Part shown: positions 1 through 64,000 of the stretch, piece by piece
Numbering within the stretch: position 1 is the stretch's first letter
Layout: each line of letters opens with the position of its first letter
From: an uncultured Halobacteriovorax sp.
GTDB taxonomy: Bacteria; Bdellovibrionota; Bacteriovoracia; Bacteriovoracales; Bacteriovoracaceae
Reading direction: 5' to 3'
Assembly (NCBI GenBank): GCA_913061265.1
Contig: CAJXVS010000005.1
Location: 281,006-345,005, forward strand
Length of the DNA stretch: 64,000 nucleotides
The notes under the pieces: model-generated
What the model was told of the DNA's origin: nothing
What the model saw: the letters and a program-made list of their open reading frames with translations, nothing else
Database searches by the model: none
Made by a program: the position numbers and the translations under genes

Positions 1-612
1 TACGTTGAAAATGATCAACCAATAAGTGATGGTGATACTCTCCTTATAGATGCTGGATGCCAATTTGATCTATACGCAAGTGACGTCACAAGAACTTTTC
101 CTGCCAATGGTAAATTCACAAAGGCCCAAGAGGAACTCTATGAGATCTGCTTAGACGCTCAATTAAGCTGTCTTGCATTCGCAGGCCCAGGAAAATCTCT
201 CAAGGAAATCCACGCTCACGCTTGTGAAGTCCTAGTTGAAGGCATGCTTAAACTTGGCATCTTAAAGGGCGATAAAGATGAGCTTATAAAAGAAAATAAA
301 TTTCATAAATACTATCCTCATGGAACAGGACATTGGTTAGGTCTTGATGTTCATGATCAATGTCCCGCTCTCAACGAAGAGTGGGATGTTGTCAAAATGG
401 CGCCAGGAATGGTTTTCACAGTTGAGCCTGGTCTTTATATTCCTAAAGATGATCAAGAGGCTCCTGAACAGTACAGAGGTCTCTCTGTTCGTATTGAAGA
501 CGATATCCTCATCACTAATGATGGGATCGAAAACCTGACAGCTTCAATACCTAAGACGATTAAAGAAGTTGAAGCTGCTTGTAGTGCCGACTATAAGGAA
601 TTTCTCCCGTGA
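1..612 (+). CDS. pepP: Xaa-Pro aminopeptidase, M24 family (5' end missing)
   Basis: Frame 1 is open from the first base, so the gene begins outside the window; only the C-terminal catalytic part (203 residues) is here. The metal-binding positions of the M24 pita-bread fold are visible in order: Asp in LLIDAGC, Asp in ASDVTRTFP, His in GTGHWLGLDVHD, Glu in FTVEPGLY and Glu in VRIEDDILIT. The family uses two metal ions, usually Mn, to remove an N-terminal residue that precedes proline. It is probably a cytoplasmic peptidase. The next gene starts on GTG four bases before this stop (GTGA overlap), so the two are probably cotranscribed. An internal ATG at 244 is not the start because homology runs through it. 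Confidence 0.93.
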   Translation, partial: YVENDQPISDGDTLLIDAGCQFDLYASDVTRTFPANGKFTKAQEELYEICLDAQLSCLAFAGPGKSLKEIHAHACEVLVEGMLKLGILKGDKDELIKENKFHKYYPHGTGHWLGLDVHDQCPALNEEWDVVKMAPGMVFTVEPGLYIPKDDQEAPEQYRGLSVRIEDDILITNDGIENLTASIPKTIKEVEAACSADYKEFLP

Positions 613-1064
613 AAATACTTGTCACCGCGATCATTTTTATCATATCCACAACCTCCCTGCATGCTTTTGAATTGAAGCATATCGATTGTAAGGTTCGTTA
701 TAATAAAACAGATGATTTTCTCAACCGCCAGGCCCACGATATCCTCAAGGATAAGGGCTATAAAGTTCAGTCTTTTGTTAATGGTAATAAGATGAATGTT
801 GGAGACCTCTACTTTAAGCTAGATTATCAAAGAGATCCGGCAAAGATGTGGAAAGACTGCGTCGTTAAAGTGGCCCTAAAAAAAGCTATTAATCAAAAAG
901 AGTATTCAAAAGACAAGACCCTCTATCAAAGATCAGTCCGCCGCGCTCTTCCTCGCCATACTTTTGGTGGTAATGAAAGATGTAAGCGTGGACTTAAGGA
1001 CGCTTTTGTTCATATTCCTAAATGTATAGGAATGACAGTGAATGAAAAAGTACAGGGTAATTAG
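609..1064 (+). CDS. Small exported protein of unknown function
   Basis: 151 residues starting with GTG inside the stop of the upstream peptidase gene. The N-terminus is a clear Sec signal peptide: Lys at position 2, a hydrophobic run of about 15 residues and an Ala-containing cleavage site near residue 19 (LHAFE). The mature part is basic and has four cysteines (in HIDCK, KDCVV, ERCKR and PKCIG), which could form two disulfides in the periplasm. I do not recognise a family. Its stop codon TAG shares bases with the stop of the convergent polyprenyl synthase gene (bases 1061-1064), so no intergenic terminator is possible. Coding status rests on the signal peptide and operon overlap. Confidence 0.75.
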   Translation: MKILVTAIIFIISTTSLHAFELKHIDCKVRYNKTDDFLNRQAHDILKDKGYKVQSFVNGNKMNVGDLYFKLDYQRDPAKMWKDCVVKVALKKAINQKEYSKDKTLYQRSVRRALPRHTFGGNERCKRGLKDAFVHIPKCIGMTVNEKVQGN

Positions 1065-2035
1065 AAGTCTCTTCTACCAATGAATCTTAAGATAAATGAG
1101 AGAGGCTTTAAGTCTTTTTCAAGTTCTTCAAAGGACTTTTCAGTCTTAACCTTCCTCGCTAATTCATGAAGGATTTCATCAGCTCTATCAAGGTTAGCAT
1201 GGGCCTGAGACTTAATTGAAGCGATGGCCTCATCTAGGCCTTCTCCAGTAAAAACATCCTTAAAGTTGGCACCATCTTTAAAGGCTTCAAGTTTAAGAGG
1301 GTTATTCTGAAGCCATTCAAAATAAACGGCAGAGATAACACCATTATCTAGATCTAGGTTGGCATCTTTTTGAGAAGTGCCGCCAAAGTCTAAAGTATCA
1401 TCCATTAACTGAAACCCGAGTCCTAAATGAACACCAAAGTCTCTAGCTAGTGAGATCACTTCGTCACTTTGCTGAGAGAGGATAGCAGGAGAGACAGCGC
1501 ACCAGCTCATCACTGAGGCTGTCTTCTTAAGGGCTATATTTCTTATGAGTTCTACTGAGTAATTTTTTTTATCAATGGCCTCTAACTGAATCCACTCACC
1601 TTCGGCGAGGTCCATGATCACTCGAGACATCTCTGATACGAGGATAGGCATATCTTGTTTGCAAAGATTCATAATAACAGAAGCTAAAAGATAGTCCCCT
1701 GCTAAAACAGCATGCTTATTAGAGCTTGCTGCATTGATTGAATCTCTGCCTCTTCTTGTCGTGGCATTATCAACAACGTCATCGTGAGCAAGAGAAGCGG
1801 CATGGACCATCTCAATACTTTGAGCGCAAGCATCTAGTTTTTCATCATCAACGCCAAAGAAACGCCCCATAAGATAAGTTAAAAGAGGTCTTAATCTCTT
1901 TCCGCCTAAGAGAACAGTTTTGCCTAAAAGCTGATTAATTTCTTCATTGCATTTTTCGTAAGGGATATCCAAGTTGATGTCTTGGGCCTTACCGAGGGCC
2001 TGTGCCGGAATTTCTTGTAAAAATGTTTCTAACAC
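1061..2035 (-). CDS. ispB: Polyprenyl (octaprenyl/heptaprenyl) diphosphate synthase
   Basis: 324 residues, the usual length of trans-isoprenyl diphosphate synthases. Both aspartate-rich motifs are present: HDDVVD near residue 90 and MDDTLDF near residue 215, as are GGKRLRP and the Lys-Thr (KKTAS) element. These bind Mg-diphosphate and catalyse successive condensation of isopentenyl diphosphate onto an allylic primer. The product is probably the all-trans side chain of menaquinone, because the gene faces away from the men operon across a 153-bp promoter region. Chain length cannot be read from the sequence with certainty, so ispB could equally be named hepT or ddsA. The neighbouring convergent gene overlaps its stop by four bases. 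Confidence 0.92.
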   Translation of the reverse strand: MLETFLQEIPAQALGKAQDINLDIPYEKCNEEINQLLGKTVLLGGKRLRPLLTYLMGRFFGVDDEKLDACAQSIEMVHAASLAHDDVVDNATTRRGRDSINAASSNKHAVLAGDYLLASVIMNLCKQDMPILVSEMSRVIMDLAEGEWIQLEAIDKKNYSVELIRNIALKKTASVMSWCAVSPAILSQQSDEVISLARDFGVHLGLGFQLMDDTLDFGGTSQKDANLDLDNGVISAVYFEWLQNNPLKLEAFKDGANFKDVFTGEGLDEAIASIKSQAHANLDRADEILHELARKVKTEKSFEELEKDLKPLSFILRFIGRRDF

Positions 2036-2071
2036 TTAGCAGTATCCATTGTTGATTAAGCCTTTTGTAAC

Positions 2072-2122
2072 ACCTATGGCCACTAAAGTAAATTAAACAA
2101 AGCTTAGAATCAAACCATAGGT
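2072..2122. promoter_or_regulatory. Inverted repeat in the ispB/menG divergent region
   Basis: ACCTATGG at 2072-2079 and its exact reverse complement CCATAGGT at 2115-2122 lie in the 153-bp region between the divergent polyprenyl synthase and menG genes. The half-sites are about four helical turns apart (43 bp). This could be two operator half-sites for a regulator that controls both directions, or chance. No transcription factor is implied by the sequence. Confidence 0.3.
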
Positions 2123-2135
2123 TCTTGAAACTTCG

Positions 2136-2178
2136 CGTAATAATAGGTAAAAAAACAAAAATTCAATTGATTATTACG
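2136..2178 (+). promoter_or_regulatory. Possible leader stem next to the menG ribosome binding site
   Basis: CGTAATAAT at 2136-2144 and ATTATTACG at 2170-2178 are a perfect 9-bp inverted repeat around a 25-nt A-rich loop. The right arm ends directly against the AGG of the menG Shine-Dalgarno (GAGG, 2178-2181). If the mRNA starts upstream, the stem could limit translation of the men operon; as DNA it could be an operator. Confidence 0.35.
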
Positions 2179-2188
2179 AGGCGCACTA

Positions 2189-2899
2189 ATGACCACAGTA
2201 AAGAGTAGAAAACCGGAATCTTGGAAGATATTTGATGATATCGCCCCTACTTATGATTTTCTTAATCACTTCTTAAGTTTAGGCATAGATGTTCTTTGGA
2301 GAAAGAACTTTATTAGAAACTTACCTTCGAGACCAAACCTTGTCGCCTATGACCTTGCTACTGGTACTGGTGATGTTGCCTTAACTTTAGCAAAAGACCC
2401 AAAGATTAAAAAAGTTGTCGGAATGGATCTAAGCGTAGGGATGTTAGAGTTTGCAAAGACAAAGGCTGTTAAGAGAAACCTTACACATAAAGTAAGCCTC
2501 GAAGTTGGTGACGGAGTCAATATTCCTAAAGTTGATAATTCTGCTGACGTCATCACTGTCGCTTTTGGGATTAGAAATTTTCCTAACCCCCAAGAATCTT
2601 TAATAAACATGAAGAGAGTTTTAAAACCCGGTGGAAGGGCGATGATCATGGAGTTCAGCCTTCCTAAAAATATGATCATCCGCTTATGTTATCTTTTATA
2701 CTTTAGACATATTCTTCCATTTATCGGAAACGCCTTAAGCAAAAACAAAGATGCTTATACTTATTTAAATGAATCTGTAGAAGAGTTTCCTTATGGGAAG
2801 GATTTTACTGACATGATGGAAATAGCGGGGCTTAAAAACATCAGAATAGTTCCTCTAAGTTTTGGTATTGCCTCTCTTTATATTGGAGACGCTGAGTAA
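2189..2899 (+). CDS. menG: Demethylmenaquinone methyltransferase
   Basis: 236 residues, full length for the UbiE/MenG family. It shows FDDIAPTYDFLNHFLSLG at residues 15-32, the SAM-binding DLATGTGDVAL near 55, the acidic-loop motif GMDLSVGMLEFAK, and the C-terminal IRNFPNPQESL and KPGGRAMIMEFS elements. It adds the final C-methyl group to the quinone ring. As its operon partners are all menaquinone genes and no ubiquinone gene is seen, the menaquinone role (menG) is preferred over ubiE. The start ATG follows GAGGCGCACTA. menF starts 6 bp after its stop. Confidence 0.95.
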   Translation: MTTVKSRKPESWKIFDDIAPTYDFLNHFLSLGIDVLWRKNFIRNLPSRPNLVAYDLATGTGDVALTLAKDPKIKKVVGMDLSVGMLEFAKTKAVKRNLTHKVSLEVGDGVNIPKVDNSADVITVAFGIRNFPNPQESLINMKRVLKPGGRAMIMEFSLPKNMIIRLCYLLYFRHILPFIGNALSKNKDAYTYLNESVEEFPYGKDFTDMMEIAGLKNIRIVPLSFGIASLYIGDAE

Positions 2900-2905
2900 T
2901 TCATT

Positions 2906-4216
2906 ATGATTGAGTTTTACGAGTTAAAAGAACAGGTAATTACAGAAGTTAATAAATTCTTAAAAGAATTAGAGCATTCTAATGCCTCTTTTAATACCTT
3001 TGAAACTCAGATCTCTCTTAGCTCAATCAAAGACCTTATTCCTTTTCTAAAGGACGTTACAACTTGCTATTTTAAGACTCCTGCAGGGAATGAAATATTA
3101 GGTATGAAAGAGCTCGCCTTTTATAATAACGACCTTGAGCTTGATGAAATTGAAGGCCTCTTAAGTGAGAACCCTAAATTAGATTTCATGGGGGCTCTCC
3201 CCTTTAGTAACTCCTCTCCTCTTAATAAAGAATGGGAAGACTTTAAGAATCATTTCATTTTCCTCCCAAGGATTGTTCTTTTTAATGATGATAAAAAAAC
3301 CTTCCTAAGAATCAATATCTCAAAGGCAGAAAACGAAGAAGCACTCTTAAAAATGAATCTTCTTACTGAGATTGAAGATCTCTTTAGCTTTATCCATAGA
3401 GATCCTAATGATCTAGGGAATAACGAAAACTTAGATGTTCAAAACCAAGAGAACTGGACCAAGCTTATAACTGACGGTCTCTCAGAACTTGATCAAAAGG
3501 CCTTAAAAAAGGTTGTTTTGGCGAGAAGCCAGAGCGTTACTTATGAAAAAGAGATCGACGCTCATAAGCTCTTTTGCGACTTTAGATCATCTGCCAATCT
3601 CTATGAATTCTTTTATCACTCTGAGCATGGCGCCTCCTTTATCTCCTTTACCCCTGAGAAACTCTTTTCAAAACATAAAGACATCGTTGTTGTAGATTCA
3701 ATAGCAGGAACTTTAAAAGTAGAGAGTGATAACAAGGGATCAGATCTTCTTCAGTCCACAAAAGACTTAGAGGAACACAGGTTCGTTTCAAATTATATTA
3801 AAGAAAAGTTATTAGATATCACTGAAGAAGTTAGTGAGCTTTTTAAAGAAGAGATCCTCTCCTTAAAGAACCTTTATCATATCCATTCAAGGTTCAAGGC
3901 AAAACTTACTAAAAAGATAAGTAACAGGTCTCTTATAAGCACCCTTCACCCAACTCCGGCAGTTGGCGGCTATCCAAAAAAAGAAGCGCTAGAGTTTATT
4001 TCCAAGAATGAGAATCTCCAAAGAGGCTTCTATGCCGCGCCTATCGGAAGAATCTCAAGTCAATATTCAGAGTTCGCAGTAGGGATCAGGTCCATGCTAG
4101 TCGTAGATGATACTATTCATTTCTACGGAGGTGCCGGTATCGTTAAAGGCAGTATGCCTTCGAAAGAATGGATTGAGACTAGTGACAAGATCCGGAGCGT
4201 TCAATGTATGATGTAG
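2906..4216 (+). CDS. menF: Isochorismate synthase
   Basis: 436 residues with a chorismate-binding domain in the C-terminal 250 residues. Conserved family blocks are present: KKVVLARS near residue 200, STLHPTPAVGGYP near 345, RGFYAAPIG, SEFAVGIRS and GAGIVKGS followed by EW and the late Glu/Lys. It isomerises chorismate to isochorismate, the entry step to menaquinone. The N-terminal 170 residues are poorly conserved in the family, as here. Siderophore or salicylate isochorismate synthases are alternatives by family, but the menD overlap (13 bp) fixes the pathway. No strong Shine-Dalgarno is visible, so translation is probably coupled to menG. Confidence 0.94.
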   Translation: MIEFYELKEQVITEVNKFLKELEHSNASFNTFETQISLSSIKDLIPFLKDVTTCYFKTPAGNEILGMKELAFYNNDLELDEIEGLLSENPKLDFMGALPFSNSSPLNKEWEDFKNHFIFLPRIVLFNDDKKTFLRINISKAENEEALLKMNLLTEIEDLFSFIHRDPNDLGNNENLDVQNQENWTKLITDGLSELDQKALKKVVLARSQSVTYEKEIDAHKLFCDFRSSANLYEFFYHSEHGASFISFTPEKLFSKHKDIVVVDSIAGTLKVESDNKGSDLLQSTKDLEEHRFVSNYIKEKLLDITEEVSELFKEEILSLKNLYHIHSRFKAKLTKKISNRSLISTLHPTPAVGGYPKKEALEFISKNENLQRGFYAAPIGRISSQYSEFAVGIRSMLVVDDTIHFYGGAGIVKGSMPSKEWIETSDKIRSVQCMM

Positions 4217-5901
4217 AACGCTATGGGAATATCAACAGGATATGGTCCGCCTTAATTGTTGATACTTTTTTTAACAAGGGAATATTGTCCTACTTTACTT
4301 CACCCGGATTAAGAAACGCTCCCATCCTCTCTTCAATCACTCATAAAGAAAATATTAAGACCTATTCTGGAATAGATGAAAGATCCATGGGCTATAGGGC
4401 CTTAGGCTATGCCAAGGCCAGTGGAATGCCTGGGGTTTTAGTTTGTACTAGTGGCTCTGCCATGGCGAACTACTTACCTTCAGTTATAGAGGCCTATCAA
4501 AGTAATATCCCGCTTATTATTCTTTCTGCTGACCGCCCTAAGAGATTAGTTGAAGCGGGAGATAATCAATCAATTAAACAGCATAATATGTTTGGAAACT
4601 TTATCCGCGCGGAGCTCGAACTTGAAGTACCTTCAGAGTCTACAAGCCCACAAGAACTTGCCGATAAGATAAGCCGCTTTATAACAGAGCATGCTCATAA
4701 AGGTCCGGTTCATATCAATCTTCCTTTTGAAGAGCCTCTTGATCAGCGAGTAGATCAGACAAGTGATGGATATAGAAAGAATGCCGGTGAAGTTAAGTTT
4801 ACCGAATTTCTCAAAAGAAACAGCTCCGTGGTAGGCCTGCCTAATTTATCTTTAGATAAAAAGACACTCTTGGTTCTAGGTCCGACCCCAGAATTTCAAT
4901 CAGTAGAGTTACTAGCTGAGTTAGTTAAATCTAGTAATCTTCCCTGCCTAATTGATATAGGCTCAGGCCTTAAGTTCTCAAACATTGAACATCAAAGAAT
5001 CCTGCCTAGCTTCGAACATCCAGAGGTTAGTGAGCTTTTAAATCTTAATAAACCGGAACAAATCATCCACCTTGGTGGTCGGCTAGTCTCTAAGCACTAC
5101 TATAACTTTTTAAGATCTTCCCCTGAAACAGAGGTTCTTCTTGTTGGAAACGAAGACCTCTTCACTCATCCTGCCGGTTCTCCTAAATGGGAGCTAAAGA
5201 TGCCCTTAGAGGAATTCTATGAGATGGCCATTAAAACGGGTTTTCTTAATAAATTAACTCCTTATACTTTTGACTGCAAAGATATCATTGGAAAAAAAGA
5301 AGAAGTTATCGAGAAGAGTCCCTTTAGCTTTCCTATCATTTCAAAAAGAATCATCGAATTAATGCCGACTCCATCTGCCCTTTATTTAGGAAACTCCACT
5401 ACCATTAGATCTTTCGATGCTTTTGCCAGCACAAAGACTCATGATAAAAAGATAAAGGTCCTCACTCACAGAGGAGCAAGTGGAATCGAAGGCTTTAATG
5501 CCGCGGCTCTGGGCTTTGCTGAAGAATCAAATCAAAAGACCATCCTTGTTCATGGGGATATTGGGTTTATGCACGACCTAGGATCACTCCTTATGCTGTC
5601 TTCGGTTAAGACTCCTCTCATAAATATCGTCATTAATAATAAAGGTGGAGGCATCTTCGACCATCTGCCTATCTCTAAAGACGTCGACACCCTCCCTCTT
5701 ATTAAGACTGAGCATGACAGAGACTTTAAAGGCCTATGTAGTTGGTTAAATATAACTTATTATAAAGCCGAGGATATAAAAGGGTTTGAAGAAAGCTTTA
5801 AAGAGGCCATAGGTAAAGAAGAGGTATGCCTTATCGAGGCCAGCGTGGATCAATTAGAGAACCTAGCCGTTTACGAACAACTAAAGACTTTAAAACTATG
5901 A
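4204..5901 (+). CDS. menD: SEPHCHC synthase (2-succinyl-5-enolpyruvyl-6-hydroxy-3-cyclohexene-1-carboxylate synthase)
   Basis: 565 residues, the normal length for this thiamine-diphosphate enzyme. The N-terminal pyrimidine-binding domain carries GIDERSMGYRALGYAK, with the TPP-activating Glu, and VLVCTSGSAMANYLP. The C-terminal diphosphate-binding domain carries NRGA-type HRGASGIEGF, HGDIGFMHDLGS and the metal-binding INNKGGGIFDHLP. It condenses isochorismate with 2-oxoglutarate (second menaquinone step). The start overlaps menF by 13 bp and the stop overlaps menA by ATGA, so expression is coupled. Confidence 0.97.
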   Translation: MYDVERYGNINRIWSALIVDTFFNKGILSYFTSPGLRNAPILSSITHKENIKTYSGIDERSMGYRALGYAKASGMPGVLVCTSGSAMANYLPSVIEAYQSNIPLIILSADRPKRLVEAGDNQSIKQHNMFGNFIRAELELEVPSESTSPQELADKISRFITEHAHKGPVHINLPFEEPLDQRVDQTSDGYRKNAGEVKFTEFLKRNSSVVGLPNLSLDKKTLLVLGPTPEFQSVELLAELVKSSNLPCLIDIGSGLKFSNIEHQRILPSFEHPEVSELLNLNKPEQIIHLGGRLVSKHYYNFLRSSPETEVLLVGNEDLFTHPAGSPKWELKMPLEEFYEMAIKTGFLNKLTPYTFDCKDIIGKKEEVIEKSPFSFPIISKRIIELMPTPSALYLGNSTTIRSFDAFASTKTHDKKIKVLTHRGASGIEGFNAAALGFAEESNQKTILVHGDIGFMHDLGSLLMLSSVKTPLINIVINNKGGGIFDHLPISKDVDTLPLIKTEHDRDFKGLCSWLNITYYKAEDIKGFEESFKEAIGKEEVCLIEASVDQLENLAVYEQLKTLKL

Positions 5902-6779
5902 TCAGTAAACCAAAAGCCTGGCTTTTAGCCGCAAGACCCAAGACACTTCCAGCATCAATAGGCCCTGTTCTTCTCGGAACTTCCCTTGCTGCAACAGAGC
6001 AAATTAAAACAGCTCTTCCTCTCATCATCTTAACCGCACTTTGCGCCATACTCATGCAAGTAGGAACAAACTTAGTTAATGATTTCTTTGATAGTGAAAG
6101 AGGGCTCGATGGAGATAATAGAATAGGTCCGAAAAGAGCCGCTCAAATGGGATGGCTATCAAGATCAGAATTAAAAACAGGAATAATCTTAGTCTTTTTA
6201 ATGGCCTTTCTTTTAGGAATAATCCTTATGAACCATGCCGGTATGCCCATCATTATTATAGGCCTTGCTTCATTGGCCATGGCCTTCTTATATACTGGAG
6301 GACCCTTTCCTTTAAGTTATTTTGCTCTTGGAGAAATCCTGGCCCTTATCTTTTTTGGCCCAGTTCCTGTCTGGGGAACATACTTTATCATCACGAAGTC
6401 CTTTGACTGGCTCCCCGTCTTTGTTGGTTTTATTCCGGGGTTCGTTTCACTAAGCTTGATGGCCATTAATAACCTAAGAGATAATAAAAATGATAAGGAA
6501 AATAAAAAAACAACAATTGCGACAATTGTAGGCGAAGAGAAAGCCAGATACCTTGTTATCTTTGGAATCTTTATGTCTTCGATGATTCCCCTCTTTCTCT
6601 TCTTTCTCTACCATAACTATGTTTTCTTAGTGGGCGCTTTTTTATTCTTAAGAAACTATGGAACTTGGAGAAGAGTTCTTAAGGACCCCGTTAGTTCAGA
6701 GTTAAACAACACTCTTGCTACAACAGGAAAGTACCTTTTCACGCTCTGTTTTGTCATTTCTATGGGATTTTTCAAATGA
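5898..6779 (+). CDS. menA: 1,4-dihydroxy-2-naphthoate polyprenyltransferase
   Basis: 293 residues when started at the ATG inside the menD stop (ATGA). An upstream in-frame start at 5826 would add 24 residues from within menD and is rejected. It is a UbiA-superfamily integral membrane enzyme with about eight or nine hydrophobic segments. The first Asp-rich motif is NDFFDSERGLDGDNRIGP near residue 63; the second is NNLRDNKNDKENKK near residue 195. It attaches the polyprenyl chain to dihydroxynaphthoate at the inner membrane, using the product of the neighbouring polyprenyl synthase. menC again starts on an ATGA overlap. Confidence 0.95.
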   Translation: MISKPKAWLLAARPKTLPASIGPVLLGTSLAATEQIKTALPLIILTALCAILMQVGTNLVNDFFDSERGLDGDNRIGPKRAAQMGWLSRSELKTGIILVFLMAFLLGIILMNHAGMPIIIIGLASLAMAFLYTGGPFPLSYFALGEILALIFFGPVPVWGTYFIITKSFDWLPVFVGFIPGFVSLSLMAINNLRDNKNDKENKKTTIATIVGEEKARYLVIFGIFMSSMIPLFLFFLYHNYVFLVGAFLFLRNYGTWRRVLKDPVSSELNNTLATTGKYLFTLCFVISMGFFK

Positions 6780-7663
6780 ACCTGAATATCACTAAGACTG
6801 AACTTTTTAAGGTTAGATATAAATCCAAGATAAAAGTTGGGAGTGAAGTCTTTGAAGAACGAGACATCTTAAAGATACAATTCCTAGCAGATAACCAAGA
6901 GTTTAAGACAGAACTCAATTTAGTAAAAGGCTTTCACTTAACTTCCTATAGAGAGGCCTTAGACCTTTTTAAGAACCCTCAGGACTACGAGAAATGGCCT
7001 GAAGAAGTTAAATACTCATTTGAATCTGCCATCTTCCTAACTCACTACAATGATAAGCTTGCCGATAGAATTTATATAAGCCCGTACTTTGATCCCTCTC
7101 TTTCAAAGGAGGGTCCCAATCTCTCCTACACGAAAATTAAGATTGGTAGACAAGAGCTTGCCTTAGATAAGACCCTCTTAAAAAACACCAGTGCTAAAAA
7201 TATAAGACTCGATGCAAACAGATCAATGGACTTTGAAAGCTTTAAGAGTTTAACAAATGATCTATCAAGCTATGATTACTTTGAAGATCCTTTTACTAAT
7301 GCCAAACTCATGGTGAATTTCCCAAATGATCGTTTTGCTCTAGATGAATCCGTTTTAGATGATGAATTATGGAAATTAAAACAAGTCACAACCTTTGTCT
7401 TAAAGCCAAGCGCCCTGGGCCTTGGAAATACTATTGAATTGATAAAGATTGCAAAGCAACTAGGAAAACGAGTTGTGATCTCATCGACTTTCGAATCTGA
7501 AGCAGGTCATCAGACACTAGCGGCCCTAGCTGCTTATTCAGATATGGCCTTAGGTTATAAAGAGCATCATGGTCTTGGAACCATCTCTTTATTAGAAGCG
7601 CCATTGTCTCAGTGTCAAATTGAGATCAAAGACAATAGCGCTGAATTAAAATTTAAACCTTGA
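6776..7663 (+). CDS. menC: o-Succinylbenzoate synthase
   Basis: 295 residues, a short enolase-superfamily member. The KxK catalytic motif is YTKIKIG near residue 123. The metal ligands are Asp in RLDANRS, Glu in YFEDPF and Asp in FALDESV, and the second lysine is in FVLKPSALG. The enzyme dehydrates SHCHC to o-succinylbenzoate. It is the last gene of the men operon. Its 3' end overlaps the convergent nuclease gene by 18 bp. menE and menH are not next to it but are fused at 17363-19219; menB is not in the window. Confidence 0.93.
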   Translation: MNLNITKTELFKVRYKSKIKVGSEVFEERDILKIQFLADNQEFKTELNLVKGFHLTSYREALDLFKNPQDYEKWPEEVKYSFESAIFLTHYNDKLADRIYISPYFDPSLSKEGPNLSYTKIKIGRQELALDKTLLKNTSAKNIRLDANRSMDFESFKSLTNDLSSYDYFEDPFTNAKLMVNFPNDRFALDESVLDDELWKLKQVTTFVLKPSALGLGNTIELIKIAKQLGKRVVISSTFESEAGHQTLAALAAYSDMALGYKEHHGLGTISLLEAPLSQCQIEIKDNSAELKFKP

Positions 7664-10150
7664 AATAAGAGGGTCGTGATCTGAAAGTCGGCCCATATAA
7701 TCAGAGTTAATATGAAGAACTTCAAACTCTGGTTCTTTATTAAGAAGATTCTCATTCACAAAGATATAATCAAGTGCTTGAGAGCTTCCATTAAAGTTTG
7801 TCGTATATCTTTTCTCTACAGGCCAAAGATCACCAAAGGTCATTAGATTCTTTAGTATATTTCCTTCTAAGATCCTCATTGGCATTTCAGTCATATAAGC
7901 ATTGAAGTCTCCAACAACTGCAATATTTCCCTTCGGGTTTTTATAAGAAAGATTAGTTACAAACTCATTTATTTTTATAGCAAGTTTGGCCCTTCTATTT
8001 TCAGACCCGAGTGTAACCGGCTGAATAGCTGACCATGCCTTAGAGTCTCCAAGTTTTGAATTGAAGTGATTCCCTATAACAAAGACCTTCTCACCTTTAA
8101 AAGTAAACTCAGCAATGATGGACTTTCTTGTTCCTCTAAAAGCATTAGAGTTAGGTAGCACTCTTCCTGGATTATAACTTATTGATCCATTATCTAAGAT
8201 CTTAGTATCAGCAAAAGGGCCAGGAGTTGGTCTACTTTCAAAGCCTAGTCTTTTAGCATTATAAATCATCGCTACACGAATATTCCCACCAGGAACTCCA
8301 CCTTCATGATGATTTAAAGGATCAATATTTAAAGGCTTATACTCATATCCTTCACCACATTCAATAGAATCAACAATGGCCTTCATCGTCTCAGAGGCGC
8401 CAGCGCCACCAGTGAAGTCTTCACCGTTATCATCTTGAACTTCTACAAGGTTTACAACATCAGGACACTTTAAAGTGGTCTTGATCGCCATTCCAACTCT
8501 TTTTATCCTAGCAGTCTGATTCGCGCTTAAATTTTCAATATTAAAAGTAGCAATAGTTAAATGATCTACCGTTGGAACTAGTTTTGATTGAGGTCGGTTC
8601 TCTAGGCGAACTTCCCCTTCTCCAATATGACCATCTACCATGACACTTTGAACTTCAGGTAGGACAATACTGTATTCACCGTCACCAAAAATATTCATGT
8701 CATAAGTTAAGACACCAGTAACAGCTCCTTCAACTAAGTCGCCAACATTAAAATAAGTCTTATTGGGTATCCCTTTACTAAGATGGTTAGAAAGGATCTG
8801 CACTATCTCTGGGTTAAAGTCTCCAGCAATAGGATCGATCATGATTCCATCTTTCCATGTTGGGTGGCTTACTTCTTCTTTGCCATCAGCAATGACATAA
8901 AGGTTTAGATAATCTTTAGGTCTAGTTGAATCATATTCTTCATAGCCGCCTCTAAAACCCACAACTCTTGGGTCTCTAAGCTGGAGTCTCATTCCTTCTA
9001 AGCTTTCCCAAAAATCAATACCATCATTTAAATCGAGGCTTGGCTTCTCATTTAAGTCTCCACTCCATGTTGATACTTTGGTCTGAGGAACATCGCGCCC
9101 ATCGACACCAATTAGTGCAGGAGCGGGAAGAGAATTTCCCTTACTTAGAACCTTTATCTTTGAAACTTCCATTAATGACGTTCTGCTTAATTTACTTCCG
9201 GTCATCTCTTCGTAAACGACAGCAGAGACTTCTACTTCGTCTCCAAGACTTAGGCTGTTCTCATCTTTAGTAATAAAGACTCTGATCCCATTAGAAGTTC
9301 TAAAGTCTTTATCGCCTTTAGCTGATTGGATATAGAACTCAAACCCTTTAGGAAAACGCTCGTTATTGCCAAGGGCCGTTACGATTCCTTTAGTTCTAAC
9401 CATATCTCCTACGAATTGGGATTTATGAGTAATCCCTTGAATGTCAAAGATCTCTTTGAACCCTAGATCAACGCCTTTTTTCTTAAGAACAATAGAATTG
9501 TTATACTTTAAAAAAGGAAGCTTATTTAATTTAGATAAATAACTCTTTAAAGAGTCCCTTGCAGAGACCATCTTTCTAACAAATGAGAAATCTCTATTAA
9601 GAGCATTCCCGTAGAAATAACCAGGGAAAGTCGCATTATTAAAATAGAAGTAATCGCTAATAGCGACTTTATAAACCTTCTTCATATCAAGCGCTTCACC
9701 GAACTCTCCAGAGATTCCAAAGCTTTCAACCAATCCGCCTCTTAACTCAAGTTTATAATTAACACCAACTGTATGAAGGTCAGCTTTATTGGCTCTTTGA
9801 TTTCGAGAAATAAGGAACTTCTTAATCTGCTTTCCACTCATTCGCCCGACTTGAAAGTCATCTTTAGGTCCGCCTAAGTCATACATTCCAAGAACTTTAT
9901 CAAGTTCTGTTTCATTCATTTGTGTTCGAAGCATTCCAAACTGACTATCTACAAGAAGATCACTTGGGAATAAAACAACATCTAACTCATGTTCACTCTT
10001 GATAGCAGTTCCTATAAGTAAACTAGCAGTGTTTGAGCCTAAGTCTTTTTGGCTTGTGGCTAAGACAGTTTCACCAAAGTCGTACTTATAAGTCTTGTCA
10101 GAGCACCCTTGAAGGAAGATCAATAAAAAAGAAAAGGCTAAGAGCTTCAT
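7646..10150 (-). CDS. Secreted nuclease-like lipoprotein: 5'-nucleotidase C-like, OB-like and endonuclease/exonuclease/phosphatase domains
   Basis: 834 residues with a lipoprotein signal (lipobox LLIFLQGC, Cys16). Residues about 30-210 resemble the C-terminal substrate-binding domain of UshA-type 5'-nucleotidases (GRMSGKQIKKFL, then KVYKVAISDYFYFNN). A central part (about 240-520) looks like OB-fold modules of ExeM/NucH-type extracellular nucleases. The C-terminal 290 residues are an endonuclease/exonuclease/phosphatase domain: TIATFNIENLS, VNLVEVQDDNG, IGNHFNSK, VVGDFNAYMTE, DYIFVNE and the terminal SDHDPLISRF. It probably degrades DNA outside the cell or at the outer membrane. It is the downstream partner of the lipoprotein gene at 10150-11100 (1-base TAATG overlap). 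Confidence 0.85.
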   Translation of the reverse strand: MKLLAFSFLLIFLQGCSDKTYKYDFGETVLATSQKDLGSNTASLLIGTAIKSEHELDVVLFPSDLLVDSQFGMLRTQMNETELDKVLGMYDLGGPKDDFQVGRMSGKQIKKFLISRNQRANKADLHTVGVNYKLELRGGLVESFGISGEFGEALDMKKVYKVAISDYFYFNNATFPGYFYGNALNRDFSFVRKMVSARDSLKSYLSKLNKLPFLKYNNSIVLKKKGVDLGFKEIFDIQGITHKSQFVGDMVRTKGIVTALGNNERFPKGFEFYIQSAKGDKDFRTSNGIRVFITKDENSLSLGDEVEVSAVVYEEMTGSKLSRTSLMEVSKIKVLSKGNSLPAPALIGVDGRDVPQTKVSTWSGDLNEKPSLDLNDGIDFWESLEGMRLQLRDPRVVGFRGGYEEYDSTRPKDYLNLYVIADGKEEVSHPTWKDGIMIDPIAGDFNPEIVQILSNHLSKGIPNKTYFNVGDLVEGAVTGVLTYDMNIFGDGEYSIVLPEVQSVMVDGHIGEGEVRLENRPQSKLVPTVDHLTIATFNIENLSANQTARIKRVGMAIKTTLKCPDVVNLVEVQDDNGEDFTGGAGASETMKAIVDSIECGEGYEYKPLNIDPLNHHEGGVPGGNIRVAMIYNAKRLGFESRPTPGPFADTKILDNGSISYNPGRVLPNSNAFRGTRKSIIAEFTFKGEKVFVIGNHFNSKLGDSKAWSAIQPVTLGSENRRAKLAIKINEFVTNLSYKNPKGNIAVVGDFNAYMTEMPMRILEGNILKNLMTFGDLWPVEKRYTTNFNGSSQALDYIFVNENLLNKEPEFEVLHINSDYMGRLSDHDPLISRFKF

Positions 10151-11100
10151 TATTCCCCGCCCTCGCTAGGAGTTTCAAAACTGATCTCTAGATCCGTAGA
10201 ACCGATAGCGTCCCCCGTCCCTTTGATTTCTAAGCCTAGAATTTCCCAAACAGAATTACTTTTCTCATTGGCCATGAACTTAAAACCAATAACGATTTCT
10301 TTTCCTGAATATTTTGAAAGATCAATTGAATTTGTTACTAAATTAACCCACTGATTCCGAGCAACACCTCTAGTGGGCTTAACATTGATTTCATCCCAAG
10401 TGGCCAGCTCTGGGTCATCACCTAAATAATCGGTAGAGATTAAGACCTTAAAGTTTTCCCATTCAGGGTTTCTTACTGTGTGAGTTAAGACAAACTTATG
10501 TTTGTTAGATCCTTTTAAGTTTAAAACAGGTGTAAAAAGCCAAGAGTCAGCAAGGGCTCCACGGGATTCAACCTTGGCGAAATTATGACCTCCACCTGAG
10601 CCAAACTTCCAAATAGGAGACTTCTCAAATTTCTTAATCGTTTTATAAGGATCAAGAGTTCTAGCAAACTTAAAGATATACAATCCCCACTCAAGACCAG
10701 CTAAATCCATCCCTTGAATTTCTGAATAAGTTGCAAGTGTTACTCTAAGTCTAAAGATAAGGTTCTCAAAAAGTCCTGCATCTCTTGGCGTAAAAGGAAA
10801 CGCCTCTATTTTTTTAAGAATCTTAAAGAGCTCAGTAGTCGCCATCTTATCTGTTGGATGCTCATTCAATCTAATACTTAGAACTCTTATAAGAAGAAGA
10901 TAGTCTTTAATATTTGAAACTTCATCAGTTGTAGAGTTCCCCATGATGAGGTCATCAGCAAGGGCCGTCTCAAGTTCTTGTAACTCAATCTTTAGAGACG
11001 CTACTTCCTTTGAATCTGGCTTAGTGATCAATACTTCTCCGCCGTCAGAACAGCTAAAAAGGCTCAAAAGAATAAAGGTCATTGCGATAAACTGTTTCAT
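10150..11100 (-). CDS. Lipoprotein with cleaved-adhesin/choice-of-anchor J-like domain
   Basis: 316 residues. A lipoprotein signal ends at FSCSDGG (Cys17), so it is probably lipid-anchored at the envelope. Residues about 160-300 look like the jelly-roll domain found in cleaved adhesins and choice-of-anchor J proteins: SRGALADSWLFTPVLNL, then NPEWENFKVLIS, a WDEIN stretch and KEIVIGFKFMAN. The N-terminal 150 residues are helical and charged. Function is unknown, but such domains usually bind substrates or surfaces. It lies between a barrel-like gene (9 bp upstream) and the nuclease gene (overlapping start), so all three may act together on an extracellular substrate. Confidence 0.7.
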   Translation of the reverse strand: MKQFIAMTFILLSLFSCSDGGEVLITKPDSKEVASLKIELQELETALADDLIMGNSTTDEVSNIKDYLLLIRVLSIRLNEHPTDKMATTELFKILKKIEAFPFTPRDAGLFENLIFRLRVTLATYSEIQGMDLAGLEWGLYIFKFARTLDPYKTIKKFEKSPIWKFGSGGGHNFAKVESRGALADSWLFTPVLNLKGSNKHKFVLTHTVRNPEWENFKVLISTDYLGDDPELATWDEINVKPTRGVARNQWVNLVTNSIDLSKYSGKEIVIGFKFMANEKSNSVWEILGLEIKGTGDAIGSTDLEISFETPSEGGE

Positions 11101-11109
11101 TTTATTTCC

Positions 11110-12483
11110 TTAAGGAAGAAAAAGGTTCCTACCATCAAAATCATAAGTAACAAAAAGTGTAATTAAATAATCTGTTTTTCTAAAAGTACTTAAAAGGCGG
11201 TTGGTTCTCACGTCTGATGCATTACCAAAGACTGGGTTTTTAGCATTTCGTAGTTCAAACTCTGGATTAACGGCCCATTTTCCATAAGAAAGATAAGCAC
11301 CTGTACCAATTCGAGTAAGACCACCGTGAGAAAGAGATTCATCTGCCGTTCTTAAAAGGTGAGCTGATTCATTTTCAACGAAAACAAAGTTCTTACCTTG
11401 GTATCTAAAAAGGAAATAAGGAGTTACATCACCCATCTCATATCCAACTCTAAACCCTGCGGCAAAGTCAGTCTTTCCAATCCAGTCTTGTTTGTTATTT
11501 CCGAAGAAGTCTGAATATACCTTTCTAAAAGGTGAAGAAGTCTCAAACCATGTTGTTCCTCGAGGAGTGAACCAAGGTCTCTCCCCTGCTTTACTCATCG
11601 TAAATTCAGTATCAAAAATAAGTTTATCTAATTTAGAGATGAGGTAGAAAGATCCAGCATACTCAAGGAGTGCTCCTGTTTCTTTTGCCTGATCATGACC
11701 TACAAATTCAAGTTTAAGGTCAAGGACTTCCCTTTTTAGATTTACTCCAAATTTATAACCTCTATCTTCTTTTCTTTCCCATGAAGTCACTGAAGTGTTG
11801 GTCAAGAGATCAAAGTTAGCATTAGTGGGATAGAAGTATGAAGCGATACCAAAGCCTACATAGAGCCCAAGTCCGTCAACGATTCCTGGGTTAATATTGA
11901 GAACAAAACCAGGAATGGTCTTTTCAACAATCTTCTCACTGCCCGTAGGAGAATTTGAAACTGTAGTAGGTGCTCCCTCGATAGTTTTAACTCGAGTCAC
12001 ATCCCAAGTTCTAAATTCTTCACCAACTTCACCATCAAAATTGAAAGGAAAGAAGCTAAAGGTAAAGTTCTTATTTATTTCCCATTTAATATTTGTGTAT
12101 TCAGAATCTAGATCGAGACCAATGCTGGTTCCACCATTTGTAGATTTATTAGTCTGAAGTTCAAGGTCCAAGTTAAACATTACTGTTTCGTACTTATGAC
12201 TTAAAAAGAATTCAAATTTAGAGGACTCATTGTTCTCTCTATTATCTTCAGGTGAAGTCTCAAAGCGAAAACGAGCAAATGTCCCTGGCTTATAGATATA
12301 CTTAGCCGCGACCTCAATCTCAACTTGATCACCAAGTTCAGTCTTCTTACTACGAGAATAAACATGATCTTCGTAAGAGAAACTATCTATATAGAATTGG
12401 CTTGAATCAGGAGTTTCGGCAAACGATACGAGCGGCGTGGACAGGAACAACAACAATAACAACGGTGAACATTTAGTTTTCAA
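11110..12483 (-). CDS. Outer-membrane beta-barrel-like protein
   Basis: 457 residues starting at TTG, chosen because GAGG sits six bases upstream and a Sec signal peptide follows (LLLLLFLSTPLVSFAE). The mature sequence is made of alternating hydrophobic and polar strands rich in Tyr, Phe and Gly and ends in YDFDGRNLFLP, consistent with a barrel in the outer membrane. I do not recognise a specific porin family. It is the first gene of a three-gene minus-strand run with the lipoprotein and the nuclease, so export of, or binding to, nucleic acid is conceivable but unproven. Confidence 0.65.
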   Translation of the reverse strand: MKTKCSPLLLLLFLSTPLVSFAETPDSSQFYIDSFSYEDHVYSRSKKTELGDQVEIEVAAKYIYKPGTFARFRFETSPEDNRENNESSKFEFFLSHKYETVMFNLDLELQTNKSTNGGTSIGLDLDSEYTNIKWEINKNFTFSFFPFNFDGEVGEEFRTWDVTRVKTIEGAPTTVSNSPTGSEKIVEKTIPGFVLNINPGIVDGLGLYVGFGIASYFYPTNANFDLLTNTSVTSWERKEDRGYKFGVNLKREVLDLKLEFVGHDQAKETGALLEYAGSFYLISKLDKLIFDTEFTMSKAGERPWFTPRGTTWFETSSPFRKVYSDFFGNNKQDWIGKTDFAAGFRVGYEMGDVTPYFLFRYQGKNFVFVENESAHLLRTADESLSHGGLTRIGTGAYLSYGKWAVNPEFELRNAKNPVFGNASDVRTNRLLSTFRKTDYLITLFVTYDFDGRNLFLP

Positions 12484-12629
12484 AAGTGGCCTCGGGGTCT
12501 GGTATTTTTAACTAGTTGGCTTTTACCTAGCTTGAGAAAACAAAGCAATTCGACGTGGCGAAATTGTAAAATTTGCTGAACATTTTACATGTTTTTCTTT
12601 CTAACTTACTTAAAAGACTCTGGGGTAGC

Positions 12630-13505
12630 TTATCTTACTGACGGGTCACCATCTAAAGAACCAACGGGGTGCTTAAGTAGGTGTTTTTCGATCTCTAGCC
12701 ATGATTTAACCTTGATCGTGCCCGGGGCCAACTTTAGGCCAGAGAGACCAATATAATAAGCTCTAAGCCCATTGCTTCTATAGGCGGATATGTCATGGGG
12801 CTTATCTCCAACACCAATAACAATATTGTGTTTACTCTTAAGCTTACTAATTTGAGCTCTTTTGTACTCACCATGGTTACGAGGAACCCCGTTAAAGAAG
12901 CCAAAGTCCCAAAAGAAACTAGGACCTTTAGGGAAGTTCATAAAATCTAACCAAAACTTTGTTCTTCTAATAAAAGTGTCATCCCTAGCTGTAAGATAAA
13001 GGATGAGAAATTTGGATCTAACTCTATTGAGCACCTTAGAAGCGCCAGTTAATTCAGGAATAAGCTCATCACTTGTCCTTAAGAATTCTAATCCTGAGAT
13101 ATCAGCAATAGTATGGTCAATATCTGTAACAAGAATGGGCTGATCTTTTGTAGCGACTAAGATTCTGTTATCAGTAGCTTCTGCCTCGTACTTTGACTTG
13201 GAATTGAAGTTTGAAGCTATTGTATGAAGGCCTAGCTTATCAAAGGAAAGTTTAACCCTAGATATTCCCTCACTATCGGTCTTAGCAGAGCCTATAAACT
13301 TAGATCCCATAAAATATTCTATCTTTTGTTTCTTAATATCAGTTCTAAAAGGAAACAACTTTGCTTTTTCGGCCTTAACTGAAAGCTCGACCATTTCTCC
13401 AGGAAGAACGAGTTGGTCATAACCCGAGATAAAAGCGGGCTTCTTTGCAAAAGCATTCGGACCTGAAAGAAGGAAAAGAGCAATAAAAAGGGCAGATAGA
13501 TTCAT
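12630..13505 (-). CDS. Exported LNS2/App1-like HAD phosphatase
   Basis: 291 residues with a signal peptide (LFIALFLLSGPNAFA). Residues about 20-115 form an Ig-like or beta-rich domain. From about residue 125 the sequence is HAD-type: PILVTDIDHTIAD (DxDxT motif I), LYLTARDD (motif II), KRAQISKL with a Lys, and VIGVGDKPHDISAYRS (motif III/IV). This order is typical of the LNS2 domain of lipin and App1-like phosphatidate phosphatases. It may dephosphorylate phosphatidate or a related substrate in the periplasm. Substrate is inferred from family only. The gene stands alone, 124 bp from the next upstream hydrolase-side junction. Confidence 0.75.
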   Translation of the reverse strand: MNLSALFIALFLLSGPNAFAKKPAFISGYDQLVLPGEMVELSVKAEKAKLFPFRTDIKKQKIEYFMGSKFIGSAKTDSEGISRVKLSFDKLGLHTIASNFNSKSKYEAEATDNRILVATKDQPILVTDIDHTIADISGLEFLRTSDELIPELTGASKVLNRVRSKFLILYLTARDDTFIRRTKFWLDFMNFPKGPSFFWDFGFFNGVPRNHGEYKRAQISKLKSKHNIVIGVGDKPHDISAYRSNGLRAYYIGLSGLKLAPGTIKVKSWLEIEKHLLKHPVGSLDGDPSVR

Positions 13506-13579
13506 TATGGCAACATAGGCATCATGTCCTCATCTGCCTATAGACTAAGAAAAACTTTCACTATTTAAAAGATCACTCT

Positions 13580-14407
13580 TTAGTGAGAAGCGCCCAAGAA
13601 GTCTTCAATATGAGTTGCTGTAAGAAGCGGCTTCTCTAGAGCAAACATATGATCTGTTCCACCTATGATAGCCACCTTAGAGCGCGAGATGATCTTTCCT
13701 AGAATAGCTGAATTCTGAGGAGAGACTGTCCTGTCCTGATCCCCAGTTAAAACTAAGGTTGGGGCATTGATCTTGGAGAGGTCTTTCTTCTTTCCAAGGT
13801 ACTTAATAGCGGCGCTATTTTGAATAATGACCTGTTTAAGATCTGCTCTGTTATCAAATCTTAATTTAACAATCTGATTAAAGCGATCTGGCTTAGATTC
13901 TTTTAAGTTCTGATCAACTGTAGCTTCCGTTAATAAAACAGATCTTTCCATAGGGTCCATTTCATAAAAGTCGATAAGACCAGCTTCAGAAAAAGGCTTG
14001 AGTTCAACAAAGTCTTTACCTGCTCCAGTTGTGCAAAGTAGGCATAGTTTTGTTATTTTCTCTGGTGCTTGCAAGGCCACTTCTTCGGCGATCAAGCCCC
14101 CAAGACTAATACCAAGGACATTGAACTTATCATAACCAAGTTGCCCCATCACTTCGATGGCGTCTCTGGCCAGGTCTTCAAGCTCGTAGCTAGATGTAGC
14201 TGGAGAAGAAAGCCCCATACCTCGGTTATGAATCATGATTAATTTATAATGTTCTGAAAGTGGCTTACTAATGCCTTCGAAAGGATAGTGGTTGCAACCA
14301 AAGCCTGGGATCATTAATAGAGGTTCACCATGACCCACGATATGTGCGTATAGTTCTGCTCCATGTGAAAGTCTAAAATATTGAGATCGCTCCCATAATT
14401 CTGGCAT
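13580..14407 (-). CDS. Alpha/beta hydrolase
   Basis: 275 residues, no signal peptide, so cytoplasmic. The alpha/beta-hydrolase fold is shown by the oxyanion segment MIPGFGCNHYPFE, the nucleophile elbow GISLGG (Ser near residue 97), Asp in LTGDQDRTV and His in GGTDHMFALEKP. The architecture resembles small esterases and 3-oxoadipate enol-lactonase-like enzymes; substrate cannot be predicted. The start has a good Shine-Dalgarno (GAGGAG, seven bases upstream). Confidence 0.85.
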   Translation of the reverse strand: MPELWERSQYFRLSHGAELYAHIVGHGEPLLMIPGFGCNHYPFEGISKPLSEHYKLIMIHNRGMGLSSPATSSYELEDLARDAIEVMGQLGYDKFNVLGISLGGLIAEEVALQAPEKITKLCLLCTTGAGKDFVELKPFSEAGLIDFYEMDPMERSVLLTEATVDQNLKESKPDRFNQIVKLRFDNRADLKQVIIQNSAAIKYLGKKKDLSKINAPTLVLTGDQDRTVSPQNSAILGKIISRSKVAIIGGTDHMFALEKPLLTATHIEDFLGASH

Positions 14408-14525
14408 TTCTAAGCTCCTCAGCCCAGTACGATCTCACCCCTAAGATTCGAAAAAAATGCTCCCTTATTTTACAACCTACGTCAAGATTCTTCATAAGGA
14501 AATGTAACTAATGTTAGTCATCAAA

Positions 14526-14542
14526 GGGGCCTATAGGGCCCC
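14526..14542 (-). terminator. GC-rich hairpin after the exported-protein gene
   Basis: GGGGCC and GGCCCC (14526-14531, 14537-14542) flank a 5-nt loop just downstream of the minus-strand stop at 14550. The transcript would continue with only three U residues, so it is a weak intrinsic terminator or an RNA-stabilising end. Confidence 0.5.
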
Positions 14543-14549
14543 GCGACTA

Positions 14550-15293
14550 CTATTTGATAACAACGAACTGCCCGTTCCCTGCAACATGAAAAGATTCAGA
14601 AGATCTGATTTCTTTTAAGACACTTTTCGCTAAGTAATTGATGCGTATTGTAAGACCAGCATTTGGATTAGCAGAAGAGCCTCTGTTTGCAATGGCCACA
14701 ACTGTTGAAGCAGCATTGAATTCAAAACCCCAAGAAACTGTTACGTCTCTTGCATCTACATTGACACCAGTTAAATAAGCGCCTTTCCCTTTATAAGTCC
14801 CACCATGTTGGTAGTAGACTCCATAAGTAAAAGCGATAACTTTCATGCCTAAAAGGTTCTTATAAACTACTCTATAACTTTTTACTTTTGGCATTGACCA
14901 GTTTTCCATCTCTTCAAAAGCAACATTTGGATTCTCTACATTAGGAAGAACACTTACTGTAGGAGCAAATGTTGTTCTCACAACAGGTCTTCCTGCTTCA
15001 ACAATGGCCCAAATCTTTTTTCCAAGAGCTAAGAGCTTATCGATGCTCATGATGATCTCGCCTAAGCCTTTTTCTTGTAAAACATAATTTTCAGGAATCA
15101 CTGCTGGCTCAGGAGTGTCAATTTCTGTAACTGAGATACTTCCGATCGTATGGTAGGCGTCATCTGCAGTTAAGCTTTCATACTCTGCTGCTGCATCTAA
15201 ATTCATGATCGTCGTCTGTGAAAAGTTTAATTCATAAGCATTTGCATTAAGGCTTAGGCCTAGAGCAAACATAAGAACGATTAGGTTTTTCAT
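14550..15293 (-). CDS. Exported protein of unknown function
   Basis: 247 residues with a Sec signal peptide (LIVLMFALGLSLNANAYE). The rest is moderately hydrophobic and lacks cysteines after the signal. I do not recognise a domain. A strong Shine-Dalgarno (AGGAGG, about 7 bases upstream of ATG) and a short hairpin (CGGG-AAA-CCCG) just before it suggest good expression with some leader structure. It diverges from lexA across a 223-bp region that carries the inverted repeat at 15419-15440, and ends at a GC-rich hairpin, so it is probably monocistronic. Confidence 0.75.
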   Translation of the reverse strand: MKNLIVLMFALGLSLNANAYELNFSQTTIMNLDAAAEYESLTADDAYHTIGSISVTEIDTPEPAVIPENYVLQEKGLGEIIMSIDKLLALGKKIWAIVEAGRPVVRTTFAPTVSVLPNVENPNVAFEEMENWSMPKVKSYRVVYKNLLGMKVIAFTYGVYYQHGGTYKGKGAYLTGVNVDARDVTVSWGFEFNAASTVVAIANRGSSANPNAGLTIRINYLAKSVLKEIRSSESFHVAGNGQFVVIK

Positions 15294-15418
15294 GATGTGC
15301 CTCCTAGCGGGTTTCCCGGCTAATTGATGTGTGGGTTAACTCTAAGGGAAGTTATGTAGGTCAGCTTCTAACGTCAAATGAAGCTTTCTTACCATTGCTT
15401 ACTTCCTGACTAATACTT

Positions 15419-15440
15419 ACTATTAGCTAGATCTAATAGT
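15419..15440. promoter_or_regulatory. Inverted repeat between the exported-protein gene and lexA
   Basis: ACTATTAG (15419-15426), a 6-nt spacer and CTAATAGT (15433-15440) form a perfect inverted repeat of 8-bp arms. It lies 38 bp before the first TACGCAT repeat. The two-turn size fits a dimeric repressor or activator site. The regulator is unknown and it may serve either divergent gene. Confidence 0.4.
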
Positions 15441-15456
15441 CAAGAAAACTTAAACA

Positions 15457-15505
15457 TACGCATAAGTTACGCATTTAGTTCTTGACTTACGCATCGACTA
15501 CGCAT
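15457..15505 (+). promoter_or_regulatory. Four direct TACGCAT repeats, candidate LexA operator
   Basis: TACGCAT occurs at 15457-15463, 15468-15474, 15488-15494 and 15499-15505. Within each pair the start-to-start distance is 11 bp, and the pairs are 20 bp apart. The second pair fills the spacer between the -35 and -10 boxes of lexA. LexA usually represses its own gene, so this is the natural operator. The head-to-tail layout with an 11-bp period recalls the alphaproteobacterial GTTC-N7-GTTC box rather than the palindromic boxes of other groups. Confidence 0.6.
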
Positions 15506-15510
15506 TAAAT
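15482..15510 (+). promoter_or_regulatory. lexA promoter, probably giving a leaderless mRNA
   Basis: TTGACT (15482-15487) and TTAAAT (15505-15510) are separated by 17 bp. The ATG of lexA follows the -10 box after six bases, so transcription would begin at or within a base of the start codon. No Shine-Dalgarno is present. Confidence 0.55.
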
Positions 15511-15516
15511 GGGTTT

Positions 15517-16191
15517 ATGGGAATTACAAAAAAACAAAAAGAAGTTTTCGATTACATTGCTGAATATTCACTAGTGAACGGCTATGCACCTACTCAAAAA
15601 GAGATAAAGGATCATTTTGATTTTAAGTCTTTCGGGTCGGTTCAACGCTATATCAAATATCTTGCGGATGCAGGATATATTGAAACGGACTGGAATGCTC
15701 GCCGAGGAATTACATTACTAGGGGGTCTCGGTGATTCAAGTTCAGAGATTGATAACTACCCTGCAGGTTCTTCAGTTTCATCACTACATACCGTGGACAG
15801 CAATTCTATTCCTCTTTTAGGTTCGATTGCTGCTGGTAATCCTATCGAGGCGATAGAGTCAGCAAGCGATATGATTGATGTCCCTTCTTATATGATCAAG
15901 TCTCACTCCGCTCGTCACTTTGCCTTGAATATTGATGGTAACTCGATGATAGAAGATGGCATCCTCCATGGGGATATAGTCGTCTGCCGCCAGCAACAAG
16001 ATGCAAGGCGAGGAGAAACGGTAGTTGCCGTCATTGATGGTGAAGCCACACTCAAACATTACTTTCCTGTAGGACAAAGCATTGAGCTTCGCCCTGCTAA
16101 TAAAGACTACCAACCCATTGTTGTGGATAAGAACTCAGGTGACTTCTCTATAGCTGGTATCATGGTAGGGCTTCTTAGAAGTTATATCTAA
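15517..16191 (+). CDS. lexA: LexA repressor
   Basis: 224 residues, slightly longer than the usual 200-210. The winged helix-turn-helix occupies residues 1-70 (TKKQKEVFDYI, TQKEIKDHF, SVQRYIKYLADAGYI). The S24 autoprotease follows: cleavage bond Ala106-Gly107 in SIAAGNP, catalytic Ser143 in GNSMIEDG and Lys180 in EATLKHYF. It represses DNA-damage genes until RecA-stimulated self-cleavage. It heads an operon with dinB (2-bp gap) and menEH. The recognition-helix neighbourhood (KSFGSVQRYIKYL) is compatible with a diverged operator. A 20-residue Ser/Asp-rich linker precedes the cleavage site. Confidence 0.95.
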   Translation: MGITKKQKEVFDYIAEYSLVNGYAPTQKEIKDHFDFKSFGSVQRYIKYLADAGYIETDWNARRGITLLGGLGDSSSEIDNYPAGSSVSSLHTVDSNSIPLLGSIAAGNPIEAIESASDMIDVPSYMIKSHSARHFALNIDGNSMIEDGILHGDIVVCRQQQDARRGETVVAVIDGEATLKHYFPVGQSIELRPANKDYQPIVVDKNSGDFSIAGIMVGLLRSYI

Positions 16192-16193
16192 CA

Positions 16194-17366
16194 GTGGGGT
16201 TGGAAATAAAGACTCTCCAGCCCCAAACAAAACAACGAAAGATCATTCACGTAGACATGGACTGCTTTTTTGCAGCTGTGGAGATGCGTGACAATCCAGC
16301 CTTAAGAAATATACCCATCGCTATTGGAGGCTCTCCTACAGGAAGAGGAGTTCTCTCAACCTGCAACTATGAAGCAAGAAAGTTTGGACTACGCTCTGCT
16401 ATGAGTAGCGCTCAGGCCCTTAAGCTTTGCCCTCAAGTCACCTTTGTTAGAGGAAGCTTCGATAAGTACAAGAAGGCCTCAGCTCAGATGAGAGAGATCT
16501 TCGAGCGCTTTACAGACTTAGTGGAACCCTTAAGCTTAGATGAAGCTTACCTCGATGTGACAGACTGCGAGCTCTTTAGGGGTTCTGCTACCTTAATCGC
16601 GCAAGAGATAAGGCGTCTTATAAAGGCAGAGATAAACCTGACAGCGAGCGCTGGCGTCGGGCCTAATAAGTTTATAGCCAAAGTCGCAAGCGACTGGAGA
16701 AAGCCTGATGGGCTTTTTGTTGTCACTCCTGATGAGGCCTTTAATTTTGCACAGGCCCTTCCTGTTAGGAAATTTCCAGGAGTTGGTAAAGTCACTGAGG
16801 CAAAGCTTCATGACCTTGGTGTTAAGACAGGGCTAGATATTAGCCGGCATGAACTCTTGATAAACCAATGCTTTGGTAAGTCTGCTAAAGGCCTTATTAG
16901 AAGATCTAAAGGGATCTGCTTTAATAGTGTTTGCACTCATCACGAAAGAAAGAGCTTAAGTTGTGAAAGGACCTTTCGTAGTGATCTTGAAACTTTTCAG
17001 GAATTAAAAGACCAGATTCCCCTCCTCTTAGACGAGGCCGTCCATAGGGTCATGGCCTGGAAAGAGAAGAAGGGTCCTGAAACCCTACCCTATAATATGT
17101 TTGTAAAGGTTAAGTCCTCTGATTTTACTCAGGTCACTCAAGAGAAGAGCTTTCCTTTTGAGTTTTTTGACGAGGTGTGGCAAAAGGGTGAAGTTTCTAC
17201 AATTTTATTAGATGAACTTACCAAGCTTTTAGAAATGGCGTATTCAAAAGGACTAAACACCGTAAGGCTTATTGGAATGGGATTTAAATTTAAATCTCCC
17301 TTCCGCACTCATGAAGATGAGTTAATGAGGCCTTATCAACTAGAACTTTTTAAGGAAGCTGTTTGA
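16194..17366 (+). CDS. dinB: DNA polymerase IV, Y family
   Basis: 390 residues. The Y-family catalytic residues are in HVDMDCFFAAVE (near residue 22) and SLDEAYLDVT (near residue 115); the helix-hairpin-helix KFPGVGKVTEAKL follows, then the little-finger domain. The C-terminus holds a sliding-clamp binding motif, QLELF, six residues from the end region. It performs error-prone lesion bypass. The start is GTG two bases after lexA and lacks a Shine-Dalgarno, so it is probably translated by coupling to lexA and induced with it. The stop overlaps the TTG start of menEH (TTGA). Confidence 0.95.
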   Translation: MGLEIKTLQPQTKQRKIIHVDMDCFFAAVEMRDNPALRNIPIAIGGSPTGRGVLSTCNYEARKFGLRSAMSSAQALKLCPQVTFVRGSFDKYKKASAQMREIFERFTDLVEPLSLDEAYLDVTDCELFRGSATLIAQEIRRLIKAEINLTASAGVGPNKFIAKVASDWRKPDGLFVVTPDEAFNFAQALPVRKFPGVGKVTEAKLHDLGVKTGLDISRHELLINQCFGKSAKGLIRRSKGICFNSVCTHHERKSLSCERTFRSDLETFQELKDQIPLLLDEAVHRVMAWKEKKGPETLPYNMFVKVKSSDFTQVTQEKSFPFEFFDEVWQKGEVSTILLDELTKLLEMAYSKGLNTVRLIGMGFKFKSPFRTHEDELMRPYQLELFKEAV

Positions 17367-19219
17367 AGCAAATCATTGAATGCCCAACACTAAAACAAAT
17401 AGTCGAAGCTTTTCACTCTGAAGAGACGGTCTTCCTTTGCCCAAAATTAAGCAAAAATGAAAAAGAATATTACAGCACCATCTTTAAGCAGTTTGCTCCT
17501 AAAGGAAGTGTTTGCTTCTTAAGCAGTGGCTCTAGTGGCAATCCAAGGATTCACGCTCATTCATGGGTTAACCTAAAGAAGAGGGCCTGTGCTCAAGCCA
17601 TTGAATTAGGACTTGATAAAGATTCAGTTTATTTGAACCCACTTCCCCTTTATCACTTAGGCGGCTTTATGCCTGTGCTTCGCTCATTATTGAGTGAAAG
17701 CTCGCAGGTTATTAAATCAAAAGATCACTCGTTAGAAGAAGCCTTGTTAAAACTAAAGCCTACTCACGTAAGCATGGTTCCAACTCAGTTGGCTCAACTA
17801 GTTTTAAACAGAGTAGAGCTCGGCTTCTTAGATACCATCCTTCTTGGCGGAGCAGGTTGCTCTGAATCTATTTTAGAGGAAGCTAAAGATCTTGCTTACC
17901 CTATCAGGGCCTGTTACGGGATGACTGAAAGTGCCAGTTTTTTCTCGATCGGTAAAAAAGAAGAGTTCTTAAAGGACGCTAAAGTTAATCTTTACCTAAT
18001 GGATAATTGGAGCGCTTTTACTAGCTCTAATGGCAGGCTCACTATCGAATCTGATGAGATGTATCTAGGATCAATTGGGCCCCTAGGGTTTATTGAATCC
18101 AAGGGAATACTTCCGACCTTTGACTTAGGCGAAGTAGAAGCTCCTATTATTAAAATCTTTGGTAGATCAGACCTTGTTTATAAAAGTGGTGGAGAAAAGG
18201 TTGATCCTCTAGAGATAGAAAGAAAACTAGAATCAACAGAGCTCTTTTCAAATATCGTTATTATCCCTAAGAAAAGCGAAGTCTGGGGGAATATAACAAC
18301 AGCTTTTGTGAGCCCTTTCAAAAGAGGTCGTGACTACTCACTTTTAACAGAGCACTTACCTCCTCATCAGAGGCCGAAGTTCTTTTTCCCTATGCCTGAG
18401 AGCACGGGGATAAAACCTAAAAGAAGTGAATTAAAAGAAATAGTTGAAAGACAAATTCATCAAGATAAGAAACTTCCGCGCATGGCCTTTATCCATGGGT
18501 TTATGGGGAGCTCTAATGACCTAAAAGAACTCGGCTCTTCGTTGAGTGAGTTATGCTGTCCTGTGTTTTGGAAGCTTCCCTTTCATGGAGAGAATAAGAC
18601 ACCCATTGATTTCAATGAAACGGTTGAGTTCTATATAGAAAAAATAAGAAGCGAAGACATTGATGCTCTTTATGGCTATTCGATGGGTGGCCGTTTAGCG
18701 ACTGCAATTGCTGAAAGGCTTGAGTCACTCGGAGAACCTCTTACGGCCCTCGTTCTCGAATCTAGTCATCCTGGTTTAAAGACTAAAGAAGAAAAACAAA
18801 AACGAATCACAGAGGATCAAACTCTTTTTGGAAGAATGCCAACTGAACCTCAGGCCTTTTTTGAAAAATGGTACTCTGCTCCTCTTTTTGGAGATTTTAA
18901 AGATACTGACCTTGGAAAGATCTCCATCAAAGAGATGCAAAGACGTTGGAACCCTAGCGAGTGGAAAAAAACCCTAGATTTATTATCAACGGGAAAACAA
19001 AAGAACTTTCAAGAGTATCTCCTTAACTCAATCACACCTATTCTCTATCTTTGTGGAGAACAAGACTTAAAATATAAAAGCCTAGCTCTTCAGTTAAAAA
19101 ATCAAGGGCCAAGATCGCTTAAGGTTAAATGCTTAGAAAAAGGCTTTCATAACCTCCACCTGAACAACCTAGACCAGGTGAAACAACCTGTAGAAGAGCT
19201 TCTAAGTTCTTTAAATTAG
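17363..19219 (+). CDS. menEH: MenE-MenH fusion: o-succinylbenzoate-CoA ligase and SHCHC synthase
   Basis: 618 residues. Residues 1 to about 370 are a short adenylate-forming ligase lacking the usual N-terminal 60-100 residues: phosphate loop SSGSSGNPR near 54, YGMTESASF, DLGEVEAP, IFGRSDLVYKSGGEKVDP, and the late Lys in GIKPKRSEL. From Met374 on, an alpha/beta hydrolase of MenH type follows: FIHGFMGSSND, nucleophile GYSMGGRLA, ESSHPGL, CGEQDLKY and His in GFHNLHL. The first half activates o-succinylbenzoate with CoA; the second removes pyruvate from SEPHCHC. The TTG start lies in the dinB stop, so it is read from the lexA operon, 10 kb from the rest of the men genes. Confidence 0.88.
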   Translation: MKQIIECPTLKQIVEAFHSEETVFLCPKLSKNEKEYYSTIFKQFAPKGSVCFLSSGSSGNPRIHAHSWVNLKKRACAQAIELGLDKDSVYLNPLPLYHLGGFMPVLRSLLSESSQVIKSKDHSLEEALLKLKPTHVSMVPTQLAQLVLNRVELGFLDTILLGGAGCSESILEEAKDLAYPIRACYGMTESASFFSIGKKEEFLKDAKVNLYLMDNWSAFTSSNGRLTIESDEMYLGSIGPLGFIESKGILPTFDLGEVEAPIIKIFGRSDLVYKSGGEKVDPLEIERKLESTELFSNIVIIPKKSEVWGNITTAFVSPFKRGRDYSLLTEHLPPHQRPKFFFPMPESTGIKPKRSELKEIVERQIHQDKKLPRMAFIHGFMGSSNDLKELGSSLSELCCPVFWKLPFHGENKTPIDFNETVEFYIEKIRSEDIDALYGYSMGGRLATAIAERLESLGEPLTALVLESSHPGLKTKEEKQKRITEDQTLFGRMPTEPQAFFEKWYSAPLFGDFKDTDLGKISIKEMQRRWNPSEWKKTLDLLSTGKQKNFQEYLLNSITPILYLCGEQDLKYKSLALQLKNQGPRSLKVKCLEKGFHNLHLNNLDQVKQPVEELLSSLN

Positions 19220-19348
19220 GGTCTGCCTCTAAATAAAGGCGCCTGTTTTAACAACGCTAATATTGCTTAAATGCCAATTTACTCCATAAATTCATAGACT
19301 TAAACACCACTCCATAAAAAAGTATTAGGCTCAGGTATGACCCCCTTA

Positions 19349-19423
19349 TATAATAATAAGGAGATAAGTTAATTATGACGAAGAGAGAGAATAACTTTTC
19401 ATTAATTTTGGAGCGTCTATGAA
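19349..19423 (+). promoter_or_regulatory. -10 box and possible 15-codon leader ORF before the 665-residue protein gene
   Basis: TATAAT lies at 19349-19354 with only a weak -35 (TTAGGC, 18 bp upstream). An ATG at 19375 opens a 15-codon frame ending TGA at 19420-19422, which overlaps the ATG of the next gene as ATGA. AAGGAG (19358-19363) is 11 bases before this ATG. The leader would encode a peptide beginning MTKREN and ending LILERL and may couple translation. The Shine-Dalgarno of the large gene (GGAG) lies inside it. The rest of 19220-19348 shows nothing. Confidence 0.35.
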
Positions 19424-21416
19424 GGCCTTAAGATTTTTAACCATTCTTTTAACTACTTTTAGTTTGTACACGGTACAGACCATGGTGACCCAACCAGCTT
19501 TTGCTTCATCAGATGAAGAACAAGGTTTTTTTAGTGGTGGAGCTGGAGCTAATGTTTCGGTTTCTGGAGAAGAAAAGAGCGCGGACGAGAAAAAAGGCAT
19601 GAATTTAAATATGATTGTCCTTTTATCTGCCGTGTTAACGGCTCCTATGTTTGCCTTATCTTGTAATGATCGAATAGATACTTGGATTTATATGGCAACT
19701 GCTGTGGTTTATGTAGGGATGGAGATTGCGAACTGGAATACTTATAAAGCCCAGTCAAAACGTGAAATGCGGGCCAAAAGGTCTGCTGAAGAGGAGAAAA
19801 ATGAAGAGCAAAAGAGATCTTTAGAGAAGGCATCAAGAACAACTAAGGCCGCTGCGGATGCTGCCGGTAGAAGGGCTAAAGCCGCAAATATCGCCAAAAT
19901 GGGCTTTATGGCAGCAGGTGCAATAGCTCTAGTTATGTCTATTTGGCATGCAGTTCCAGCTTGTATTACGGCTGGTGGTGAATGCGATATGTATATGTGT
20001 AAAAATGGTTTAGCCAGCAATGACTCATTAGAGGATATGTACCTAGGACCTGACGAAGAGTTTAATGCTATTGCTAACGTGGATTACAACCGCGTAGAGC
20101 AGTACATGGAAAATGCAGGTAACGATCAAGACTTTTTAATTAGAAATGTCGAATTAGATAGAGTTAAAAAAGGTGCTGTAACCTCTATTGATATTGAAAG
20201 CGCGTCAATTCTTCAAGAAACTTTTCCTGAAACTAAGAAAGAGAATATGTTTGTAACGGCCTTTAAGGCAATTGGTTATAACATCGCCGACTTATTACTT
20301 CCAAAAGCTGAAGCAAATGGTGCTAAAATAGCAGCTTTAGGGATTGGCGCAGTAGGTGCTGCCCTAATCGGTACGAAAGTTATTGCATTAAGCCCAACTC
20401 TTAAAACAGTTACTAAAAATGGTTTCGTAAGAGCAGCTTTTCATTTAGTAATGGGGGGAATGGCGGGAAAAGTCGCCGGTGATGCTCAAGAAGCAGCTAA
20501 TATGTTAAATGGAAGAGCTGCTCAGTATGATGAACTGGCCATGAAGCTTGATATAAACGCCGAAACAAATATTAATCATGTGACAGATATAAATACTGAT
20601 ATAGATGTTGGAGCAACTGGTCTAACTGCTATTGATAAAGGAAATGTAGAAGGACGAACATGTTTTACCGGTAGTAAAGGACAGTTAAACGAAGATAAAA
20701 ATTGTGCTTGTAAAGATGCTAAAAACTGTAAAAGAAGTGAAATTCCAAAAATTTCTAGCATGTCTCAAATTGCTATTCCTAGCGCTATTACCACTTCAAC
20801 TGAGGCTTTAGGAGTAGCTGGTAATGCTCTTTTTAATGGAGAACTAGGAGGAGCGCTTAGCCAGTCAAACGCTGCTGGAAAAAATGCGGCAAGACTTAGA
20901 AAGTTAAATATTGGATTGCAGAAAAAGGCCAACGAGGGTTTTATTGCTCATGGTAAAAAAGCAATCGACTTTGATAGACTCCTTGCTTCTTCAAGAAGAA
21001 AATTAATTAAAGCAGCAATGAGCGATATCAAAAACTTAAATTCTAACGGTAAGGCTGTCTTGGCCGAAAGGTTTCCCGGAGTCTTCGGAGATGGAAGCGA
21101 TGTTGAGAAGAATCCAAATACTGATATAAAAATTGGTGATACAAATGTTAAAACAGGGGCCTCAGTAGCTGCCAAAGGCTCTGCAGGGTCTAAGAAGAAA
21201 GACCCAATGGCAGGCTTCGCTTTTGATATTGAAGATTCAGAAGATGTGAAGGAAGCCGAAGCCACTAATCCAGTTGCCACTTTAGGAGCGGGAGATGATC
21301 AGGTTGAACTTGATAAAGAAGATATCGCTGGAGATAGGAATAAGAACATCTTTAGCCTTATTACAAAAAGGTATTTTAAAACTGCTTATCCTAGGTTCTT
21401 TGAGACCAGGGAATAA
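19419..21416 (+). CDS. Large exported membrane protein of unknown function
   Basis: 665 residues with a signal peptide cleaved near residue 30 (QPAFASS). Hydrophobic segments follow near residues 62-80, 90-105, 165-187 and 305-325. Between the second and third is a Lys/Arg/Glu/Ala-rich coiled-coil region (about 110-160). The centre has a small cysteine cluster (NCACKDAKNC near 430), and the C-terminal 150 residues are hydrophilic and acidic. I do not recognise any family. GGAG five bases before ATG supports the start. It is followed immediately by a strong terminator, and it has its own promoter region, so it is probably a single-gene unit. Lineage-specific function is likely but unproven. 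Confidence 0.75.
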   Translation: MKALRFLTILLTTFSLYTVQTMVTQPAFASSDEEQGFFSGGAGANVSVSGEEKSADEKKGMNLNMIVLLSAVLTAPMFALSCNDRIDTWIYMATAVVYVGMEIANWNTYKAQSKREMRAKRSAEEEKNEEQKRSLEKASRTTKAAADAAGRRAKAANIAKMGFMAAGAIALVMSIWHAVPACITAGGECDMYMCKNGLASNDSLEDMYLGPDEEFNAIANVDYNRVEQYMENAGNDQDFLIRNVELDRVKKGAVTSIDIESASILQETFPETKKENMFVTAFKAIGYNIADLLLPKAEANGAKIAALGIGAVGAALIGTKVIALSPTLKTVTKNGFVRAAFHLVMGGMAGKVAGDAQEAANMLNGRAAQYDELAMKLDINAETNINHVTDINTDIDVGATGLTAIDKGNVEGRTCFTGSKGQLNEDKNCACKDAKNCKRSEIPKISSMSQIAIPSAITTSTEALGVAGNALFNGELGGALSQSNAAGKNAARLRKLNIGLQKKANEGFIAHGKKAIDFDRLLASSRRKLIKAAMSDIKNLNSNGKAVLAERFPGVFGDGSDVEKNPNTDIKIGDTNVKTGASVAAKGSAGSKKKDPMAGFAFDIEDSEDVKEAEATNPVATLGAGDDQVELDKEDIAGDRNKNIFSLITKRYFKTAYPRFFETRE

Positions 21417-21445
21417 AAAAAGGCTCCTTAAGGAGCCTTTTTTTT
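21415..21445. terminator. Bidirectional intrinsic terminator
   Basis: AGGCTCC (21421-21427), loop TTAA and GGAGCCT (21432-21438) are flanked by an A run on the left and a T run on the right. It ends transcription from both convergent genes. The T run reaches into the stop codon of the minus-strand gene (21444-21446). It is the clearest terminator in the window. Confidence 0.93.
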
Positions 21446-22211
21446 ATGATTTCTTCTTCTTTTTCTTTTTCTTCTTTTTGCCCTTACCCTTTTTAAGCTT
21501 AAGGATTACTCCTACGGCAACTGCAGCTCCGACAATCAGCCAAATCATGTCATTGCCTCCTTCGCCGGATCCTCCGTCCTTGCCTTGACCTTCAACGCCA
21601 AGATCTCCGATTCGGATTCCTCCCCCGTCAAAGTCGCCTTCGCCAATGATGTCATCACTTTTAACTTGTGAATAATCCCCAGGAGCTACGATCTTCTTAT
21701 CTCTAAAGACACGAAGAGAAGAGACAATACTTTCAAAGATGCCTTGGTAAGATGAATAATGATCCTTTGAAACTGAAAGAGTTACCGCTACACCTAAGTC
21801 TTCTTTAATGGTGGCTAAATACCTTGTATAGAATCCAGGAACCTCTGAGGCCATATGTAATGAATCTACCCAGCGGTGAGAATTAACTTCTTTGATCTTT
21901 GTATACTTTGCTTCAGAGACTTGTGTCTTTCCACCTGGAAGGACAAAGGTTTTTGGAGCTTTTAAATAATTTTGATATTCAGAGAGGTCATCTTTTTGCC
22001 CGCGCAGCTTTGCTGCCAAGATAATGATGGCCTCTTTCTTTCTATCTTTATTACTACTCTGACAGACCCATTCTGTTCCCTCTAGTTGGCATTCCCAACC
22101 ACCAGGTAGTTCAAATTCAGTATATTGATTGGTGAATCTCTTCGCCTCTAATGAAAATGAAAGTGTTATGAGCGTTACTATGCTTAGTGTTTTGATCCAT
22201 GATTTTGTCAT
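21444..22211 (-). CDS. Exported type I membrane protein with poly-lysine tail
   Basis: 255 residues. A signal peptide (about 1-24, SFSLEAKRF) is followed by a soluble domain of about 160 residues that begins EFELPGGWECQ and has two cysteines. Then comes a Gly/Asp-rich linker (about 195-222), a transmembrane segment (MIWLIVGAAVAVGVIL) and a tail in which nearly every residue is lysine (13 of the last 18). The expected topology is periplasmic domain, single span, cytoplasmic basic tail. I do not recognise the soluble domain, though it resembles small secreted proteins that assess peptides in predatory bacteria only loosely. The AAG/AAA tract encoding the tail is prone to slippage. Confidence 0.8.
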   Translation of the reverse strand: MTKSWIKTLSIVTLITLSFSLEAKRFTNQYTEFELPGGWECQLEGTEWVCQSSNKDRKKEAIIILAAKLRGQKDDLSEYQNYLKAPKTFVLPGGKTQVSEAKYTKIKEVNSHRWVDSLHMASEVPGFYTRYLATIKEDLGVAVTLSVSKDHYSSYQGIFESIVSSLRVFRDKKIVAPGDYSQVKSDDIIGEGDFDGGGIRIGDLGVEGQGKDGGSGEGGNDMIWLIVGAAVAVGVILKLKKGKGKKKKKKKKKKS

Positions 22212-22301
22212 GAAGGCTATCTCCTAAAGTGTTTTTCTCTATTTTAACCTAAGTCATTGGAGTTACAAGCATGGTTTTTATTTCCAGAGTAATACTCTTG
22301 G

Positions 22302-23492
22302 TTAATAACCCCTACCTGCAAAACCTTTTTTGAGTTTAATGTTTTTATACTTTTTAACAATCTTGATAATGGCCGAATCAGCCTTTACTTCGAAGGCTAG
22401 GCCTGAGGCGACTAATATATTTTCTCCAAAGTAATCAGTTTGAAAGATATCAAACTTCATACCTTTTTCAACGTCAGAGCTAATCCCTTGGTCAATCTTA
22501 AGAAACTTTCCTCTTGGTGAAACCTTAATGACTGTCGAATCAATTATGTATTCTTTAAAGGACTCTATCTTAAAGTCTTCTCCTGTAATCCCGGAAGTTT
22601 CATAGACCATTCCAAACTTAAAGTACTGATCCTGGTCTGTGCTTACTCCGGACAAAGTTTGTCCGCCCTCAAGCTCTAAACGCCATTTCTTAAACGCCCA
22701 ATTAACACCAAGAAAAGGAGTTATCCTTTCTCTATTGATACTATTAAAGCGAGCACTTGCTCCGGTTGCTTGAAGAGGTTTGTTTTCGGGATCAATGGTG
22801 AAGTTATCTTTCTTAAAAGACATGATCCCATCAACGCCTAAGATAAGACCTAACTTTTGCCATAACCAAGCGGATTCAAATCTATAATTTACTTCATCAC
22901 TTAGATCATTTGCGGGGGCAACATATCTGATGACTGAATTGAGAATATTACCACGTTTTCTTTTGTAACTTGTATGGAGCCCAAAGGAGAACTCTGTTCC
23001 GGCGTCCCCTAAGACGAGCTCACTATCTGGTACAGAGGTTAAGTTGGTATAGAATTTCTGCTCATAAGTTGTTTGCCTATAAATAAAGTCCACGGCCCAT
23101 TGAATGGACTGAGTTGCATCAAATGAATATTTTATACCGCCTGAGAAAGACTCTAAGCCTGAGTTTGAAGTCTTAATAGTGCTTACGCCATTTGAGTACT
23201 GACTACTAACTTGCCTCATCTTAGCATTTAAAAAAGCGTCAAGTTTCTTACCTACTCCATAGGCAAGGCTCATATCCCCTTGCATAAGAGAGTAAGATTC
23301 CTCTCCTTCTAAGGAGACCTTTTCTCCTGAGGGGCTAAAGCGCCCGGCCGTAATACTGTAGAGGCCGTGAAGGCCAATGCGGTAACTACTTGGGTTTAGT
23401 CCCCTAGCCGTTCCTGAGTAAATATTTCTCTGCTGCGAGTAGAGATTGGTAGAAAAAAAAAGTAATGATAGTAAGAGGTTTATTTTAAACAT
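22302..23492 (-). CDS. Barrel-like exported protein with FlgT C-terminal-like end
   Basis: 396 residues with a signal peptide (LLLSLLFFSTNLYSQ). Residues about 30-300 alternate aromatic and polar strands (for example GGIKYSFD, FGLHTSYKRKRG, YRFESAWLWQKLG), as in outer-membrane barrels. The last 85 residues (KVSPRGKFLKIDQGISSDV, then KGMKFDIFQTD, then AFEVKADSAIIKI) look like the small beta-domain at the end of FlgT-type proteins. Function unknown. It overlaps the upstream gene by eight bases, so the two are expressed together; a link to motility is only a guess from the C-terminal resemblance. Confidence 0.65.
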   Translation of the reverse strand: MFKINLLLSLLFFSTNLYSQQRNIYSGTARGLNPSSYRIGLHGLYSITAGRFSPSGEKVSLEGEESYSLMQGDMSLAYGVGKKLDAFLNAKMRQVSSQYSNGVSTIKTSNSGLESFSGGIKYSFDATQSIQWAVDFIYRQTTYEQKFYTNLTSVPDSELVLGDAGTEFSFGLHTSYKRKRGNILNSVIRYVAPANDLSDEVNYRFESAWLWQKLGLILGVDGIMSFKKDNFTIDPENKPLQATGASARFNSINRERITPFLGVNWAFKKWRLELEGGQTLSGVSTDQDQYFKFGMVYETSGITGEDFKIESFKEYIIDSTVIKVSPRGKFLKIDQGISSDVEKGMKFDIFQTDYFGENILVASGLAFEVKADSAIIKIVKKYKNIKLKKGFAGRGY

Positions 23493-24117
23493 AGAGCGTT
23501 GGTATTCTTCCTTTCATTAATTCGATTTCATTAAACTCGAAGTTCTCTCTAGTAAAAGAGAAGAGTTCTTTTCTTTGAAGCCATTGACCCTTTGTTGATT
23601 CAAAAAGAGAGATGCCTTTTGTTCTAAGATCAAAAGCCTCACTGAATTCAACATTTGCTGCCATTGCCGCAGATTGAATATCAAAATCATTTTGGGTTCT
23701 AGCTATAGGGAGAAAGGTTCGAGTCACCGTTTCGTCTTTAGCTATGGTAGGTCTTTTCTTATTTTTAAAATCGCCACCAAATTCAAGAATGGTTTCCCAA
23801 AGAGATTGCTGACAGTATTGAAAATCTAATTCAAGCTCAGGCCTAAGATAGATATTACCTTTTCTAATATTGGTAAGATCTATTCCCTTAAAGGAAATCT
23901 CCTCTAATGAGGTGAGCCCATCAAGATGACCTTCGATATCATCGGATAAAGCCTCCATGAAATCATCTTCGAGGTTCGTGATTTCAAAAGGTGGGAGCAG
24001 AGTCATCTGTAGGATATTACTCTTAGTGTATTTATCATCAAATCGTTGACGGTAGATATCAATCTTTTGATAGTGTAGATACTGCTCTGAAAATGTAAGC
24101 CCTAAAAAGCACTGCAT
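23485..24117 (-). CDS. 2H phosphoesterase (LigT)-like protein, catalytic histidines apparently lost
   Basis: 210 residues, no signal peptide. The pattern of a 2'-5' RNA ligase/2H phosphoesterase is visible: N-terminal FLGLTFSEQ, first motif region NILQMTLLPPFEI, then GNIYLRPELEL, second motif region TVTRTFLPIAR, then FDLRTKGISLFES. The two motifs normally read H-x-T; here the first has Q-M-T and the second a T-R-T arrangement, so both His seem to be replaced. The assignment is by eye and moderate. A strong Shine-Dalgarno (GGGAGGG) and an inverted repeat lie just upstream. It is cotranscribed with the barrel-like gene it overlaps. Confidence 0.6.
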   Translation of the reverse strand: MQCFLGLTFSEQYLHYQKIDIYRQRFDDKYTKSNILQMTLLPPFEITNLEDDFMEALSDDIEGHLDGLTSLEEISFKGIDLTNIRKGNIYLRPELELDFQYCQQSLWETILEFGGDFKNKKRPTIAKDETVTRTFLPIARTQNDFDIQSAAMAANVEFSEAFDLRTKGISLFESTKGQWLQRKELFSFTRENFEFNEIELMKGRIPTLYV

Positions 24118-24130
24118 GACTTCCCTCCCT

Positions 24131-24148
24131 AGTAATCATGCGATTACT
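24131..24148. promoter_or_regulatory. Inverted repeat before the LigT-like gene
   Basis: AGTAATC, spacer ATGC, GATTACT is a perfect inverted repeat of 7-bp arms, 14 bases upstream of the minus-strand ATG at 24117 and just before its Shine-Dalgarno. It could be an operator or a short leader hairpin. Confidence 0.4.
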
Positions 24149-24203
24149 ATTAAGGTTAAGGTGCTTCATGCTTGTTGACAAGGTTTTGAGGACTTAGGAG
24201 TTA

Positions 24204-25427
24204 TTAGGCGACCTTTTTCGTTTCGTATTCATTAGGAAGCCAAATGTCGTTATGCCAGTATCCATCGATGATTTGGAAGCTAAAGCTTCCTCCTAGTTTC
24301 TGGCTAATAGCTCCGATACTCTCAAGGCCATCCCCAACTTGCAGTCTTTTTTCTTCGTTGATCAATCGAGAAAGACCTTCACTTAGATCTTCTTCTTTAG
24401 CGAAGGAGCCTAGTTTATTTCTTGTATGGATCTGTAGACCAGAGGAATCATAATGAAATTTGAATTCAGCAGTAGTGGTATGGCCATCACTCATGTTCTT
24501 AACAATATTCACCATGATTCTGTAGATGCTTGGAAAATGAACCATACATTTTTCTTTTAAGTGAAGATCATTTGATGGGTCGATCCACCCTGTGTAAGAA
24601 AAAGAAACTTCACATATAGGAGAAGGCAAAAAACTCTCTGCCATCTTAGTATGAGCTTTCTTAAAGGCTTCAAATGAAACCCATTCGATAGTGTTATTTA
24701 AGTTTCTATGTTCATAGTGAAAATGATCTTTAATAAGGGACTGGAGTATCTTTACTTCATTTATCAACTCTTCAGTTTCATGAGGCTTGATGTCTTCGCA
24801 CGCATTCTTTTTAAAGTTTAAATAAAGGTTGAGCCCGTGAGTTTGATTGACAAGGTCATGAACAAATAGTCTTTCGTCCCCTATCTTTAAATGTGCCCTA
24901 TCTGACTTTGACCTGAAGAGATCATCCCAGCTAAATATTGAAGCTGTCCAAATAGCTAAGGTAGTAAGGCTTATAAGAGAATCCTCCGCTGCTAGTGAAA
25001 CTCCTGAGATTGTTGAAAAGATATAATAACTAAGAGGACCGATACTAAGAAGAAGCGCACCTCTTCCCCTTAAAAGTCTTAAGCCTTTTGCATGGGGGCT
25101 ATTGAGAAAATAAACCCCTCCAACAACGGGAACCAGAGCAAAGAAAAGAATTGCAGGGCCTCCCGTTTCAAAAGCGTAGGCCTGTAAGAATAAGAATTGG
25201 AATAAAAAGAAGGCTCCGAGCTTTCCATTTTCTTTAAGCTCTGAAGACCATCCCCAAAGGTGGGAGATGAAGAAATAATTAACAGCCATAACTGAAGCGA
25301 GAAAAAAGTGTTCCGGACCCGGATCACTTCCTTTAAAAGTGAAGAGGCTATAAAATACTAATGCGGCCATAGAACTTACTAAGTAGCCTTCAAATAAAAG
25401 TGCATTGTATCTTCTTTTAATCCCCAT
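24204..25427 (-). CDS. Membrane protein with histidine-kinase-like cytoplasmic part
   Basis: 407 residues from the ATG at 25427, chosen over a TTG three bases earlier because GGAG lies five bases upstream. Six or so hydrophobic segments fill residues 10-175. The cytoplasmic part has a possible phospho-acceptor helix (FVHDLVNQTHGLNLYL near residue 190), an N-box-like stretch (IYRIMVNIVKNMSDGHTT) and a late G-box-like VGDGLESIGAISQKLGG with SFSFQI after it. This is the order of a histidine-kinase core, but the D box is not clear, so it may be weak or inactive. It lies 26 bp downstream of enolase on the same strand. Confidence 0.65.
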   Translation of the reverse strand: MGIKRRYNALLFEGYLVSSMAALVFYSLFTFKGSDPGPEHFFLASVMAVNYFFISHLWGWSSELKENGKLGAFFLFQFLFLQAYAFETGGPAILFFALVPVVGGVYFLNSPHAKGLRLLRGRGALLLSIGPLSYYIFSTISGVSLAAEDSLISLTTLAIWTASIFSWDDLFRSKSDRAHLKIGDERLFVHDLVNQTHGLNLYLNFKKNACEDIKPHETEELINEVKILQSLIKDHFHYEHRNLNNTIEWVSFEAFKKAHTKMAESFLPSPICEVSFSYTGWIDPSNDLHLKEKCMVHFPSIYRIMVNIVKNMSDGHTTTAEFKFHYDSSGLQIHTRNKLGSFAKEEDLSEGLSRLINEEKRLQVGDGLESIGAISQKLGGSFSFQIIDGYWHNDIWLPNEYETKKVA

Positions 25428-25456
25428 CAAGACTCCAAGTCCCTTGGGGATTAAGG

Positions 25457-26737
25457 CTATCTTACAGGATGGTAAGTGGCTTTTTCCCCAAGCTCTTCTT
25501 CTATTCGAAGAAGTTGATTATATTTTTCCATTCGATCACTTCTTGAAGCTGAACCAGTTTTGATATGTCCAGCAGAGCAAGCGACTGCTAAGTCAGCAAT
25601 AAACGCATCCCCTGTCTCTCCAGAGCGATGACTAATAACGGCCTTAAAATCGTTCTCAAAAGCTAATTCCAGAGTTTCAAAGGTCTCAGTTAAGCTTCCA
25701 ATCTGATTGACTTTGACGAGGATGGCATTGGCCTCTTTATCGTCAATTCCTCTTTGAAGGATCTTTTTATTAGTAACAAAAAGGTCATCTCCAATAAGAA
25801 GAATCTTACGCCCGAGCTTTTCAGTCAGTTTTTTCCAACCTTCATAATCGCTCTCATCAAGTCCGTCTTCTATAGAGTAAATCGGATATTTATCAACAAG
25901 TCCTGAGTAGTAATCGATCATTTCTTCAGAAGTGTAAGATTTTCCCTGCATAATATAAGCGCCGTCTTTGTAAAACTCACTAGCGGCAGCATCTAACGAA
26001 AGGCTGATGTCTTTAGTCGGTTGATAACCTGCTTTTTCAACGGCTTTAAAGATGGCCTTGATGGCCTCCTCATGAGAATCCAAGTTTGGAGCAAAGCCCC
26101 CTTCGTCGCCGACATTAGTTGAATGACCTTCTGAATCTAAAACTTTTTTTAAATGGTGAAAGATCTCAACCCCAGCACGTAGGTTTTCTGAAAATGTCTT
26201 TTTCATATGAGGAACAATCATGAATTCCTGAATATCTAAATTATTTGAAGCATGCTCTCCCCCATTAATAATATTCATCAACGGCGTAGGGAGACAATAA
26301 GCATCTCTAGCATTTGGAATCTTTAAGAATTCGCGAAGATAAGTAAACAGACTCATCTCTTTGCATTCAGCCCCAGCACGGCATGCTGCCATGGAAACAG
26401 CTAAGATTGCATTGGCTCCAAGGTTTTCTTTATTTTCGGTTCCGTCAATTTCAAGCATGGTCATATCTAGTGACCGTTGTTCTGTGACGTCCATTCCAAT
26501 GAGTTTTGGAGCAATCTTTTCATTGATATTTTTAACAGCAATAAGAACAGACTTTCCTAAGAAATAGGACTGATCACCATCTCTAAGCTCTAAAGCTTCT
26601 CTTGTTCCTGTAGAAGCCCCCGAAGGAACAGAGGCACGGCCCTTATGATTTGAGGTTGTGACTATATCGACTTCAACTGTAGGGTTTCCTCTTGAATCGA
26701 GAATTTGACGTGCCTTTAAACTTTTAATCTTGCTCAT
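25457..26737 (-). CDS. eno: Enolase
   Basis: 426 residues, full length. It begins with [17 protein letters not shown], has the loop SGASTG, metal ligands in [17 protein letters not shown] and IGDDLFVTN, the catalytic Lys in [13 protein letters not shown] and the C-terminal [18 protein letters not shown] and GSASRSDR. It interconverts 2-phosphoglycerate and phosphoenolpyruvate in glycolysis and gluconeogenesis. GGAG six bases before ATG supports the start. It follows murI on the same strand after 39 bp. Confidence 0.98.
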
Positions 26738-26776
26738 TTCTTGCTCCGGAATTTGTATTTGGGGATTATATACCCC

Positions 26777-27541
26777 CTATCCCAAGCTTAAAAGAGCCGC
26801 TTCAAAAGTTTTAAAACTTTCCTCGCCTGTAGTTTTAAAAAAGAGTTCGGTGCGCCCCGTTAGCGGTCTAGCTTCAAGAAGCTGTGCGACACGTTTAGCC
26901 ACCGGTAAACAGGGGGAGATGCACTTTAGACCTAAGAAGCTTTCAATCTTTGTTTCTATTAGCGGATAATGAGTACAACCGAGAATGGCGTGGGTAAAAC
27001 CTTTATTTACAAGAGTTTTTAGCTCGGTTTCTAAGTCGAGCTCGACGCTAGAGAGCCCGTCTTCAAAAGCCTTTTCAATAAGACTAGCTAGACTGGGACA
27101 GCTTTGATGGTAAATCCTAAGATCTGGGTCGTAGCGCTTCATGAGAGACTTAAAGCGATCACTCTCACCCATAGCGATAGTCGTAAGAACCACTGGCTTT
27201 AATTGTTCATCTTTGAAGTCTAGGCTTTCAATGCTTTTAACAAAAGGCTCAATCCCCACGAAAGGGATTGAGTACTTCTCTCTTAACGAATCAATAGATG
27301 CAGCGGTGGCAGTGTTGCAGGCAATCAGGATAAGATCTACGCCTTCATTTAAGAGGGTCTCTGTTATGACCTGGCAGCGCTCTTGAATATACTCAGTGCT
27401 TTTATTTCCATAGGGGGAATGGGGAAGGTCTGAAAGATAGTAGAACTCATGACCTGGTAGAATTTCTACCAGCCTCTTTAAGATGCTAAAGCCACCAATG
27501 CCGGAGTCAAAGACCCCTATCTTTTTCCTTTTTGAAGACAT
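26777..27541 (-). CDS. murI: Glutamate racemase
   Basis: 254 residues from the ATG at 27541 (a GTG at 27556 would add five residues; neither has a strong Shine-Dalgarno). It starts IGVFDSGIGGFSIL, has YLSDLPHSPYG, and the two catalytic cysteines in LIACNTATAAS and AILGCTHYPLIE. It makes D-glutamate for peptidoglycan in the cytoplasm. It is followed by eno and diverges from the thioesterase gene across about 40 bp. Confidence 0.95.
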   Translation of the reverse strand: MSSKRKKIGVFDSGIGGFSILKRLVEILPGHEFYYLSDLPHSPYGNKSTEYIQERCQVITETLLNEGVDLILIACNTATAASIDSLREKYSIPFVGIEPFVKSIESLDFKDEQLKPVVLTTIAMGESDRFKSLMKRYDPDLRIYHQSCPSLASLIEKAFEDGLSSVELDLETELKTLVNKGFTHAILGCTHYPLIETKIESFLGLKCISPCLPVAKRVAQLLEARPLTGRTELFFKTTGEESFKTFEAALLSLG

Positions 27542-27582
27542 AAGATAATTTACCACGAAGCTTAAATCTTTAATAGGTAAGC

Positions 27583-28008
27583 ATGAAAAGAGTTAAGATA
27601 AAATTTCCAGAAAAGACATATTTTAGCACTGACTACATAGTTGCTGTTAGCGACCTTAATTATGGCAACCATGTTGGAAATGATCGTTTTTTGAGTTTTT
27701 GTCACGAAGCAAGAATTAGGTTCTTTAAATCTCTTGATCAGGACGAACTAAACTTTTATGAAAGCTCACTTATAATGGCCGATGCTGAGCTCTCCTACAA
27801 AGCGCAATCTTTTCATGGGGATAAGCTTAGTATTGAAATTTCAGTTCAACCTAACTCTAAGAATTCTTTTGATCTTCTTTATAGAATTACAAACCAAGAC
27901 AGCACCTTAGTTCTTTTGGCCAGAACAGGGATGGTTTATTTTAATTATAAGGAAAATAAGATTGATTCCTGCCCAGAAGCTTGGGCCAAGTTCTTAAGCC
28001 AATTCTGA
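27583..28008 (+). CDS. Hot-dog fold acyl-CoA thioesterase (4HBT family)
   Basis: 141 residues, the usual size. The YbgC/FadM-type motif is visible (SDLNYGNHVGNDRFLSFCHEARIRFF, given here in part: YGNHVGN and CHEARIRFF), followed by the central beta-strands ADAELSYKAQSFHGD. It hydrolyses an acyl-CoA thioester in the cytoplasm. As the window holds all men genes but no separate DHNA-CoA thioesterase, a MenI-like role is possible, but the gene is 20 kb from the men operon and general acyl-CoA hydrolysis is as likely. Its last 15 bases overlap the convergent signalling gene. Confidence 0.85.
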   Translation: MKRVKIKFPEKTYFSTDYIVAVSDLNYGNHVGNDRFLSFCHEARIRFFKSLDQDELNFYESSLIMADAELSYKAQSFHGDKLSIEISVQPNSKNSFDLLYRITNQDSTLVLLARTGMVYFNYKENKIDSCPEAWAKFLSQF

Positions 28009-28773
28009 TAATTTCTTATCCATTTCTTTAAGTCTATTAACCAATGTTTCAAGCATCATTCCGAGCCAAAAGGGCTGCTCTCTAATAAAGCTTTCAGGAT
28101 CCCCAAGCTTGAGCTCAATAACCTCAGAATCTGTTATGGCCTCAACGGTTGCTGAGCGAATCTCACCATTGAGAAAGGCCATCTCTCCTACTAACTGTCT
28201 TCCTGAGAGTTCAGCTATCTGGGAGCGTCCTGAGTTATTTTCTTTTATAATGGCTAGCTTTCCAGTCTTTAAAACATAGATGCTAGAACTGCGATCCCCT
28301 TCTTTAAACAAAACCTCGCCAGCCTTAAGACTAACTAAATCAAAGTTAATACTATTGGCCTCGTTGATAGCAGCAGAAATTGTCCCTAAAAGGTGCGGAA
28401 CGCGAATAGCTTTGGGAACAACTTGTAGTTTATATTTCTTTATGAGTTCAGCCTCTTCTTCGAGCCTGCCTCTAGTGCCTGTAACAACAACAGGAATCTT
28501 TTTGGTTACTTCTTTTGCTTTAAGAAGTTTTATCAATTCAAAAATATTTGAGCCGTCCTTAAAATCAAGGCTACAAACGATGACTGTTGGTTTCTTTTCT
28601 TGAATCTCTTCAAGAGAGTCTTCAATCGAGGTCATGGCAATAATGTCATAATCAAGAAATGCATTAGCTGTGATATTTCCGAGCTTTTTTAAAAGATCAG
28701 TATCTTCATCAATAAAGTGAATGATCTTATTTCCTGATGATAAATAAAGGAGGTCTTTTTCTTTGCTATCCAT
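27994..28773 (-). CDS. Pseudo-receiver plus cyclic-nucleotide-binding domain protein
   Basis: 259 residues. Residues about 16-135 follow the response-regulator receiver pattern (IIHFIDEDTDLLKKL, IPVVVTGT, VVPKAI), but the phospho-acceptor position reads CSLDF, with Ser where Asp is expected. Residues about 148-245 are a cNMP-binding/CRP-type domain: LKAGEVLFKEGDRSS, SIYVLKTGKLAII and the phosphate-binding cassette VGEMAFLNGEIRSATV with its Arg. There is no DNA-binding domain. It starts three bases after the hybrid kinase gene ends, so the two should act in one pathway, perhaps with the cNMP part as sensor or docking module. Confidence 0.85.
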   Translation of the reverse strand: MDSKEKDLLYLSSGNKIIHFIDEDTDLLKKLGNITANAFLDYDIIAMTSIEDSLEEIQEKKPTVIVCSLDFKDGSNIFELIKLLKAKEVTKKIPVVVTGTRGRLEEEAELIKKYKLQVVPKAIRVPHLLGTISAAINEANSINFDLVSLKAGEVLFKEGDRSSSIYVLKTGKLAIIKENNSGRSQIAELSGRQLVGEMAFLNGEIRSATVEAITDSEVIELKLGDPESFIREQPFWLGMMLETLVNRLKEMDKKLSELA

Positions 28774-28776
28774 ATC

Positions 28777-31700
28777 TTAAGAAGATTTTACCGCTTTTTC
28801 TTCTGGGATCAAGAATTGAATTATTTTATCTTTTTTAAGCGGTTTTCCCATATAGTCAGTAAAGCCACTTAATAATAGTTGCTCTACTTCCTCCGGGCTA
28901 TTATTGGCCGTAATCGCCCAAGACACTATATTTGTTAGCCCGCTATTAGTTTCATACTCTCGCATAAGCTTTATAGCAGTCTTTCCATCCATAACCGGCA
29001 TATTGACGTCCATTAAGACTAAGTCGTATCGATTCTCTTTAAACTTTAAAAGGGCTTGTTCACCATTTTCACAGTAATCAACACTAATAGGATATTTCTT
29101 CATCATGACTTTAAAGAGCATATGCATATCCATAGCATCATCGACAAAAAGAATTCGAGCTTCGCTCGCTTGGCTCACTTCCTCGAGTTTCTCTACTTTT
29201 AAAGCTTCTGACTTTATTGGTATTATATTAGAAGGGCTCGGTTCAAAGTTCTTCTTAGCGATGCTAACGATGTTGTCACTTAATTCTATTACATTGAACG
29301 GCTTTGTAATCAGGCTATGAATATTAAATTTTTTCCTTACTTCTTCAGGAAGTTCAAAGATCGTTCCACTCATTAATATAATATCTATCTCTTTTGTAGT
29401 GCTAGAGATCATTTGTGAAAGTTTTAGGCCATCAACCTCGGGCATCCTGAGGTCGGTTAAGACAACATTAACAGGATATTTTTTAACCATGAAGACAGCT
29501 TCTAGGCCACTCTTAGCGTAAAGAACATTGATATCATATTCTTCTAGAGACTCTACAACGATCTCTCTTACATTTTCATCATCATCGACGATTAAAACAG
29601 TAGGGATATTAGAGTCAATGGCCTTATTGCCAGCAGTGTCTGAATCAAACTCCACATATTCAAAGATCTTTTGGTTAATCATCTCCATACCTGATGATTT
29701 TTTAATAAAGTCATTTGCCAATTTATTTAAAAGAGCTAAGTCTTCCGTTCTAATGGCCTCAGCGAGAATAATAAAAGGGACGTCTTTAAAAGAACTCGTC
29801 TTTTTTAACCTCTTAAGAATCTCTAAGGGATCTGATTGAACCATATCTAAATCAAGTAAAACTAAATCTACTTTTTCATGTTCAGTTTGTTCTTCAGCGT
29901 CTAAGCCTTTATCACAATGAGTGAAGATGTATTCTTTTTTAGCAAGGCTTGTTTCGAGATCAGTAAAAAAATCTACTTGATCATCTATTAACATAATCCT
30001 TGGAATATGGGAGATATGCTTAACCTTACCTCTAGAGACGCCTGGTAAGATAAAGTGAAAACTAGCCCCTTGAGACTCCTCAGACTCAACCCAAACCTTG
30101 CCACCGTGGAGTTCTACAATATTCTTACAAATGGCCAAACCAAGACCTGTACCAATTTCTCTATCTTTAACTCTAGCTTGCTCATATTTATTAAAGATGG
30201 ATTCAATCTTGTCTTTTGGAATACCTGGACCTGTATCAGAAATCGTTATTTTTAAAGATTCCCCTTCTACTAAAAGATCGCAAATAGCTTCGCCTTTAAT
30301 AGTTATCCGTCCACCTTTGGGTGTAAATTTAAGAGCATTCCCTAAGATATTGTTGAAGACTTGTATTATTCTTCCATAATCACCTAGGAGTACAAAATCA
30401 TCTTCAAAACTATAATCGATTGCGATATCTTTTTCTTCAGATTTCATTTTATAGTTTTCAATACTGTCTTCAACGAGTTCGCCAATATTAAATTTCTCGT
30501 GATCCAGCTTGATCCCACCTTCAAGACGGGCCATATCCAGGAGATCTGTAATGAGATTCAAGGCAAACTTGGCAGAATGCTTTGACCTTCCTACAAGTTC
30601 GAGATCACTCTCGTTTAGTCTTTGTGATTCCTCTTGTAGGAGATCCATGGCCGTTTCAATAACGGCTAAAGGGTTTTTTAAATCATGACTAACGATGGCC
30701 AGGAGTTCATCTTTATCGCGGCCTATCTTTTCAATTTCATCTTTTTGTTTCCTAAGATCTTTTAGTAAAAGAGATTTACCTCGACTAATACTTTCTAATT
30801 GATCTTTAGCTAACCTTGTTTCTCTTTCTGATTTCTTTAAGATCCTGGTTCTTTCGTTAACCTGCCGGATCATCCCTTGAAAAGATGTCGCTAAAACACC
30901 AATTTCATCATTAGATTTTATATCAATATCTAAGTCAGTCTTACCTCTTGCAAACTCTTGAGCAAGCTCTGTTACTTTGGCAATATTTTTAGTCAGAAAC
31001 CTACTAAAGTACCATGCTATAAGAGTAGTAAGTGCTAGAAGAAAAAACGTCCAAAGATATGATTTTTTTCTTAGGATTATATTTTGACTGAGTATTTTTG
31101 CTTTTGATACGCCAACACCTATTCCAAGGAACATTGAAGGCTCACCTGCAAGGAGTGGAACCTTAATTGAATAAAAAAGATTTTCCTTAAGAGTTAACCC
31201 AATAGTTTGATCTCTTCCATATAGAAAGCTTTCTATCTGAGGAAAGTCACTTTGGATTTGATATCTAATACCTTTTTCAAATCCAAAAGACTTACTAGCA
31301 TTAGGGTGATAGAGATAATCCCCTTCTGAGTTAAAGATATAAAGAGAGTATTTTTGATCTAAATCATTTCGAAGTTGAATAAAATCTCTTTCTAAACTTA
31401 GATCAAGTTTTAAGAACCCTATAACTTGTTTCTTATTCTTAATTGGAACAACAACTCCAATAAAAGGCTCATTTTTAGAACCGAAGAGTTTAATGTCGGT
31501 TAAGTAATAATTCTTTCTTTGAGTTATAACCTGCAAGTTAAAGACTTCATCTGTTGAGGTAACAGATTCCTTTCCTTTTCTCGCTACATTCATAAAAGTT
31601 CTAACGTTATTCACCCCAACGAAAAGGCTAACTCTTAGGATATCCTTTTTAGATTTTAAAAATGTTTTGAGGTCTTCTTCAATAAACCTAAAGGTCTCAT

Positions 31701-31959
31701 CGTAATTATCATCAACGACATCATTAACAGTTTTTACAAGTGGGTCGTCGGCGAGAAACTGTGCATCCTCTAAAGCAGCTGAAATTCCTGAAGTCATAAG
31801 AGGTGTTATAGAACCTGCTTTCTCAGAGATAAGATTGAATTCATTCTCAACAAGAAATTCATTTCCCTTATAAAAGAAGACAGTTCCAATAGTAGTGGCC
31901 GTTAATAAAACTATTAAAACGACACCTAAAGTTAATTTGGTTGATATTGAAAATCTTAT
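28777..31959 (-). CDS. Hybrid sensor histidine kinase with three receiver domains; probable ATA start
   Basis: 1060 residues if started at ATA 31959. The first ATG (31797) would cut off the first membrane span, although the frame is open back to a TAA at 31978-31980 and no ATG, GTG or TTG lies between. GAGAGG sits five bases before the ATA. Order: TM1 (about 8-28), Cache-like periplasmic domain, TM2 (about 298-318, SYLWTFFLLALTTLIAW), HAMP, coiled coil, HisKA with SHDLKNPLAV (His about 423), HATPase (GNALKFTPKGG, DTGPGIPKD, GTGLGLAICK), then receivers near 650-765 (LLDLDMV), 785-905 (LTDLRMPEVDG) and 935-1055 (LMDVNMPVMDG). It lies 53 bp after xdhC and is operonic with the cNMP protein. Confidence 0.9.
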   Translation of the reverse strand: MRFSISTKLTLGVVLIVLLTATTIGTVFFYKGNEFLVENEFNLISEKAGSITPLMTSGISAALEDAQFLADDPLVKTVNDVVDDNYDETFRFIEEDLKTFLKSKKDILRVSLFVGVNNVRTFMNVARKGKESVTSTDEVFNLQVITQRKNYYLTDIKLFGSKNEPFIGVVVPIKNKKQVIGFLKLDLSLERDFIQLRNDLDQKYSLYIFNSEGDYLYHPNASKSFGFEKGIRYQIQSDFPQIESFLYGRDQTIGLTLKENLFYSIKVPLLAGEPSMFLGIGVGVSKAKILSQNIILRKKSYLWTFFLLALTTLIAWYFSRFLTKNIAKVTELAQEFARGKTDLDIDIKSNDEIGVLATSFQGMIRQVNERTRILKKSERETRLAKDQLESISRGKSLLLKDLRKQKDEIEKIGRDKDELLAIVSHDLKNPLAVIETAMDLLQEESQRLNESDLELVGRSKHSAKFALNLITDLLDMARLEGGIKLDHEKFNIGELVEDSIENYKMKSEEKDIAIDYSFEDDFVLLGDYGRIIQVFNNILGNALKFTPKGGRITIKGEAICDLLVEGESLKITISDTGPGIPKDKIESIFNKYEQARVKDREIGTGLGLAICKNIVELHGGKVWVESEESQGASFHFILPGVSRGKVKHISHIPRIMLIDDQVDFFTDLETSLAKKEYIFTHCDKGLDAEEQTEHEKVDLVLLDLDMVQSDPLEILKRLKKTSSFKDVPFIILAEAIRTEDLALLNKLANDFIKKSSGMEMINQKIFEYVEFDSDTAGNKAIDSNIPTVLIVDDDENVREIVVESLEEYDINVLYAKSGLEAVFMVKKYPVNVVLTDLRMPEVDGLKLSQMISSTTKEIDIILMSGTIFELPEEVRKKFNIHSLITKPFNVIELSDNIVSIAKKNFEPSPSNIIPIKSEALKVEKLEEVSQASEARILFVDDAMDMHMLFKVMMKKYPISVDYCENGEQALLKFKENRYDLVLMDVNMPVMDGKTAIKLMREYETNSGLTNIVSWAITANNSPEEVEQLLLSGFTDYMGKPLKKDKIIQFLIPEEKAVKSS

Positions 31960-32012
31960 AAGATCCTCTCTTAAAAGTTACCCTTAACTATTCGGTTAAG
32001 TGACGGTAATTC

Positions 32013-32786
32013 TTAAGAAAGTCTGTCCCTGACCTGCAAAATTTGCGCAATGATGGAAATAGCTATTTCCTCGGGAATATTACGGCCAAGATCTAGGCCA
32101 ACTGGGCATATTAAACGCTCTAAATCATTAGGCTGACTTCCTAATGCTAAAAGATCATTTCTAATTACTTGAGCTTTTTGTTTGCTTCCGATAACTCCTA
32201 CATATGGAAACTTCTCTCCTCTTTTGAGAACTTTTTCAAGTATGGGAAGATCATACTTATGACCTTGGGTCATGGAGATGACAAAGGTCCCAGGCCTTAA
32301 CTCGTCAACAAAAGCACTCATGTCATCAAGCTGAATCTTTTTAAGCTTCACATTTTCAGGAAGTTTTTTTAACCATTCCGGTCTTGAGTCAATCGAATAA
32401 AGGGAGACATTTAGTTTTAATAATAAGGGAATAAGGGCCTGGGCTACATGACCTGCACCAAAGACTGCAATCTCTAAATTTGGCTTGCCAAACTTTTCAA
32501 GATAAAAAGTCACTTCTCCACCGCAAGTCATGCCTATGTCTTGTTGAAGATTCCATTTTAGAGACTTAGTCGTCTCTCTTGATTCTAAAAGGGATTGGCA
32601 CTCTTCTTTTACGGCCTGTTCAACCTTCCCGCCACCAACGGTACCCCATAAAAGACCGCTCTTTGAAATAATGCATTTGGCACCGTCTACTTGAGGGGCG
32701 CTTCCTCTATGAGAAGTTTGAATGGCCAAGACTACTTCACCATGACTTAAGATATACTTATTTAATTCATGGCTAAAATCTAACAT
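32013..32786 (-). CDS. xdhC: Xanthine dehydrogenase accessory protein XdhC
   Basis: 257 residues. It has the N-terminal RGSAPQVDGAKCII and GTVGGGKVEQ, the DIGMTCGGEV motif, a Rossmann segment AVFGAGHVAQAL and the C-terminal ICPVGLDLG and PEEIAISIIAQIL. It binds molybdenum cofactor, helps its sulfuration and inserts it into XdhB. It starts directly after the xdhB stop with no gap, as third gene of xdhABC. Confidence 0.95.
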   Translation of the reverse strand: MLDFSHELNKYILSHGEVVLAIQTSHRGSAPQVDGAKCIISKSGLLWGTVGGGKVEQAVKEECQSLLESRETTKSLKWNLQQDIGMTCGGEVTFYLEKFGKPNLEIAVFGAGHVAQALIPLLLKLNVSLYSIDSRPEWLKKLPENVKLKKIQLDDMSAFVDELRPGTFVISMTQGHKYDLPILEKVLKRGEKFPYVGVIGSKQKAQVIRNDLLALGSQPNDLERLICPVGLDLGRNIPEEIAISIIAQILQVRDRLS

Positions 32787-35117
32787 CTAAATAATATCCT
32801 TCTCGCCTAAGCTATCTAGGATGATCTCTGGAGTTGCTGGTAGCATGAGAGATTCGAAGCTTTTATCATCTGTATAATGAAGCGCATTTTTTATGGCGGC
32901 CCAGACCGACAAACCTAATAAAAAGGGAGGTTCACCCACGGCCTTAGAACTTCTAACGTTTAAGACATTTGTGTCGTTTCGAATAAAACTAATATTGAAA
33001 TCCCGTGGTGTATCTTGCACTGAAGGGATCTTATAAGTTGTTGGGCTATGACTTAAAAGCTCACCTGAATCGGCGTAGATTAAGACTTCACCAGTACACC
33101 ATCCCATCCCTTGAGCAAACGCTCCAGAGACTTGACCGAAATCTATACCTTTATTAATAGGCCTTCCTAGGTCCATAACAATCTCTGTTTTTATAACCTT
33201 TGTTTCCCCAGTCGCCTTATCTATCAAGACTTCGCTTATGGCAGCTCCATTTGTAAAATAAAGAAAAGGTCTTCCTTTTCCTTTAGCTGGATCGTAATGA
33301 ATCTCTGGAGTTTTATAATGTGCCCTACAGCCTAAATTGATTCTATTAAAATAAGCAATACCTACTAGTTCCTTAAAACTGTATTCAGAACTCGAAGTTA
33401 AAATCTTTTCATTCTCAAAGCGAACCTTACTAATATCTAAGTCCATCTCCGAATTATACTCCTCTCCTTCTTTGATTAAATTTCCCTCAATCTGAAGAGC
33501 AAGCTTTGCTAAATTGGACTTGATTTCCACGCAGGCCTTAAGGGCCGCAGCGCCATTTAAATCACTACCACTTGAAGCTGCCGTAGCTGAGGTATTATGA
33601 TTTTTCTCAGTACTAGTGGCCATTAATTTAACATCGGATGAGTCAATACCAAAGGCTTCAGCCACAATTCCTTGGATCTTTGTATTCACCCCTTGACCCA
33701 TCTCAGTTGCCCCAGTGCTTACTTGGACTGTTCCATCTGTATGAACATTTACTAAGGCATTCGCTTGATTGAGAAAACGAGAGGTAAAGGAGATACCAAA
33801 CTTTGTTGCTGTTAGGGAGAGGCCTTTTACAAAAGAAGTCTCGCTAGCATTAAAAGTATCAATTTCTTTTCTCCAAGATTTATAATTAACCCTTTTTTCA
33901 AGATCTTCAAAGACTTCAGGAAGAAAGTTATTAGTCACTTCCTGACCATAGTGAGTTACACCACCGTCTTTAGCATAAAGATTTATTTTTCTGACCTCTA
34001 AGGCGTCCATCTTTAAATATTGAGAGATGTCTTCAATCAAGCTCTCAATTACAGCAGCACCTTGGGGACCACCAAATCCTCGAAAGGCCGTATTAGGAGA
34101 GCGGTTAGTCTTAACGACTCTACCCGTAATAAGTGCATTCTCAAGTTGATAAGCATTATCAACATGAAACATGGCCCTTTGTAAGATGGCTGGGCTTAAA
34201 TCTAAATAGGCGCCCCCATCAGCGAAGAAAGAAACTTTTAATGACTTAATTTTTCCATTTTTATTAAAGCCAATCTTATACCAGTTCTTAAAGGGATGCC
34301 TCTTCCCTGTGATCTTCATATCTTCGTCTTTGGTTAAGACTAGTCTACAAGGGCGTTTTGTTTTGTGAGCAGCAAGAGCCGCGATAGCCGCCATATGACT
34401 GGCCTGAGATTCTTTTCCACCAAAGCCTCCCCCCATTCTTTTAACAACACAAACCACTTGGTTTTGCTTTAGTCCAAGAGCGCCAGCAACAACATGCTGA
34501 ACTTCGGTAGGATGTTGAGAAGAGGATTCAATATGCAGTTCATTGTTTTCACCGGGGTAAGCAATACAGGCCTGAGATTCTAAATAGAAATGTTCCTGTC
34601 CACCGTTCTCGAAGGTTCCTTCAAGTATATGATCGCTTTTAGAAAAGGCCGCTTCAACGTCCCCTTCTTCAATTTTAAACTCATCCCCAAGAAACTCTTT
34701 TGACTTGATGGCATCATCTACGGTGAAGATAGGCACTAAATTTTTGTACTGAACTTCAACTAATTTCACGCCCTCGTAAGCGGCCTTTCTCGAAGCGGCC
34801 ACAACGAGAGCAATAGGCTCAGAATAATGAGACACTAAACTTTCAGCTAAAAGGGGCTGATCTTTTACAATCGGTCCCCATGTGTTTTGCTTAAAGTCAG
34901 CTCCTGTATAAACTCCTTCAACGCCTTCAAGATCTAATGCTTTTGATGAATCGATTTTTGAGATAGTGGCATGCGCCCTCGTTGATAAGACGAGAGCAAC
35001 GTGAAGTTCACCTGCTTGCTCTGGCCTATCGTCTATAAAGACACTCTCCCCTTTGACATGGGAGTAGCCTGAGTCATGGGGTGATCCAGAATAATTATTT
35101 TTATTATATTTTTTCAC
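32787..35117 (-). CDS. xdhB: Xanthine dehydrogenase, molybdopterin subunit
   Basis: 776 residues, the size of the bacterial XdhB subunit. Visible motifs: HFYLESQACIAYPGE, RMGGGFGGKESQ, FRGFGGPQGA with the substrate-binding Arg, MGQGVNTKIQGIVAEAFG, and near the end SKAVGEPPFLLGLSVW with the catalytic Glu. It hydroxylates hypoxanthine and xanthine at the molybdenum centre. Other members of the family act on aldehydes or CO, but the AVGEPP context and the xdhABC layout support purine oxidation. It overlaps xdhA by four bases. Confidence 0.93.
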   Translation of the reverse strand: MKKYNKNNYSGSPHDSGYSHVKGESVFIDDRPEQAGELHVALVLSTRAHATISKIDSSKALDLEGVEGVYTGADFKQNTWGPIVKDQPLLAESLVSHYSEPIALVVAASRKAAYEGVKLVEVQYKNLVPIFTVDDAIKSKEFLGDEFKIEEGDVEAAFSKSDHILEGTFENGGQEHFYLESQACIAYPGENNELHIESSSQHPTEVQHVVAGALGLKQNQVVCVVKRMGGGFGGKESQASHMAAIAALAAHKTKRPCRLVLTKDEDMKITGKRHPFKNWYKIGFNKNGKIKSLKVSFFADGGAYLDLSPAILQRAMFHVDNAYQLENALITGRVVKTNRSPNTAFRGFGGPQGAAVIESLIEDISQYLKMDALEVRKINLYAKDGGVTHYGQEVTNNFLPEVFEDLEKRVNYKSWRKEIDTFNASETSFVKGLSLTATKFGISFTSRFLNQANALVNVHTDGTVQVSTGATEMGQGVNTKIQGIVAEAFGIDSSDVKLMATSTEKNHNTSATAASSGSDLNGAAALKACVEIKSNLAKLALQIEGNLIKEGEEYNSEMDLDISKVRFENEKILTSSSEYSFKELVGIAYFNRINLGCRAHYKTPEIHYDPAKGKGRPFLYFTNGAAISEVLIDKATGETKVIKTEIVMDLGRPINKGIDFGQVSGAFAQGMGWCTGEVLIYADSGELLSHSPTTYKIPSVQDTPRDFNISFIRNDTNVLNVRSSKAVGEPPFLLGLSVWAAIKNALHYTDDKSFESLMLPATPEIILDSLGEKDII

Positions 35118-36520
35118 AGGCTCACCTCTTTACTCGCTTCTAAAAAGAACCTTTGAAAAAGATTCTTTGCTACAAGATGGCGGTACTCTGAAGAGCCTCT
35201 TACGTCACTCATAGGAGTGATCTCATTTTTTATTTCATGACTTTGAGCTCTAAAATTATCGGCATCAAAATCAAGCCCGATCATCTTTTTCTCCAGGACA
35301 GGGAGCCTTAAGACAGTCGGTCCAACTCCCCCATAGGCGACAGCAAAAGAATCTATCTTTCCATTTGTTACTGTCATCTTCATGGCCGCATTAACACAAG
35401 AGATGTCTAAGTCTTTTCTTCTTGAAACTTTATAAAGCTTTAAGATCTCATTCTTTGATCGCCTTGGTATTGTTATAGAAAGAATCATCTCTTCAGGTAA
35501 CATATCGAGTTTTTTATATCCTAGATAGAAATCCTTAAAGAGAACTTCTCGCTCTCCCTTAGTACTGACCAAGATGACCTTGGCGTTCATAACGGAAAGA
35601 AACGGAAGAGTATCTCCAATAGGAGAAGCATTTGCCACGTTCCCTATTAAGGTACCAAAATTTTTTATCTGCGGAGAGGCAAAGAGGTTTAAGAAGTTTG
35701 AAAATTCATCTTCTATTCCTTCGTAGGCCTTTTCAATCAAGCTTAGATGAACTCTAGCTCCAATCTTTACTTCATTTTCATTTACCTCAAGAAGATGGGT
35801 CTCAGGAACCTTATCTAAGAAGATCAAGCGGTGAGGTTCAAAGCGGTCTTTATTGATTTGCACCCCAAGGTCCGTCGCCGAGGAGATGATTCTCATGTCT
35901 GGGTATTTCTTCTTTAGTTCGACGGCATCTTTTAAGGAGGCCGGGCAATAGAATTCAAAGTTAGGAGTTTTAATTTCTATGGCATCAGTATTCTTCTCTA
36001 TCGAGAGACCTGAATAAAGCGCTCCTAATGACTTTGCTTTTTTAGGGTCAACAGAGAGGGCGGCATCTATAATAGAGCCATAGCCTGTACACCTACAGAG
36101 ATTCCCTGTAAGAAAGTTCCTGCAATTTTTTTCGGTGACACTTGTTTTTTGTTCATAAAGATCGGTAAGGGACATAACAAAACCAGGAGTGCAATATCCA
36201 CACTGAGCTCCATTATTATCAACCATGGCCTTTTGTATTTCGTGAGGTTCTCCGTCTTGGCTGAGGCCTTCGATAGTAACGATATGCTTGCCATCCATGA
36301 GGGCCATCATTGCGATACAAGAATTGATTGATCGATAACTCTTTTCATCAGAGTCTCCCACCATGACAGTGCAAGCCCCGCAATCACCTTCAGCGCAAAC
36401 GACCTTAGTTCCCCTTAGGCCTTTTTGATAACGTAAGTAATCAGACAAAGTTGAAGAGATCTTCTCCCCTGAAACTTTTTGCTTTTTACCGTTTAAATAA
36501 AATTGTATATAATCGCGCAT
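35114..36520 (-). CDS. xdhA: Xanthine dehydrogenase, FeS/FAD subunit
   Basis: 468 residues. Residues 1-155 carry two [2Fe-2S] clusters: plant-type CAEGDCGACTVMVG with a later SCIAMM Cys, and QCGYCTPGFVMS with NLCRCTGYGSI. Residues about 190-465 are the FAD domain (SSATDLGVQINK, GNVANASPIGDTLP). It passes electrons from the molybdenum site to NAD. First gene of xdhABC; it diverges from the HAMP-protein gene across 182 bp. Confidence 0.95.
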   Translation of the reverse strand: MRDYIQFYLNGKKQKVSGEKISSTLSDYLRYQKGLRGTKVVCAEGDCGACTVMVGDSDEKSYRSINSCIAMMALMDGKHIVTIEGLSQDGEPHEIQKAMVDNNGAQCGYCTPGFVMSLTDLYEQKTSVTEKNCRNFLTGNLCRCTGYGSIIDAALSVDPKKAKSLGALYSGLSIEKNTDAIEIKTPNFEFYCPASLKDAVELKKKYPDMRIISSATDLGVQINKDRFEPHRLIFLDKVPETHLLEVNENEVKIGARVHLSLIEKAYEGIEDEFSNFLNLFASPQIKNFGTLIGNVANASPIGDTLPFLSVMNAKVILVSTKGEREVLFKDFYLGYKKLDMLPEEMILSITIPRRSKNEILKLYKVSRRKDLDISCVNAAMKMTVTNGKIDSFAVAYGGVGPTVLRLPVLEKKMIGLDFDADNFRAQSHEIKNEITPMSDVRGSSEYRHLVAKNLFQRFFLEASKEVSL

Positions 36521-36702
36521 ATCCGCCCTAACCTTAAGAAATTACAATGCTAAAGTTTACCTAATAGCTCTGCATTCTGTAAAAGGGTGCTTCCACGTAA
36601 TACTGGCATCTTAGCATATAGGAATATTCACATATAGAGGCTAAGTGCCTGAAATAGTGTAGTAGATATTCTATCCCTTAAACTTATTCTAGTGGAGGCA
36701 TT
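36521..36702. other. Divergent intergenic region between xdhA and the HAMP-protein gene
   Basis: 182 bp. It must hold both promoters. CTTAGC and GCTAAG around 36611-36645 make a loose inverted repeat that encloses two copies of ATATAG. The plus-strand gene has a strong Shine-Dalgarno (GTGGAGG). I see no clear -35/-10 pair and no RNA gene. Confidence 0.3.
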
Positions 36703-37185
36703 ATGAAAAATAAAAAACTAAAAACAAAACAGCTTAAGGTTAACAAGTCTTTTATGACCGATTACTTAAGGGCCCTTTTTATCTTAAGTTTTAGCGTCAT
36801 ATGCTTCCTCTTAGTTTCCCATCACCTAAGCCTTGGTGAATTAAAAGCCGCCATCATAAGCCAAGGTACTAACACAGATATTTTAAATCAGATTATTGCC
36901 GAACAAGCGCTAGCTTTTTATAAAACCATGATTGTCACGATGGTGTGTTTCTTTGCGGCGGTCTGTATTTTAACCACTCAGCTAACCAAGAAAGTCAGCT
37001 TGCCAATCGAGGAGATGATTCAACATTTTTCTAAATTCGGTCATATAAGTGAAGTCAAAAAAATTCGTTTTAAGAAGGGAAATGCCTTTGAAGAGCTAAT
37101 GAAGTCTTTCAATTTTCTGGTGCAAAGGCAAGATGGAAATGCAGGCCAAGTGGCCGTTCATAACTATAGAGGGGTCTTGAAATAG
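36703..37185 (+). CDS. Two-span membrane protein with HAMP-like domain
   Basis: 160 residues. Two transmembrane segments (about 25-45, FILSFSVICFLLVS; and 75-95, MIVTMVCFFAAVCILTT) bracket a short periplasmic loop of about 30 residues. The C-terminal 55 residues look like a HAMP domain (KVSLPIEEMIQHFSKFG, then FEELMKSFNFLVQR). There is no output domain, so it may pair with another signalling protein or be a stand-alone HAMP protein. GTGGAGG supports the start. Only two bases separate its stop from the convergent gene. Confidence 0.75.
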   Translation: MKNKKLKTKQLKVNKSFMTDYLRALFILSFSVICFLLVSHHLSLGELKAAIISQGTNTDILNQIIAEQALAFYKTMIVTMVCFFAAVCILTTQLTKKVSLPIEEMIQHFSKFGHISEVKKIRFKKGNAFEELMKSFNFLVQRQDGNAGQVAVHNYRGVLK

Positions 37186-37187
37186 CC

Positions 37188-37544
37188 CTATTTTACCCGG
37201 CAGATAAGATGAAGCTTGAATTCTAAGGATTTCTTTTCATCTTTAAGATCTATCACTAGTTCAGAGAATTTTTTAGCATCTCCGCAAGAGACTATAGTGC
37301 TAATCTCACCAGTTTTTTCAGCGCTATAATTACATCTTAAGCGCTTTATTTCTTGCTTCTTGTTAAAGGTCGTCTCAGAGGCCCAGCAGCGCCAAGAAGT
37401 CTTTGGTAGGAAGGTCTTAAACTCCATATCGTCTAACTTAAAGTTCTTCACTTCATAGTCTGGATAAGTCACCTGGATAGACCAATCAGCGGCCATAGCA
37501 GAGCTCGATAAAAGAAGGATAAAGGCCGTCAAAAATTTAGTCAT
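37188..37544 (-). CDS. Small exported protein of unknown function
   Basis: 118 residues from the ATG at 37544, where a signal peptide begins (MTKFLTAFILLLSSSAMAAD). The longer frame from 37613 adds 23 residues that do not fit a signal peptide and is not used. The mature part of about 97 residues has four cysteines, which could form disulfides. No family recognised. It stands opposite the Omp85 operon across 200 bp. Confidence 0.7.
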   Translation of the reverse strand: MTKFLTAFILLLSSSAMAADWSIQVTYPDYEVKNFKLDDMEFKTFLPKTSWRCWASETTFNKKQEIKRLRCNYSAEKTGEISTIVSCGDAKKFSELVIDLKDEKKSLEFKLHLICRVK

Positions 37545-37744
37545 CCAAATAGTCCCATTTAAGTTTAACCCTTTAAAAATAAGGGAAATCACCCTTACTG
37601 ACAAATAAATCATTCAATATTTCAGTCACTTGCGGCACTGTCTCACTTTAAATCACCCCCTGTATTTTCTTCACATAGGAGCCTAAAAAACCATAAAATC
37701 AAGAGGTTAAGGATATGATGCAATGAATCAATTACGGAGAATAA

Positions 37745-39991
37745 ATGCGTCAAACCTGCAAGGCCATTCTTATCATTTTAATCATGGGTATAGCTCCTCT
37801 TATGGCGTCCCCTATGACTATCAATGCTCTTCGTTTTGTTGATGACCAATCTAATTCAATCGATGCAAGTACTGTCTCTATGGACTTAGAGAATCAAGTA
37901 GGAACTGAGTTTAATCCAGAGAAGCTTCTTGGTGATATAGAACTCTTAAAGTCTCGCCTGCCCCGTTACCAAAAAATTGTGGCCACTATTGACCCCGATA
38001 AATCTGAGGAAGGTCTTATCCTTAGCTTTCAGTTTCAAATCAAAAGAACAGTTCAAGCAGTGAGAATCATGCTTGATTCAGATATGGAAGATGAGTTCAA
38101 TCTTCACGAAGACCTCCTAAGCGCCAAAGGCAATCTCTTTCACACAAGAAACCTAGAGGCCGACAGAATTACCCTAACAGAAAGATTTAAGAAACGTGGC
38201 TACCCTAATGTATCAGTGGCCCATAGCCTACATTCAAAGTCATCAAGCAAAGTGCAAGTTAGGTTTCATATCTCTCTTGGAACAAAGAAAATGAAAGTTT
38301 ATGACATAAAATTTCATGGAAATTCTGGAGTAGACGAAGATAATCTCCTTGAGAGGATGACTATTCATACTAGAGGATTCTTTCTTTCAAGCAGGCCTGT
38401 CTTTGATATCACTGAGCTTGAGCAGGATTTAAAGTCAGTCATTACTTATTATCAGCAAAGTGGATACAACGACGCGAAGATTACAACGAGAGTTGATTAT
38501 AAAAATGACCTTGTTACTCTTCACTTTAATATCGTTGAAGGTCCTCGCTATATGGTCAAAAGGGTTGTAGTTGCCACTAGAGAAACCTTCGAAGAGAAAA
38601 GCCTTATCAAGGCCTTTAGTTACAAAAACAACACTCCTTATAACGAGCGAGAGATGCGCCAAGGTCTTCAAAGGCTAAGAGAATTCTTAGGCTCTAATGG
38701 TTATCCCCTTTCTGAAGCTCTTATTGACTATGATAGTGATTCTTCTGTTGTCACTCTCTATGTAAGAGAAGGAATGAAGCAAAAAATCGAAGAAGTTGAA
38801 GTCGTTGGAAATATAAAGATGAGCTCTAGTACTGTCCTTCTTGATGTTAACTTAGTTCCTGGTGAAATTGTAAACACCAAGAAGATCGATGAGACTTTAA
38901 AGAAATTAAGAGGTACGGGTTTTTATTCGGATGTTTCAGTTGACTACTCCCCCTTAACAGCAACAAGTGGAAAAATTATCGTAACTGTTAAAGAGGCCTC
39001 TACTCAGGTTATTCAGTTCTCTGCGGGTATGTCTTCAGCAGGAACGACAGGCGGAGTTAGTTATTCAAATAAGAACCTTTTTGGAACAGGAAAGACGGTT
39101 TCAGTTCACGCCATGGTTTCAGAAGAGCTTTACAGAATAGGACTTCTTTATAGAGACCCTCATTTTGTTGGGACTGATTATGAAATGGAAGTAAGCCTAA
39201 ACTACGATACTCAATTTAAGCCAAGCTATGATCAAAAAAAGGTTTCTTTTAGAATCATGATTGAGAAGAAACTGAGTGAAAACCTAAAATTGGGAATAGG
39301 GACAAGAGTCGAATTTGTTAATATCGATAATATTGATAGCGAACTTAAGCCTCATATCCACGACGCCACTGACAACGGAACAATCATAGGTCTTATTTCA
39401 ACAATGGTTTATAAGAACGAGCAATATGATTCAACCGGACAAGTAAAACATGGATTCCGCATGAAACTCGCCATGATGCCAAGTCATGGTGATCAAGGCA
39501 TGTATATTAAAACCTTTACTGAAATAGTAGGCTCTAAATCACTTGGAACAAACGATAGCGGTGCAAGTCATACTATCTCAGGCAAAGTAACTCTTGGTTA
39601 CGCTAGTGAGAACACTCCCTTTTACGAAAAATATAATGCTGGAGGAATCGGAACGATTAGAGGCTTTGACTCTTCAAGCATTACTCCAAGTGGATCTCCA
39701 TCAGGAGCAAATGTTCTTGTTGCCACAAATGGAACCTACAGCTTTCCAATCTGGAAAGACAGGCTTAAAGGCGTAATTTTTGTTGAAGCCGCAAGCGTAG
39801 GTGAAGGCTTTAGTGACCTAGGTGATATTAGAGCAGTCGGCGGAATGGGTCTTCGCGCAAACCTTAGAGATACTTTCTTAAGCAATAGTATAGAGGCGGG
39901 CTTTGCTCTTCCTCTTATAAAACAAGACGGCGATAGCCTTAAACCATTTTATTTTATGTTCGGTGATTATGATCCGGCATACGACTTATAA
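37745..39991 (+). CDS. Omp85-family outer-membrane protein (BamA/TamA-like)
   Basis: 748 residues with a signal peptide (ILIILIMGIAPLMASP). Residues about 25-420 contain four or five POTRA repeats, the clearest being KVYDIKFHGNSGVDEDNLL, YMVKRVVVATRETFEEKSL and KIEEVEVVGNIKMSSSTVL. The C-terminal half is an Omp85 barrel (SAGMSSAGTTGGVSYSNKNLFGTG, in part) with the lid motif GGIGTIRGFDSSS, the counterpart of VRGF. The last residues are DPAYDL rather than the usual aromatic end. It inserts or exports proteins at the outer membrane. The next gene starts 9 bp later and encodes an exported partner, so this is probably a specialised paralogue, not the housekeeping BamA. Confidence 0.88.
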   Translation: MRQTCKAILIILIMGIAPLMASPMTINALRFVDDQSNSIDASTVSMDLENQVGTEFNPEKLLGDIELLKSRLPRYQKIVATIDPDKSEEGLILSFQFQIKRTVQAVRIMLDSDMEDEFNLHEDLLSAKGNLFHTRNLEADRITLTERFKKRGYPNVSVAHSLHSKSSSKVQVRFHISLGTKKMKVYDIKFHGNSGVDEDNLLERMTIHTRGFFLSSRPVFDITELEQDLKSVITYYQQSGYNDAKITTRVDYKNDLVTLHFNIVEGPRYMVKRVVVATRETFEEKSLIKAFSYKNNTPYNEREMRQGLQRLREFLGSNGYPLSEALIDYDSDSSVVTLYVREGMKQKIEEVEVVGNIKMSSSTVLLDVNLVPGEIVNTKKIDETLKKLRGTGFYSDVSVDYSPLTATSGKIIVTVKEASTQVIQFSAGMSSAGTTGGVSYSNKNLFGTGKTVSVHAMVSEELYRIGLLYRDPHFVGTDYEMEVSLNYDTQFKPSYDQKKVSFRIMIEKKLSENLKLGIGTRVEFVNIDNIDSELKPHIHDATDNGTIIGLISTMVYKNEQYDSTGQVKHGFRMKLAMMPSHGDQGMYIKTFTEIVGSKSLGTNDSGASHTISGKVTLGYASENTPFYEKYNAGGIGTIRGFDSSSITPSGSPSGANVLVATNGTYSFPIWKDRLKGVIFVEAASVGEGFSDLGDIRAVGGMGLRANLRDTFLSNSIEAGFALPLIKQDGDSLKPFYFMFGDYDPAYDL

Positions 39992-40000
39992 GAGAGATAA

Positions 40001-42079
40001 TTGAAAGCACTACTTCTAACTATATTCATCTTCTTCAGCGCCCAGTCTTATTCTCAAGAAGAAGAACTGAGCGTAACAACTATCACTGTAAGTGAAGCAA
40101 AGCAGATGGATCCTGAGTCAATAGAGCTTACAACAGATGAAGAAGAACTGCTCCCGGTTAAGATCTTGTCAATTGAAGACCTAAGAGATCTTGAAGAGGA
40201 AGTTCTTAGCCGTCATGAATCAACAACAGTTAAAGATTATGATGAAATCTCATACATGATCTATTCTCCTGAAGAGTTAAAAAAGATCACAGACCCTGAG
40301 TACTACGAAACAGATCTTGAAGAAGAACAAAAACAACTTTTTAAGCTCCATCAAAGCACTAGCCCGAAGTGGGATACTTACCGCGAATGGATGGCGTCTC
40401 CTGAATGGGTCAGTGATCAAGATAACCTAGGGCTAGCTGGAACTATCTATCAAAAAGGCTGGATGGGCCCTAGAGTATCAAGACAGATTGTTCCTGATCA
40501 ATCTTCTGGTTGGCTTGTTGTTGACTCAGTCACTATTGGTCCTAATCTTCTTATGCAGGCAGGAAATCTTGCCGCAAATATTCTTTTTCACCAAGTCTTC
40601 CCTTTCGCCGGCGGCGGCGTGATTAAAGAGAAAAGTTTCGTTAATGTTCGTCATAGAGAAAGATATGAAGATGCTTTAGTAACGAAGCCTTTTAGCTTTA
40701 CTAAGATTCCTCTATCAGCAGAAGGATTTGAGAATATTGAAGAAGGTGAAGTCTTAACCACAGTTTCAACTGGTGGTGTCTTTGCTAGAATTGGTGGCGG
40801 AATATTAGACCTTTTAGGAATTGAACTGCCTCTTGGATTTAACATAGGCCCAAGAATGAAGTTTGAAGTTAAGCAGTCCTTAAAATTAAATGTTTCAAAG
40901 ATTGATTCAGATAATATTTTAGTTAGCGTAGAACGCGCTAAAGATACAGCGACAGGTCTTGGTGTTGGTTTTGGTATCTTCTTTGATGATATCCTAGATA
41001 TTCCTGTAACACTTTCAGTAAACACTAAAAATGGCTGGGCCCCTTTAGTTTTTAATTATAAAGTACAAAAAAGAAAGACAAGATCAATCGTCTTTAAGAT
41101 CAATATTGCGACAGCTGAAGGAAGAGAAGCTTATCACAGGTTCATTAAAAGAGACTTCACTATGCTTGAAGAATTAGCTAATAAATCAAGAAAAAAAGAG
41201 CTCGTCTATGATAATGACGGTGAAATATTTGGAGAAGAACTCATGGCAACTGGTAGTGATAAACCAGTTCAACTTGAGATGATCAAAGAAGGAGATGTCT
41301 ATAGAAGTGAATTTAACGCTGCTATCAACCTCATCTTTTTTAGAGCAGGACTTAGAAATATATTCGTTGATGCAAAATATAATACCATTATGGGTAATGG
41401 AAAAAGATTTGAGTACGAAGAAGTTTCACGCGAATATATAACAGATTCAAAATGGTTCAGTGGAGACGAAGATACTTCTGAGAAGTACTCAGTCCTCGTT
41501 CCCTTAAGAGAAGACGGTGAACTTGTTACCTTAAAAAAGGGCGCATTTGTTCTTGATAGTCAGTTTTATTTCTCTGATGCTAAGACTGGTGGTCATGAGT
41601 TAATTGAGATTTCTAAAGAGTTAACAAAATCAGGTAATCAACTAAAACTTCCTTTGATCTTAGATCCTGAAAAAGACTATGGCTCAACTCAAGTTGGTCT
41701 AAGCGTAAGATTTACTCCTATGGCCATGAGAACCATCCTTGAATCAGATCTAGAAGAACTCTTTGTTAGCGTTGGTACTGCCATTGGCCTCCCTGATCCT
41801 TATGTTCTAGAGACGGCGACTGAGCGAGAAAACTATATTAACAAAGCAAAATCATCAAGTGCTAAAAAGAAAAGAAGAAGAGTTGTTAAAAGCGCAGCTT
41901 TCTATGTAAATCATATTAGCCGCGTTCAGCAGATGAACAGCATGAGCGCCCAAGCTAGAGAGCTTATTGAGCTCCTCTTTGACGGCGGAACTGGGGATGT
42001 GCTTCACAAGACATTAATCGACCTTGCCGGTCAAGATAAGATCATCATCAAAGGACATGTTAGAGGTCGCTACTTCTAA
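40001..42079 (+). CDS. Exported protein of unknown function, partner of the Omp85 gene
   Basis: 692 residues from a TTG start with GAGAG just upstream and a signal peptide directly after it (LLLTIFIFFSAQSYSQ). The N-terminal 100 residues of the mature protein are very acidic (EEEL, TTDEEELL, DLRDLEEE). The middle is beta-rich, with glycine-containing turns (ARIGGGILDLLGIEL). The C-terminus is mixed and basic (SSAKKKRRRVV near 625). I know no family. The nine-base gap to the Omp85 gene suggests a shared function, perhaps as its substrate or as a periplasmic module. Confidence 0.7.
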   Translation: MKALLLTIFIFFSAQSYSQEEELSVTTITVSEAKQMDPESIELTTDEEELLPVKILSIEDLRDLEEEVLSRHESTTVKDYDEISYMIYSPEELKKITDPEYYETDLEEEQKQLFKLHQSTSPKWDTYREWMASPEWVSDQDNLGLAGTIYQKGWMGPRVSRQIVPDQSSGWLVVDSVTIGPNLLMQAGNLAANILFHQVFPFAGGGVIKEKSFVNVRHRERYEDALVTKPFSFTKIPLSAEGFENIEEGEVLTTVSTGGVFARIGGGILDLLGIELPLGFNIGPRMKFEVKQSLKLNVSKIDSDNILVSVERAKDTATGLGVGFGIFFDDILDIPVTLSVNTKNGWAPLVFNYKVQKRKTRSIVFKINIATAEGREAYHRFIKRDFTMLEELANKSRKKELVYDNDGEIFGEELMATGSDKPVQLEMIKEGDVYRSEFNAAINLIFFRAGLRNIFVDAKYNTIMGNGKRFEYEEVSREYITDSKWFSGDEDTSEKYSVLVPLREDGELVTLKKGAFVLDSQFYFSDAKTGGHELIEISKELTKSGNQLKLPLILDPEKDYGSTQVGLSVRFTPMAMRTILESDLEELFVSVGTAIGLPDPYVLETATERENYINKAKSSSAKKKRRRVVKSAAFYVNHISRVQQMNSMSAQARELIELLFDGGTGDVLHKTLIDLAGQDKIIIKGHVRGRYF

Positions 42080-42157
42080 TTCCGCCGGTTTTAGTATAAA
42101 ATAAAATAGTCTTATTGAAACGCGCAATAGATTGCGAAAACGAGTGGAGATTTCAGG

Positions 42158-43771
42158 ATGAAACTTTCGAGGACGCCATTTTTGGCCTTAGTCAGCATTT
42201 TTCTCTTAGCGAATATTTTAGTTACATCCTTAATCATTCAATCTTCGAAAGAGACTACACCAGATAAACCTTATAAGAATACAGTAGAATCCTATTGGTT
42301 TGAAAAAGATATTAATAAACAAAATCAAATGCTCGTCAACCTCTATCCAGAGTTAAAAAAAGACTTTCCTCAACTGGTTCAAACTCATCAGTTCTTTATT
42401 AAGAACAATCTAGAAAATCAAAAATTTGGCACTCAAACTTTTAGTGAGCTTACTCTTCGTATGTTCTCTCTTTTTCAATATGTAAAAAGAAAGAATTGGC
42501 TAACTTTAGAAAGGATGAGTTTTCAAACTATTCAACACTATAACTCCGCCCTTGAAAAACTAGTCACAACTGAGAAACTAAATTTCTCTAAAGTCTTTCG
42601 CTTCACTTCAGAGATTAAAGAACTGACATTAAACAGCAGACTCTCGAATAGTGACAAAGAGATAGTTGTCGGAAAAGTGAATAAGATAAATTCTGATCTC
42701 AATAAAGTTGAATCCTATATTGGCAAAAAGCTATCACTCAACAAGATAAACAATGAACTCAATAATGACCTCTCTAATCTTGCCCAATTTGAAAGAGAGC
42801 CAGGTGCTTTTGTTCTACTAGATGGACTGACTAACCTTTCCTATGGGACATTAAAGCTTTTAGCAACTCAATATCTTATCTCTGGCTTTCTTTTCGCAGG
42901 CCTTATAGGAATGTACCGCTCTAGAGGTGAATTAAGCTTTGAAGGTCTGTTTGAAGACTCTCCTATTCCTACTGCTTTTCTCAATAAGAAAGGGCAGTTT
43001 ATTGCCCTTAATGATTCATTTAAAGAGATTCTCCCCTACACAAACTTCAGCCTTTTAAAGAAACTCTCCTGGGACAGCTTTCAAAAGCTTGCCCGCGTTG
43101 AATTTAAGACTCCTCTTAATAAGATTGAAGGCTCCTTTGTAACCTCCGCCACTTTGAGCGATGGAGAAGTCAATAATGAGTTCATGGTTAGGCTGACACC
43201 AAATAAAAAGCTTGGCGGTTTTTGCCTCAGTCTTTACGCAGATGATGAAATACAAGTCTATCAAGAACTCTCTGCAGTTCCAGATTTTCTTCCTCCTACG
43301 CTCAAAGAAGATGTAAATGTCTCTCACCTCCTAGAAGATGTGATTGCTGATCTCTCAAACCTCTTTCAATCAAAACAAATTGAACTAAGCCTAAATATTA
43401 AAGGTGATAATCATAAGCTTTATGGAGACATAGAGAAAACAAAAATGGCCCTCAAGGACTTTGTCAGAGACTTAGTATTTGCCTTAGCCCCAAAGAGTAA
43501 AACGAAGCGTTTTATCTTAAGTTTAGAAGAAACCCTTGATGGAATAGTTCTCAATGCCGACATGGATGATATTAAGCTAGCGACACCAGTTCTCAAGTCG
43601 AACTTTAAGTTTGAAGAAGAAGGAAAGACTAAGAAAAGAAACTTAAATCAAGGAATTGATATTCTTAGAAATTCAGGACTTGGTTTTGATATTGATCTCA
43701 ACTTTAAGAATAACTTCGATATCAATAATAAGTTTACAGGGTCTAATATCTCTATTGAAATGAGAAACTAA
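42158..43771 (+). CDS. Membrane sensor-like protein with degenerate kinase C-terminus
   Basis: 537 residues. TM1 lies near residues 7-28 (LALVSIFLLANILVTSLII) and TM2 near 232-252 (LISGFLFAGLIGMYRS); between them is a helical, probably periplasmic, domain of 200 residues. A PAS-like stretch follows (LFEDSPIPTAFLNKKGQFIALND near 265, in part). The last 150 residues (HLLEDVIADLSNLFQSKQI, then DGIVLNADMDDIKLAT) resemble a histidine-kinase ATPase domain without clear N and G boxes, and no H box is seen. It probably senses a periplasmic state and acts by contact. It follows the Omp85 pair after 78 bp. Its stop abuts the convergent hydrolase stop with no gap. Confidence 0.65.
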   Translation: MKLSRTPFLALVSIFLLANILVTSLIIQSSKETTPDKPYKNTVESYWFEKDINKQNQMLVNLYPELKKDFPQLVQTHQFFIKNNLENQKFGTQTFSELTLRMFSLFQYVKRKNWLTLERMSFQTIQHYNSALEKLVTTEKLNFSKVFRFTSEIKELTLNSRLSNSDKEIVVGKVNKINSDLNKVESYIGKKLSLNKINNELNNDLSNLAQFEREPGAFVLLDGLTNLSYGTLKLLATQYLISGFLFAGLIGMYRSRGELSFEGLFEDSPIPTAFLNKKGQFIALNDSFKEILPYTNFSLLKKLSWDSFQKLARVEFKTPLNKIEGSFVTSATLSDGEVNNEFMVRLTPNKKLGGFCLSLYADDEIQVYQELSAVPDFLPPTLKEDVNVSHLLEDVIADLSNLFQSKQIELSLNIKGDNHKLYGDIEKTKMALKDFVRDLVFALAPKSKTKRFILSLEETLDGIVLNADMDDIKLATPVLKSNFKFEEEGKTKKRNLNQGIDILRNSGLGFDIDLNFKNNFDINNKFTGSNISIEMRN

Positions 43772-44725
43772 TTACTTAAGAAACCTTTTAACAGACTTTA
43801 TAGCTAGGTCTCTAATGGAGTCTTTCTCTTGAAAGATTTCATGATAGGCGCCTTTGAAGCGAATCTTTTGACAATTTATCAAAGTAGAAGCAAACTCATT
43901 TTGAGCAGCGGCTTCAACAAAATCATCTAATTCAGCTTGAAAGAGAAGGATGGGCATCTTAAGAACATGTCTTCCCTCTAAAGCCTTAAGCGATCCCTTG
44001 AACCCTTCAAGAACCCAATTAGGTGAAGGACTTGAAACGTAAAGTGAGGGATTTCTCTCCTCAATATAGCGGGCCATATTAAAACGTTCTCTAGAATGAG
44101 TTACAATATTAGCTTCGAATGAGTCAGGATCACTATGAGGCCCACCGTCAGGAACAAACCCATCGGCCATACCAAAACCACGCATGATCTTAAACATACT
44201 TTCCACATACCACTGAGGAAATGTTTTAAGTTTAATCTGCAGCATAGGAGAGCCTAAGATAATTCCATCCCAAAATTCAGGATTCTCTTCGGCATGCAAG
44301 AGCCCTATTATCGTTCCCATAGAATGGGCCAGCATCTTTTTATGAGTATATTCTTTTGATCCGGCGATTTGATTTACAGCTTCTTCGAGATCTAGCACAT
44401 AGTGGTCAAAATCATCCACATGCCCTATTAAATTATTTTCGAGCAATCGCCCTGATTGACCCTGTCCTCTATGGTCTATGATGACAATATCATAACCCTC
44501 ATAACGAAGATCAAAGGCCAGCTCAGCATACTTAGCGGCATGCTCAGTTCGTCCAGGGAGAACAACTAGTAGTCTTTTATTTTTTTGATTGATGATTTGG
44601 CTATAGTGGATTTTGATTCCATCGTGTGCATTAAAAACTCTAGACTCAGAAACTTCATCATAGTAAGAAAGCGCCGTTCCTTTTTCTAATTCATCTGAAT
44701 GTTCATAATTTTTTTCAATATTCAC
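43772..44725 (-). CDS. Alpha/beta hydrolase, lysophospholipase/monoacylglycerol lipase-like
   Basis: 317 residues with GTG start. The fold is shown by LVVLPGRTEHAAKYAELA, DHRGQGQSGR, the nucleophile elbow AHSMGTIIG (Ser near residue 130), Asp in LFQAELDDFVEA and His in GAYHEIFQEKD. The layout is that of PldB-type lysophospholipases and monoglyceride lipases. There is no signal peptide, so action would be cytoplasmic or membrane associated. A role in breaking down membrane lipids is plausible from family only. Confidence 0.85.
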   Translation of the reverse strand: MNIEKNYEHSDELEKGTALSYYDEVSESRVFNAHDGIKIHYSQIINQKNKRLLVVLPGRTEHAAKYAELAFDLRYEGYDIVIIDHRGQGQSGRLLENNLIGHVDDFDHYVLDLEEAVNQIAGSKEYTHKKMLAHSMGTIIGLLHAEENPEFWDGIILGSPMLQIKLKTFPQWYVESMFKIMRGFGMADGFVPDGGPHSDPDSFEANIVTHSRERFNMARYIEERNPSLYVSSPSPNWVLEGFKGSLKALEGRHVLKMPILLFQAELDDFVEAAAQNEFASTLINCQKIRFKGAYHEIFQEKDSIRDLAIKSVKRFLK

Positions 44726-44830
44726 AAGTAGACCCTAAGTACATTATCTATGAATATATCTCGGAGAGATAGCCGGAAAGTTTACCCAATAGTGTAAAAG
44801 AATTGTAAGAGCTGACTTTCAGAGGAGAAA

Positions 44831-45277
44831 CTACTTTTTTATAATGAAAAAACAACCAGTTAAAAGAAAGAGAACTCCTGCGACTCGATAAATGTCGATC
44901 TTATGAACAGGCATTCCTAGTAAACCATAGTGATCAACAATAGTAGTCATTAAAAGCTGCCCTAAGACCACGAGACCGAAGAAGGCTGTTGAACCAATCT
45001 TTGGCAGAGAAAACAAGGCTCCCGCAATAAAAAGGGCGCCAATAATTCCACCAGTGTAGAGATACCAAGGAATAGTACTTAATTTTTTGAGATCAGGAAA
45101 ACTAGCTGAAGACACCATGATGGCAACCAAGAAAATAACCATGCCACCGAAGAAATTAATAAAGGCTGAGACAAAGGGATGATCTAACTTCTGCGCCAAG
45201 CTGGCTGTAACAATTCCTTGAAAAGGAATAAGTAGCCCTACAATTAAAGCTAAGCCAATCATGCTTGTAGCCTGCAT
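44831..45277 (-). CDS. DMT-type small transporter, DUF606/YdcZ family
   Basis: 148 residues from ATG 45277, preferred to the ATG at 45283 because GGAGG is six bases upstream of it and abuts the other. Four or five transmembrane helices cover almost the whole protein. Family features are LIVGLLIPFQGIVTASLAQKL, PFVSAFINFFGGM, IIGALFIAGALFSLPKIG, and the VVLGQLLMTTIVDHYGLLG segment. Members sit in the inner membrane; substrate is unknown. Confidence 0.85.
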   Translation of the reverse strand: MQATSMIGLALIVGLLIPFQGIVTASLAQKLDHPFVSAFINFFGGMVIFLVAIMVSSASFPDLKKLSTIPWYLYTGGIIGALFIAGALFSLPKIGSTAFFGLVVLGQLLMTTIVDHYGLLGMPVHKIDIYRVAGVLFLLTGCFFIIKK

Positions 45278-45363
45278 CAACATCCTCCATGATGTTTGAG
45301 TTATTCATTTATTTTACGTTAGGTTACTAACTTTACTCAATACATTTCTTTTATAGAAGTACT

Positions 45364-45756
45364 TCAGTCAAGAAAGCGAGAACGCTCGCCTCTAGTAGGA
45401 AGACGACAGCTATTCTTTTTTCCGAACATCAAATAGCGGTTCTTAGAGATTCTCATATAGATAAAGTCTCTTATAAATGATGGGATAATTAAAAAAGCAG
45501 AGGCCATGACCCAAGGGAAACCAAGCTCCTTAAGGACCATTAATACGGCCGTGGACTTCTCAATACATTTTCCCTCTTTATAAAGAACTATAGTGTTTAG
45601 ATCGGTTACCAGTTCAATTGGCAAAACATCCCTAGCCTTTTGTCCTTGAAGAGATGAAACTAAGAACTTCTCTTTTGAGTCGTACTTGAAAATAAAATCT
45701 ACAAAGCCATTACATAGGCTACAGACTCCATCAAAAAAAAGAATAGGCTTATCCAC
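45364..45756 (-). CDS. DCC family thiol-disulfide oxidoreductase-like protein (DUF393)
   Basis: 130 residues with GTG start after AGGA. The defining DGVCSLCNGFVDFI motif lies near residue 10, with the Cys-x-x-Cys pair. SSLQGQKARDVL and the C-terminal ARG-poor RLPTRGE stretch fit the family. A hydrophobic stretch near residues 80-95 is typical. The biochemical role of DCC proteins is not settled; redox activity is assumed from the Cys pair. It diverges from the monooxygenase gene. Confidence 0.85.
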   Translation of the reverse strand: MDKPILFFDGVCSLCNGFVDFIFKYDSKEKFLVSSLQGQKARDVLPIELVTDLNTIVLYKEGKCIEKSTAVLMVLKELGFPWVMASAFLIIPSFIRDFIYMRISKNRYLMFGKKNSCRLPTRGERSRFLD

Positions 45757-45799
45757 AATGATTCCTAAAAGTTGATCATTTAAATTGAACTATAGTATA

Positions 45800-45886
45800 G
45801 CCACTATTCTTTAAGAAGTGGCCTGTAAAAATAACCTAAGTATCTAATTTTGTTCTTTAGATGAGAGGTCTCTCATCCGATGAGAA
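45800..45886. promoter_or_regulatory. Two dyads before the monooxygenase-like gene
   Basis: GATGAGAG-GT-CTCTCATC (45860-45877) is a perfect inverted repeat of 8-bp arms, followed by a third, near-identical half GATGAGAA at 45879-45886. Upstream, GCCACT (45800-45805) and AGTGGC (45817-45822) form another inverted repeat. The first dyad ends 28 bp before the ATG of the next gene and looks like an operator for a dimeric regulator. Confidence 0.5.
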
Positions 45887-45904
45887 GTGACAAAAGGAGA
45901 TTGT

Positions 45905-46216
45905 ATGGCAGTTATAGACGACTTTAGAGGGATTATTACGGTTTTTGTTGAATTTAAGATTGATCCAGAGAAGTCTGAACTAGTCATCGCCCAACTAAAA
46001 GAATTCTACGCCAAGCATGCAAAAGGATCCACGGGACTGGTCTCTGTAAACTATCACCTCTCTTTTGATAGCAGCTTGATCTTCAACTACGCTCAATGGA
46101 AAACAGAGGATGACTTTGAAAGGTTTATAACAGATAAGTCCAACCTCGCTTTTATGAAATCTATTGATTGCCTTGAATCAAAATTTACAAAGACAAAAGT
46201 TGTTTTCACGACCTAA
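45905..46216 (+). CDS. Antibiotic biosynthesis monooxygenase-like (ABM) protein
   Basis: 103 residues from ATG 45905, where AAAGGAG lies five bases upstream. A GTG at 45887 would add six residues and overlap that Shine-Dalgarno. The dimeric alpha-beta barrel pattern is visible: ITVFVEFKIDPEKSELVI, GLVSVNYHLSFDSSLIFNYAQW with the conserved Trp, and a helix with SNLAFMKSI. Such proteins act as small cofactor-less oxygenases or heme/quinone-related enzymes; the substrate is unknown. Confidence 0.8.
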   Translation: MAVIDDFRGIITVFVEFKIDPEKSELVIAQLKEFYAKHAKGSTGLVSVNYHLSFDSSLIFNYAQWKTEDDFERFITDKSNLAFMKSIDCLESKFTKTKVVFTT

Positions 46217-46233
46217 AGTGCTAAAATCTAAGG

Positions 46234-48192
46234 GTGAATAAAAAAGAATTAATCTTACCAGCAAGCCTCTTTTTGGGACTTATTATCTTCTTCCTCTTTT
46301 CTGTCATGCCGACAGTTCCAGGTGGAGATTCCTCAATGTTTATAGGGGCCGCTTTTTCAAACGGAGTGGCGCAACCCCCTGGCTACCCGCTTATCACCTT
46401 AATCTATAAGATTCTTTTTCTCTTTCCGCTAGACTCAGTTTTCTTAATCAATCTTTCCTCAGGAATCTTAACCAGCTTAACCAGTCTTGTTCTGTTTTTT
46501 CTTTTTAAGGAAATAACAAATTGTAAGTACAATGCCGCAACAATGGCGCTTCTGTTCGCCGTCCTTCCTTTGATTTACCGCTATTCCTTGGTTGCTGAAG
46601 TCTTTGCCCTTAATAATTTTTTAACGGCTTTAACGATCTATCTTGCCCATCGATTTCACCAAACGAACTCGATCAAATTCGCCTATCTAGGAGTCTTTTC
46701 CATGGGTCTCGGTATGAGCCATCATCATACCTTTGCTTTTATTGCCCTGCCCTTAATCATTTGGCTTTTAATCAATCATAAAGAACTGAGAGGCCTAAAA
46801 GTTTTAGCCCTCCTCTTTATCCTAGGACTTTTAGGCCTTGCTCCTTACCTTTATTTAGTCGTGGCACCTCATTATGCGGGAGAAATCACATGGGGAGAGA
46901 CAAGCAGCTTAGAGGGATTCTTTCATCACTTTTTGAGAAAAGACTTTGGTACTTTTCAGTTAACGGCTACAGGTAATGGTGGCTTCTTAGACAATCTACT
47001 CGCCTTTTTTAAAGACCTTCCTTTTGAAAGCTTTGCTATTCTTTACTTCCTACCGGGTCTTTGGATCTTTAATAGCTTTAAAAGTTTTAAACGCAGTAGT
47101 TTCTCTCATCTCATTTTCATTATCTTGATAATCTATATGGGTGTCTTTTTCTCACTTGCTAATATCGACTTGACGAATTTTTTGTTTAAAGAAGTTTTCT
47201 TAAGATTTTGGCAACTTCCTCTTCTTCTTCTCACTATTTTAAGCGCTTATGGACTTCAGTTCATCAAGCCTCTTTATAAAAAGAAAGTCTTTATCATCTT
47301 AACCATTGTCGTTCTTATTCGTGGAGGCTTTAGCTATAATCACCACAGTAGAAATGGAATTACTATCTTTAAAGATTATGGTGAGACGATGTTAAACTCT
47401 CTCCCTAAAGACTCTGTCCTAATTGCCACAGGCGATCTTCAAGTAAATATTCTTCGCTTCTTACAGGTCGTAAAAAAGAAGAGGCCAGACGTCACCATTC
47501 TTCCTGTCCCACTGATGAACCTAGCATGGTATAAGAAGATTCATAGAAAGTTTCATCCTACAGTCAAACTACCTCCAGGGGTTTATGCCCCATTTCCAGA
47601 AAATGGAAAGTATCAGTTATTAGATATCTTGAAGTTAAACTCCCAAAAAAGTTTCTTTATGCTTCAAGATAATAAATTGGTTAAAAACGAAGGAGCAGCT
47701 GACTTAAGCCTCTTAGTGAGATTTGACTGGGTTCCAAGTGGGTTCCTCTTTAAATTAATTCCTAAGGAGGAAAGACCTAACCCCATATCCACAATTTCTA
47801 ATCATGTTAAGGCTAAGGGAGAGTTCAAGCCAAATTCCTACAGGCGAGTAGAAAAAGGAAGCTGGGAAGAACTTGTAACAGATGTGGTCTTCTGGAATGC
47901 TGAACGTTATCATATGATCTATCATACCCGGCTCTTAAAAAAAGATGATTCCTTAACACATAAACAGGCCCTCGCTTCTCATATAGAAGGCCTTCGAATA
48001 GATTATAAGAATATTCCTCCTGAGTTTTTAAAGAATCTAGGCCTACTTTATTATCAATTAAGGCAAAAAGGAATCATGACGAATGATAAGATTGTCTCCG
48101 CATGGGGAGATTACTATAAAACACTTAGTGATAAGTCTACTCATGAAGCAGGAGAGATAAAAAAGGCCCTCGATCATTTTGGAAAGAAGTAA
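46234..48192 (+). CDS. Multi-spanning DUF2723 glycosyltransferase-like membrane protein
   Basis: 652 residues with GTG start. DUF2723 features lie at the N-terminus: PTVPGGDSSMFIGAA, GVAQPPGYPLITL and VAEVFALNNFLTAL. The Asp in GGDS matches the catalytic-type acidic residue of GT-C/protein O-mannosyltransferases. About ten transmembrane segments fill residues 8-370; the C-terminal 280 residues are soluble and include SLPKDSVLIATGDLQ and RPDVTILPVPLM. It probably transfers a sugar from a lipid carrier across the membrane. A -10-like TAAAAT lies six bases before the GTG. The related 48196 gene starts three bases after it, so they are an operon. Confidence 0.83.
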   Translation: MNKKELILPASLFLGLIIFFLFSVMPTVPGGDSSMFIGAAFSNGVAQPPGYPLITLIYKILFLFPLDSVFLINLSSGILTSLTSLVLFFLFKEITNCKYNAATMALLFAVLPLIYRYSLVAEVFALNNFLTALTIYLAHRFHQTNSIKFAYLGVFSMGLGMSHHHTFAFIALPLIIWLLINHKELRGLKVLALLFILGLLGLAPYLYLVVAPHYAGEITWGETSSLEGFFHHFLRKDFGTFQLTATGNGGFLDNLLAFFKDLPFESFAILYFLPGLWIFNSFKSFKRSSFSHLIFIILIIYMGVFFSLANIDLTNFLFKEVFLRFWQLPLLLLTILSAYGLQFIKPLYKKKVFIILTIVVLIRGGFSYNHHSRNGITIFKDYGETMLNSLPKDSVLIATGDLQVNILRFLQVVKKKRPDVTILPVPLMNLAWYKKIHRKFHPTVKLPPGVYAPFPENGKYQLLDILKLNSQKSFFMLQDNKLVKNEGAADLSLLVRFDWVPSGFLFKLIPKEERPNPISTISNHVKAKGEFKPNSYRRVEKGSWEELVTDVVFWNAERYHMIYHTRLLKKDDSLTHKQALASHIEGLRIDYKNIPPEFLKNLGLLYYQLRQKGIMTNDKIVSAWGDYYKTLSDKSTHEAGEIKKALDHFGKK

Positions 48193-48195
48193 TCA

Positions 48196-50241
48196 ATGAA
48201 TAAGATAGGCTCAAGAGATAAAAAGATCAGTTTATTCATCTTCGTGATGAGCTTGGCGTATTACATCTTTAATTGCCCACCAACAATCACTGTTGAAGAT
48301 AGCGGAGACTTTGTCATGGGCCTCTCTAGCCTTGGCATTGTTCATGGTCCAAGTTTTCCACTTTTTACGATGTTAGGTTTTTTATTCTCTAAGTTTCCTA
48401 TTGGTGAGATGGGCTTTAGGATTGCCTTTTTTAGCTCGATCTTTGGATGTCTTTCGCTTTCTCTTTTTTATATCCTCCAAAGATTATGGAATCTAAGAGT
48501 CGAAGCCTCACTCTTTACCACGGCCGTTCTTGCAGTTACATCGGTCTATATGGGTCAGAGTATTATCGCTGAAGTCTATAGCCTTAATATGTTCTTCGTT
48601 ATGCTTCTGTTTATCTTTACAACAATCTCTAATAGAGAATCTTCCAAACGTTGGGTCTTTTTGATGGGTCTTACAGTAGGGAGCGGTTTGATACATCACT
48701 ACCCTCTCTTTCTTACGAGCTGTACTGGACTTATCTTTTATTATGACTGGAAGAAGTTAGACTTTAAAAAGGTCTTACTAGGGGTTTTAGGAATAGTATT
48801 AGGGCTTCTTCCTTTTCTCTACTTAGTTGTCCAGATGAAGAATCCAGATCTAGATTATAACTTCGGGAAGGTTTCAAATTGGGAGATGCTTTGGAAGCAG
48901 TTCTTAAGAAAGGGCTATCAGGGAGTTGATCAGGCCGGCGGAGGAGTCAAAGATAAGTTGTTATTAAGCTTCTCTATTATCAAGAATTATGGAACAGACT
49001 TTACTCTTGCAGCCCTTCTTATTCCTCTTGGAATATTTTCTATAAAAGATAAAAAGAAGTCTCTTGCTTTAATTGTAAGCTTTGTTTCAAGTTCATTTTT
49101 GATCGTCTTTCTATTAGGCTTTACCCACGAACCTCATTACGTGGCCGTTATAAAAGCCTATCTAATGCCAAATTTTCTCTTTGCTGCTCTCTATATGGGC
49201 TTCTTCTTAGATTGGCTTTATAAGAGAGATTTTAAGAAGAAAAGGATCATCACTCTTCTTTTAGGCTTAACCTTTCTACTTAATGGAGTTTTTAATTTTA
49301 AGAGGACCTCTCATTTTAACGATGACTTTGTTTATAAATGGGCCGAAAAAGGCCTACTCTCCTTAGAGCCCAACAGCATCCTTATCCTCTGTGGACAGGA
49401 ACCCTATGCTCTTTACTATGCTAATCGTTTTAAGAAAGTAAGACCTGACGTCACTATCTATGACAGATTAAGCATAATGACTAAAGAGAACCTCTATGCA
49501 CCCCACTTACTTTTTTGGAAGGTTAAGACGCAAGAACAATTTGATAATTATCGAAAATTTAAAGAACTAGAACTTTTTAAGAATTCAAAAAGACCCATTT
49601 ACTTAACTTGCGCTGATAAATTTGATAGCTACGGAATTGTCTTAAAACAAACAGTCTATTTTCATAGACTAGTAAGCCATATCCCTTTTACACCAACAGA
49701 GCTTTCAAACACTCTCCATCAAGAGGTTTTAGATTCAGCCCTTTACTCCTATCCAAAGACAGAATATTGGCTGGATTCGATTAGAAATATGCTGCTCTTT
49801 AAAACTTTTAGCTACTATCTTGAAAATAATGAACCTAAGATACCTGCTTTTTTAGAAAGTTTAAAGAAACACAAAAATTCAAGAGACCAAGATTTTATGC
49901 ATTCACTTTTAGAAGATACATATTTGAAGAAAAAGTATATTCAGTATGAGAGCTTACTCAAATGGAATATTGAGTTAAATGGAATCGAGAGTCTTCAAGC
50001 GGGGACTCTTTCGAGAATCTGCACAGTAAGGGCCACTAGTAAGAAATTTAAGGAGGCCTTAAATTATTGTAATATGGCCATAAAGCTAAGTAAGGAGTGT
50101 AACGTCTCCCTCTTAAACAACCTCCTCTTTATCAATTATAATTTAAAGGATCTAAGCGCCGCCACTAAATGGGCCAGAGTTATACTCTCTTGCAAACCCG
50201 ATCATAAAGGGGCTAATTCTCTTCTAAAAAATATTCGTTAA
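48196..50241 (+). CDS. DUF2723 membrane protein with C-terminal helical repeats
   Basis: 681 residues, clearly related in layout to the upstream gene: PPTITVEDSGDFVMGLSSLG, GIVHGPSFPLFTMLG, IAEVYSLNMFFVML, about ten transmembrane segments to residue 370, then LEPNSILILCGQEPYALYY and RPDVTIYDRLS. The last 130 residues look TPR-like (KKFKEALNYCNMAIKLS, DLSAATKWARVILSC). It is probably an inner-membrane GT-C transferase that works with its neighbour, possibly on surface proteins or glycans. Substrate unknown. Confidence 0.83.
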   Translation: MNKIGSRDKKISLFIFVMSLAYYIFNCPPTITVEDSGDFVMGLSSLGIVHGPSFPLFTMLGFLFSKFPIGEMGFRIAFFSSIFGCLSLSLFYILQRLWNLRVEASLFTTAVLAVTSVYMGQSIIAEVYSLNMFFVMLLFIFTTISNRESSKRWVFLMGLTVGSGLIHHYPLFLTSCTGLIFYYDWKKLDFKKVLLGVLGIVLGLLPFLYLVVQMKNPDLDYNFGKVSNWEMLWKQFLRKGYQGVDQAGGGVKDKLLLSFSIIKNYGTDFTLAALLIPLGIFSIKDKKKSLALIVSFVSSSFLIVFLLGFTHEPHYVAVIKAYLMPNFLFAALYMGFFLDWLYKRDFKKKRIITLLLGLTFLLNGVFNFKRTSHFNDDFVYKWAEKGLLSLEPNSILILCGQEPYALYYANRFKKVRPDVTIYDRLSIMTKENLYAPHLLFWKVKTQEQFDNYRKFKELELFKNSKRPIYLTCADKFDSYGIVLKQTVYFHRLVSHIPFTPTELSNTLHQEVLDSALYSYPKTEYWLDSIRNMLLFKTFSYYLENNEPKIPAFLESLKKHKNSRDQDFMHSLLEDTYLKKKYIQYESLLKWNIELNGIESLQAGTLSRICTVRATSKKFKEALNYCNMAIKLSKECNVSLLNNLLFINYNLKDLSAATKWARVILSCKPDHKGANSLLKNIR

Positions 50242-50306
50242 GTTTTGACAAAAATCTAAGAATTAGTGAAAATATATTTATGGAAAATGAAAGAATTGAG
50301 GATGAT

Positions 50307-50474
50307 ATGAAAGTAGAAATTTTTTACGCAAGAGATGTGATAAAGCTACAAACAAACCTGAACAAGTTCTTTAAAGAGAATCCAGATATTGACTATATTG
50401 ACTTAAAATATAGCCATGTAAGTGATACTAGTAATGGTGAACAAACCTACTCTGCCCTACTAATTTATCGCTAA
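50307..50474 (+). CDS. Small Cse60-like protein
   Basis: 55 residues from ATG 50307, chosen because GAGG lies five bases upstream; an ATG at 50280 gives 64 residues without a Shine-Dalgarno. The pattern VEIFYARDVIKLQTNLNKFF, then IDYIDLKYSHVS and the C-terminal YSALLIY match the short Cse60 family known from spore formers, where the function is unclear. Here it cannot be linked to sporulation. A TTGACA at 50245-50250 could be its -35 box, with an AT-rich -10 region after it. Confidence 0.65.
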   Translation: MKVEIFYARDVIKLQTNLNKFFKENPDIDYIDLKYSHVSDTSNGEQTYSALLIYR

Positions 50475-50475
50475 A

Positions 50476-51345
50476 ATGATCAGCACCCATGACCTTCTAA
50501 CGAAGATTGAAAATGGTGAAGAGACTTTTAAAGAACTAGAGTTATCGTTAAAAGAGATTGCAGCTCATTTTCTAAGTGCTACACAATCAGATGAATCTCT
50601 CGGATGGTTCCTGTTAAAGGAACTAGAGAAACACTATGGAACCCATTTATTAAAAAATGATCTAGGCTCTTTCCAAGAATTCTTCAAAATCGCCTCGCTC
50701 TTTGATAGAGATAAGAACTCAATCAACCGTTTCTTTGATTCCGCCCTAGGGCTCTATGGTCCTGCTAGTGAAGTCAAACTAGTTCAAATCTTTGAAGAGA
50801 AACAAAATAAGGTTGATTATCAATCGATGAGGATAAGGGGAAGCTTTGAGTATTCTCATACACAAACTCACTATTCGATCCTGATGGACCTCTTTAATTA
50901 TCTCTCGCCTAAGAAGGGAGAGAGGTTTATTGATATTGGGTCTGGCTTTGGTAGAGTCGGCCTTTTTATTGGCCTTTGTTTTCCAGATCTAGAGTATCTT
51001 GGTTTTGAGTTAGTTGCGGGTCGAGTTGATTGCTCCAATGAAGTTAAACTTAGAAATAGATTTGAAAATATAGAGTTTCAAACTCAAGACCTACTAGAGC
51101 CAAATTTTGAAATCCCTGATGGAGATTATTATTTTCTTTATGACCCACTTGAAAAAGAAGAATTAAAGAATTTTTATAAAAAACTACAATCTAGGCCCGG
51201 GCATAAGGTTATAGCCTTCGGGGGCTACGACGACTTTATCTTAGAATATCTCGATTCTTGTCCTTGGCTGACACAGATTAAGAGGTTTCAAGATGATTAC
51301 TTTAGCCTATCAGGGGCTATTTACGAATCTAAGTCGCTGATTTAA
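50476..51345 (+). CDS. SAM-dependent methyltransferase, DOT1-like
   Basis: 289 residues. The N-terminal 110 residues are helical. A class I methyltransferase core follows: ERFIDIGSGFGRVGLFIGL (motif I, near residue 152), YLGFELVAGRVDCSNEV and DYYFLYDPLEKEEL. The GSGFGRVG and FELV pattern is close to DOT1-type protein lysine methyltransferases, which bacteria also encode, but the substrate is not predictable. It starts one base after the Cse60-like stop, without a Shine-Dalgarno, so translation may be coupled. Confidence 0.78.
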   Translation: MISTHDLLTKIENGEETFKELELSLKEIAAHFLSATQSDESLGWFLLKELEKHYGTHLLKNDLGSFQEFFKIASLFDRDKNSINRFFDSALGLYGPASEVKLVQIFEEKQNKVDYQSMRIRGSFEYSHTQTHYSILMDLFNYLSPKKGERFIDIGSGFGRVGLFIGLCFPDLEYLGFELVAGRVDCSNEVKLRNRFENIEFQTQDLLEPNFEIPDGDYYFLYDPLEKEELKNFYKKLQSRPGHKVIAFGGYDDFILEYLDSCPWLTQIKRFQDDYFSLSGAIYESKSLI

Positions 51346-51401
51346 GTACTTTCAAGACATAAATGCTCAAGTATCTTAAGCTATTCACCGAAGAGTTGTT
51401 C

Positions 51402-51608
51402 ATGAACGTTATACCAAAGATTGATGTTTTTTACCTAACTCGTAGCAAGCTTAAGACCTTGAAGATCACAGGATCTCCAGGTGGCCAGGCAAGTTCTTTA
51501 GTTGATAAAGCTAATGATATAGCTAGAGCTGGTCAGGGCACTGCTGAAAGTGTAGGGCATAGCCTTACTGTTACGACGGGTATTGCTAAGAAACTCAATA
51601 TTATTTAA
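51402..51608 (+). CDS. Small hypothetical protein
   Basis: 68 residues from ATG 51402 (GAAGAG nearby); an ATG at 51363 would add 13 residues. The sequence begins with IPKIDVFYLTRSKLKTLKI and continues with Gly/Ala/Ser-rich helices. No domain recognised. Its stop shares bases with the stop of the convergent exported-protein gene, as several real pairs in this window do. Codon use is like its neighbours. Moderately likely to be real. Confidence 0.5.
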   Translation: MNVIPKIDVFYLTRSKLKTLKITGSPGGQASSLVDKANDIARAGQGTAESVGHSLTVTTGIAKKLNII

Positions 51609-52369
51609 AGCAGCTGGACGCCCTTAGAGCCACTCCAGCCAAATAAGGCAAGCACAGTGAAGTGATCACTAGATTGCCTTGTATGAAACTGCCCAGCGCC
51701 AATGGTTATAGACCATGGCTTAAAATTCATTCTTGTAATTCCTAAAGACATCACTGATTTATTTTTAAGTTTTTCCATTTGGCTATGCTGAACAAGAGCT
51801 CCTATTGAAAAAGTCTTTGTAAGCTCATATCCAATTATTGATGTAACTTGAGTTAAGTCGTCACCGCCTGATTGCCCTAAAAGAGTTCCTGTCACTTCGG
51901 CAAAGACACCGATTCGCTTATCTACTTTAGCGTCTTCTTTTTTACCATCAATAAAAAGAAAGGCTCCTTTAAAAGCAAGGCCCAATTTAAAACCTATATA
52001 GTTTCTCTTCATTGTTCCATTACAAATAACAGTGGCACAATTATAAGAGCCAAGTTCATCCACCCCACGCTTTACGATCTTAGAGCCGGCATAGAAGCCT
52101 AAGAAACTAACGGGGAAGAAATCTACCTGAGCACCTAGACCATTAATCACTCCACTTGTTTGAGCATAAACCGAAGGCCTAATATAGCCGTACATAGGCC
52201 CACTATCGCTTCCCCAGAACTTATGGCCATAACCTAGTGTTCCAATAAAAGATAAGGCCACAGGGTAAGTTCTCGTTACGGCCTTAATATCGTAATCGAC
52301 ACTGGCATTAACCGAGGAAATCGATAGAGAAATAAAAATTATTAAGCAAGATATTAAGTTTTTCATCAT
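51605..52369 (-). CDS. Exported, probably outer-membrane protein
   Basis: 254 residues with a signal peptide (LISCLIIFISLSISSVNASV). The mature part has alternating strands (FIGTLGYGHKFWG, GLGAQVDFFPVSFLGFYAG, FKLGLAFKGAFLFIDG) and ends in VLALFGWSGSKGVQLL, consistent with a small barrel of 8-10 strands. Two cysteines (CATVICNG) could make a loop disulfide. No family recognised. Its start lies only eight bases from a divergent ATG, or 32 bases from the GTG I prefer for that gene. Confidence 0.7.
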   Translation of the reverse strand: MMKNLISCLIIFISLSISSVNASVDYDIKAVTRTYPVALSFIGTLGYGHKFWGSDSGPMYGYIRPSVYAQTSGVINGLGAQVDFFPVSFLGFYAGSKIVKRGVDELGSYNCATVICNGTMKRNYIGFKLGLAFKGAFLFIDGKKEDAKVDKRIGVFAEVTGTLLGQSGGDDLTQVTSIIGYELTKTFSIGALVQHSQMEKLKNKSVMSLGITRMNFKPWSITIGAGQFHTRQSSDHFTVLALFGWSGSKGVQLL

Positions 52370-52388
52370 TATATTCTATGACTTTGGT

Positions 52389-52394
52389 TATAAT
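52389..52394 (+). promoter_or_regulatory. -10 box directly before the ankyrin-like gene
   Basis: A perfect TATAAT ends seven bases before GTG 52402. It lies inside the longer frame from ATG 52378, which argues for the shorter protein and a leaderless mRNA. The -35 is weak (TCATTA, 17 bp upstream). Confidence 0.5.
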
Positions 52395-52401
52395 AACTAA
52401 A

Positions 52402-53418
52402 GTGAAATTAAAACAAGTCAACAGCTCGCAATTAAAAGGGGATCCTACTGGTCACCCCATCTGGTTCAATGATCTTGATAGGGATCTCTACCTTATCATT
52501 GGTGAAAATGAACTCAGGCATTTTGAAATCAGTATTCAAAGTGACCTCTTATCAGGGGGAGCTTCTAAGGCCCTACAGTACGGTAAGATTAAAGATGACG
52601 CCGGAAGCCGTCAGGACCTCTCGCGCCTCGTTGATTATCAAAACCAAATTCCAGAGCAATTTAAAGAGCAGACGCTTAATCTGATTCAAGACTGTGAAGG
52701 ACTAGAACCTAGTCTTAAGACAGGGCTTATCAAATATATCGAAGGCTTTAGTTTTGGATCAAACCCACTTCGTTTTAGTGAAGCCCTTAAGTCTTATGTC
52801 CCTATTGAAAAGCGGAAAATCTCCAAACCAAGAGTTCCTCTATCACGCCAAATTCGTGCCCTAATAAAAAAACTACCTAAGCATCTTGGGCTTAAGGCCG
52901 TAGGACTACTTTTAATCGCTAGTGTTATCTCGGTTTATTTTTCGATGTCAAAGAGTCTAGGTAACCGATTCTTAGGAATGGATAGCCGCTTAAACATAGG
53001 CTATATCAAAAAATACATCGCTAAAGATGGCAAGCTTGATATTGTAGACTCTAGCGGAAGAAATATCCTTCACCGGACAGCTCCTTTTCTCGACTCCGTC
53101 GACAGTGAACGCTACAGGGCTTTTGAATTCTTAATCTTAAATAAAGGTGTCGATCCTAATCAATTTGATAATCAAGGTAGGACTCCTCTTTATTTTTTAA
53201 TTGTAAGTTACCTCCATCCAGAGATCTCAAGATTAGACAATCACCCTAGTTATAAAGCAGAATTGGCTGCTGTTAAGAATGATAAATTAAGAGTTATAGA
53301 GAAGCTTTTAAAGCTCGGTCTAGACTCTAGGCTTAAAGATGGCCCCGATGGCCTTACAGCATTCGTCCTAGGCTCAAAGGACGCAGAACTCAAAGACCTC
53401 CTCCAAAAATACCGCTAA
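52402..53418 (+). CDS. Ankyrin-repeat-like protein with one transmembrane segment
   Basis: 338 residues from GTG 52402 (346 from ATG 52378). The N-terminal 150 residues are soluble and unrecognised. One transmembrane segment lies near residue 170-188 (GLKAVGLLLIASVISVYFS). The C-terminal 120 residues look like diverged ankyrin repeats: GRNILHRTAP, NQFDNQGRTPLYFLIVSYL, IEKLLKLGLDSRLKDGPDGLTAF. Such repeats bind proteins, here probably in the periplasm. It diverges from the exported-protein gene at 52369. Confidence 0.7.
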   Translation: MKLKQVNSSQLKGDPTGHPIWFNDLDRDLYLIIGENELRHFEISIQSDLLSGGASKALQYGKIKDDAGSRQDLSRLVDYQNQIPEQFKEQTLNLIQDCEGLEPSLKTGLIKYIEGFSFGSNPLRFSEALKSYVPIEKRKISKPRVPLSRQIRALIKKLPKHLGLKAVGLLLIASVISVYFSMSKSLGNRFLGMDSRLNIGYIKKYIAKDGKLDIVDSSGRNILHRTAPFLDSVDSERYRAFEFLILNKGVDPNQFDNQGRTPLYFLIVSYLHPEISRLDNHPSYKAELAAVKNDKLRVIEKLLKLGLDSRLKDGPDGLTAFVLGSKDAELKDLLQKYR

Positions 53419-53488
53419 GTGTCTGAAAATATTACTCAACTTCCTTAGTTTCTTAGGCTATAAATATTTCACGAGGAGGGCTATTATA

Positions 53489-54442
53489 ATGAAAGATACT
53501 GCTCTGCGTTATATAGTATGGCCTATGAAGAAAATCACATCTCTTATTTTTGCCTTAGGCTTAAGCCTACAAGTTAGTCACGCTAGCTTTGGCCCAACAC
53601 CTTCTAAGATCTTCAATCCTGAAGGAGCCCTCTCTTGTGAATCAATTCAGAAGTGCACGGTCCCTAGTTATAGGACACTCCAAAAAATTACTGAAGACTT
53701 TATAGCCTTTTCCGTAGAGAGGGTTTCAGTCTTTGATAAAATGGAAACTAAGATTCAGGCTGGATCACAAACATATGAGCACCATTTAGAGTCTACTTTT
53801 TCTGCCTTAGGAAATACCAGTTTCAAATCTTTTTTAAATTCTGGTAAGAATGACTTTGATAACCTTCTAGATAAGCTAGGGCTCTCATCAGCAAGACAAT
53901 TGGTAAGTGGCAACTCTCCCTTTATCATTGAAATGAAATCTCTTCAGGCACTATTAAGAAAGGCTGACGCCAATATTAAAAACTCAGTTACTAAAGATGA
54001 TCAGAAAACTGCTTTAATAGAAAAACAAAAAAGCTATTTCGATTTTAGAACAAATGGAAGCTTTACTTCTTATAAGCATATCGATCAAGTGAAGACACTA
54101 TTTGATTATTATTTAAAAGAAGAAAGCTTAGAGTCTTGGATGACTACAAGCGAGAAGGCACTACGCCTTAGCTTTAATTCTTGTCCTATCAAAGTAAGAA
54201 GGGCCATTCGTAAGATGAGACCAGCCATAAAGATCAATAGCGAGTTAAAACAATTAAAGTTTGATGTCTTCAATCAACCTGATTTTGTCTCAACTCTTGT
54301 AGAAAATGGTCGGTTATTAAGGGTTAATTGTCGTAAGAAGACCACTGGGACTCTTGTTTTAGATATTGATCAAAAGAATGGAGCGATAAATATTGATTAT
54401 CAACTCTCTCATAATAACACTCCTATCCTACCTCTAAAGTAA
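53489..54442 (+). CDS. Exported protein of unknown function
   Basis: 317 residues from ATG 53489, which has a strong GGAGG eight bases upstream. The hydrophobic signal starts only after a second Met at residue 13 (KKITSLIFALGLSLQVSHAS), giving an unusually long n-region; ATG 53525 is the alternative start. The mature part is helical, with cysteines near its start (LSCESIQKCTV) and end. No family recognised. Confidence 0.75.
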   Translation: MKDTALRYIVWPMKKITSLIFALGLSLQVSHASFGPTPSKIFNPEGALSCESIQKCTVPSYRTLQKITEDFIAFSVERVSVFDKMETKIQAGSQTYEHHLESTFSALGNTSFKSFLNSGKNDFDNLLDKLGLSSARQLVSGNSPFIIEMKSLQALLRKADANIKNSVTKDDQKTALIEKQKSYFDFRTNGSFTSYKHIDQVKTLFDYYLKEESLESWMTTSEKALRLSFNSCPIKVRRAIRKMRPAIKINSELKQLKFDVFNQPDFVSTLVENGRLLRVNCRKKTTGTLVLDIDQKNGAINIDYQLSHNNTPILPLK

Positions 54443-54481
54443 GCTCTGGAATTTTTCTAGGCCCTAGCTTAGAATAAACCT

Positions 54482-55138
54482 ATGAGAGCTTACTTATTTA
54501 TTTTAATCATGACTTTAACCACTCCTAAAGTTTTTGCCTTATCAGGAGATGACTTTGTTTGGCGGGTGGCCAACAAGAGAAATGGCATCACTGTCTTTAA
54601 AGCCGATGAACATGAAAGTGGTCTGGTTCCTATAAAGGTTGAAACCATCCTGCCCTTTCCTCCTAGTCGTGTCCTCTCAGTTATAGCCGATACAGAAAGA
54701 AAACAAGAATGGGTTCCAGATCTAATGGTTGTAAAGACTGTTAAGAAATTAGATGAGTACGACAAGATAGAGTACTCAGTCTATGACTCTCCTTGGCCTT
54801 TTTCTGATAGAAGCTTTCTTGTTCATATTAAAAGCATTGCTCATGTCAAAGAAAAGAAACTAGTCATAAAGTTAAACTCTATTGAACTCCCTGAAGTCCC
54901 TAAGAATAAGAACTATGTCAGAGGTTTTACTTATAATGGTGATGTCATCTTAAAGAACGATGGTAAGGGAAATTCATATTTTCAAGTCTTGTTTCTAACG
55001 GATTTCAAAGGCAGTATCCCAAAATGGATCGTCAATATGGTCCAACTTGGTTGGCCTAAGAAGATGATCAAGAGCTTAACCAAACAGATAGAAAAGGATG
55101 ACATCAAGATTCAAGAAAAATTTAGATTCTTAGATTAA
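54482..55138 (+). CDS. Exported START-domain protein
   Basis: 218 residues with a signal peptide (FILIMTLTTPKVFALS). The rest follows the START/SRPBCC lipid-binding fold: ITVFKADEHESGLVPIKVE, FPPSRVLSVIADTERKQEWVP, DRSFLVHIKS, VQLGWPKKMIKSL. The closest pattern is that of bacterial START proteins resembling StarD lipid-transfer domains. It could bind or move lipids in the periplasm. TAGAAT lies six bases before the ATG and no Shine-Dalgarno is seen, so the mRNA may be leaderless. It overlaps the convergent aminotransferase by nine bases. Confidence 0.78.
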   Translation: MRAYLFILIMTLTTPKVFALSGDDFVWRVANKRNGITVFKADEHESGLVPIKVETILPFPPSRVLSVIADTERKQEWVPDLMVVKTVKKLDEYDKIEYSVYDSPWPFSDRSFLVHIKSIAHVKEKKLVIKLNSIELPEVPKNKNYVRGFTYNGDVILKNDGKGNSYFQVLFLTDFKGSIPKWIVNMVQLGWPKKMIKSLTKQIEKDDIKIQEKFRFLD

Positions 55139-56239
55139 CCTCAGGGCCTCTTCGAATCTTTTTACATCCTCTATAGAGTTATAAAAATGTATCGACGCTC
55201 TTATGCTTCCCTTTCTTCCATTAACAAATACCTTATGTTCTTCCAAGAAGGCTAAGGCGTTCTCTAGGTCTTGATCAAATTTAAAGCTACAAATCCCACT
55301 AGAGCAAGACTCTCCTCTTGGGCTTATCAGCTCATAGCCTTGATCTTTAATCGCCTTTGTAAGCAGGTTAGAATTCTCTAGTAGCTTCTTTTCTATTACT
55401 CCTGAACCAATATTCATTTGAACTTCTAAAGCGCTCTTAAGTCCTGCTAGCATGTTAAAAGGAAGGCTCCCTATCTGAAAAGCCCCCATATCATCAAGGA
55501 AGTCTGGCATCGAATTCTCTAAAAGCCATGGCTCCTTAACAGAAGTCCAGCCCCCAATGGGCATCTTTAGTTTTCTTCTTTTATCTCGCGGAATAGATAT
55601 AAGACTTAGGCCCAAGTCGGCACCTAGCCATTTATGAGTTGAGGCGGTGAATCCAAGGTAGTCTAAAGATCTTAAGTCTATGGGGAACTGACCAATCTCT
55701 TGAGTGCTATTAATGATTAATTCTGAATCAGTATCTTGAAGTTTATCGCTTAAGAGTTTTAAATTCATCCGCTGCCCAGTTAAGTATTGAACGCCGCTAC
55801 AAACAATAAGAGATTTTTGTCCCTTAGTTGCATTGATCAATTCTTCTTCATCTATCTTTCCATCAATAGGCTTTATCAATTCAACTTCATAACCATGATG
55901 AAACCATGGCAAGGTTGATGAAGGAAACTCTATAGAAGGTGCGATAACTTTCTTAAAGCCTTCTTCTTTTAACATCATGGCAAAAAGATTCATGTTCATA
56001 CTTGTATTAGAACTTATGGCCACGTCATCTTTATCTACGTTTATGAAGCTTGAAACAACTGTTCGCGTATCCTCTAAAAGATTAAAATAACGAATATCTT
56101 TTATGGCACCTTGATTTAAAGTTTGAGTACTAAAACCGGAAATGGCCCGAGCTGTCTTTATATGAACCCCGCCTATGGCCGCGTTCATTAAATAAGCTCC
56201 CATCTTTAAGACTGGGTATTTCTCTAAATATTCACTCAT
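55130..56239 (-). CDS. Class V aminotransferase (cysteine desulfurase-like)
   Basis: 369 residues from ATG 56239, preferred because GGGGAG lies four bases upstream; an ATG at 56275 adds 12 residues. It has the fold type I PLP pattern: NAAIGGVHIKTARAI, ISSNTSMNMNLFAMML, INSTQEIGQFPIDLRSLDYLG, the PLP lysine in STHKWLGADLGLSLI, and the C-terminal VNGRKGSIRASIHFYNS. Substrate is not clear; members act as desulfurases, epimerases or lyases. It lies upstream of, and diverges from, the iron genes bfd-bfr. Confidence 0.82.
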   Translation of the reverse strand: MSEYLEKYPVLKMGAYLMNAAIGGVHIKTARAISGFSTQTLNQGAIKDIRYFNLLEDTRTVVSSFINVDKDDVAISSNTSMNMNLFAMMLKEEGFKKVIAPSIEFPSSTLPWFHHGYEVELIKPIDGKIDEEELINATKGQKSLIVCSGVQYLTGQRMNLKLLSDKLQDTDSELIINSTQEIGQFPIDLRSLDYLGFTASTHKWLGADLGLSLISIPRDKRRKLKMPIGGWTSVKEPWLLENSMPDFLDDMGAFQIGSLPFNMLAGLKSALEVQMNIGSGVIEKKLLENSNLLTKAIKDQGYELISPRGESCSSGICSFKFDQDLENALAFLEEHKVFVNGRKGSIRASIHFYNSIEDVKRFEEALRLI

Positions 56240-56340
56240 TTTACTCCCCAATTGTGCCACGACGCAGCACCGCATCTTTATTTCCTATATTTATATCAAT
56301 AAATACAACAACATAGAAATAGTTAAGTATTTTGTTTGAT

Positions 56341-56361
56341 ATACCGAACAGTTGGTATAAT
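56341..56361 (+). promoter_or_regulatory. bfd-bfr promoter with overlapping operator-like dyad
   Basis: An extended -10 (TGGTATAAT, -10 hexamer 56356-56361) overlaps the inverted repeat ATACC-N8-GGTAT (56341-56358). ACAGTTG occurs twice, at 56348-56354 and 56368-56374. The weak -35 (TTGTTT, 56332-56337) suggests activator or repressor control. Iron- or redox-responsive control is expected for these genes, but the dyad does not match a Fur box. Confidence 0.5.
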
Positions 56362-56398
56362 ATCTAAACAGTTGTAAGGACTGCCTAAGGAATTAGTT

Positions 56399-56584
56399 AT
56401 GTACGTTTGTTTATGTAAAGGTATCACAGAAGAGAAGATAGAGAATCTTGTTAATCAAGGCCTCCCTTCTTCAGAAGTCATCAAGCGTTTAGGCGTTGGT
56501 TCTGACTGTGGTATTTGTGTCGTAGATGCCGTTAAAAAAATCCAATCTAAAGCAGCAGCTTCACAGAGACAATCTAAGAAATAA
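56399..56584 (+). CDS. bfd: Bacterioferritin-associated ferredoxin
   Basis: 61 residues with the BFD-like [2Fe-2S] motif: CLC near residue 4-6 and CGIC near residues 38-41. It gives electrons to bacterioferritin so that stored iron is released. AAGGA upstream supports the start. It is followed by bfr after 41 bp. The C-terminal tail is short and basic. Confidence 0.93.
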   Translation: MYVCLCKGITEEKIENLVNQGLPSSEVIKRLGVGSDCGICVVDAVKKIQSKAAASQRQSKK

Positions 56585-56625
56585 TCTTTATACTTTCTAT
56601 AAATTTTTAAATAAAGGGATCAACT

Positions 56626-57102
56626 ATGAAAGGTGATGCAAAAACTATTGAAATGCTTAACGGCGTTTTAACAAGAGAACTAACTGCTATCAATCAATAT
56701 TTCCTCCATGCTCGTATGCTTCAAGATTGGGGTTTAGAGAAACTCGGTCATATGGAATATAAGGCTTCAATCGATGAGATGAAGCATGCCGATGAACTCA
56801 TTAAAAGAATTCTTTTTCTTGAAGGTATTCCTAATGTTCAAAAGCTAGATAAAGTTGTTATCGGAACTAATGTTGAAGAAATTATAAAAGCAGATCTGGC
56901 CGTTGAAAATGCCGCTGTTCCCTATCTTAAAGATTGTATCGCCCACGCTGAGTCAGTAAGAGACTTTGTATCTCGTGATCTTTTTAGCAATATCCTAGAG
57001 AGTGAAGAAGAGCATGTTGATTGGTTAGAGACTCAACAAGGGCTTATCAAAAGAGTTGGGGTTGAAAGATACATGCAATCTCAGATCGTGATGGAAGGCT
57101 AA
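56626..57102 (+). CDS. bfr: Bacterioferritin
   Basis: 158 residues, the standard length. Ferroxidase residues all fall in the E. coli numbering: Glu18, Glu51, His54, Glu94, Glu127 and His130. The heme ligand Met52 is in IDEMKHAD. It forms a 24-subunit shell that oxidises and stores iron in the cytoplasm. Cotranscription with bfd is likely. Its stop shares bases with the stop of the convergent lipoprotein gene (57099-57102). Confidence 0.98.
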   Translation: MKGDAKTIEMLNGVLTRELTAINQYFLHARMLQDWGLEKLGHMEYKASIDEMKHADELIKRILFLEGIPNVQKLDKVVIGTNVEEIIKADLAVENAAVPYLKDCIAHAESVRDFVSRDLFSNILESEEEHVDWLETQQGLIKRVGVERYMQSQIVMEG

Positions 57103-57560
57103 ATCTTAGAACAATGACTACCTAAAATACGCCGGGCCTTAGTGAATCTTTTCAAAGATTCATTTCGGTCACTGGCCAACTTCTTAAACTTCTTATCTTT
57201 AAAATACTCAGTACATTTTACTTTGAAATCAGCAGGTGCGGATCCTTTAAAAAAGCAATTCCCCATGCTCTTGCAAGTAGACTTAACGGCGCTATCTTTT
57301 ACATCGTTAGCAATAACCCCAAGGATTCCTCCATAGAGGCTCTCACCACAACGGCAAAGCTTTGAAGGCTTTAATTCAATATTAGGGGGTGACTCAAGGG
57401 CCTCCATTGTCTTAAGAGGCGTATCGTTTATCATGCTTTTTCTTAAAGACATGGTTAAGAGTGTATCGACAGTTTCGCTAGTCCAGGAACTTAAGGCCCT
57501 ATCATCAAGCCATTTACAAGATCCTAGAAGAAGAATGAGAGCGAAGGTTATTAGTTTCAT
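57099..57560 (-). CDS. Cysteine-rich lipoprotein of unknown function
   Basis: 153 residues. A lipoprotein signal is present (ALILLLGSCKW, lipid-accepting Cys15). The mature part has about eight cysteines, including KLCRCGESLYGG and STCKSMGNCFF, and would be heavily disulfide-bonded in the periplasm. No family recognised. It lies convergent to bfr. Confidence 0.72.
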   Translation of the reverse strand: MKLITFALILLLGSCKWLDDRALSSWTSETVDTLLTMSLRKSMINDTPLKTMEALESPPNIELKPSKLCRCGESLYGGILGVIANDVKDSAVKSTCKSMGNCFFKGSAPADFKVKCTEYFKDKKFKKLASDRNESLKRFTKARRILGSHCSKI

Positions 57561-57591
57561 GACTCAATTGTCTTTGATCTCGCCTTTAAGT

Positions 57592-58383
57592 TCAATAGTC
57601 GAGTTTTATGCTGTATCCGTTATGCTTTCTTATGTTTAAAACACCTGTATCAAGAATAAGGTACTGACCTTTGATTCCTGTTAACACCCCTTCTATAAGA
57701 GGCTTTTTATCAAAGCTCAAAGAAGTGATCTTCTCGGGTACAGATTCAATAGGGTAATTGATCTCTAGGATTTCTTCTTCTAAGTCTTCTGCCTCATAAT
57801 CATCAATTATATTTCCAAACGTTTCATAGATCTCTTCCCTAACTTCCTCAAGATCAACCGCTTCGACATCACCTTTAAGCATCTTTCTCCAGTTGGTTTT
57901 ATCTGCATAAGACTTGCTAAGTTCAACTTCTATCAATCCAGAAGTTAACCTATCTTTAACTTTTAAAATAGGAAGTGCACTAGTGGCCCCTTGGTCCATC
58001 CATCTAAAGGGAAGATTAGTCTCTCTAGTGATCCCTACCTTTAGACCAGAAGCTACTGAAAGATAAATATAATGAGGGATCATACAATGCTTCACTCCCC
58101 ACTCAGGCTCTCTACAGGTTCCATCAGCATAGTGGCAAGTTTCGGGTCTTACTAAACACATATCGCACTGAGCGAGGCTTCTAAAAGATTTAAAACTATA
58201 GCCCTGTCCAAAAGACTTCTTTATTGATTCTCCTGTATGAATGCAGTTGATCTTTCCATCAAAACTCATTGTGAGCTTCTTACCAATCAACGGATTCATA
58301 TGAATAAGTTCATCTCCTATAGGAAGATGGTATTGGACGACATCTTTTAGCTCTGTTTTCATTTTTAAGATATTGCCTTCCAT
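57592..58383 (-). CDS. DUF2797 protein
   Basis: 263 residues. The four-cysteine, probably zinc-binding cluster lies near residues 70-95 (AQCDMCLVRPETCHY, then TCREPEWG, HCMIPHYIYL). The defining ASGLKVGITRETNLPFRWMDQGA stretch (seen in parts LKVGITR and RWMDQGA) follows. The family is widespread and uncharacterised, with some resemblance to GIY-YIG nucleases. It is preceded by a 145-bp region that also serves the divergent coiled-coil gene. Confidence 0.87.
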   Translation of the reverse strand: MEGNILKMKTELKDVVQYHLPIGDELIHMNPLIGKKLTMSFDGKINCIHTGESIKKSFGQGYSFKSFRSLAQCDMCLVRPETCHYADGTCREPEWGVKHCMIPHYIYLSVASGLKVGITRETNLPFRWMDQGATSALPILKVKDRLTSGLIEVELSKSYADKTNWRKMLKGDVEAVDLEEVREEIYETFGNIIDDYEAEDLEEEILEINYPIESVPEKITSLSFDKKPLIEGVLTGIKGQYLILDTGVLNIRKHNGYSIKLDY

Positions 58384-58528
58384 ACTTACTCACCTTACTT
58401 AGATATTAGATATTTAGATGATACGAAGACCACCTTATTCAGTCAATTAAAGCCTATAAAGGGGCATATTTTGATGGTTAGCAACAAGAGGCGGTTTTAT
58501 CCTATAATTAAAGAAGAAGGAGTAGTCC

Positions 58529-59083
58529 GTGTCTACATATGAAATAAAATTGACCAAAGAGCTTAGAAACAAAGACGAAGTCTATTCTCAGCATCAAAAA
58601 GATCTCAAAGCAAAACACGAAGAATCTATATCTAGTATTCAACAAAATAAGAAAGAAATCCTGAGCAATAAGCAAGAAACTTTTGATAAAGACCGTGCCT
58701 CTCTAGCGAAGAGTTATGAATCACGCCTTGATAAAAATAATACTGAGTATGTTAAAAGACGCGAAGTTCAAAATAAAAAGACAGCTAAAGAACAGGCCGT
58801 TAAAAAGAGAAACTTCGAGCGAGAAAAAATAGAAATTAAGAATAAATTTAAAGACGAGCTCAATAGTATTACTAAGTCTTTTAGAAACACTATTGAAAGA
58901 AAAGATAAAGAACAACAAGACCTCATTAAGCGCCAACAAAAAGCAATTAGAAAGGTTCAAGAAAAGAATACTGTGAATATTAATGAGATGCAGGAGTTCT
59001 ATACTGAAAAGATGGATGAGATGAACGAAGCTCACCTCCAAGAGAATAAAGAATGGGCCAGAAAGCTTAAGAATTACGGCTAA
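58529..59083 (+). CDS. Coiled-coil protein
   Basis: 184 residues from GTG with AAGGAG four to five bases upstream. The whole sequence is charged and helical, rich in Lys, Glu, Gln and Asn, with no signal peptide, membrane segment or cysteine. It should form one long coiled coil in the cytoplasm. No family can be assigned because low-complexity coiled coils match widely. It stands alone upstream of the DTW gene. Confidence 0.7.
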   Translation: MSTYEIKLTKELRNKDEVYSQHQKDLKAKHEESISSIQQNKKEILSNKQETFDKDRASLAKSYESRLDKNNTEYVKRREVQNKKTAKEQAVKKRNFEREKIEIKNKFKDELNSITKSFRNTIERKDKEQQDLIKRQQKAIRKVQEKNTVNINEMQEFYTEKMDEMNEAHLQENKEWARKLKNYG

Positions 59084-59146
59084 ACTACAGAATATTCATC
59101 ATTCTCCCCTTTAGATTCAAATAAATTACTGCTATAAACGGCCCTT

Positions 59147-59824
59147 ATGGGACGACGAGAAACGCGAGATAAACGCTGCCAAAGATGCAGAATCAATCAC
59201 CAGTGGTGTTTTTGCGAACACCTGATTTCTCAGCCTCATTCAATTCCCGTTACCATCCTCATGCATCACCGAGAAAAATGGCTTACCTCAAACACGGCCC
59301 ACTTTGCAGAGCTCTGTCTTGATAAAACAAGTATAGTTCAAAGAGGCCTCCCTGATGATGAGGCCAATTATGAGAAACTCTTAACTCTAAAGAAAGAGCC
59401 TCTCTTCCTCTTTCCTGATGAAGATTCTATTACCCTGACTGAAGACTTTCCTCTTGGGGATTATCATCTCATCGTGCCCGATGGAACTTGGCGCCAGGCC
59501 AAAAAATTCAAAAGAAGAATCCCTGAGTTTAAGAATATAAAGACAGTAAAGCTTGCAACTAGTACACCGAGTCGATACCTCTTGAGAAGACAAGCTGCTG
59601 AAGGCGGATTAAGTACTTTTGAGGCCATCTCACGCGCCCTGGCCATACTAGAGCGAAGACCTGAGTTAGATCAGGCCCTAGATTCAATCTTTGAAGTCAT
59701 TGTTAAAAACACAATGATGAGTCGTTTGGGCCTTCCAAAAGACCGCGAAGACCTCTATCCAGAGCTGCTAAAGCGTTATTTAGCGAATAGTGCCGCTAAG
59801 ATACGAGTTCCAGGCACCTTATAA
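59147..59824 (+). CDS. DTW-domain tRNA-uridine aminocarboxypropyltransferase-like protein
   Basis: 225 residues. It has the N-terminal zinc-type CQRCRINHQWCFCEHL, then VTILMHHREKW and TNTA-like TSNTAHFAEL, the family signature PDGTWRQAKKF near residue 110, and STFEAISRALAIL. DTW proteins form the acp3U modification in tRNA using SAM (TapT/Tuaa). TATAAA lies eight bases before the ATG and no Shine-Dalgarno is visible, so the mRNA may be leaderless. Confidence 0.88.
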   Translation: MGRRETRDKRCQRCRINHQWCFCEHLISQPHSIPVTILMHHREKWLTSNTAHFAELCLDKTSIVQRGLPDDEANYEKLLTLKKEPLFLFPDEDSITLTEDFPLGDYHLIVPDGTWRQAKKFKRRIPEFKNIKTVKLATSTPSRYLLRRQAAEGGLSTFEAISRALAILERRPELDQALDSIFEVIVKNTMMSRLGLPKDREDLYPELLKRYLANSAAKIRVPGTL

Positions 59825-59873
59825 ATACTACAATCAGCTTTTCTTTATTTTCGCAGCTGATATGGTGGTTTCT

Positions 59874-60158
59874 ATGATGGAATTTCTTAAATTTACTATT
59901 TTAGACGAAAAATCGGACCAACAGCTTGGAGTTAAAGAACAAGCTATCTTGTTTAACCGCAATCACATCGTCAGTATCAAACCCATAAATATCCTTGTCT
60001 CTGAAGGCGATGTTTTAAAAGGCTATTGGATAAGAACGACAAATGGGAAGAAGTATAAGGCCACAAATATTCCTGCAGACATTGCTATGCAACTCGGAAG
60101 GCTTTCTGCTGAACTACCTACAGACGAAGAAAGCTCTTCGTCTATGCCTTTAAACTAA
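59874..60158 (+). CDS. Small protein of unknown function
   Basis: 94 residues from ATG 59874 (59862 and 59877 are alternatives; the frame is open back to 59790, inside the DTW gene). The region LKFTILDEKSDQQLGVKEQ and HIVSIKPINILVSEGD looks like a small beta-rich cytoplasmic protein, ending in a Ser/Asp tail. No family recognised. A strong terminator follows within six bases, which supports the stop and the gene. Confidence 0.65.
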   Translation: MMEFLKFTILDEKSDQQLGVKEQAILFNRNHIVSIKPINILVSEGDVLKGYWIRTTNGKKYKATNIPADIAMQLGRLSAELPTDEESSSSMPLN

Positions 60159-60163
60159 GAACT

Positions 60164-60188
60164 AAAACCTGATAAGAATCAGGTTTTT
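60164..60188 (+). terminator. Intrinsic terminator
   Basis: AAAACCTGAT, loop AAGA, ATCAGGTTTT is a perfect 10-bp stem ending in a T run (60184-60188). It ends the transcript of the small protein and DTW gene region and separates it from ccoI. Confidence 0.9.
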
Positions 60189-60224
60189 AGCTCTCCTAGA
60201 TTCTATTAGATTTCTATAAATTCA

Positions 60225-60236
60225 GTAAGATCTTAC
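60225..60236. promoter_or_regulatory. Palindrome in the ccoI promoter region
   Basis: GTAAGATCTTAC is a perfect 12-bp palindrome 18 bp before the ccoI start codon, followed by TATCCT as a possible -10. It is not an FNR/ANR box (TTGAT-N4-ATCAA), the usual control site of cbb3 genes. Regulator unknown. Confidence 0.35.
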
Positions 60237-60254
60237 CTATCCTAGGGAAAGATC

Positions 60255-62666
60255 GTGGCTGAACTGAGTAGAGAGTCCATTCAACAAAATACGAGCAATA
60301 ATAAAGAGGTTTCTCTTTGTTTTCATTGCGGATTGAGCACAAGAAACCCATTACAGTTTAATGGAGATCTAAGTAAATCCTTTTGTTGTCACGGCTGCTT
60401 AACCGTTTTTCAAATTATTGAAAAAAGTGAGTTAGATCAATACTACTCTATCAAGAATGATTCAGATCAAAGACTTTTTATCCCAACGCCAGAATCAAAG
60501 AAAAATTTTCACCATTACGATGAAGCTAATTTTCAATCAGATTTTGTAGAAAATATTGATGGCGAAAAGCATATCAAACTCTATCTTGAAGGTGTTCATT
60601 GTATCGCATGCCTTTGGCTCATCGAAAAAATACCCCAAATACTTAAAGGTGTCATCAAGTCCCATTTTGATTTTGATAATTCAGTCGTCACTATTTCCGT
60701 TAAGGAAGAGCTTGCTTTAGGAGAAGTGGCAAAGCTCTTAGATAAACTAGGTTACACTCCCCATCCAATTAAAAATGAAGATGAGGTCAGCAAGTTAAAA
60801 GCTAATGAAGAAAGAAGCTATTTGATAAAGCTTGGAATTGCCATGGCCTGCATGGGCAATATACTTCTCTTTTCTATCTCTATCTACGCAGGACTTGAAG
60901 GAAGCTTAAAGGCAACTTTCAATTGGCTAAGTTTTTTAATATCTCTACCTGTTGTTACATACTGCGCGACCCCTTTCTATCGATCTGCCCTAAGCTCTCT
61001 ACGCAATAGAAAACCAAATATGGACCTTCCCATCTCAGTCGCCTTAATCGCTGGGACTGGAAGTGGACTATTCTCCCTTTTAACAAATATTGGCGAGACC
61101 TACTTTGACTCCCTAACAAGCTTAGTCTTCTTATTGCTTCTAAGCCGCTATTGCTTATTAAAAATAAGACAACGAGGCGTTACTAGCTCTAACCTTGAGT
61201 ACTTTTCTAGTTTTGGGGACGTAACTATTATTAAAAGTCTTTTAAACAGAGAGTCTAGAAGTGTTCTTGCGAAGTATGTCTCAGTTGGAGACCTGCTTCT
61301 TATAAGTGAAGGCGATATCATACCGGCAGATGGAGTTATCATTGAAGGGAATGCTTTTATTAATACTTCTCTCTTAACTGGAGAGTCCCTTCCTATCAAG
61401 TACGCAAAAGATGCAAGAGTCCTCTCTGGAACTGAAGTTATTACAGGAGAGATAATCGTCAGAGTGAATTCTATAGGCGAGAAGACTAAGCTTGGTGAAA
61501 TCCTAGCAAATGTAAAAAAGCTATCAAAGAAACAAACCCCCTTCGCTTCTCTATCTGATAAAGTTTCACGCTATTTTATTGTTCTCATTTTTCTAATAGC
61601 CACCCTGACCATTTCTTATTTTACACTTATTGGTTATCCTCTTATTGGAATTTCCCGTGCCTTAACTCTCCTTATAGTCACATGCCCTTGCGCCTTAGCT
61701 CTTGCGACTCCCCTTTCTCTGAGTGCTGCTATACAAAAACTTTTGAAAGTAGGTGTCGTTTTAAAGTCTGAAGAAGTGATAGAGAAATTAAATAAGGCCA
61801 GAAATATCTACTTAGATAAAACAGGGACCTTAACAGAAGGAAAGTTTCAAGTCCTAGAGTTAGGCTGTGAATTAACACAAAACTTTAAAGAGATCATTTG
61901 GACCTTAGAAAAGCGCGGTCGCCATCCTATTGCAGCGGCCTTGAGATCCTATATCGAATACCTTGGTCCTACTTCAGAAAGAGAAATGACAGAGTGGTTG
62001 GAGACTCCAGGAGTCGGAGTCACTGGGATAATTAATAATCAAAAATATCACTTAAAAAGAACACCCGCCTACATGGGCGCTGGAACTTCGGTTTCACTTT
62101 ACGAAGAGGAAGACTTACTTATCTCTATTGTTTTAAAAGATAAGGCCCGAATTGATTCAAAGAAAATTATAAGTAAGCTCAAATCCATGGGTATGAACCC
62201 CTTCATTATATCTGGAGACTCTAAAAAGGAAGTTGAAGACCTAGCTTTAGAGGTAGGGATTAACAAAGACCAGGCCTTTTCAGAAATTAGCCCAGAAGGT
62301 AAACTTGCCCTCTTATCAAAAGATCCCCAATCAATAATGATAGGCGATGGCGCTAACGATGCGATGGCCCTTCGTAAAGCGTCCATCGGAATTGCTGTCA
62401 AAGGCTCACTTGATATTTCACTAGAAGCTGCCGACATTTATTTTACAAGACCGGGTATTTCTTCACTCTGCGAATTATTAGACACTTCGGTTACCGCCGT
62501 AAAAGTAATAAAGATCAATATGATCTTTTCACTTCTCTTTAACCTAGTAGGGTCAGTCCTAGCTTTATCAGGAATAATAACTCCTCTTATGGCAGCGGTC
62601 TTAATGCCTTTAAGTTCACTTAGCGTTCTTCTCTCTACTTATTTATTCAGTAAGGATAACTCATAA
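60255..62666 (+). CDS. ccoI: Copper-type P1B ATPase for cbb3 oxidase assembly (CcoI/FixI)
   Basis: 803 residues from GTG. The N-terminus has the FixI-type cysteine cluster (CFHCGLSTRN, then FCCHGCLTVF), followed by a heavy-metal domain with CIACLW near residue 119. The P-type ATPase core shows the actuator loop LTGESLPIK, the membrane CPC (Cys477, Cys479), the phosphorylated Asp521 in DKTGTLTEG, RGRHPIAAAL, and MIGDGANDAMAL. It exports copper to the periplasmic side for the CuB site of cbb3 oxidase. ccoS follows directly with no gap. Confidence 0.95.
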   Translation: MAELSRESIQQNTSNNKEVSLCFHCGLSTRNPLQFNGDLSKSFCCHGCLTVFQIIEKSELDQYYSIKNDSDQRLFIPTPESKKNFHHYDEANFQSDFVENIDGEKHIKLYLEGVHCIACLWLIEKIPQILKGVIKSHFDFDNSVVTISVKEELALGEVAKLLDKLGYTPHPIKNEDEVSKLKANEERSYLIKLGIAMACMGNILLFSISIYAGLEGSLKATFNWLSFLISLPVVTYCATPFYRSALSSLRNRKPNMDLPISVALIAGTGSGLFSLLTNIGETYFDSLTSLVFLLLLSRYCLLKIRQRGVTSSNLEYFSSFGDVTIIKSLLNRESRSVLAKYVSVGDLLLISEGDIIPADGVIIEGNAFINTSLLTGESLPIKYAKDARVLSGTEVITGEIIVRVNSIGEKTKLGEILANVKKLSKKQTPFASLSDKVSRYFIVLIFLIATLTISYFTLIGYPLIGISRALTLLIVTCPCALALATPLSLSAAIQKLLKVGVVLKSEEVIEKLNKARNIYLDKTGTLTEGKFQVLELGCELTQNFKEIIWTLEKRGRHPIAAALRSYIEYLGPTSEREMTEWLETPGVGVTGIINNQKYHLKRTPAYMGAGTSVSLYEEEDLLISIVLKDKARIDSKKIISKLKSMGMNPFIISGDSKKEVEDLALEVGINKDQAFSEISPEGKLALLSKDPQSIMIGDGANDAMALRKASIGIAVKGSLDISLEAADIYFTRPGISSLCELLDTSVTAVKVIKINMIFSLLFNLVGSVLALSGIITPLMAAVLMPLSSLSVLLSTYLFSKDNS

Positions 62667-62849
62667 ATGGAAGCCCTCTATATCCTACTACCTATTTCGC
62701 TCATCTTAGGTGCTACCTTTTTATTCTTATTTATTTTAAGCGTAAAAAGTGGCGATCTTGATGACTTAGATTCACCTGCTAAAAGAATATTATTTGACGA
62801 TATAAAGAAAATTAATAACAAGGAATCAATGCATGAATCAAAAGACTGA
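62667..62849 (+). CDS. ccoS: cbb3 oxidase maturation protein CcoS
   Basis: 60 residues. One transmembrane helix (about 4-27, [18 protein letters not shown]) is followed by the conserved [18 protein letters not shown]. CcoS helps insert heme and copper into CcoN. It starts at the base after the ccoI stop and overlaps ccoN by 17 bp. Confidence 0.95.
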
Positions 62850-64000
62850 AGGACGAGTTCTCGAAGAATTCTCCTACAATGACAAGATCGTAAGGCAGTT
62901 TCTCTACGCCACTTTAGGATGGGGAGCAGTCGCTCTTCTACTAGGTGTTTGTATTGCCTTTCAACTGGCAAGCTGGAAGTTTAACTTAGGCCTAGAATGG
63001 GTCACCTTCGGTAGGCTTAGACCTCTTCATACAAACGCAGCAATCTTTGCCTTTTGTGGTAATGCTATCTTTGCAGGGGTCTATTACTCAACCCAAAGGC
63101 TTTGTAAGGCTCGAATTTATAACGATGCTCTCTCTAAAGTTCATTTTTGGGGTTGGCAGCTTATCATTCTAGCTGCAGCGATTTCACTTCCTCTTGGTTA
63201 CTCTCATGGGAAAGAGTATGCTGAACTAGAGTGGCCAATTGACCTTGCCATAACTGTGGTTTGGGTTATTTTTGGCATCAACTTCTTTGGAACACTTTGG
63301 AAGCGTAGAGAAAGACATATCTATGTTGCTCTTTGGTTTTACATAGCAACAATTATTACTGTTGCTATTCTTCATATCGTTAACTCTGTTGAAATTCCCG
63401 TAAGCCTTATGAAATCCTACCCTGTTTGGGCCGGAGCTCAGGATGCGCTTATTCAGTGGTGGTATGGGCATAATGCCGTCGCCTTTTTCTTAACCACTCC
63501 TTTTCTAGGTCTTATGTATTATTTTGTACCTAAGGCCATCAATAGGCCTGTCTATAGTTATAGATTATCTATCATTCACTTTTGGTCATTAGTTTTTATC
63601 TACATCTGGGCTGGCCCCCATCACCTTCTATACACTTCTCTTCCTGAATGGGCCCAAACTCTAGGAATGGTCTTCTCGATCATTCTTTGGGCGCCAAGTT
63701 GGGGCGGGATGATCAATGGTCTAATGACATTAAAAGGTGCCTGGGACCGAGTTAGGAAAGAGCCTGTCTTAAAGTTCTTTGCTACATCAATTACTTTTTA
63801 TGGCATGGCGACCTTTGAAGGTCCTCTCATGGCGATTAAATCTGTAAACGCCCTTGCTCACTATACTGACTGGGTCGTAGGTCATGTTCATTCCGGAACT
63901 ATCGGATGGAATGTCATGATCATCTCAGGGATTCTTTATTACCTAATACCTAAGATGTTCAACACAAAACTCTATAGCGATAAGCTTGCCAACTTTCATT
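62833..64000 (+). CDS. ccoN: Cytochrome c oxidase cbb3-type, subunit I (3' end missing)
   Basis: The frame from ATG 62833 stays open to the end of the window (389 residues seen). Heme and copper ligands of CcoN are recognisable: [13 protein letters not shown] (low-spin heme His), [15 protein letters not shown] (CuB), [10 protein letters not shown], and [12 protein letters not shown]. The protein has at least ten transmembrane segments in the visible part. It reduces oxygen at the inner membrane. It lies downstream of ccoI and ccoS, so the assembly genes come before the structural genes; ccoO and ccoP presumably follow outside the window. Confidence 0.97.

Follow-up and report, generated by a model that had tools for sequence, protein, structure and literature searches.

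The heptamer TACGCAT occurs four times within 49 bp upstream of a lexA gene in the window, the whole 64,000-nucleotide stretch of DNA that was analysed, and this arrangement raises the question of whether the repeats serve as the operator of the adjacent LexA. We consider it highly probable (about 94%) that they do, as a predicted direct-repeat operator between the -35 and -10 elements that would also control the SOS genes of the family Bacteriovoracaceae.

The repeat in the lexA promoter

Exact copies of TACGCAT were re-found at 15457-15463, 15468-15474, 15488-15494 and 15499-15505 (offsets 0, 11, 31 and 42), which bears out the sequence-only reading of two head-to-tail pairs with an 11-bp period. 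No other 7-mer in the 64-kb window reached four copies within 49 bp, and 40 windows simulated with a first-order Markov model contained no four-copy 7-mer in such a span. The pattern TACGCATN4TACGCAT was found exactly twice in the 3.97-Mb genome, both times at the lexA promoter.

The 3' pair, TACGCAT-N4-TACGCAT with half-sites 11 bp apart (15488..15505, + strand), is the candidate core operator, and the 5' pair of the same form (15457..15474, +), 31 bp upstream, is a putative auxiliary site. The core pair lies between a -35 element, TTGACT (15482..15487, +), and a -10 element, TTAAAT (15505..15510, +), which are separated by 17 bp. The pair had been described as filling this spacer exactly; it does fill the spacer, but at 18 bp it extends by one base into the -10 element. 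With about 6 nt between the end of the -10 element and the ATG, the lexA transcript is predicted to be leaderless, here and in most of the family; the operator pair was located at about -29 from the ATG in 52 of 58 Bacteriovoracaceae lexA promoters of the non-D type (D referring to LexA residue 44, as described below).

The lexA gene (15517..16191, +) encodes a 224-aa protein that scored 170.5 bits against TIGR00498 (cut-off 110.95) and matched both PF01726 and PF00717. Ala105-Ala106-Gly107, Ser143 and Lys180 were invariant in 28 sequences (alignment A1). The protein is a canonical LexA, with a winged-helix DNA-binding domain, an S24 autoprotease domain, an equivalog-level score, the Ala-Gly bond and the Ser/Lys dyad. 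Its recognition helix (helix 3, residues 38-45, SFGSVQRY) is encoded at 15628..15651 (+). The dinB gene for DNA polymerase IV (16194..17366, +; PRK02406, 431.7 bits against a cut-off of 256) begins 2 bp 3' of lexA, and the two genes presumably form one operon. The N-terminal part of the ORF that follows dinB (17363-19219) matches models of MenE, and the C-terminal part models of MenH; the ORF is apparently a MenE-MenH fusion, with both matches below the NCBIfam cut-offs.

Conservation of the direct repeat upstream of lexA

In all 30 upstream lexA regions, a 5-mer recurred exactly and head to tail at a spacing of 11 bp, compared with 0-8 regions for the other spacings from 5 to 30. Among 105 distinct Bacteriovoracaceae LexA loci, nearly all promoters had the form TTGAC|TTACGC-N5-TTACGC|-10 or its TACGG or TACGT version, and in most relatives the TTGAC directly preceded the repeat. 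The D-type operators often mixed TACGG and TACGC half-sites. Other families of the Bdellovibrionota carried TTACGCATAACTTACGC or TTACACATAACTTACAC at the same promoter position, and a TAC-N8-TAC pair was found at 138 of the 145 distinct Bdellovibrionota LexA loci. A few loci, L228 and L231 among them, had no repeat within 200 bp.

These comparisons redefine the candidate operator in two respects. The 11-bp direct repeat is kept across the family and the phylum, but the conserved unit is TTACGC-N5-TTACGC rather than the TACGCAT pairs first proposed. Of the four copies, only the 3' pair is widely conserved; the 5' pair is limited to the genus and was found, at the 31-bp offset, in G001 and G002 alone, the two genomes of the same genus. 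This genus-specific second pair could stem from a duplication of the first, and one might suppose that the whole repeat is a product of chance or of slippage without a regulatory role. The probability of this is negligible, as the half-sites are conserved across many genera and families amid unrelated flanking DNA, with only the bare half-sites retained and the spacers variable, and they recur at unrelated SOS promoters; for the core pair, conservation already refutes the idea.

Operator bases and recognition-helix residues

To describe the relation between repressor and operator, we numbered residues as in the window LexA and counted half-site bases in TTACGC. Positions 40 and 44 of the recognition helix covary with bases 5 and 6. 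When position 44 was Arg, Lys or Asn, base 6 was C and almost never G; when it was Asp, base 6 was mostly G or T; and in the single case of His (L245, N44H), base 6 was A, giving TTACGA. With Gly at position 40, base 5 was G in 232 of 236 half-sites, and with Asn or Phe it was A in all 36, as in L253 (G40N), which has TTACAC. By alignment, positions 40 and 44 would correspond to Asn41 and Glu45 of E. coli LexA, which are among its DNA-contacting residues (PMC3091678).

One comparison was natural and near-isogenic. The LexA of L243 (SLGTVQDYLVRLERQG...WNARRG) is paired with TTACGG and those of L236 and L240 (SLGTVQNYLVRLERQG...WNARRG) with TTACGC; the helix and wing differ by N44D alone, and both half-sites change from C to G. 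Tree-based independent-pair tests yielded 2-3 supported pairs, which were concordant, with none in the opposite direction in the main tests, and stayed below significance because the supported pairs were too few. Within the D clade, base 6 covaries with residues 59-62 of the wing as well. Mutual information over all columns of the DNA-binding domain did not set positions 40 and 44 apart, since clade markers score as high, and the natural single-residue contrasts were therefore used instead.

The predicted SOS regulon

In the genome from which the window derives, boxes with at most one mismatch were found at lexA (two pairs), at recA, at an imuA-imuB-like cassette and at two promoters without a convincing gene. 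The recA box is TTGACTTGCGCACAACTTACGC, accompanied by two more TTACGC; imuA was named by its appearance and its place before an imuB-like ORF, having no Pfam match. Two one-mismatch sites, L042 and L045, both lie inside ORFs, look like chance matches and were rejected. A scan with two mismatches was uninformative in this genome (90 matches compared with 69 for the reversed control), and matches were accepted only at one mismatch or fewer or in a TTGAC context.

Two promoters of this genome, each ahead of a small ORF, were observed. At G000:C4:81679 (L309; L307/L308), a perfect promoter-operator conserved in the genus precedes a short ORF, MHTG..FKSE.REIRGPP, of 26-34 aa, which may represent a small protein or RNA induced in the SOS response. 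At G000:C6:129404-129452 (L046/L337/L338), two operator pairs 32 bp apart, in a lexA-like arrangement, precede a small unannotated ORF, with a divergent carboxylesterase gene upstream.

We also scanned 59 relatives for TTGACTTACGCN5TTACGC with up to two mismatches. The 19 genomes with a TTACGC-type LexA gave 65 matches, compared with 6 for the reversed control, and 18 other genomes of the family gave 4 compared with 5 (all summed over genomes). As identified by Pfam, the genes 3' of the box encode RecA, IMS/DinB, UvrA, S24/UmuD, SRAP and a DnaE-type polymerase, the dnaE2 box being in a family other than Bacteriovoracaceae. The D-type genomes showed the corresponding shift: exact TACGGAN5TACGGA occurred 44 times in ten of them and not at all in ten R/K-type genomes, a figure that does not amount to 44 independent sites, since of the 15 occurrences in G136 about ten are part of a dispersed repeat. 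The D-type TACGG operators stand at recA, umuD(C), dinB, SRAP and a radical-SAM gene. In G136 (L385-L396), these ten or so sites are located at the end of the repeat; one copy in G136 and one in a second genome, G025, adjoin HNH-endonuclease ORFs (L388:335-1189, -; L369:1518-2402, +), and the repeat may be a mobile element that is present in many copies and controlled by LexA.

All 11 R/K-type genomes read had the box at the recA promoter, and the 8 genomes with no detected LexA all lacked it there. Against this pattern, G024 (99% complete) keeps a TTACGC recA box (G024:C19:388386, L310), yet its assembly yielded no LexA. A common operator at lexA, recA and translesion polymerase genes is a mark of an SOS regulon under LexA; here it was found at lexA, recA, dinB, umuD and imuA, and also at uvrA and SRAP. 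The sequence-only reading had named conservation in relatives as one point on which it could fall, and on that point it stood: the repeat is kept at lexA and recurs at recA, dinB, uvrA, umuD, imuA and SRAP.

A different DNA-repair regulator, such as a second S24 or HTH protein, might bind the repeats, with lexA merely one of its co-regulated targets. Binding by LexA is so far a prediction, and UmuD-like S24 proteins do exist in the family; these, however, have just one S24 domain, are 126-168 aa long and showed no match to a DNA-binding domain. The operator bases track helix-3 residues of LexA at DNA-contacting positions, including the case in which residue 44 is the sole helix difference, and the recA boxes are missing where no LexA was found. 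We therefore regard another regulator as very improbable and LexA as the predicted ligand of the repeats.

Comparison with the Bdellovibrio box

The LexA box of Bdellovibrio bacteriovorus has been reported as a palindrome, TTAC-N3-GTAA (PMC8565304), and LexA of the window might likewise recognize this palindrome, the direct repeat being incidental. The palindrome is present in most lexA promoters of the genomes that we take to be Bdellovibrionaceae (family code f6). In the window lexA promoter, however, neither TTAC-N3-GTAA nor an inverted half-site partner was found, and no TTAC/GTAA inverted 3 bp apart was evident in the Bacteriovoracaceae operators read. Moreover, L254, which has N4 in place of N3, and L264, which has no palindrome, both retain TTAC-N7-TTAC. 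Recognition of the palindrome is thus very improbable, and the direct repeat remains the preferred candidate operator.

A Bdellovibrionaceae-like lexA promoter, L248, reads TTGACTTACATATAATTTACACTGTAATTTCATATGTAAG. In promoters of this type, TTAC-N3-GTAA is the centre of a TTAC-N7-TTAC followed by mirrored GTAA half-sites. The direct repeat is common to nearly the whole phylum sample, while the palindrome is not, and we infer that the Bdellovibrio palindrome arose secondarily, where two direct repeats overlap. The two systems belong to the same phylum and share the TTAC half-site core and the position of TTAC-N7-TTAC in the -35/-10 spacer; they differ in that the Bdellovibrio box is reported as palindromic and has A at base 5 (TTACA) with the helix SFNSVQN. 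The TTAC-N3-GTAA box named in the sequence-only reading agrees with the published one, but the view that only TTAC half-sites are shared was too narrow, since in Bdellovibrionaceae the lexA promoters also have TTAC-N7-TTAC, overlapping the palindrome. The one Bdellovibrionaceae-like recA promoter read, that of G041, had no box, which fits the title of the 2005 paper by Campoy et al., as cited in PMC8565304.

Comparison with other direct-repeat LexA boxes

The alphaproteobacterial LexA box, known from Caulobacter and others, is the direct repeat GTTC-N7-GTTC (PMC8565304, PMC9578287). It resembles the operator described here in being non-palindromic, with head-to-tail half-sites, an 11-bp period, a canonical LexA and an SOS regulon, so that the likeness in period drawn by the sequence-only reading holds for the architecture; the half-site differs (GTTC there, TTAC(GC) here), as does the helix (KSGIHRL compared with SFGSVQRY). 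The Balneolaeota box TTACACATATTTTWTACATA is also a direct repeat and was verified by EMSA (PMC7739468). It shares TAC half-site cores and a regulon of lexA, recA, polymerases IV and V, a radical SAM protein and an SOS peptidase, but it belongs to another phylum and its cores are 13 bp apart in the printed consensus, compared with 11 here. The Synechocystis LexA site is CTA-N9-CTA (PMC3091678). Direct-repeat boxes are described as having several independent origins, and papers on Verrucomicrobia, Patescibacteria and Acidobacterium have been cited in this regard (PMC7739468). The architecture is therefore not new, TTACGC being a variant of what is known from Alphaproteobacteria and Balneolaeota. 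The TTACGC motif itself is likely, though not certainly, new; no paper on LexA in Bacteriovoracaceae was found in a literature search that covered mostly open-access papers.

Among 80 cross-phylum lexA loci, picked by similarity to the LexAs studied here, 64 had 11-bp repeats. Head-to-tail repeats of TTTCGCC, TTCGG, TTTCTA and TTACGC at this period precede lexA in Acidobacteriota, Myxococcota, Gemmatimonadota, Omnitrophota and Patescibacteria (L083, L085, L088, L090, L094, L097, L132, L142 and others). Outside the phylum, LexAs with a VHKH helix accompany TTCGC repeats and those with VHEH accompany TTCGG; G was found with E44 in six of six cases and with K44 in none of nine. We lean slightly towards a broader reading, in which 11-bp direct-repeat operators would be the common form, and no rare exception, in a large LexA group (Bdellovibrionota, Acidobacteriota, Myxococcota, Gemmatimonadota, Patescibacteria and Alphaproteobacteria), read by a simple helix-3 code. 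A basic residue or Asn at position 44 would specify C at base 6 and an acidic one G; base 3 would be A or T according to whether position 43 is Gln or His, and base 5 G or A according to whether position 40 is Gly or Asn. Whole regulons would then have been rewired by changes of single residues, and the Bdellovibrio palindrome would be two overlapping opposite direct repeats.

Proposed mechanism and biological meaning

In the proposed scheme, the two winged-helix domains of a LexA dimer would sit head to tail on TTACGC-N5-TTACGC, with the half-sites one helical turn apart. As these lie between the -35 and -10 elements, bound LexA would block RNA polymerase and repress lexA-dinB. Upon DNA damage, RecA-stimulated self-cleavage at Ala106-Gly107 would lift the repression. 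The same site may govern recA, dinB, uvrA, umuD, imuA-imuB and SRAP in Bacteriovoracaceae. The auxiliary pair, 31 bp (about three turns) upstream, would be a genus-specific site, probably for a second dimer that may act cooperatively with the first and tighten autorepression.

The analysis supplies a candidate SOS box and regulon for the Bacteriovoracaceae predators, for which none was found in the literature searched, and it offers another reading of the odd Bdellovibrio LexA box. It also provides a natural and testable case in which a repressor and its whole regulon may shift their DNA specificity together through one residue of the recognition helix.

Follow-up and report, generated by a model that had tools for sequence, protein, structure and literature searches.

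The fused menaquinone genes menE and menH of an uncultured Halobacteriovorax sp. probably share the DNA-damage-sensitive promoter of LexA. By the positions of the open reading frames, lexA, dinB and menEH form one tight run in the window (the whole stretch of 64,000 nucleotides analysed; Table 1), and upstream of this run lies a predicted LexA-type operator like the boxes that precede recA. It is the linkage to lexA, rather than the fusion, that is the informative part. The family to which the organism belongs, the Bacteriovoracaceae, is related to the predatory Bdellovibrio.

Table 1. Features of the window, in positions of the 64,000-nucleotide stretch
Feature	Position	Strand	Remarks
Polyprenyl synthase gene, divergent from the men cluster	1061–2035		
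men cluster (menG, menF, menD, menA, menC)	2189–7663	+	menG, isochorismate synthase, menD and menA over a cut-off; menC below
Candidate LexA-type operator, upper copy, direct repeat ATACGC-N5-TTACGC	15456–15474	+	Differs from TTACGCN5TTACGC at one position; both congeners have it in the same place
-35-like TTGACT of the lexA promoter	15482–15487	+	Read from the sequence
Candidate LexA-type operator, lower copy, TTACGC-N5-CTACGC	15487–15505	+	Overlaps the -35
-10-like TTAAAT of the lexA promoter	15505–15510		Read from the sequence
lexA	15517–16191	+	224 aa; presumed Ala-Gly cleavage site and Ser/Lys pair; TIGR00498 over cut-off
dinB (DNA polymerase IV)	16194–17366	+	431.7 bits with the Pol IV model, above its cut-off
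MenE half of the fusion (o-succinylbenzoate--CoA ligase-like)	17363–18457	+	N-terminal part short
MenH half of the fusion (SHCHC synthase-like)	18458–19219	+	All 14 proteins compared share S440, D568 and H596
Terminator-like hairpin with T-rich tail, directly 3′ of menEH	19224–19251	+	Weak; count of such hairpins in the region not clearly above shuffles

The lexA promoter and the genes behind it

The first gene of the run encodes a LexA; its product scores 170.5 bits with the NCBIfam model TIGR00498 (cut-off 110.95) and exceeds the cut-offs of both PF01726 and PF00717, the N-terminal winged helix-turn-helix and the S24 peptidase. A106 G107, which we take to be the cleavage site, and S143 and K180, presumably the Ser/Lys pair, are invariant in 15 sequences (alignment A2). 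The only two LexA-type boxes of the whole window both precede this gene. Of 75 family genomes, 72 carry the direct repeat TACG-N7-TACG upstream of lexA, where it covers the -35 of the promoter. A TTGAC within the final 60 nt before lexA is present at 54 of the 75 loci, and in 45 of these it begins 34–35 nt before the lexA ATG. A chance box is ruled out by two counts: at the family's lexA loci the spacer between TACG half-sites is 7 in 95 cases and 4–6 or 8–10 in three altogether, and TTACGCN5TTACGC was counted 172 times, in 129 genomes, versus 10 times for the reversed control. Among 150 of these sites listed, 40 lie before lexA and 47 before recA, and recA is preceded by a LexA-type box in 27 of 30 loci. 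The initial pattern TACGCATN4TACGCAT with three mismatches proved too specific (115 occurrences, 115 for the control); the half-site of the relatives was used instead.

A LexA match is present in 113 genomes of the family, of which 75 were taken for a survey of the lexA locus; the remainder comprises 23 of the 26 genomes of one genus (g24) and a further 15, which were fragmentary, lay at contig edges or were simply not sampled. This survey of related neighbourhoods, which the earlier note had proposed, found menE as the direct downstream neighbour of lexA or lexA-dinB in 45 of the 75 genomes, from 19 genera, with menE and menH fused in 33 of the 45; in eight of the 75 the contig ends before menE could be judged. 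All 45 linked genomes carry a box with at most two mismatches before lexA, and 10 of them lack dinB. The gap between the upstream stop and the first in-frame start has a median of 0; it is at most 25 nt, or an overlap, in 39 and larger in six, reaching 873 nt in G104. On a LexA tree with a weak backbone (of its 72 inner branches, 36 are open), the linkage takes four changes (shuffled mean 18.7; none of 500 shuffles as low); the linkage is absent from G018, G023, G030 and G089, which sit among linked genomes. It was found in none of 27 lexA loci of the phylum outside the family (eight with less than 1.5 kb downstream), and among 80 named loci lexA-dinB-menEH occurs in L109 alone, a family member. 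The neighbourhood is broadly syntenic: enolase, a divergent gene upstream of lexA and the gene that follows menEH are in many cases conserved too; adjacency alone is therefore weak evidence for co-regulation.

Order of the men genes and control of menE-menH

The relatives suggest how the arrangement arose: in most, menE-menH appear to have stayed beside lexA while the other men genes moved away. Three genomes (G008, G139 and G109) have menC joined directly to lexA(-dinB), inside the men cluster, and in G027 and G030 menC-menE-menH is unbroken by lexA; G027 has no LexA match at all, so that loss of lexA is as possible there as an ancestral state. Upstream sequence is available for 27 genomes: men genes lie directly before lexA in three, one gene away in six and several genes away in six; they were not found in the remaining 12, two of which have only 5–9 kb visible. 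By contrast, the adjacency of lexA and menE persists. In the window, 7.9 kb separate the end of the men cluster from lexA and 9.7 kb separate it from menEH; no LexA-type box precedes the cluster. The statement that the other men genes lie 10 kb away in one tight operon holds for menG, menF, menD, menA and menC, which are clustered at that distance, but not for menB; only one match in the genome exceeds the menB cut-off, and it lies on a different contig (G000:C2:556187-557017).

The best explanation, and a probable one, is that a LexA-repressed promoter captured menE-menH, which would then be expected to rise with the SOS response. The gene lexA (lexA-dinB in most lineages) would have inserted into a men operon, between its menC and menE genes, a direction of rearrangement which we infer from the orders above; the 5′ men genes would thereby have been separated and would have drifted off in most genera. 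With lexA would have come its own promoter bearing the operator, TACG-N7-TACG over the -35, to which LexA presumably binds, and menE and menH, having almost no intergenic room, would be read from it on a putative single transcript. The autoregulated lexA promoter, at its basal level, would supply MenE and MenH, and DNA damage would raise both together with LexA and Pol IV, but not MenF, MenD, MenA or MenC. The regulatory link inferred in the earlier note is strengthened on these grounds: lexA-(dinB)-menE-menH, abutting or overlapping, is kept in 19 genera with an operator on the lexA promoter as before recA, and the induction itself stays a prediction.

What such a rise would mean is a separate matter. 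Slightly favoured is a version of this same architecture, the probability of which overlaps with that of capture as such, in which menEH needs the lexA promoter for basal expression only; SOS induction would occur but have no selected role, and the linkage would persist as breaking it leaves two needed genes promoterless. Only menE and menH stand behind the operator and the other men genes have no box in the window, so that overall pathway flux could stay the same, and the link to menE was kept and that to menC lost, as promoter dependence alone would predict. However, 19 genera, together with gain and loss of dinB (seven changes on the LexA tree), offered many chances for a separate promoter to arise, and only four assessable genomes beyond the main unlinked clade are without the link.

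It is unlikely that the arrangement is merely positional, with an internal promoter in dinB or lexA driving menEH constitutively. Such a promoter could hide in lexA-dinB from consensus scans, and the 873-nt gap of G104 would leave room for one; but in 39 of the 45 linked genomes there is overlap or next to no gap between the genes, and no conserved promoter within dinB can serve all of them, as 10 lack this gene. A consensus scan of the plus strand from 15300 to 19450 returned no promoter, which is a weak argument because the lexA promoter was missed as well and an internal one may have escaped likewise. Equally doubtful is the stronger form of capture by the LexA-repressed promoter, namely that LexA cleavage deliberately raises MenE and MenH, as a selected, lineage-wide coupling by which the menaquinone pool would be restored or remodelled in damaged cells.

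The MenE-MenH fusion

MenH catalyzes the SHCHC-forming and MenE the OSB-activating step of menaquinone biosynthesis. Open reading frames and profile matches agree with the earlier description of a MenE-type ligase fused to a MenH-type hydrolase as the third gene of the run, starting at a TTG inside the dinB stop. The fusion is a single frame (17363–19219, 618 aa); its TTG at 17363 overlaps the dinB TGA and is the sole in-frame ATG, GTG or TTG until 90 nt past that stop, as in all three genomes compared (this one and both congeners found). The suspicion that a frameshift might have joined two separate genes can be laid aside; the frame is unbroken at 64% identity in each of the two congeners, so the fusion is neither a frameshift nor chance, and a sequencing artefact is ruled out by the uninterrupted frame in the 33 linked genomes as well. 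Residue 365 was picked by us from the alignment as the split point.

The MenH-like part (residues 373–614) matches TIGR03695 with 164 bits (E 3e-48), under the curated cut-off of 208.6, and the fusion is by far the best menH match of the genome (the next has 56 bits). S440, R444, D568 and H596 are invariant in 14 fused proteins, as expected if this half works like MenH; we take the serine, within GYSxGGR, to form a Ser-Asp-His triad with the aspartate and histidine. The MenE-like part (residues 50–347) matches TIGR01923 with about 136–138 bits (E 1e-39), under the curated cut-off of 330, which no match anywhere in the genome exceeds; the MenE parts of four relatives likewise stay under it (204–267 bits). 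Aligned to 2-succinylbenzoate--CoA ligase chains, S55 G56, D254 and R268 are invariant and K351 is present in at least 90% of the 14 fused proteins; presumably these represent the P-loop, the conserved Asp and Arg and the C-terminal GIK lysine of adenylate-forming OSB-CoA ligases. With the catalytic positions preserved in all or at least 90% of the fused proteins, both halves would be expected to be active as named.

That the ligase half is another acyl-CoA ligase, leaving MenH as the only pathway member, is very improbable: it is under the TIGR01923 cut-off, its alignment to E. coli MenE begins only at E. coli residue 140, and another ligase (G000:C5:351608-352951) scores higher (277 bits), but the latter ranks best as FadD (383 bits), lies within a ketoacyl-synthase/FabG/hydrolase cluster and was judged likelier a FadD than the true MenE, whereas the best ligase models for the fusion are menE models (one with a short N-terminus exists, NF005877, 362 aa), the solved ligase closest to it in sequence was deposited under the name 2-succinylbenzoate--CoA ligase, and its own homologues come after menC in relatives.

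The weight which had been put on the fusion is not borne out. Relatives encode MenE and MenH in adjacent genes, and the fused state alternates with the split one (six changes on the LexA tree), so nothing points to substrate channelling; fusion is, by this tree, evolutionarily cheap. The two genes would have abutted or overlapped and then fused repeatedly, the window presenting one such case.

Relation to known systems and meaning

LexA-regulated lexA-dinB (SOS) operons likewise have lexA with its own operator, then dinB, and a box before recA; here, the operon runs on into two menaquinone enzymes and the box is a TACG-N7-TACG direct repeat. The product of L101 resembled ImuA by eye only (no NCBIfam match at 1e-8, no Pfam match at 0.01), and this assignment was dropped. 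In ordinary men operons menE and menH also adjoin at the cluster end (e.g., L077), without lexA between menC and menE. PHYLLO is described as a plant MenF-MenD-MenC-MenH fusion (PMC6189191), which also has men-pathway enzymes in one chain, but for early steps and without MenE, and its regulation is unrelated. PMC8565304 and PMC3323433 give GTTC-N7-GTTC as the alphaproteobacterial LexA box and a palindrome, TTAC-N3-GTAA, as that of Bdellovibrio bacteriovorus. The former, from a different phylum, is also a direct repeat with an 11-bp period, but the GTTC half-site was not found here, where it is TTACGC/TACG, and the N7 direct-repeat geometry alone is common to both; the latter shares the half-site TTAC, whereas the conserved element of the window's family is a direct repeat. 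In four genomes of family f6 (G170, G186, G041 and G213) TTAC-N7-TTAC runs into TTAC-N3-GTAA before lexA. Among open-licence papers, most of them viewed in search listings, none was found that treats a linkage of lexA with men genes or describes a Bacteriovoracaceae LexA box.

The arrangement looks like an operon capture of which several stages are still visible: a metabolic operon would have been split by a stress regulator, its tail coming under the regulator's promoter and staying there over 19 genera. For the Bacteriovoracaceae this provides a candidate LexA operator with the half-site of the palindrome reported for Bdellovibrio and a geometry like that of the alphaproteobacterial direct repeat, and a direct prediction for a culturable relative, namely that menEH, but not menFDAC, would rise with the SOS response.

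Fusion of menE and menH and the other menaquinone genes

The earlier note had described the gene after lexA and dinB as a fusion of menE and menH, and this is borne out: the gene is a single 618-aa frame, matched by MenE models over its first part and by MenH models over its second; the frame is unbroken, at 64% identity, in each of the two congeners, G001 and G002. Its start at a TTG inside the dinB stop was also upheld: the TTG has two bases in common with the dinB TGA and is the sole in-frame start codon near the junction in all three genomes (that of the window, G001 and G002). The N-terminal part of MenE is markedly shorter in this genus than in most fused proteins elsewhere.

In an alignment of 14 fused proteins, S55, G56, D254 and R268 of the ligase half and S440, R444, D568 and H596 of the hydrolase half are invariant, and K351 of the ligase half is kept in at least 90%; all of these residues are presumably catalytic. 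Among solved structures, the chains closest by sequence were deposited under the names 2-succinylbenzoate--CoA ligase and SHCHC synthase. Both halves of menEH fall below the curated equivalog cut-off, and in four relatives the MenE part does so too. menEH is the best MenH match of the whole genome (167 bits; runner-up 56 bits); with the menE model it reaches 138 bits versus 277 bits for a ligase at C5:351608, the top-ranking model of which is FadD and which lies in a fatty-acid-type cluster. Passages of PMC4746308 do not mention a MenE–MenH fusion; PHYLLO is described in PMC6189191.

The other men genes had been placed in one operon, which holds for menG, menF, menD, menA and menC, not for menB, which is on a different contig. 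A 4HBT-type thioesterase gene near menEH, kept in syntenic order with murI and enolase, is a candidate for the DHNA-CoA thioesterase function.

Features of the window
Feature	Position	Remarks
menG, menF, menD, menA, menC	2189-7663	beside divergent polyprenyl synthase; menC match below cut-off
Two boxes before lexA	15456-15474 and 15487-15505	
TTGAC to lexA ATG	15482-15517	
lexA, dinB and one 618-aa frame	15517-19219	
menEH	17363-19219	
N-terminal part of MenE	17363-17510	
Thioesterase	27583-28008	4HBT-type (PF13279)

Linkage to lexA in the family and its proposed origin

A LexA profile search gave a match in 113 of 129 Bacteriovoracaceae genomes, and 75 lexA loci were read, the window included (left out were 23 of the 26 genomes of genus g24 and 15 others). 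menE is the next same-strand gene behind lexA or lexA–dinB in 45 of the 75, from genomes spanning 19 genera; the fusion and its neighbourhood, for which the earlier note had proposed a survey, thus recur among relatives. The order is lexA–dinB–menEH (fused) in 29 loci, lexA–dinB–menE–menH in four, lexA–dinB–menE in two, lexA–menE–menH in four, lexA–menEH (fused) in four and lexA–menE in two; menE is unlinked in 22, and in eight the contig ends too early for a call. The first in-frame start lies no more than 25 nt beyond the stop codon of the preceding gene in 39 of the 45 (22 overlaps; median 0), with G104 an outlier at 873 nt; these distances are lower bounds because the true start may be further in. 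Outside the family, menE was found behind lexA in none of 27 lexA loci of the phylum, eight of which had less than 1.5 kb downstream. On a LexA tree with a weak backbone, linkage takes four changes (shuffled mean 18.7; 0 of 500 shuffles as low), the presence of dinB seven and the fused or split state six; the unlinked genomes lie mostly in one 19-row clade (SH-aLRT 98).

Two genomes, G008 and G139, have the order menD–menA–menC–lexA–menE–menH, and G109 has menD–menA–menC–lexA–dinB, followed by the contig end; menC–menE–menH without intervening lexA occurs in G027 (L077) and G030 (L075). In G030 lexA is on a separate contig; G027 may have lost it, since the LexA profile search gave no match there. 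Where the upstream side of lexA was read (27 genomes), men genes are immediately before it in three, one gene (mostly divergent) away in six and several genes, about 5-15 kb, away in six (7.9 kb in the window); none were found upstream in 12, two of them with only 5-9 kb visible. The simplest account, its direction inferred, would be that lexA, alone or together with dinB, inserted once between menC and menE, after which the 5′ part of the men operon would have drifted off. A second full-length lexA is found in each of G008 (C21), G139 (C7) and G109 (C70), which fits entry of a duplicated copy into the men operon.

The candidate operator before lexA

The direct repeat TTGACTTACGC-N5-TTACGC, or a near form, lies at the −35 hexamer before lexA in all 15 genomes first examined, and TACG-N7-TACG within 130 nt upstream of lexA in 72 of the 75 loci; a half-site spacer of 7 occurs 95 times, spacers of 4-6 and 8-10 three times combined. 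The exact 12-base box was counted 172 times across the 129 genomes, versus 10 times for the reversed control. Among 150 exact sites listed, 40 are just before lexA, 47 before recA and 12 beside another S24 gene; 51 are without assignment. Of 30 recA loci, 27 have a box upstream with one mismatch or none (the misses being G080, G074 and G016); in the genome of the window the recA box is TTGCGC-N5-TTACGC. Of the 54 family loci that have TTGAC, 45 have it beginning 34-35 nt ahead of the lexA ATG, so lexA mRNA may be leaderless. Allowing up to two mismatches, no further boxes were found in the window beyond the two at lexA; therefore, the men operon at 2189 is outside this operator and menEH behind it.

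Since TTACGC-N5-TTACGC or a near form also precedes lexA in other families of the phylum (L351-L353, L355, L357, L358, L362), the box is wider than the family; still other families have TGTACGA- or TTACA-type repeats, and some have none. PMC8565304 and PMC3323433 give the LexA box of B. bacteriovorus as TTAC-N3-GTAA and that of Alphaproteobacteria as GTTC-N7-GTTC; PMC8565304 counts 17 reported LexA motifs and ties them to lexA duplication. Upstream of lexA in family f6 (L363-L366) and in a Bdellovibrionaceae MAG (L123), TTAC-N7-TTAC runs into TTAC-N3-GTAA; such composite operators would join the B. bacteriovorus palindrome with the direct repeat. TTACGC-like half-sites precede lexA in two Acidobacteria MAGs (L111, L112).

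Elsewhere in the genus, all three genomes share a perfect box followed by conserved sequence (L100:1501-1620, at G000:C4:81684; L270; L271); in L100 no gene of at least 80 aa was found starting close behind the box on that strand, and the conserved sequence may encode a small RNA or short peptide under SOS control. A pair of minus-strand boxes separated by 32 bp (L092:5400-5455, G000:C6:129402-129452) closely resembles the doubling at lexA, and by eye a short ORF seems to begin on that strand about 30 nt past the pair. Another box (L101:1450-1540, G000:C1:421531) precedes a 207-aa protein, ImuA-like by eye, without confirmation in NCBIfam or Pfam.

Probable transcription of menEH from the lexA promoter

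lexA would have carried its own regulated promoter and could thus part from menC; menE and menH would depend on upstream sequence and so not be easily parted from lexA. That lexA–menE was kept while menC–lexA was lost is the asymmetry predicted by transcription from the lexA promoter, the usefulness of induction being a separate matter. General synteny of the region also holds neighbours together, which weakens the argument for co-regulation. A consensus promoter scan overlooked even the lexA promoter and is hence insensitive here. Among the open-licence papers searched we found no report of LexA joined with men genes, nor any with LexA in Bacteriovorax, Bacteriovoracaceae or Bdellovibrionota as its topic.

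The observation from which the analysis started holds, the fusion itself being a minor variation; the central finding is the conserved lexA–menE–menH run behind a LexA-type direct-repeat operator. Judged from sequence, menEH is probably co-transcribed with lexA and SOS-responsive.
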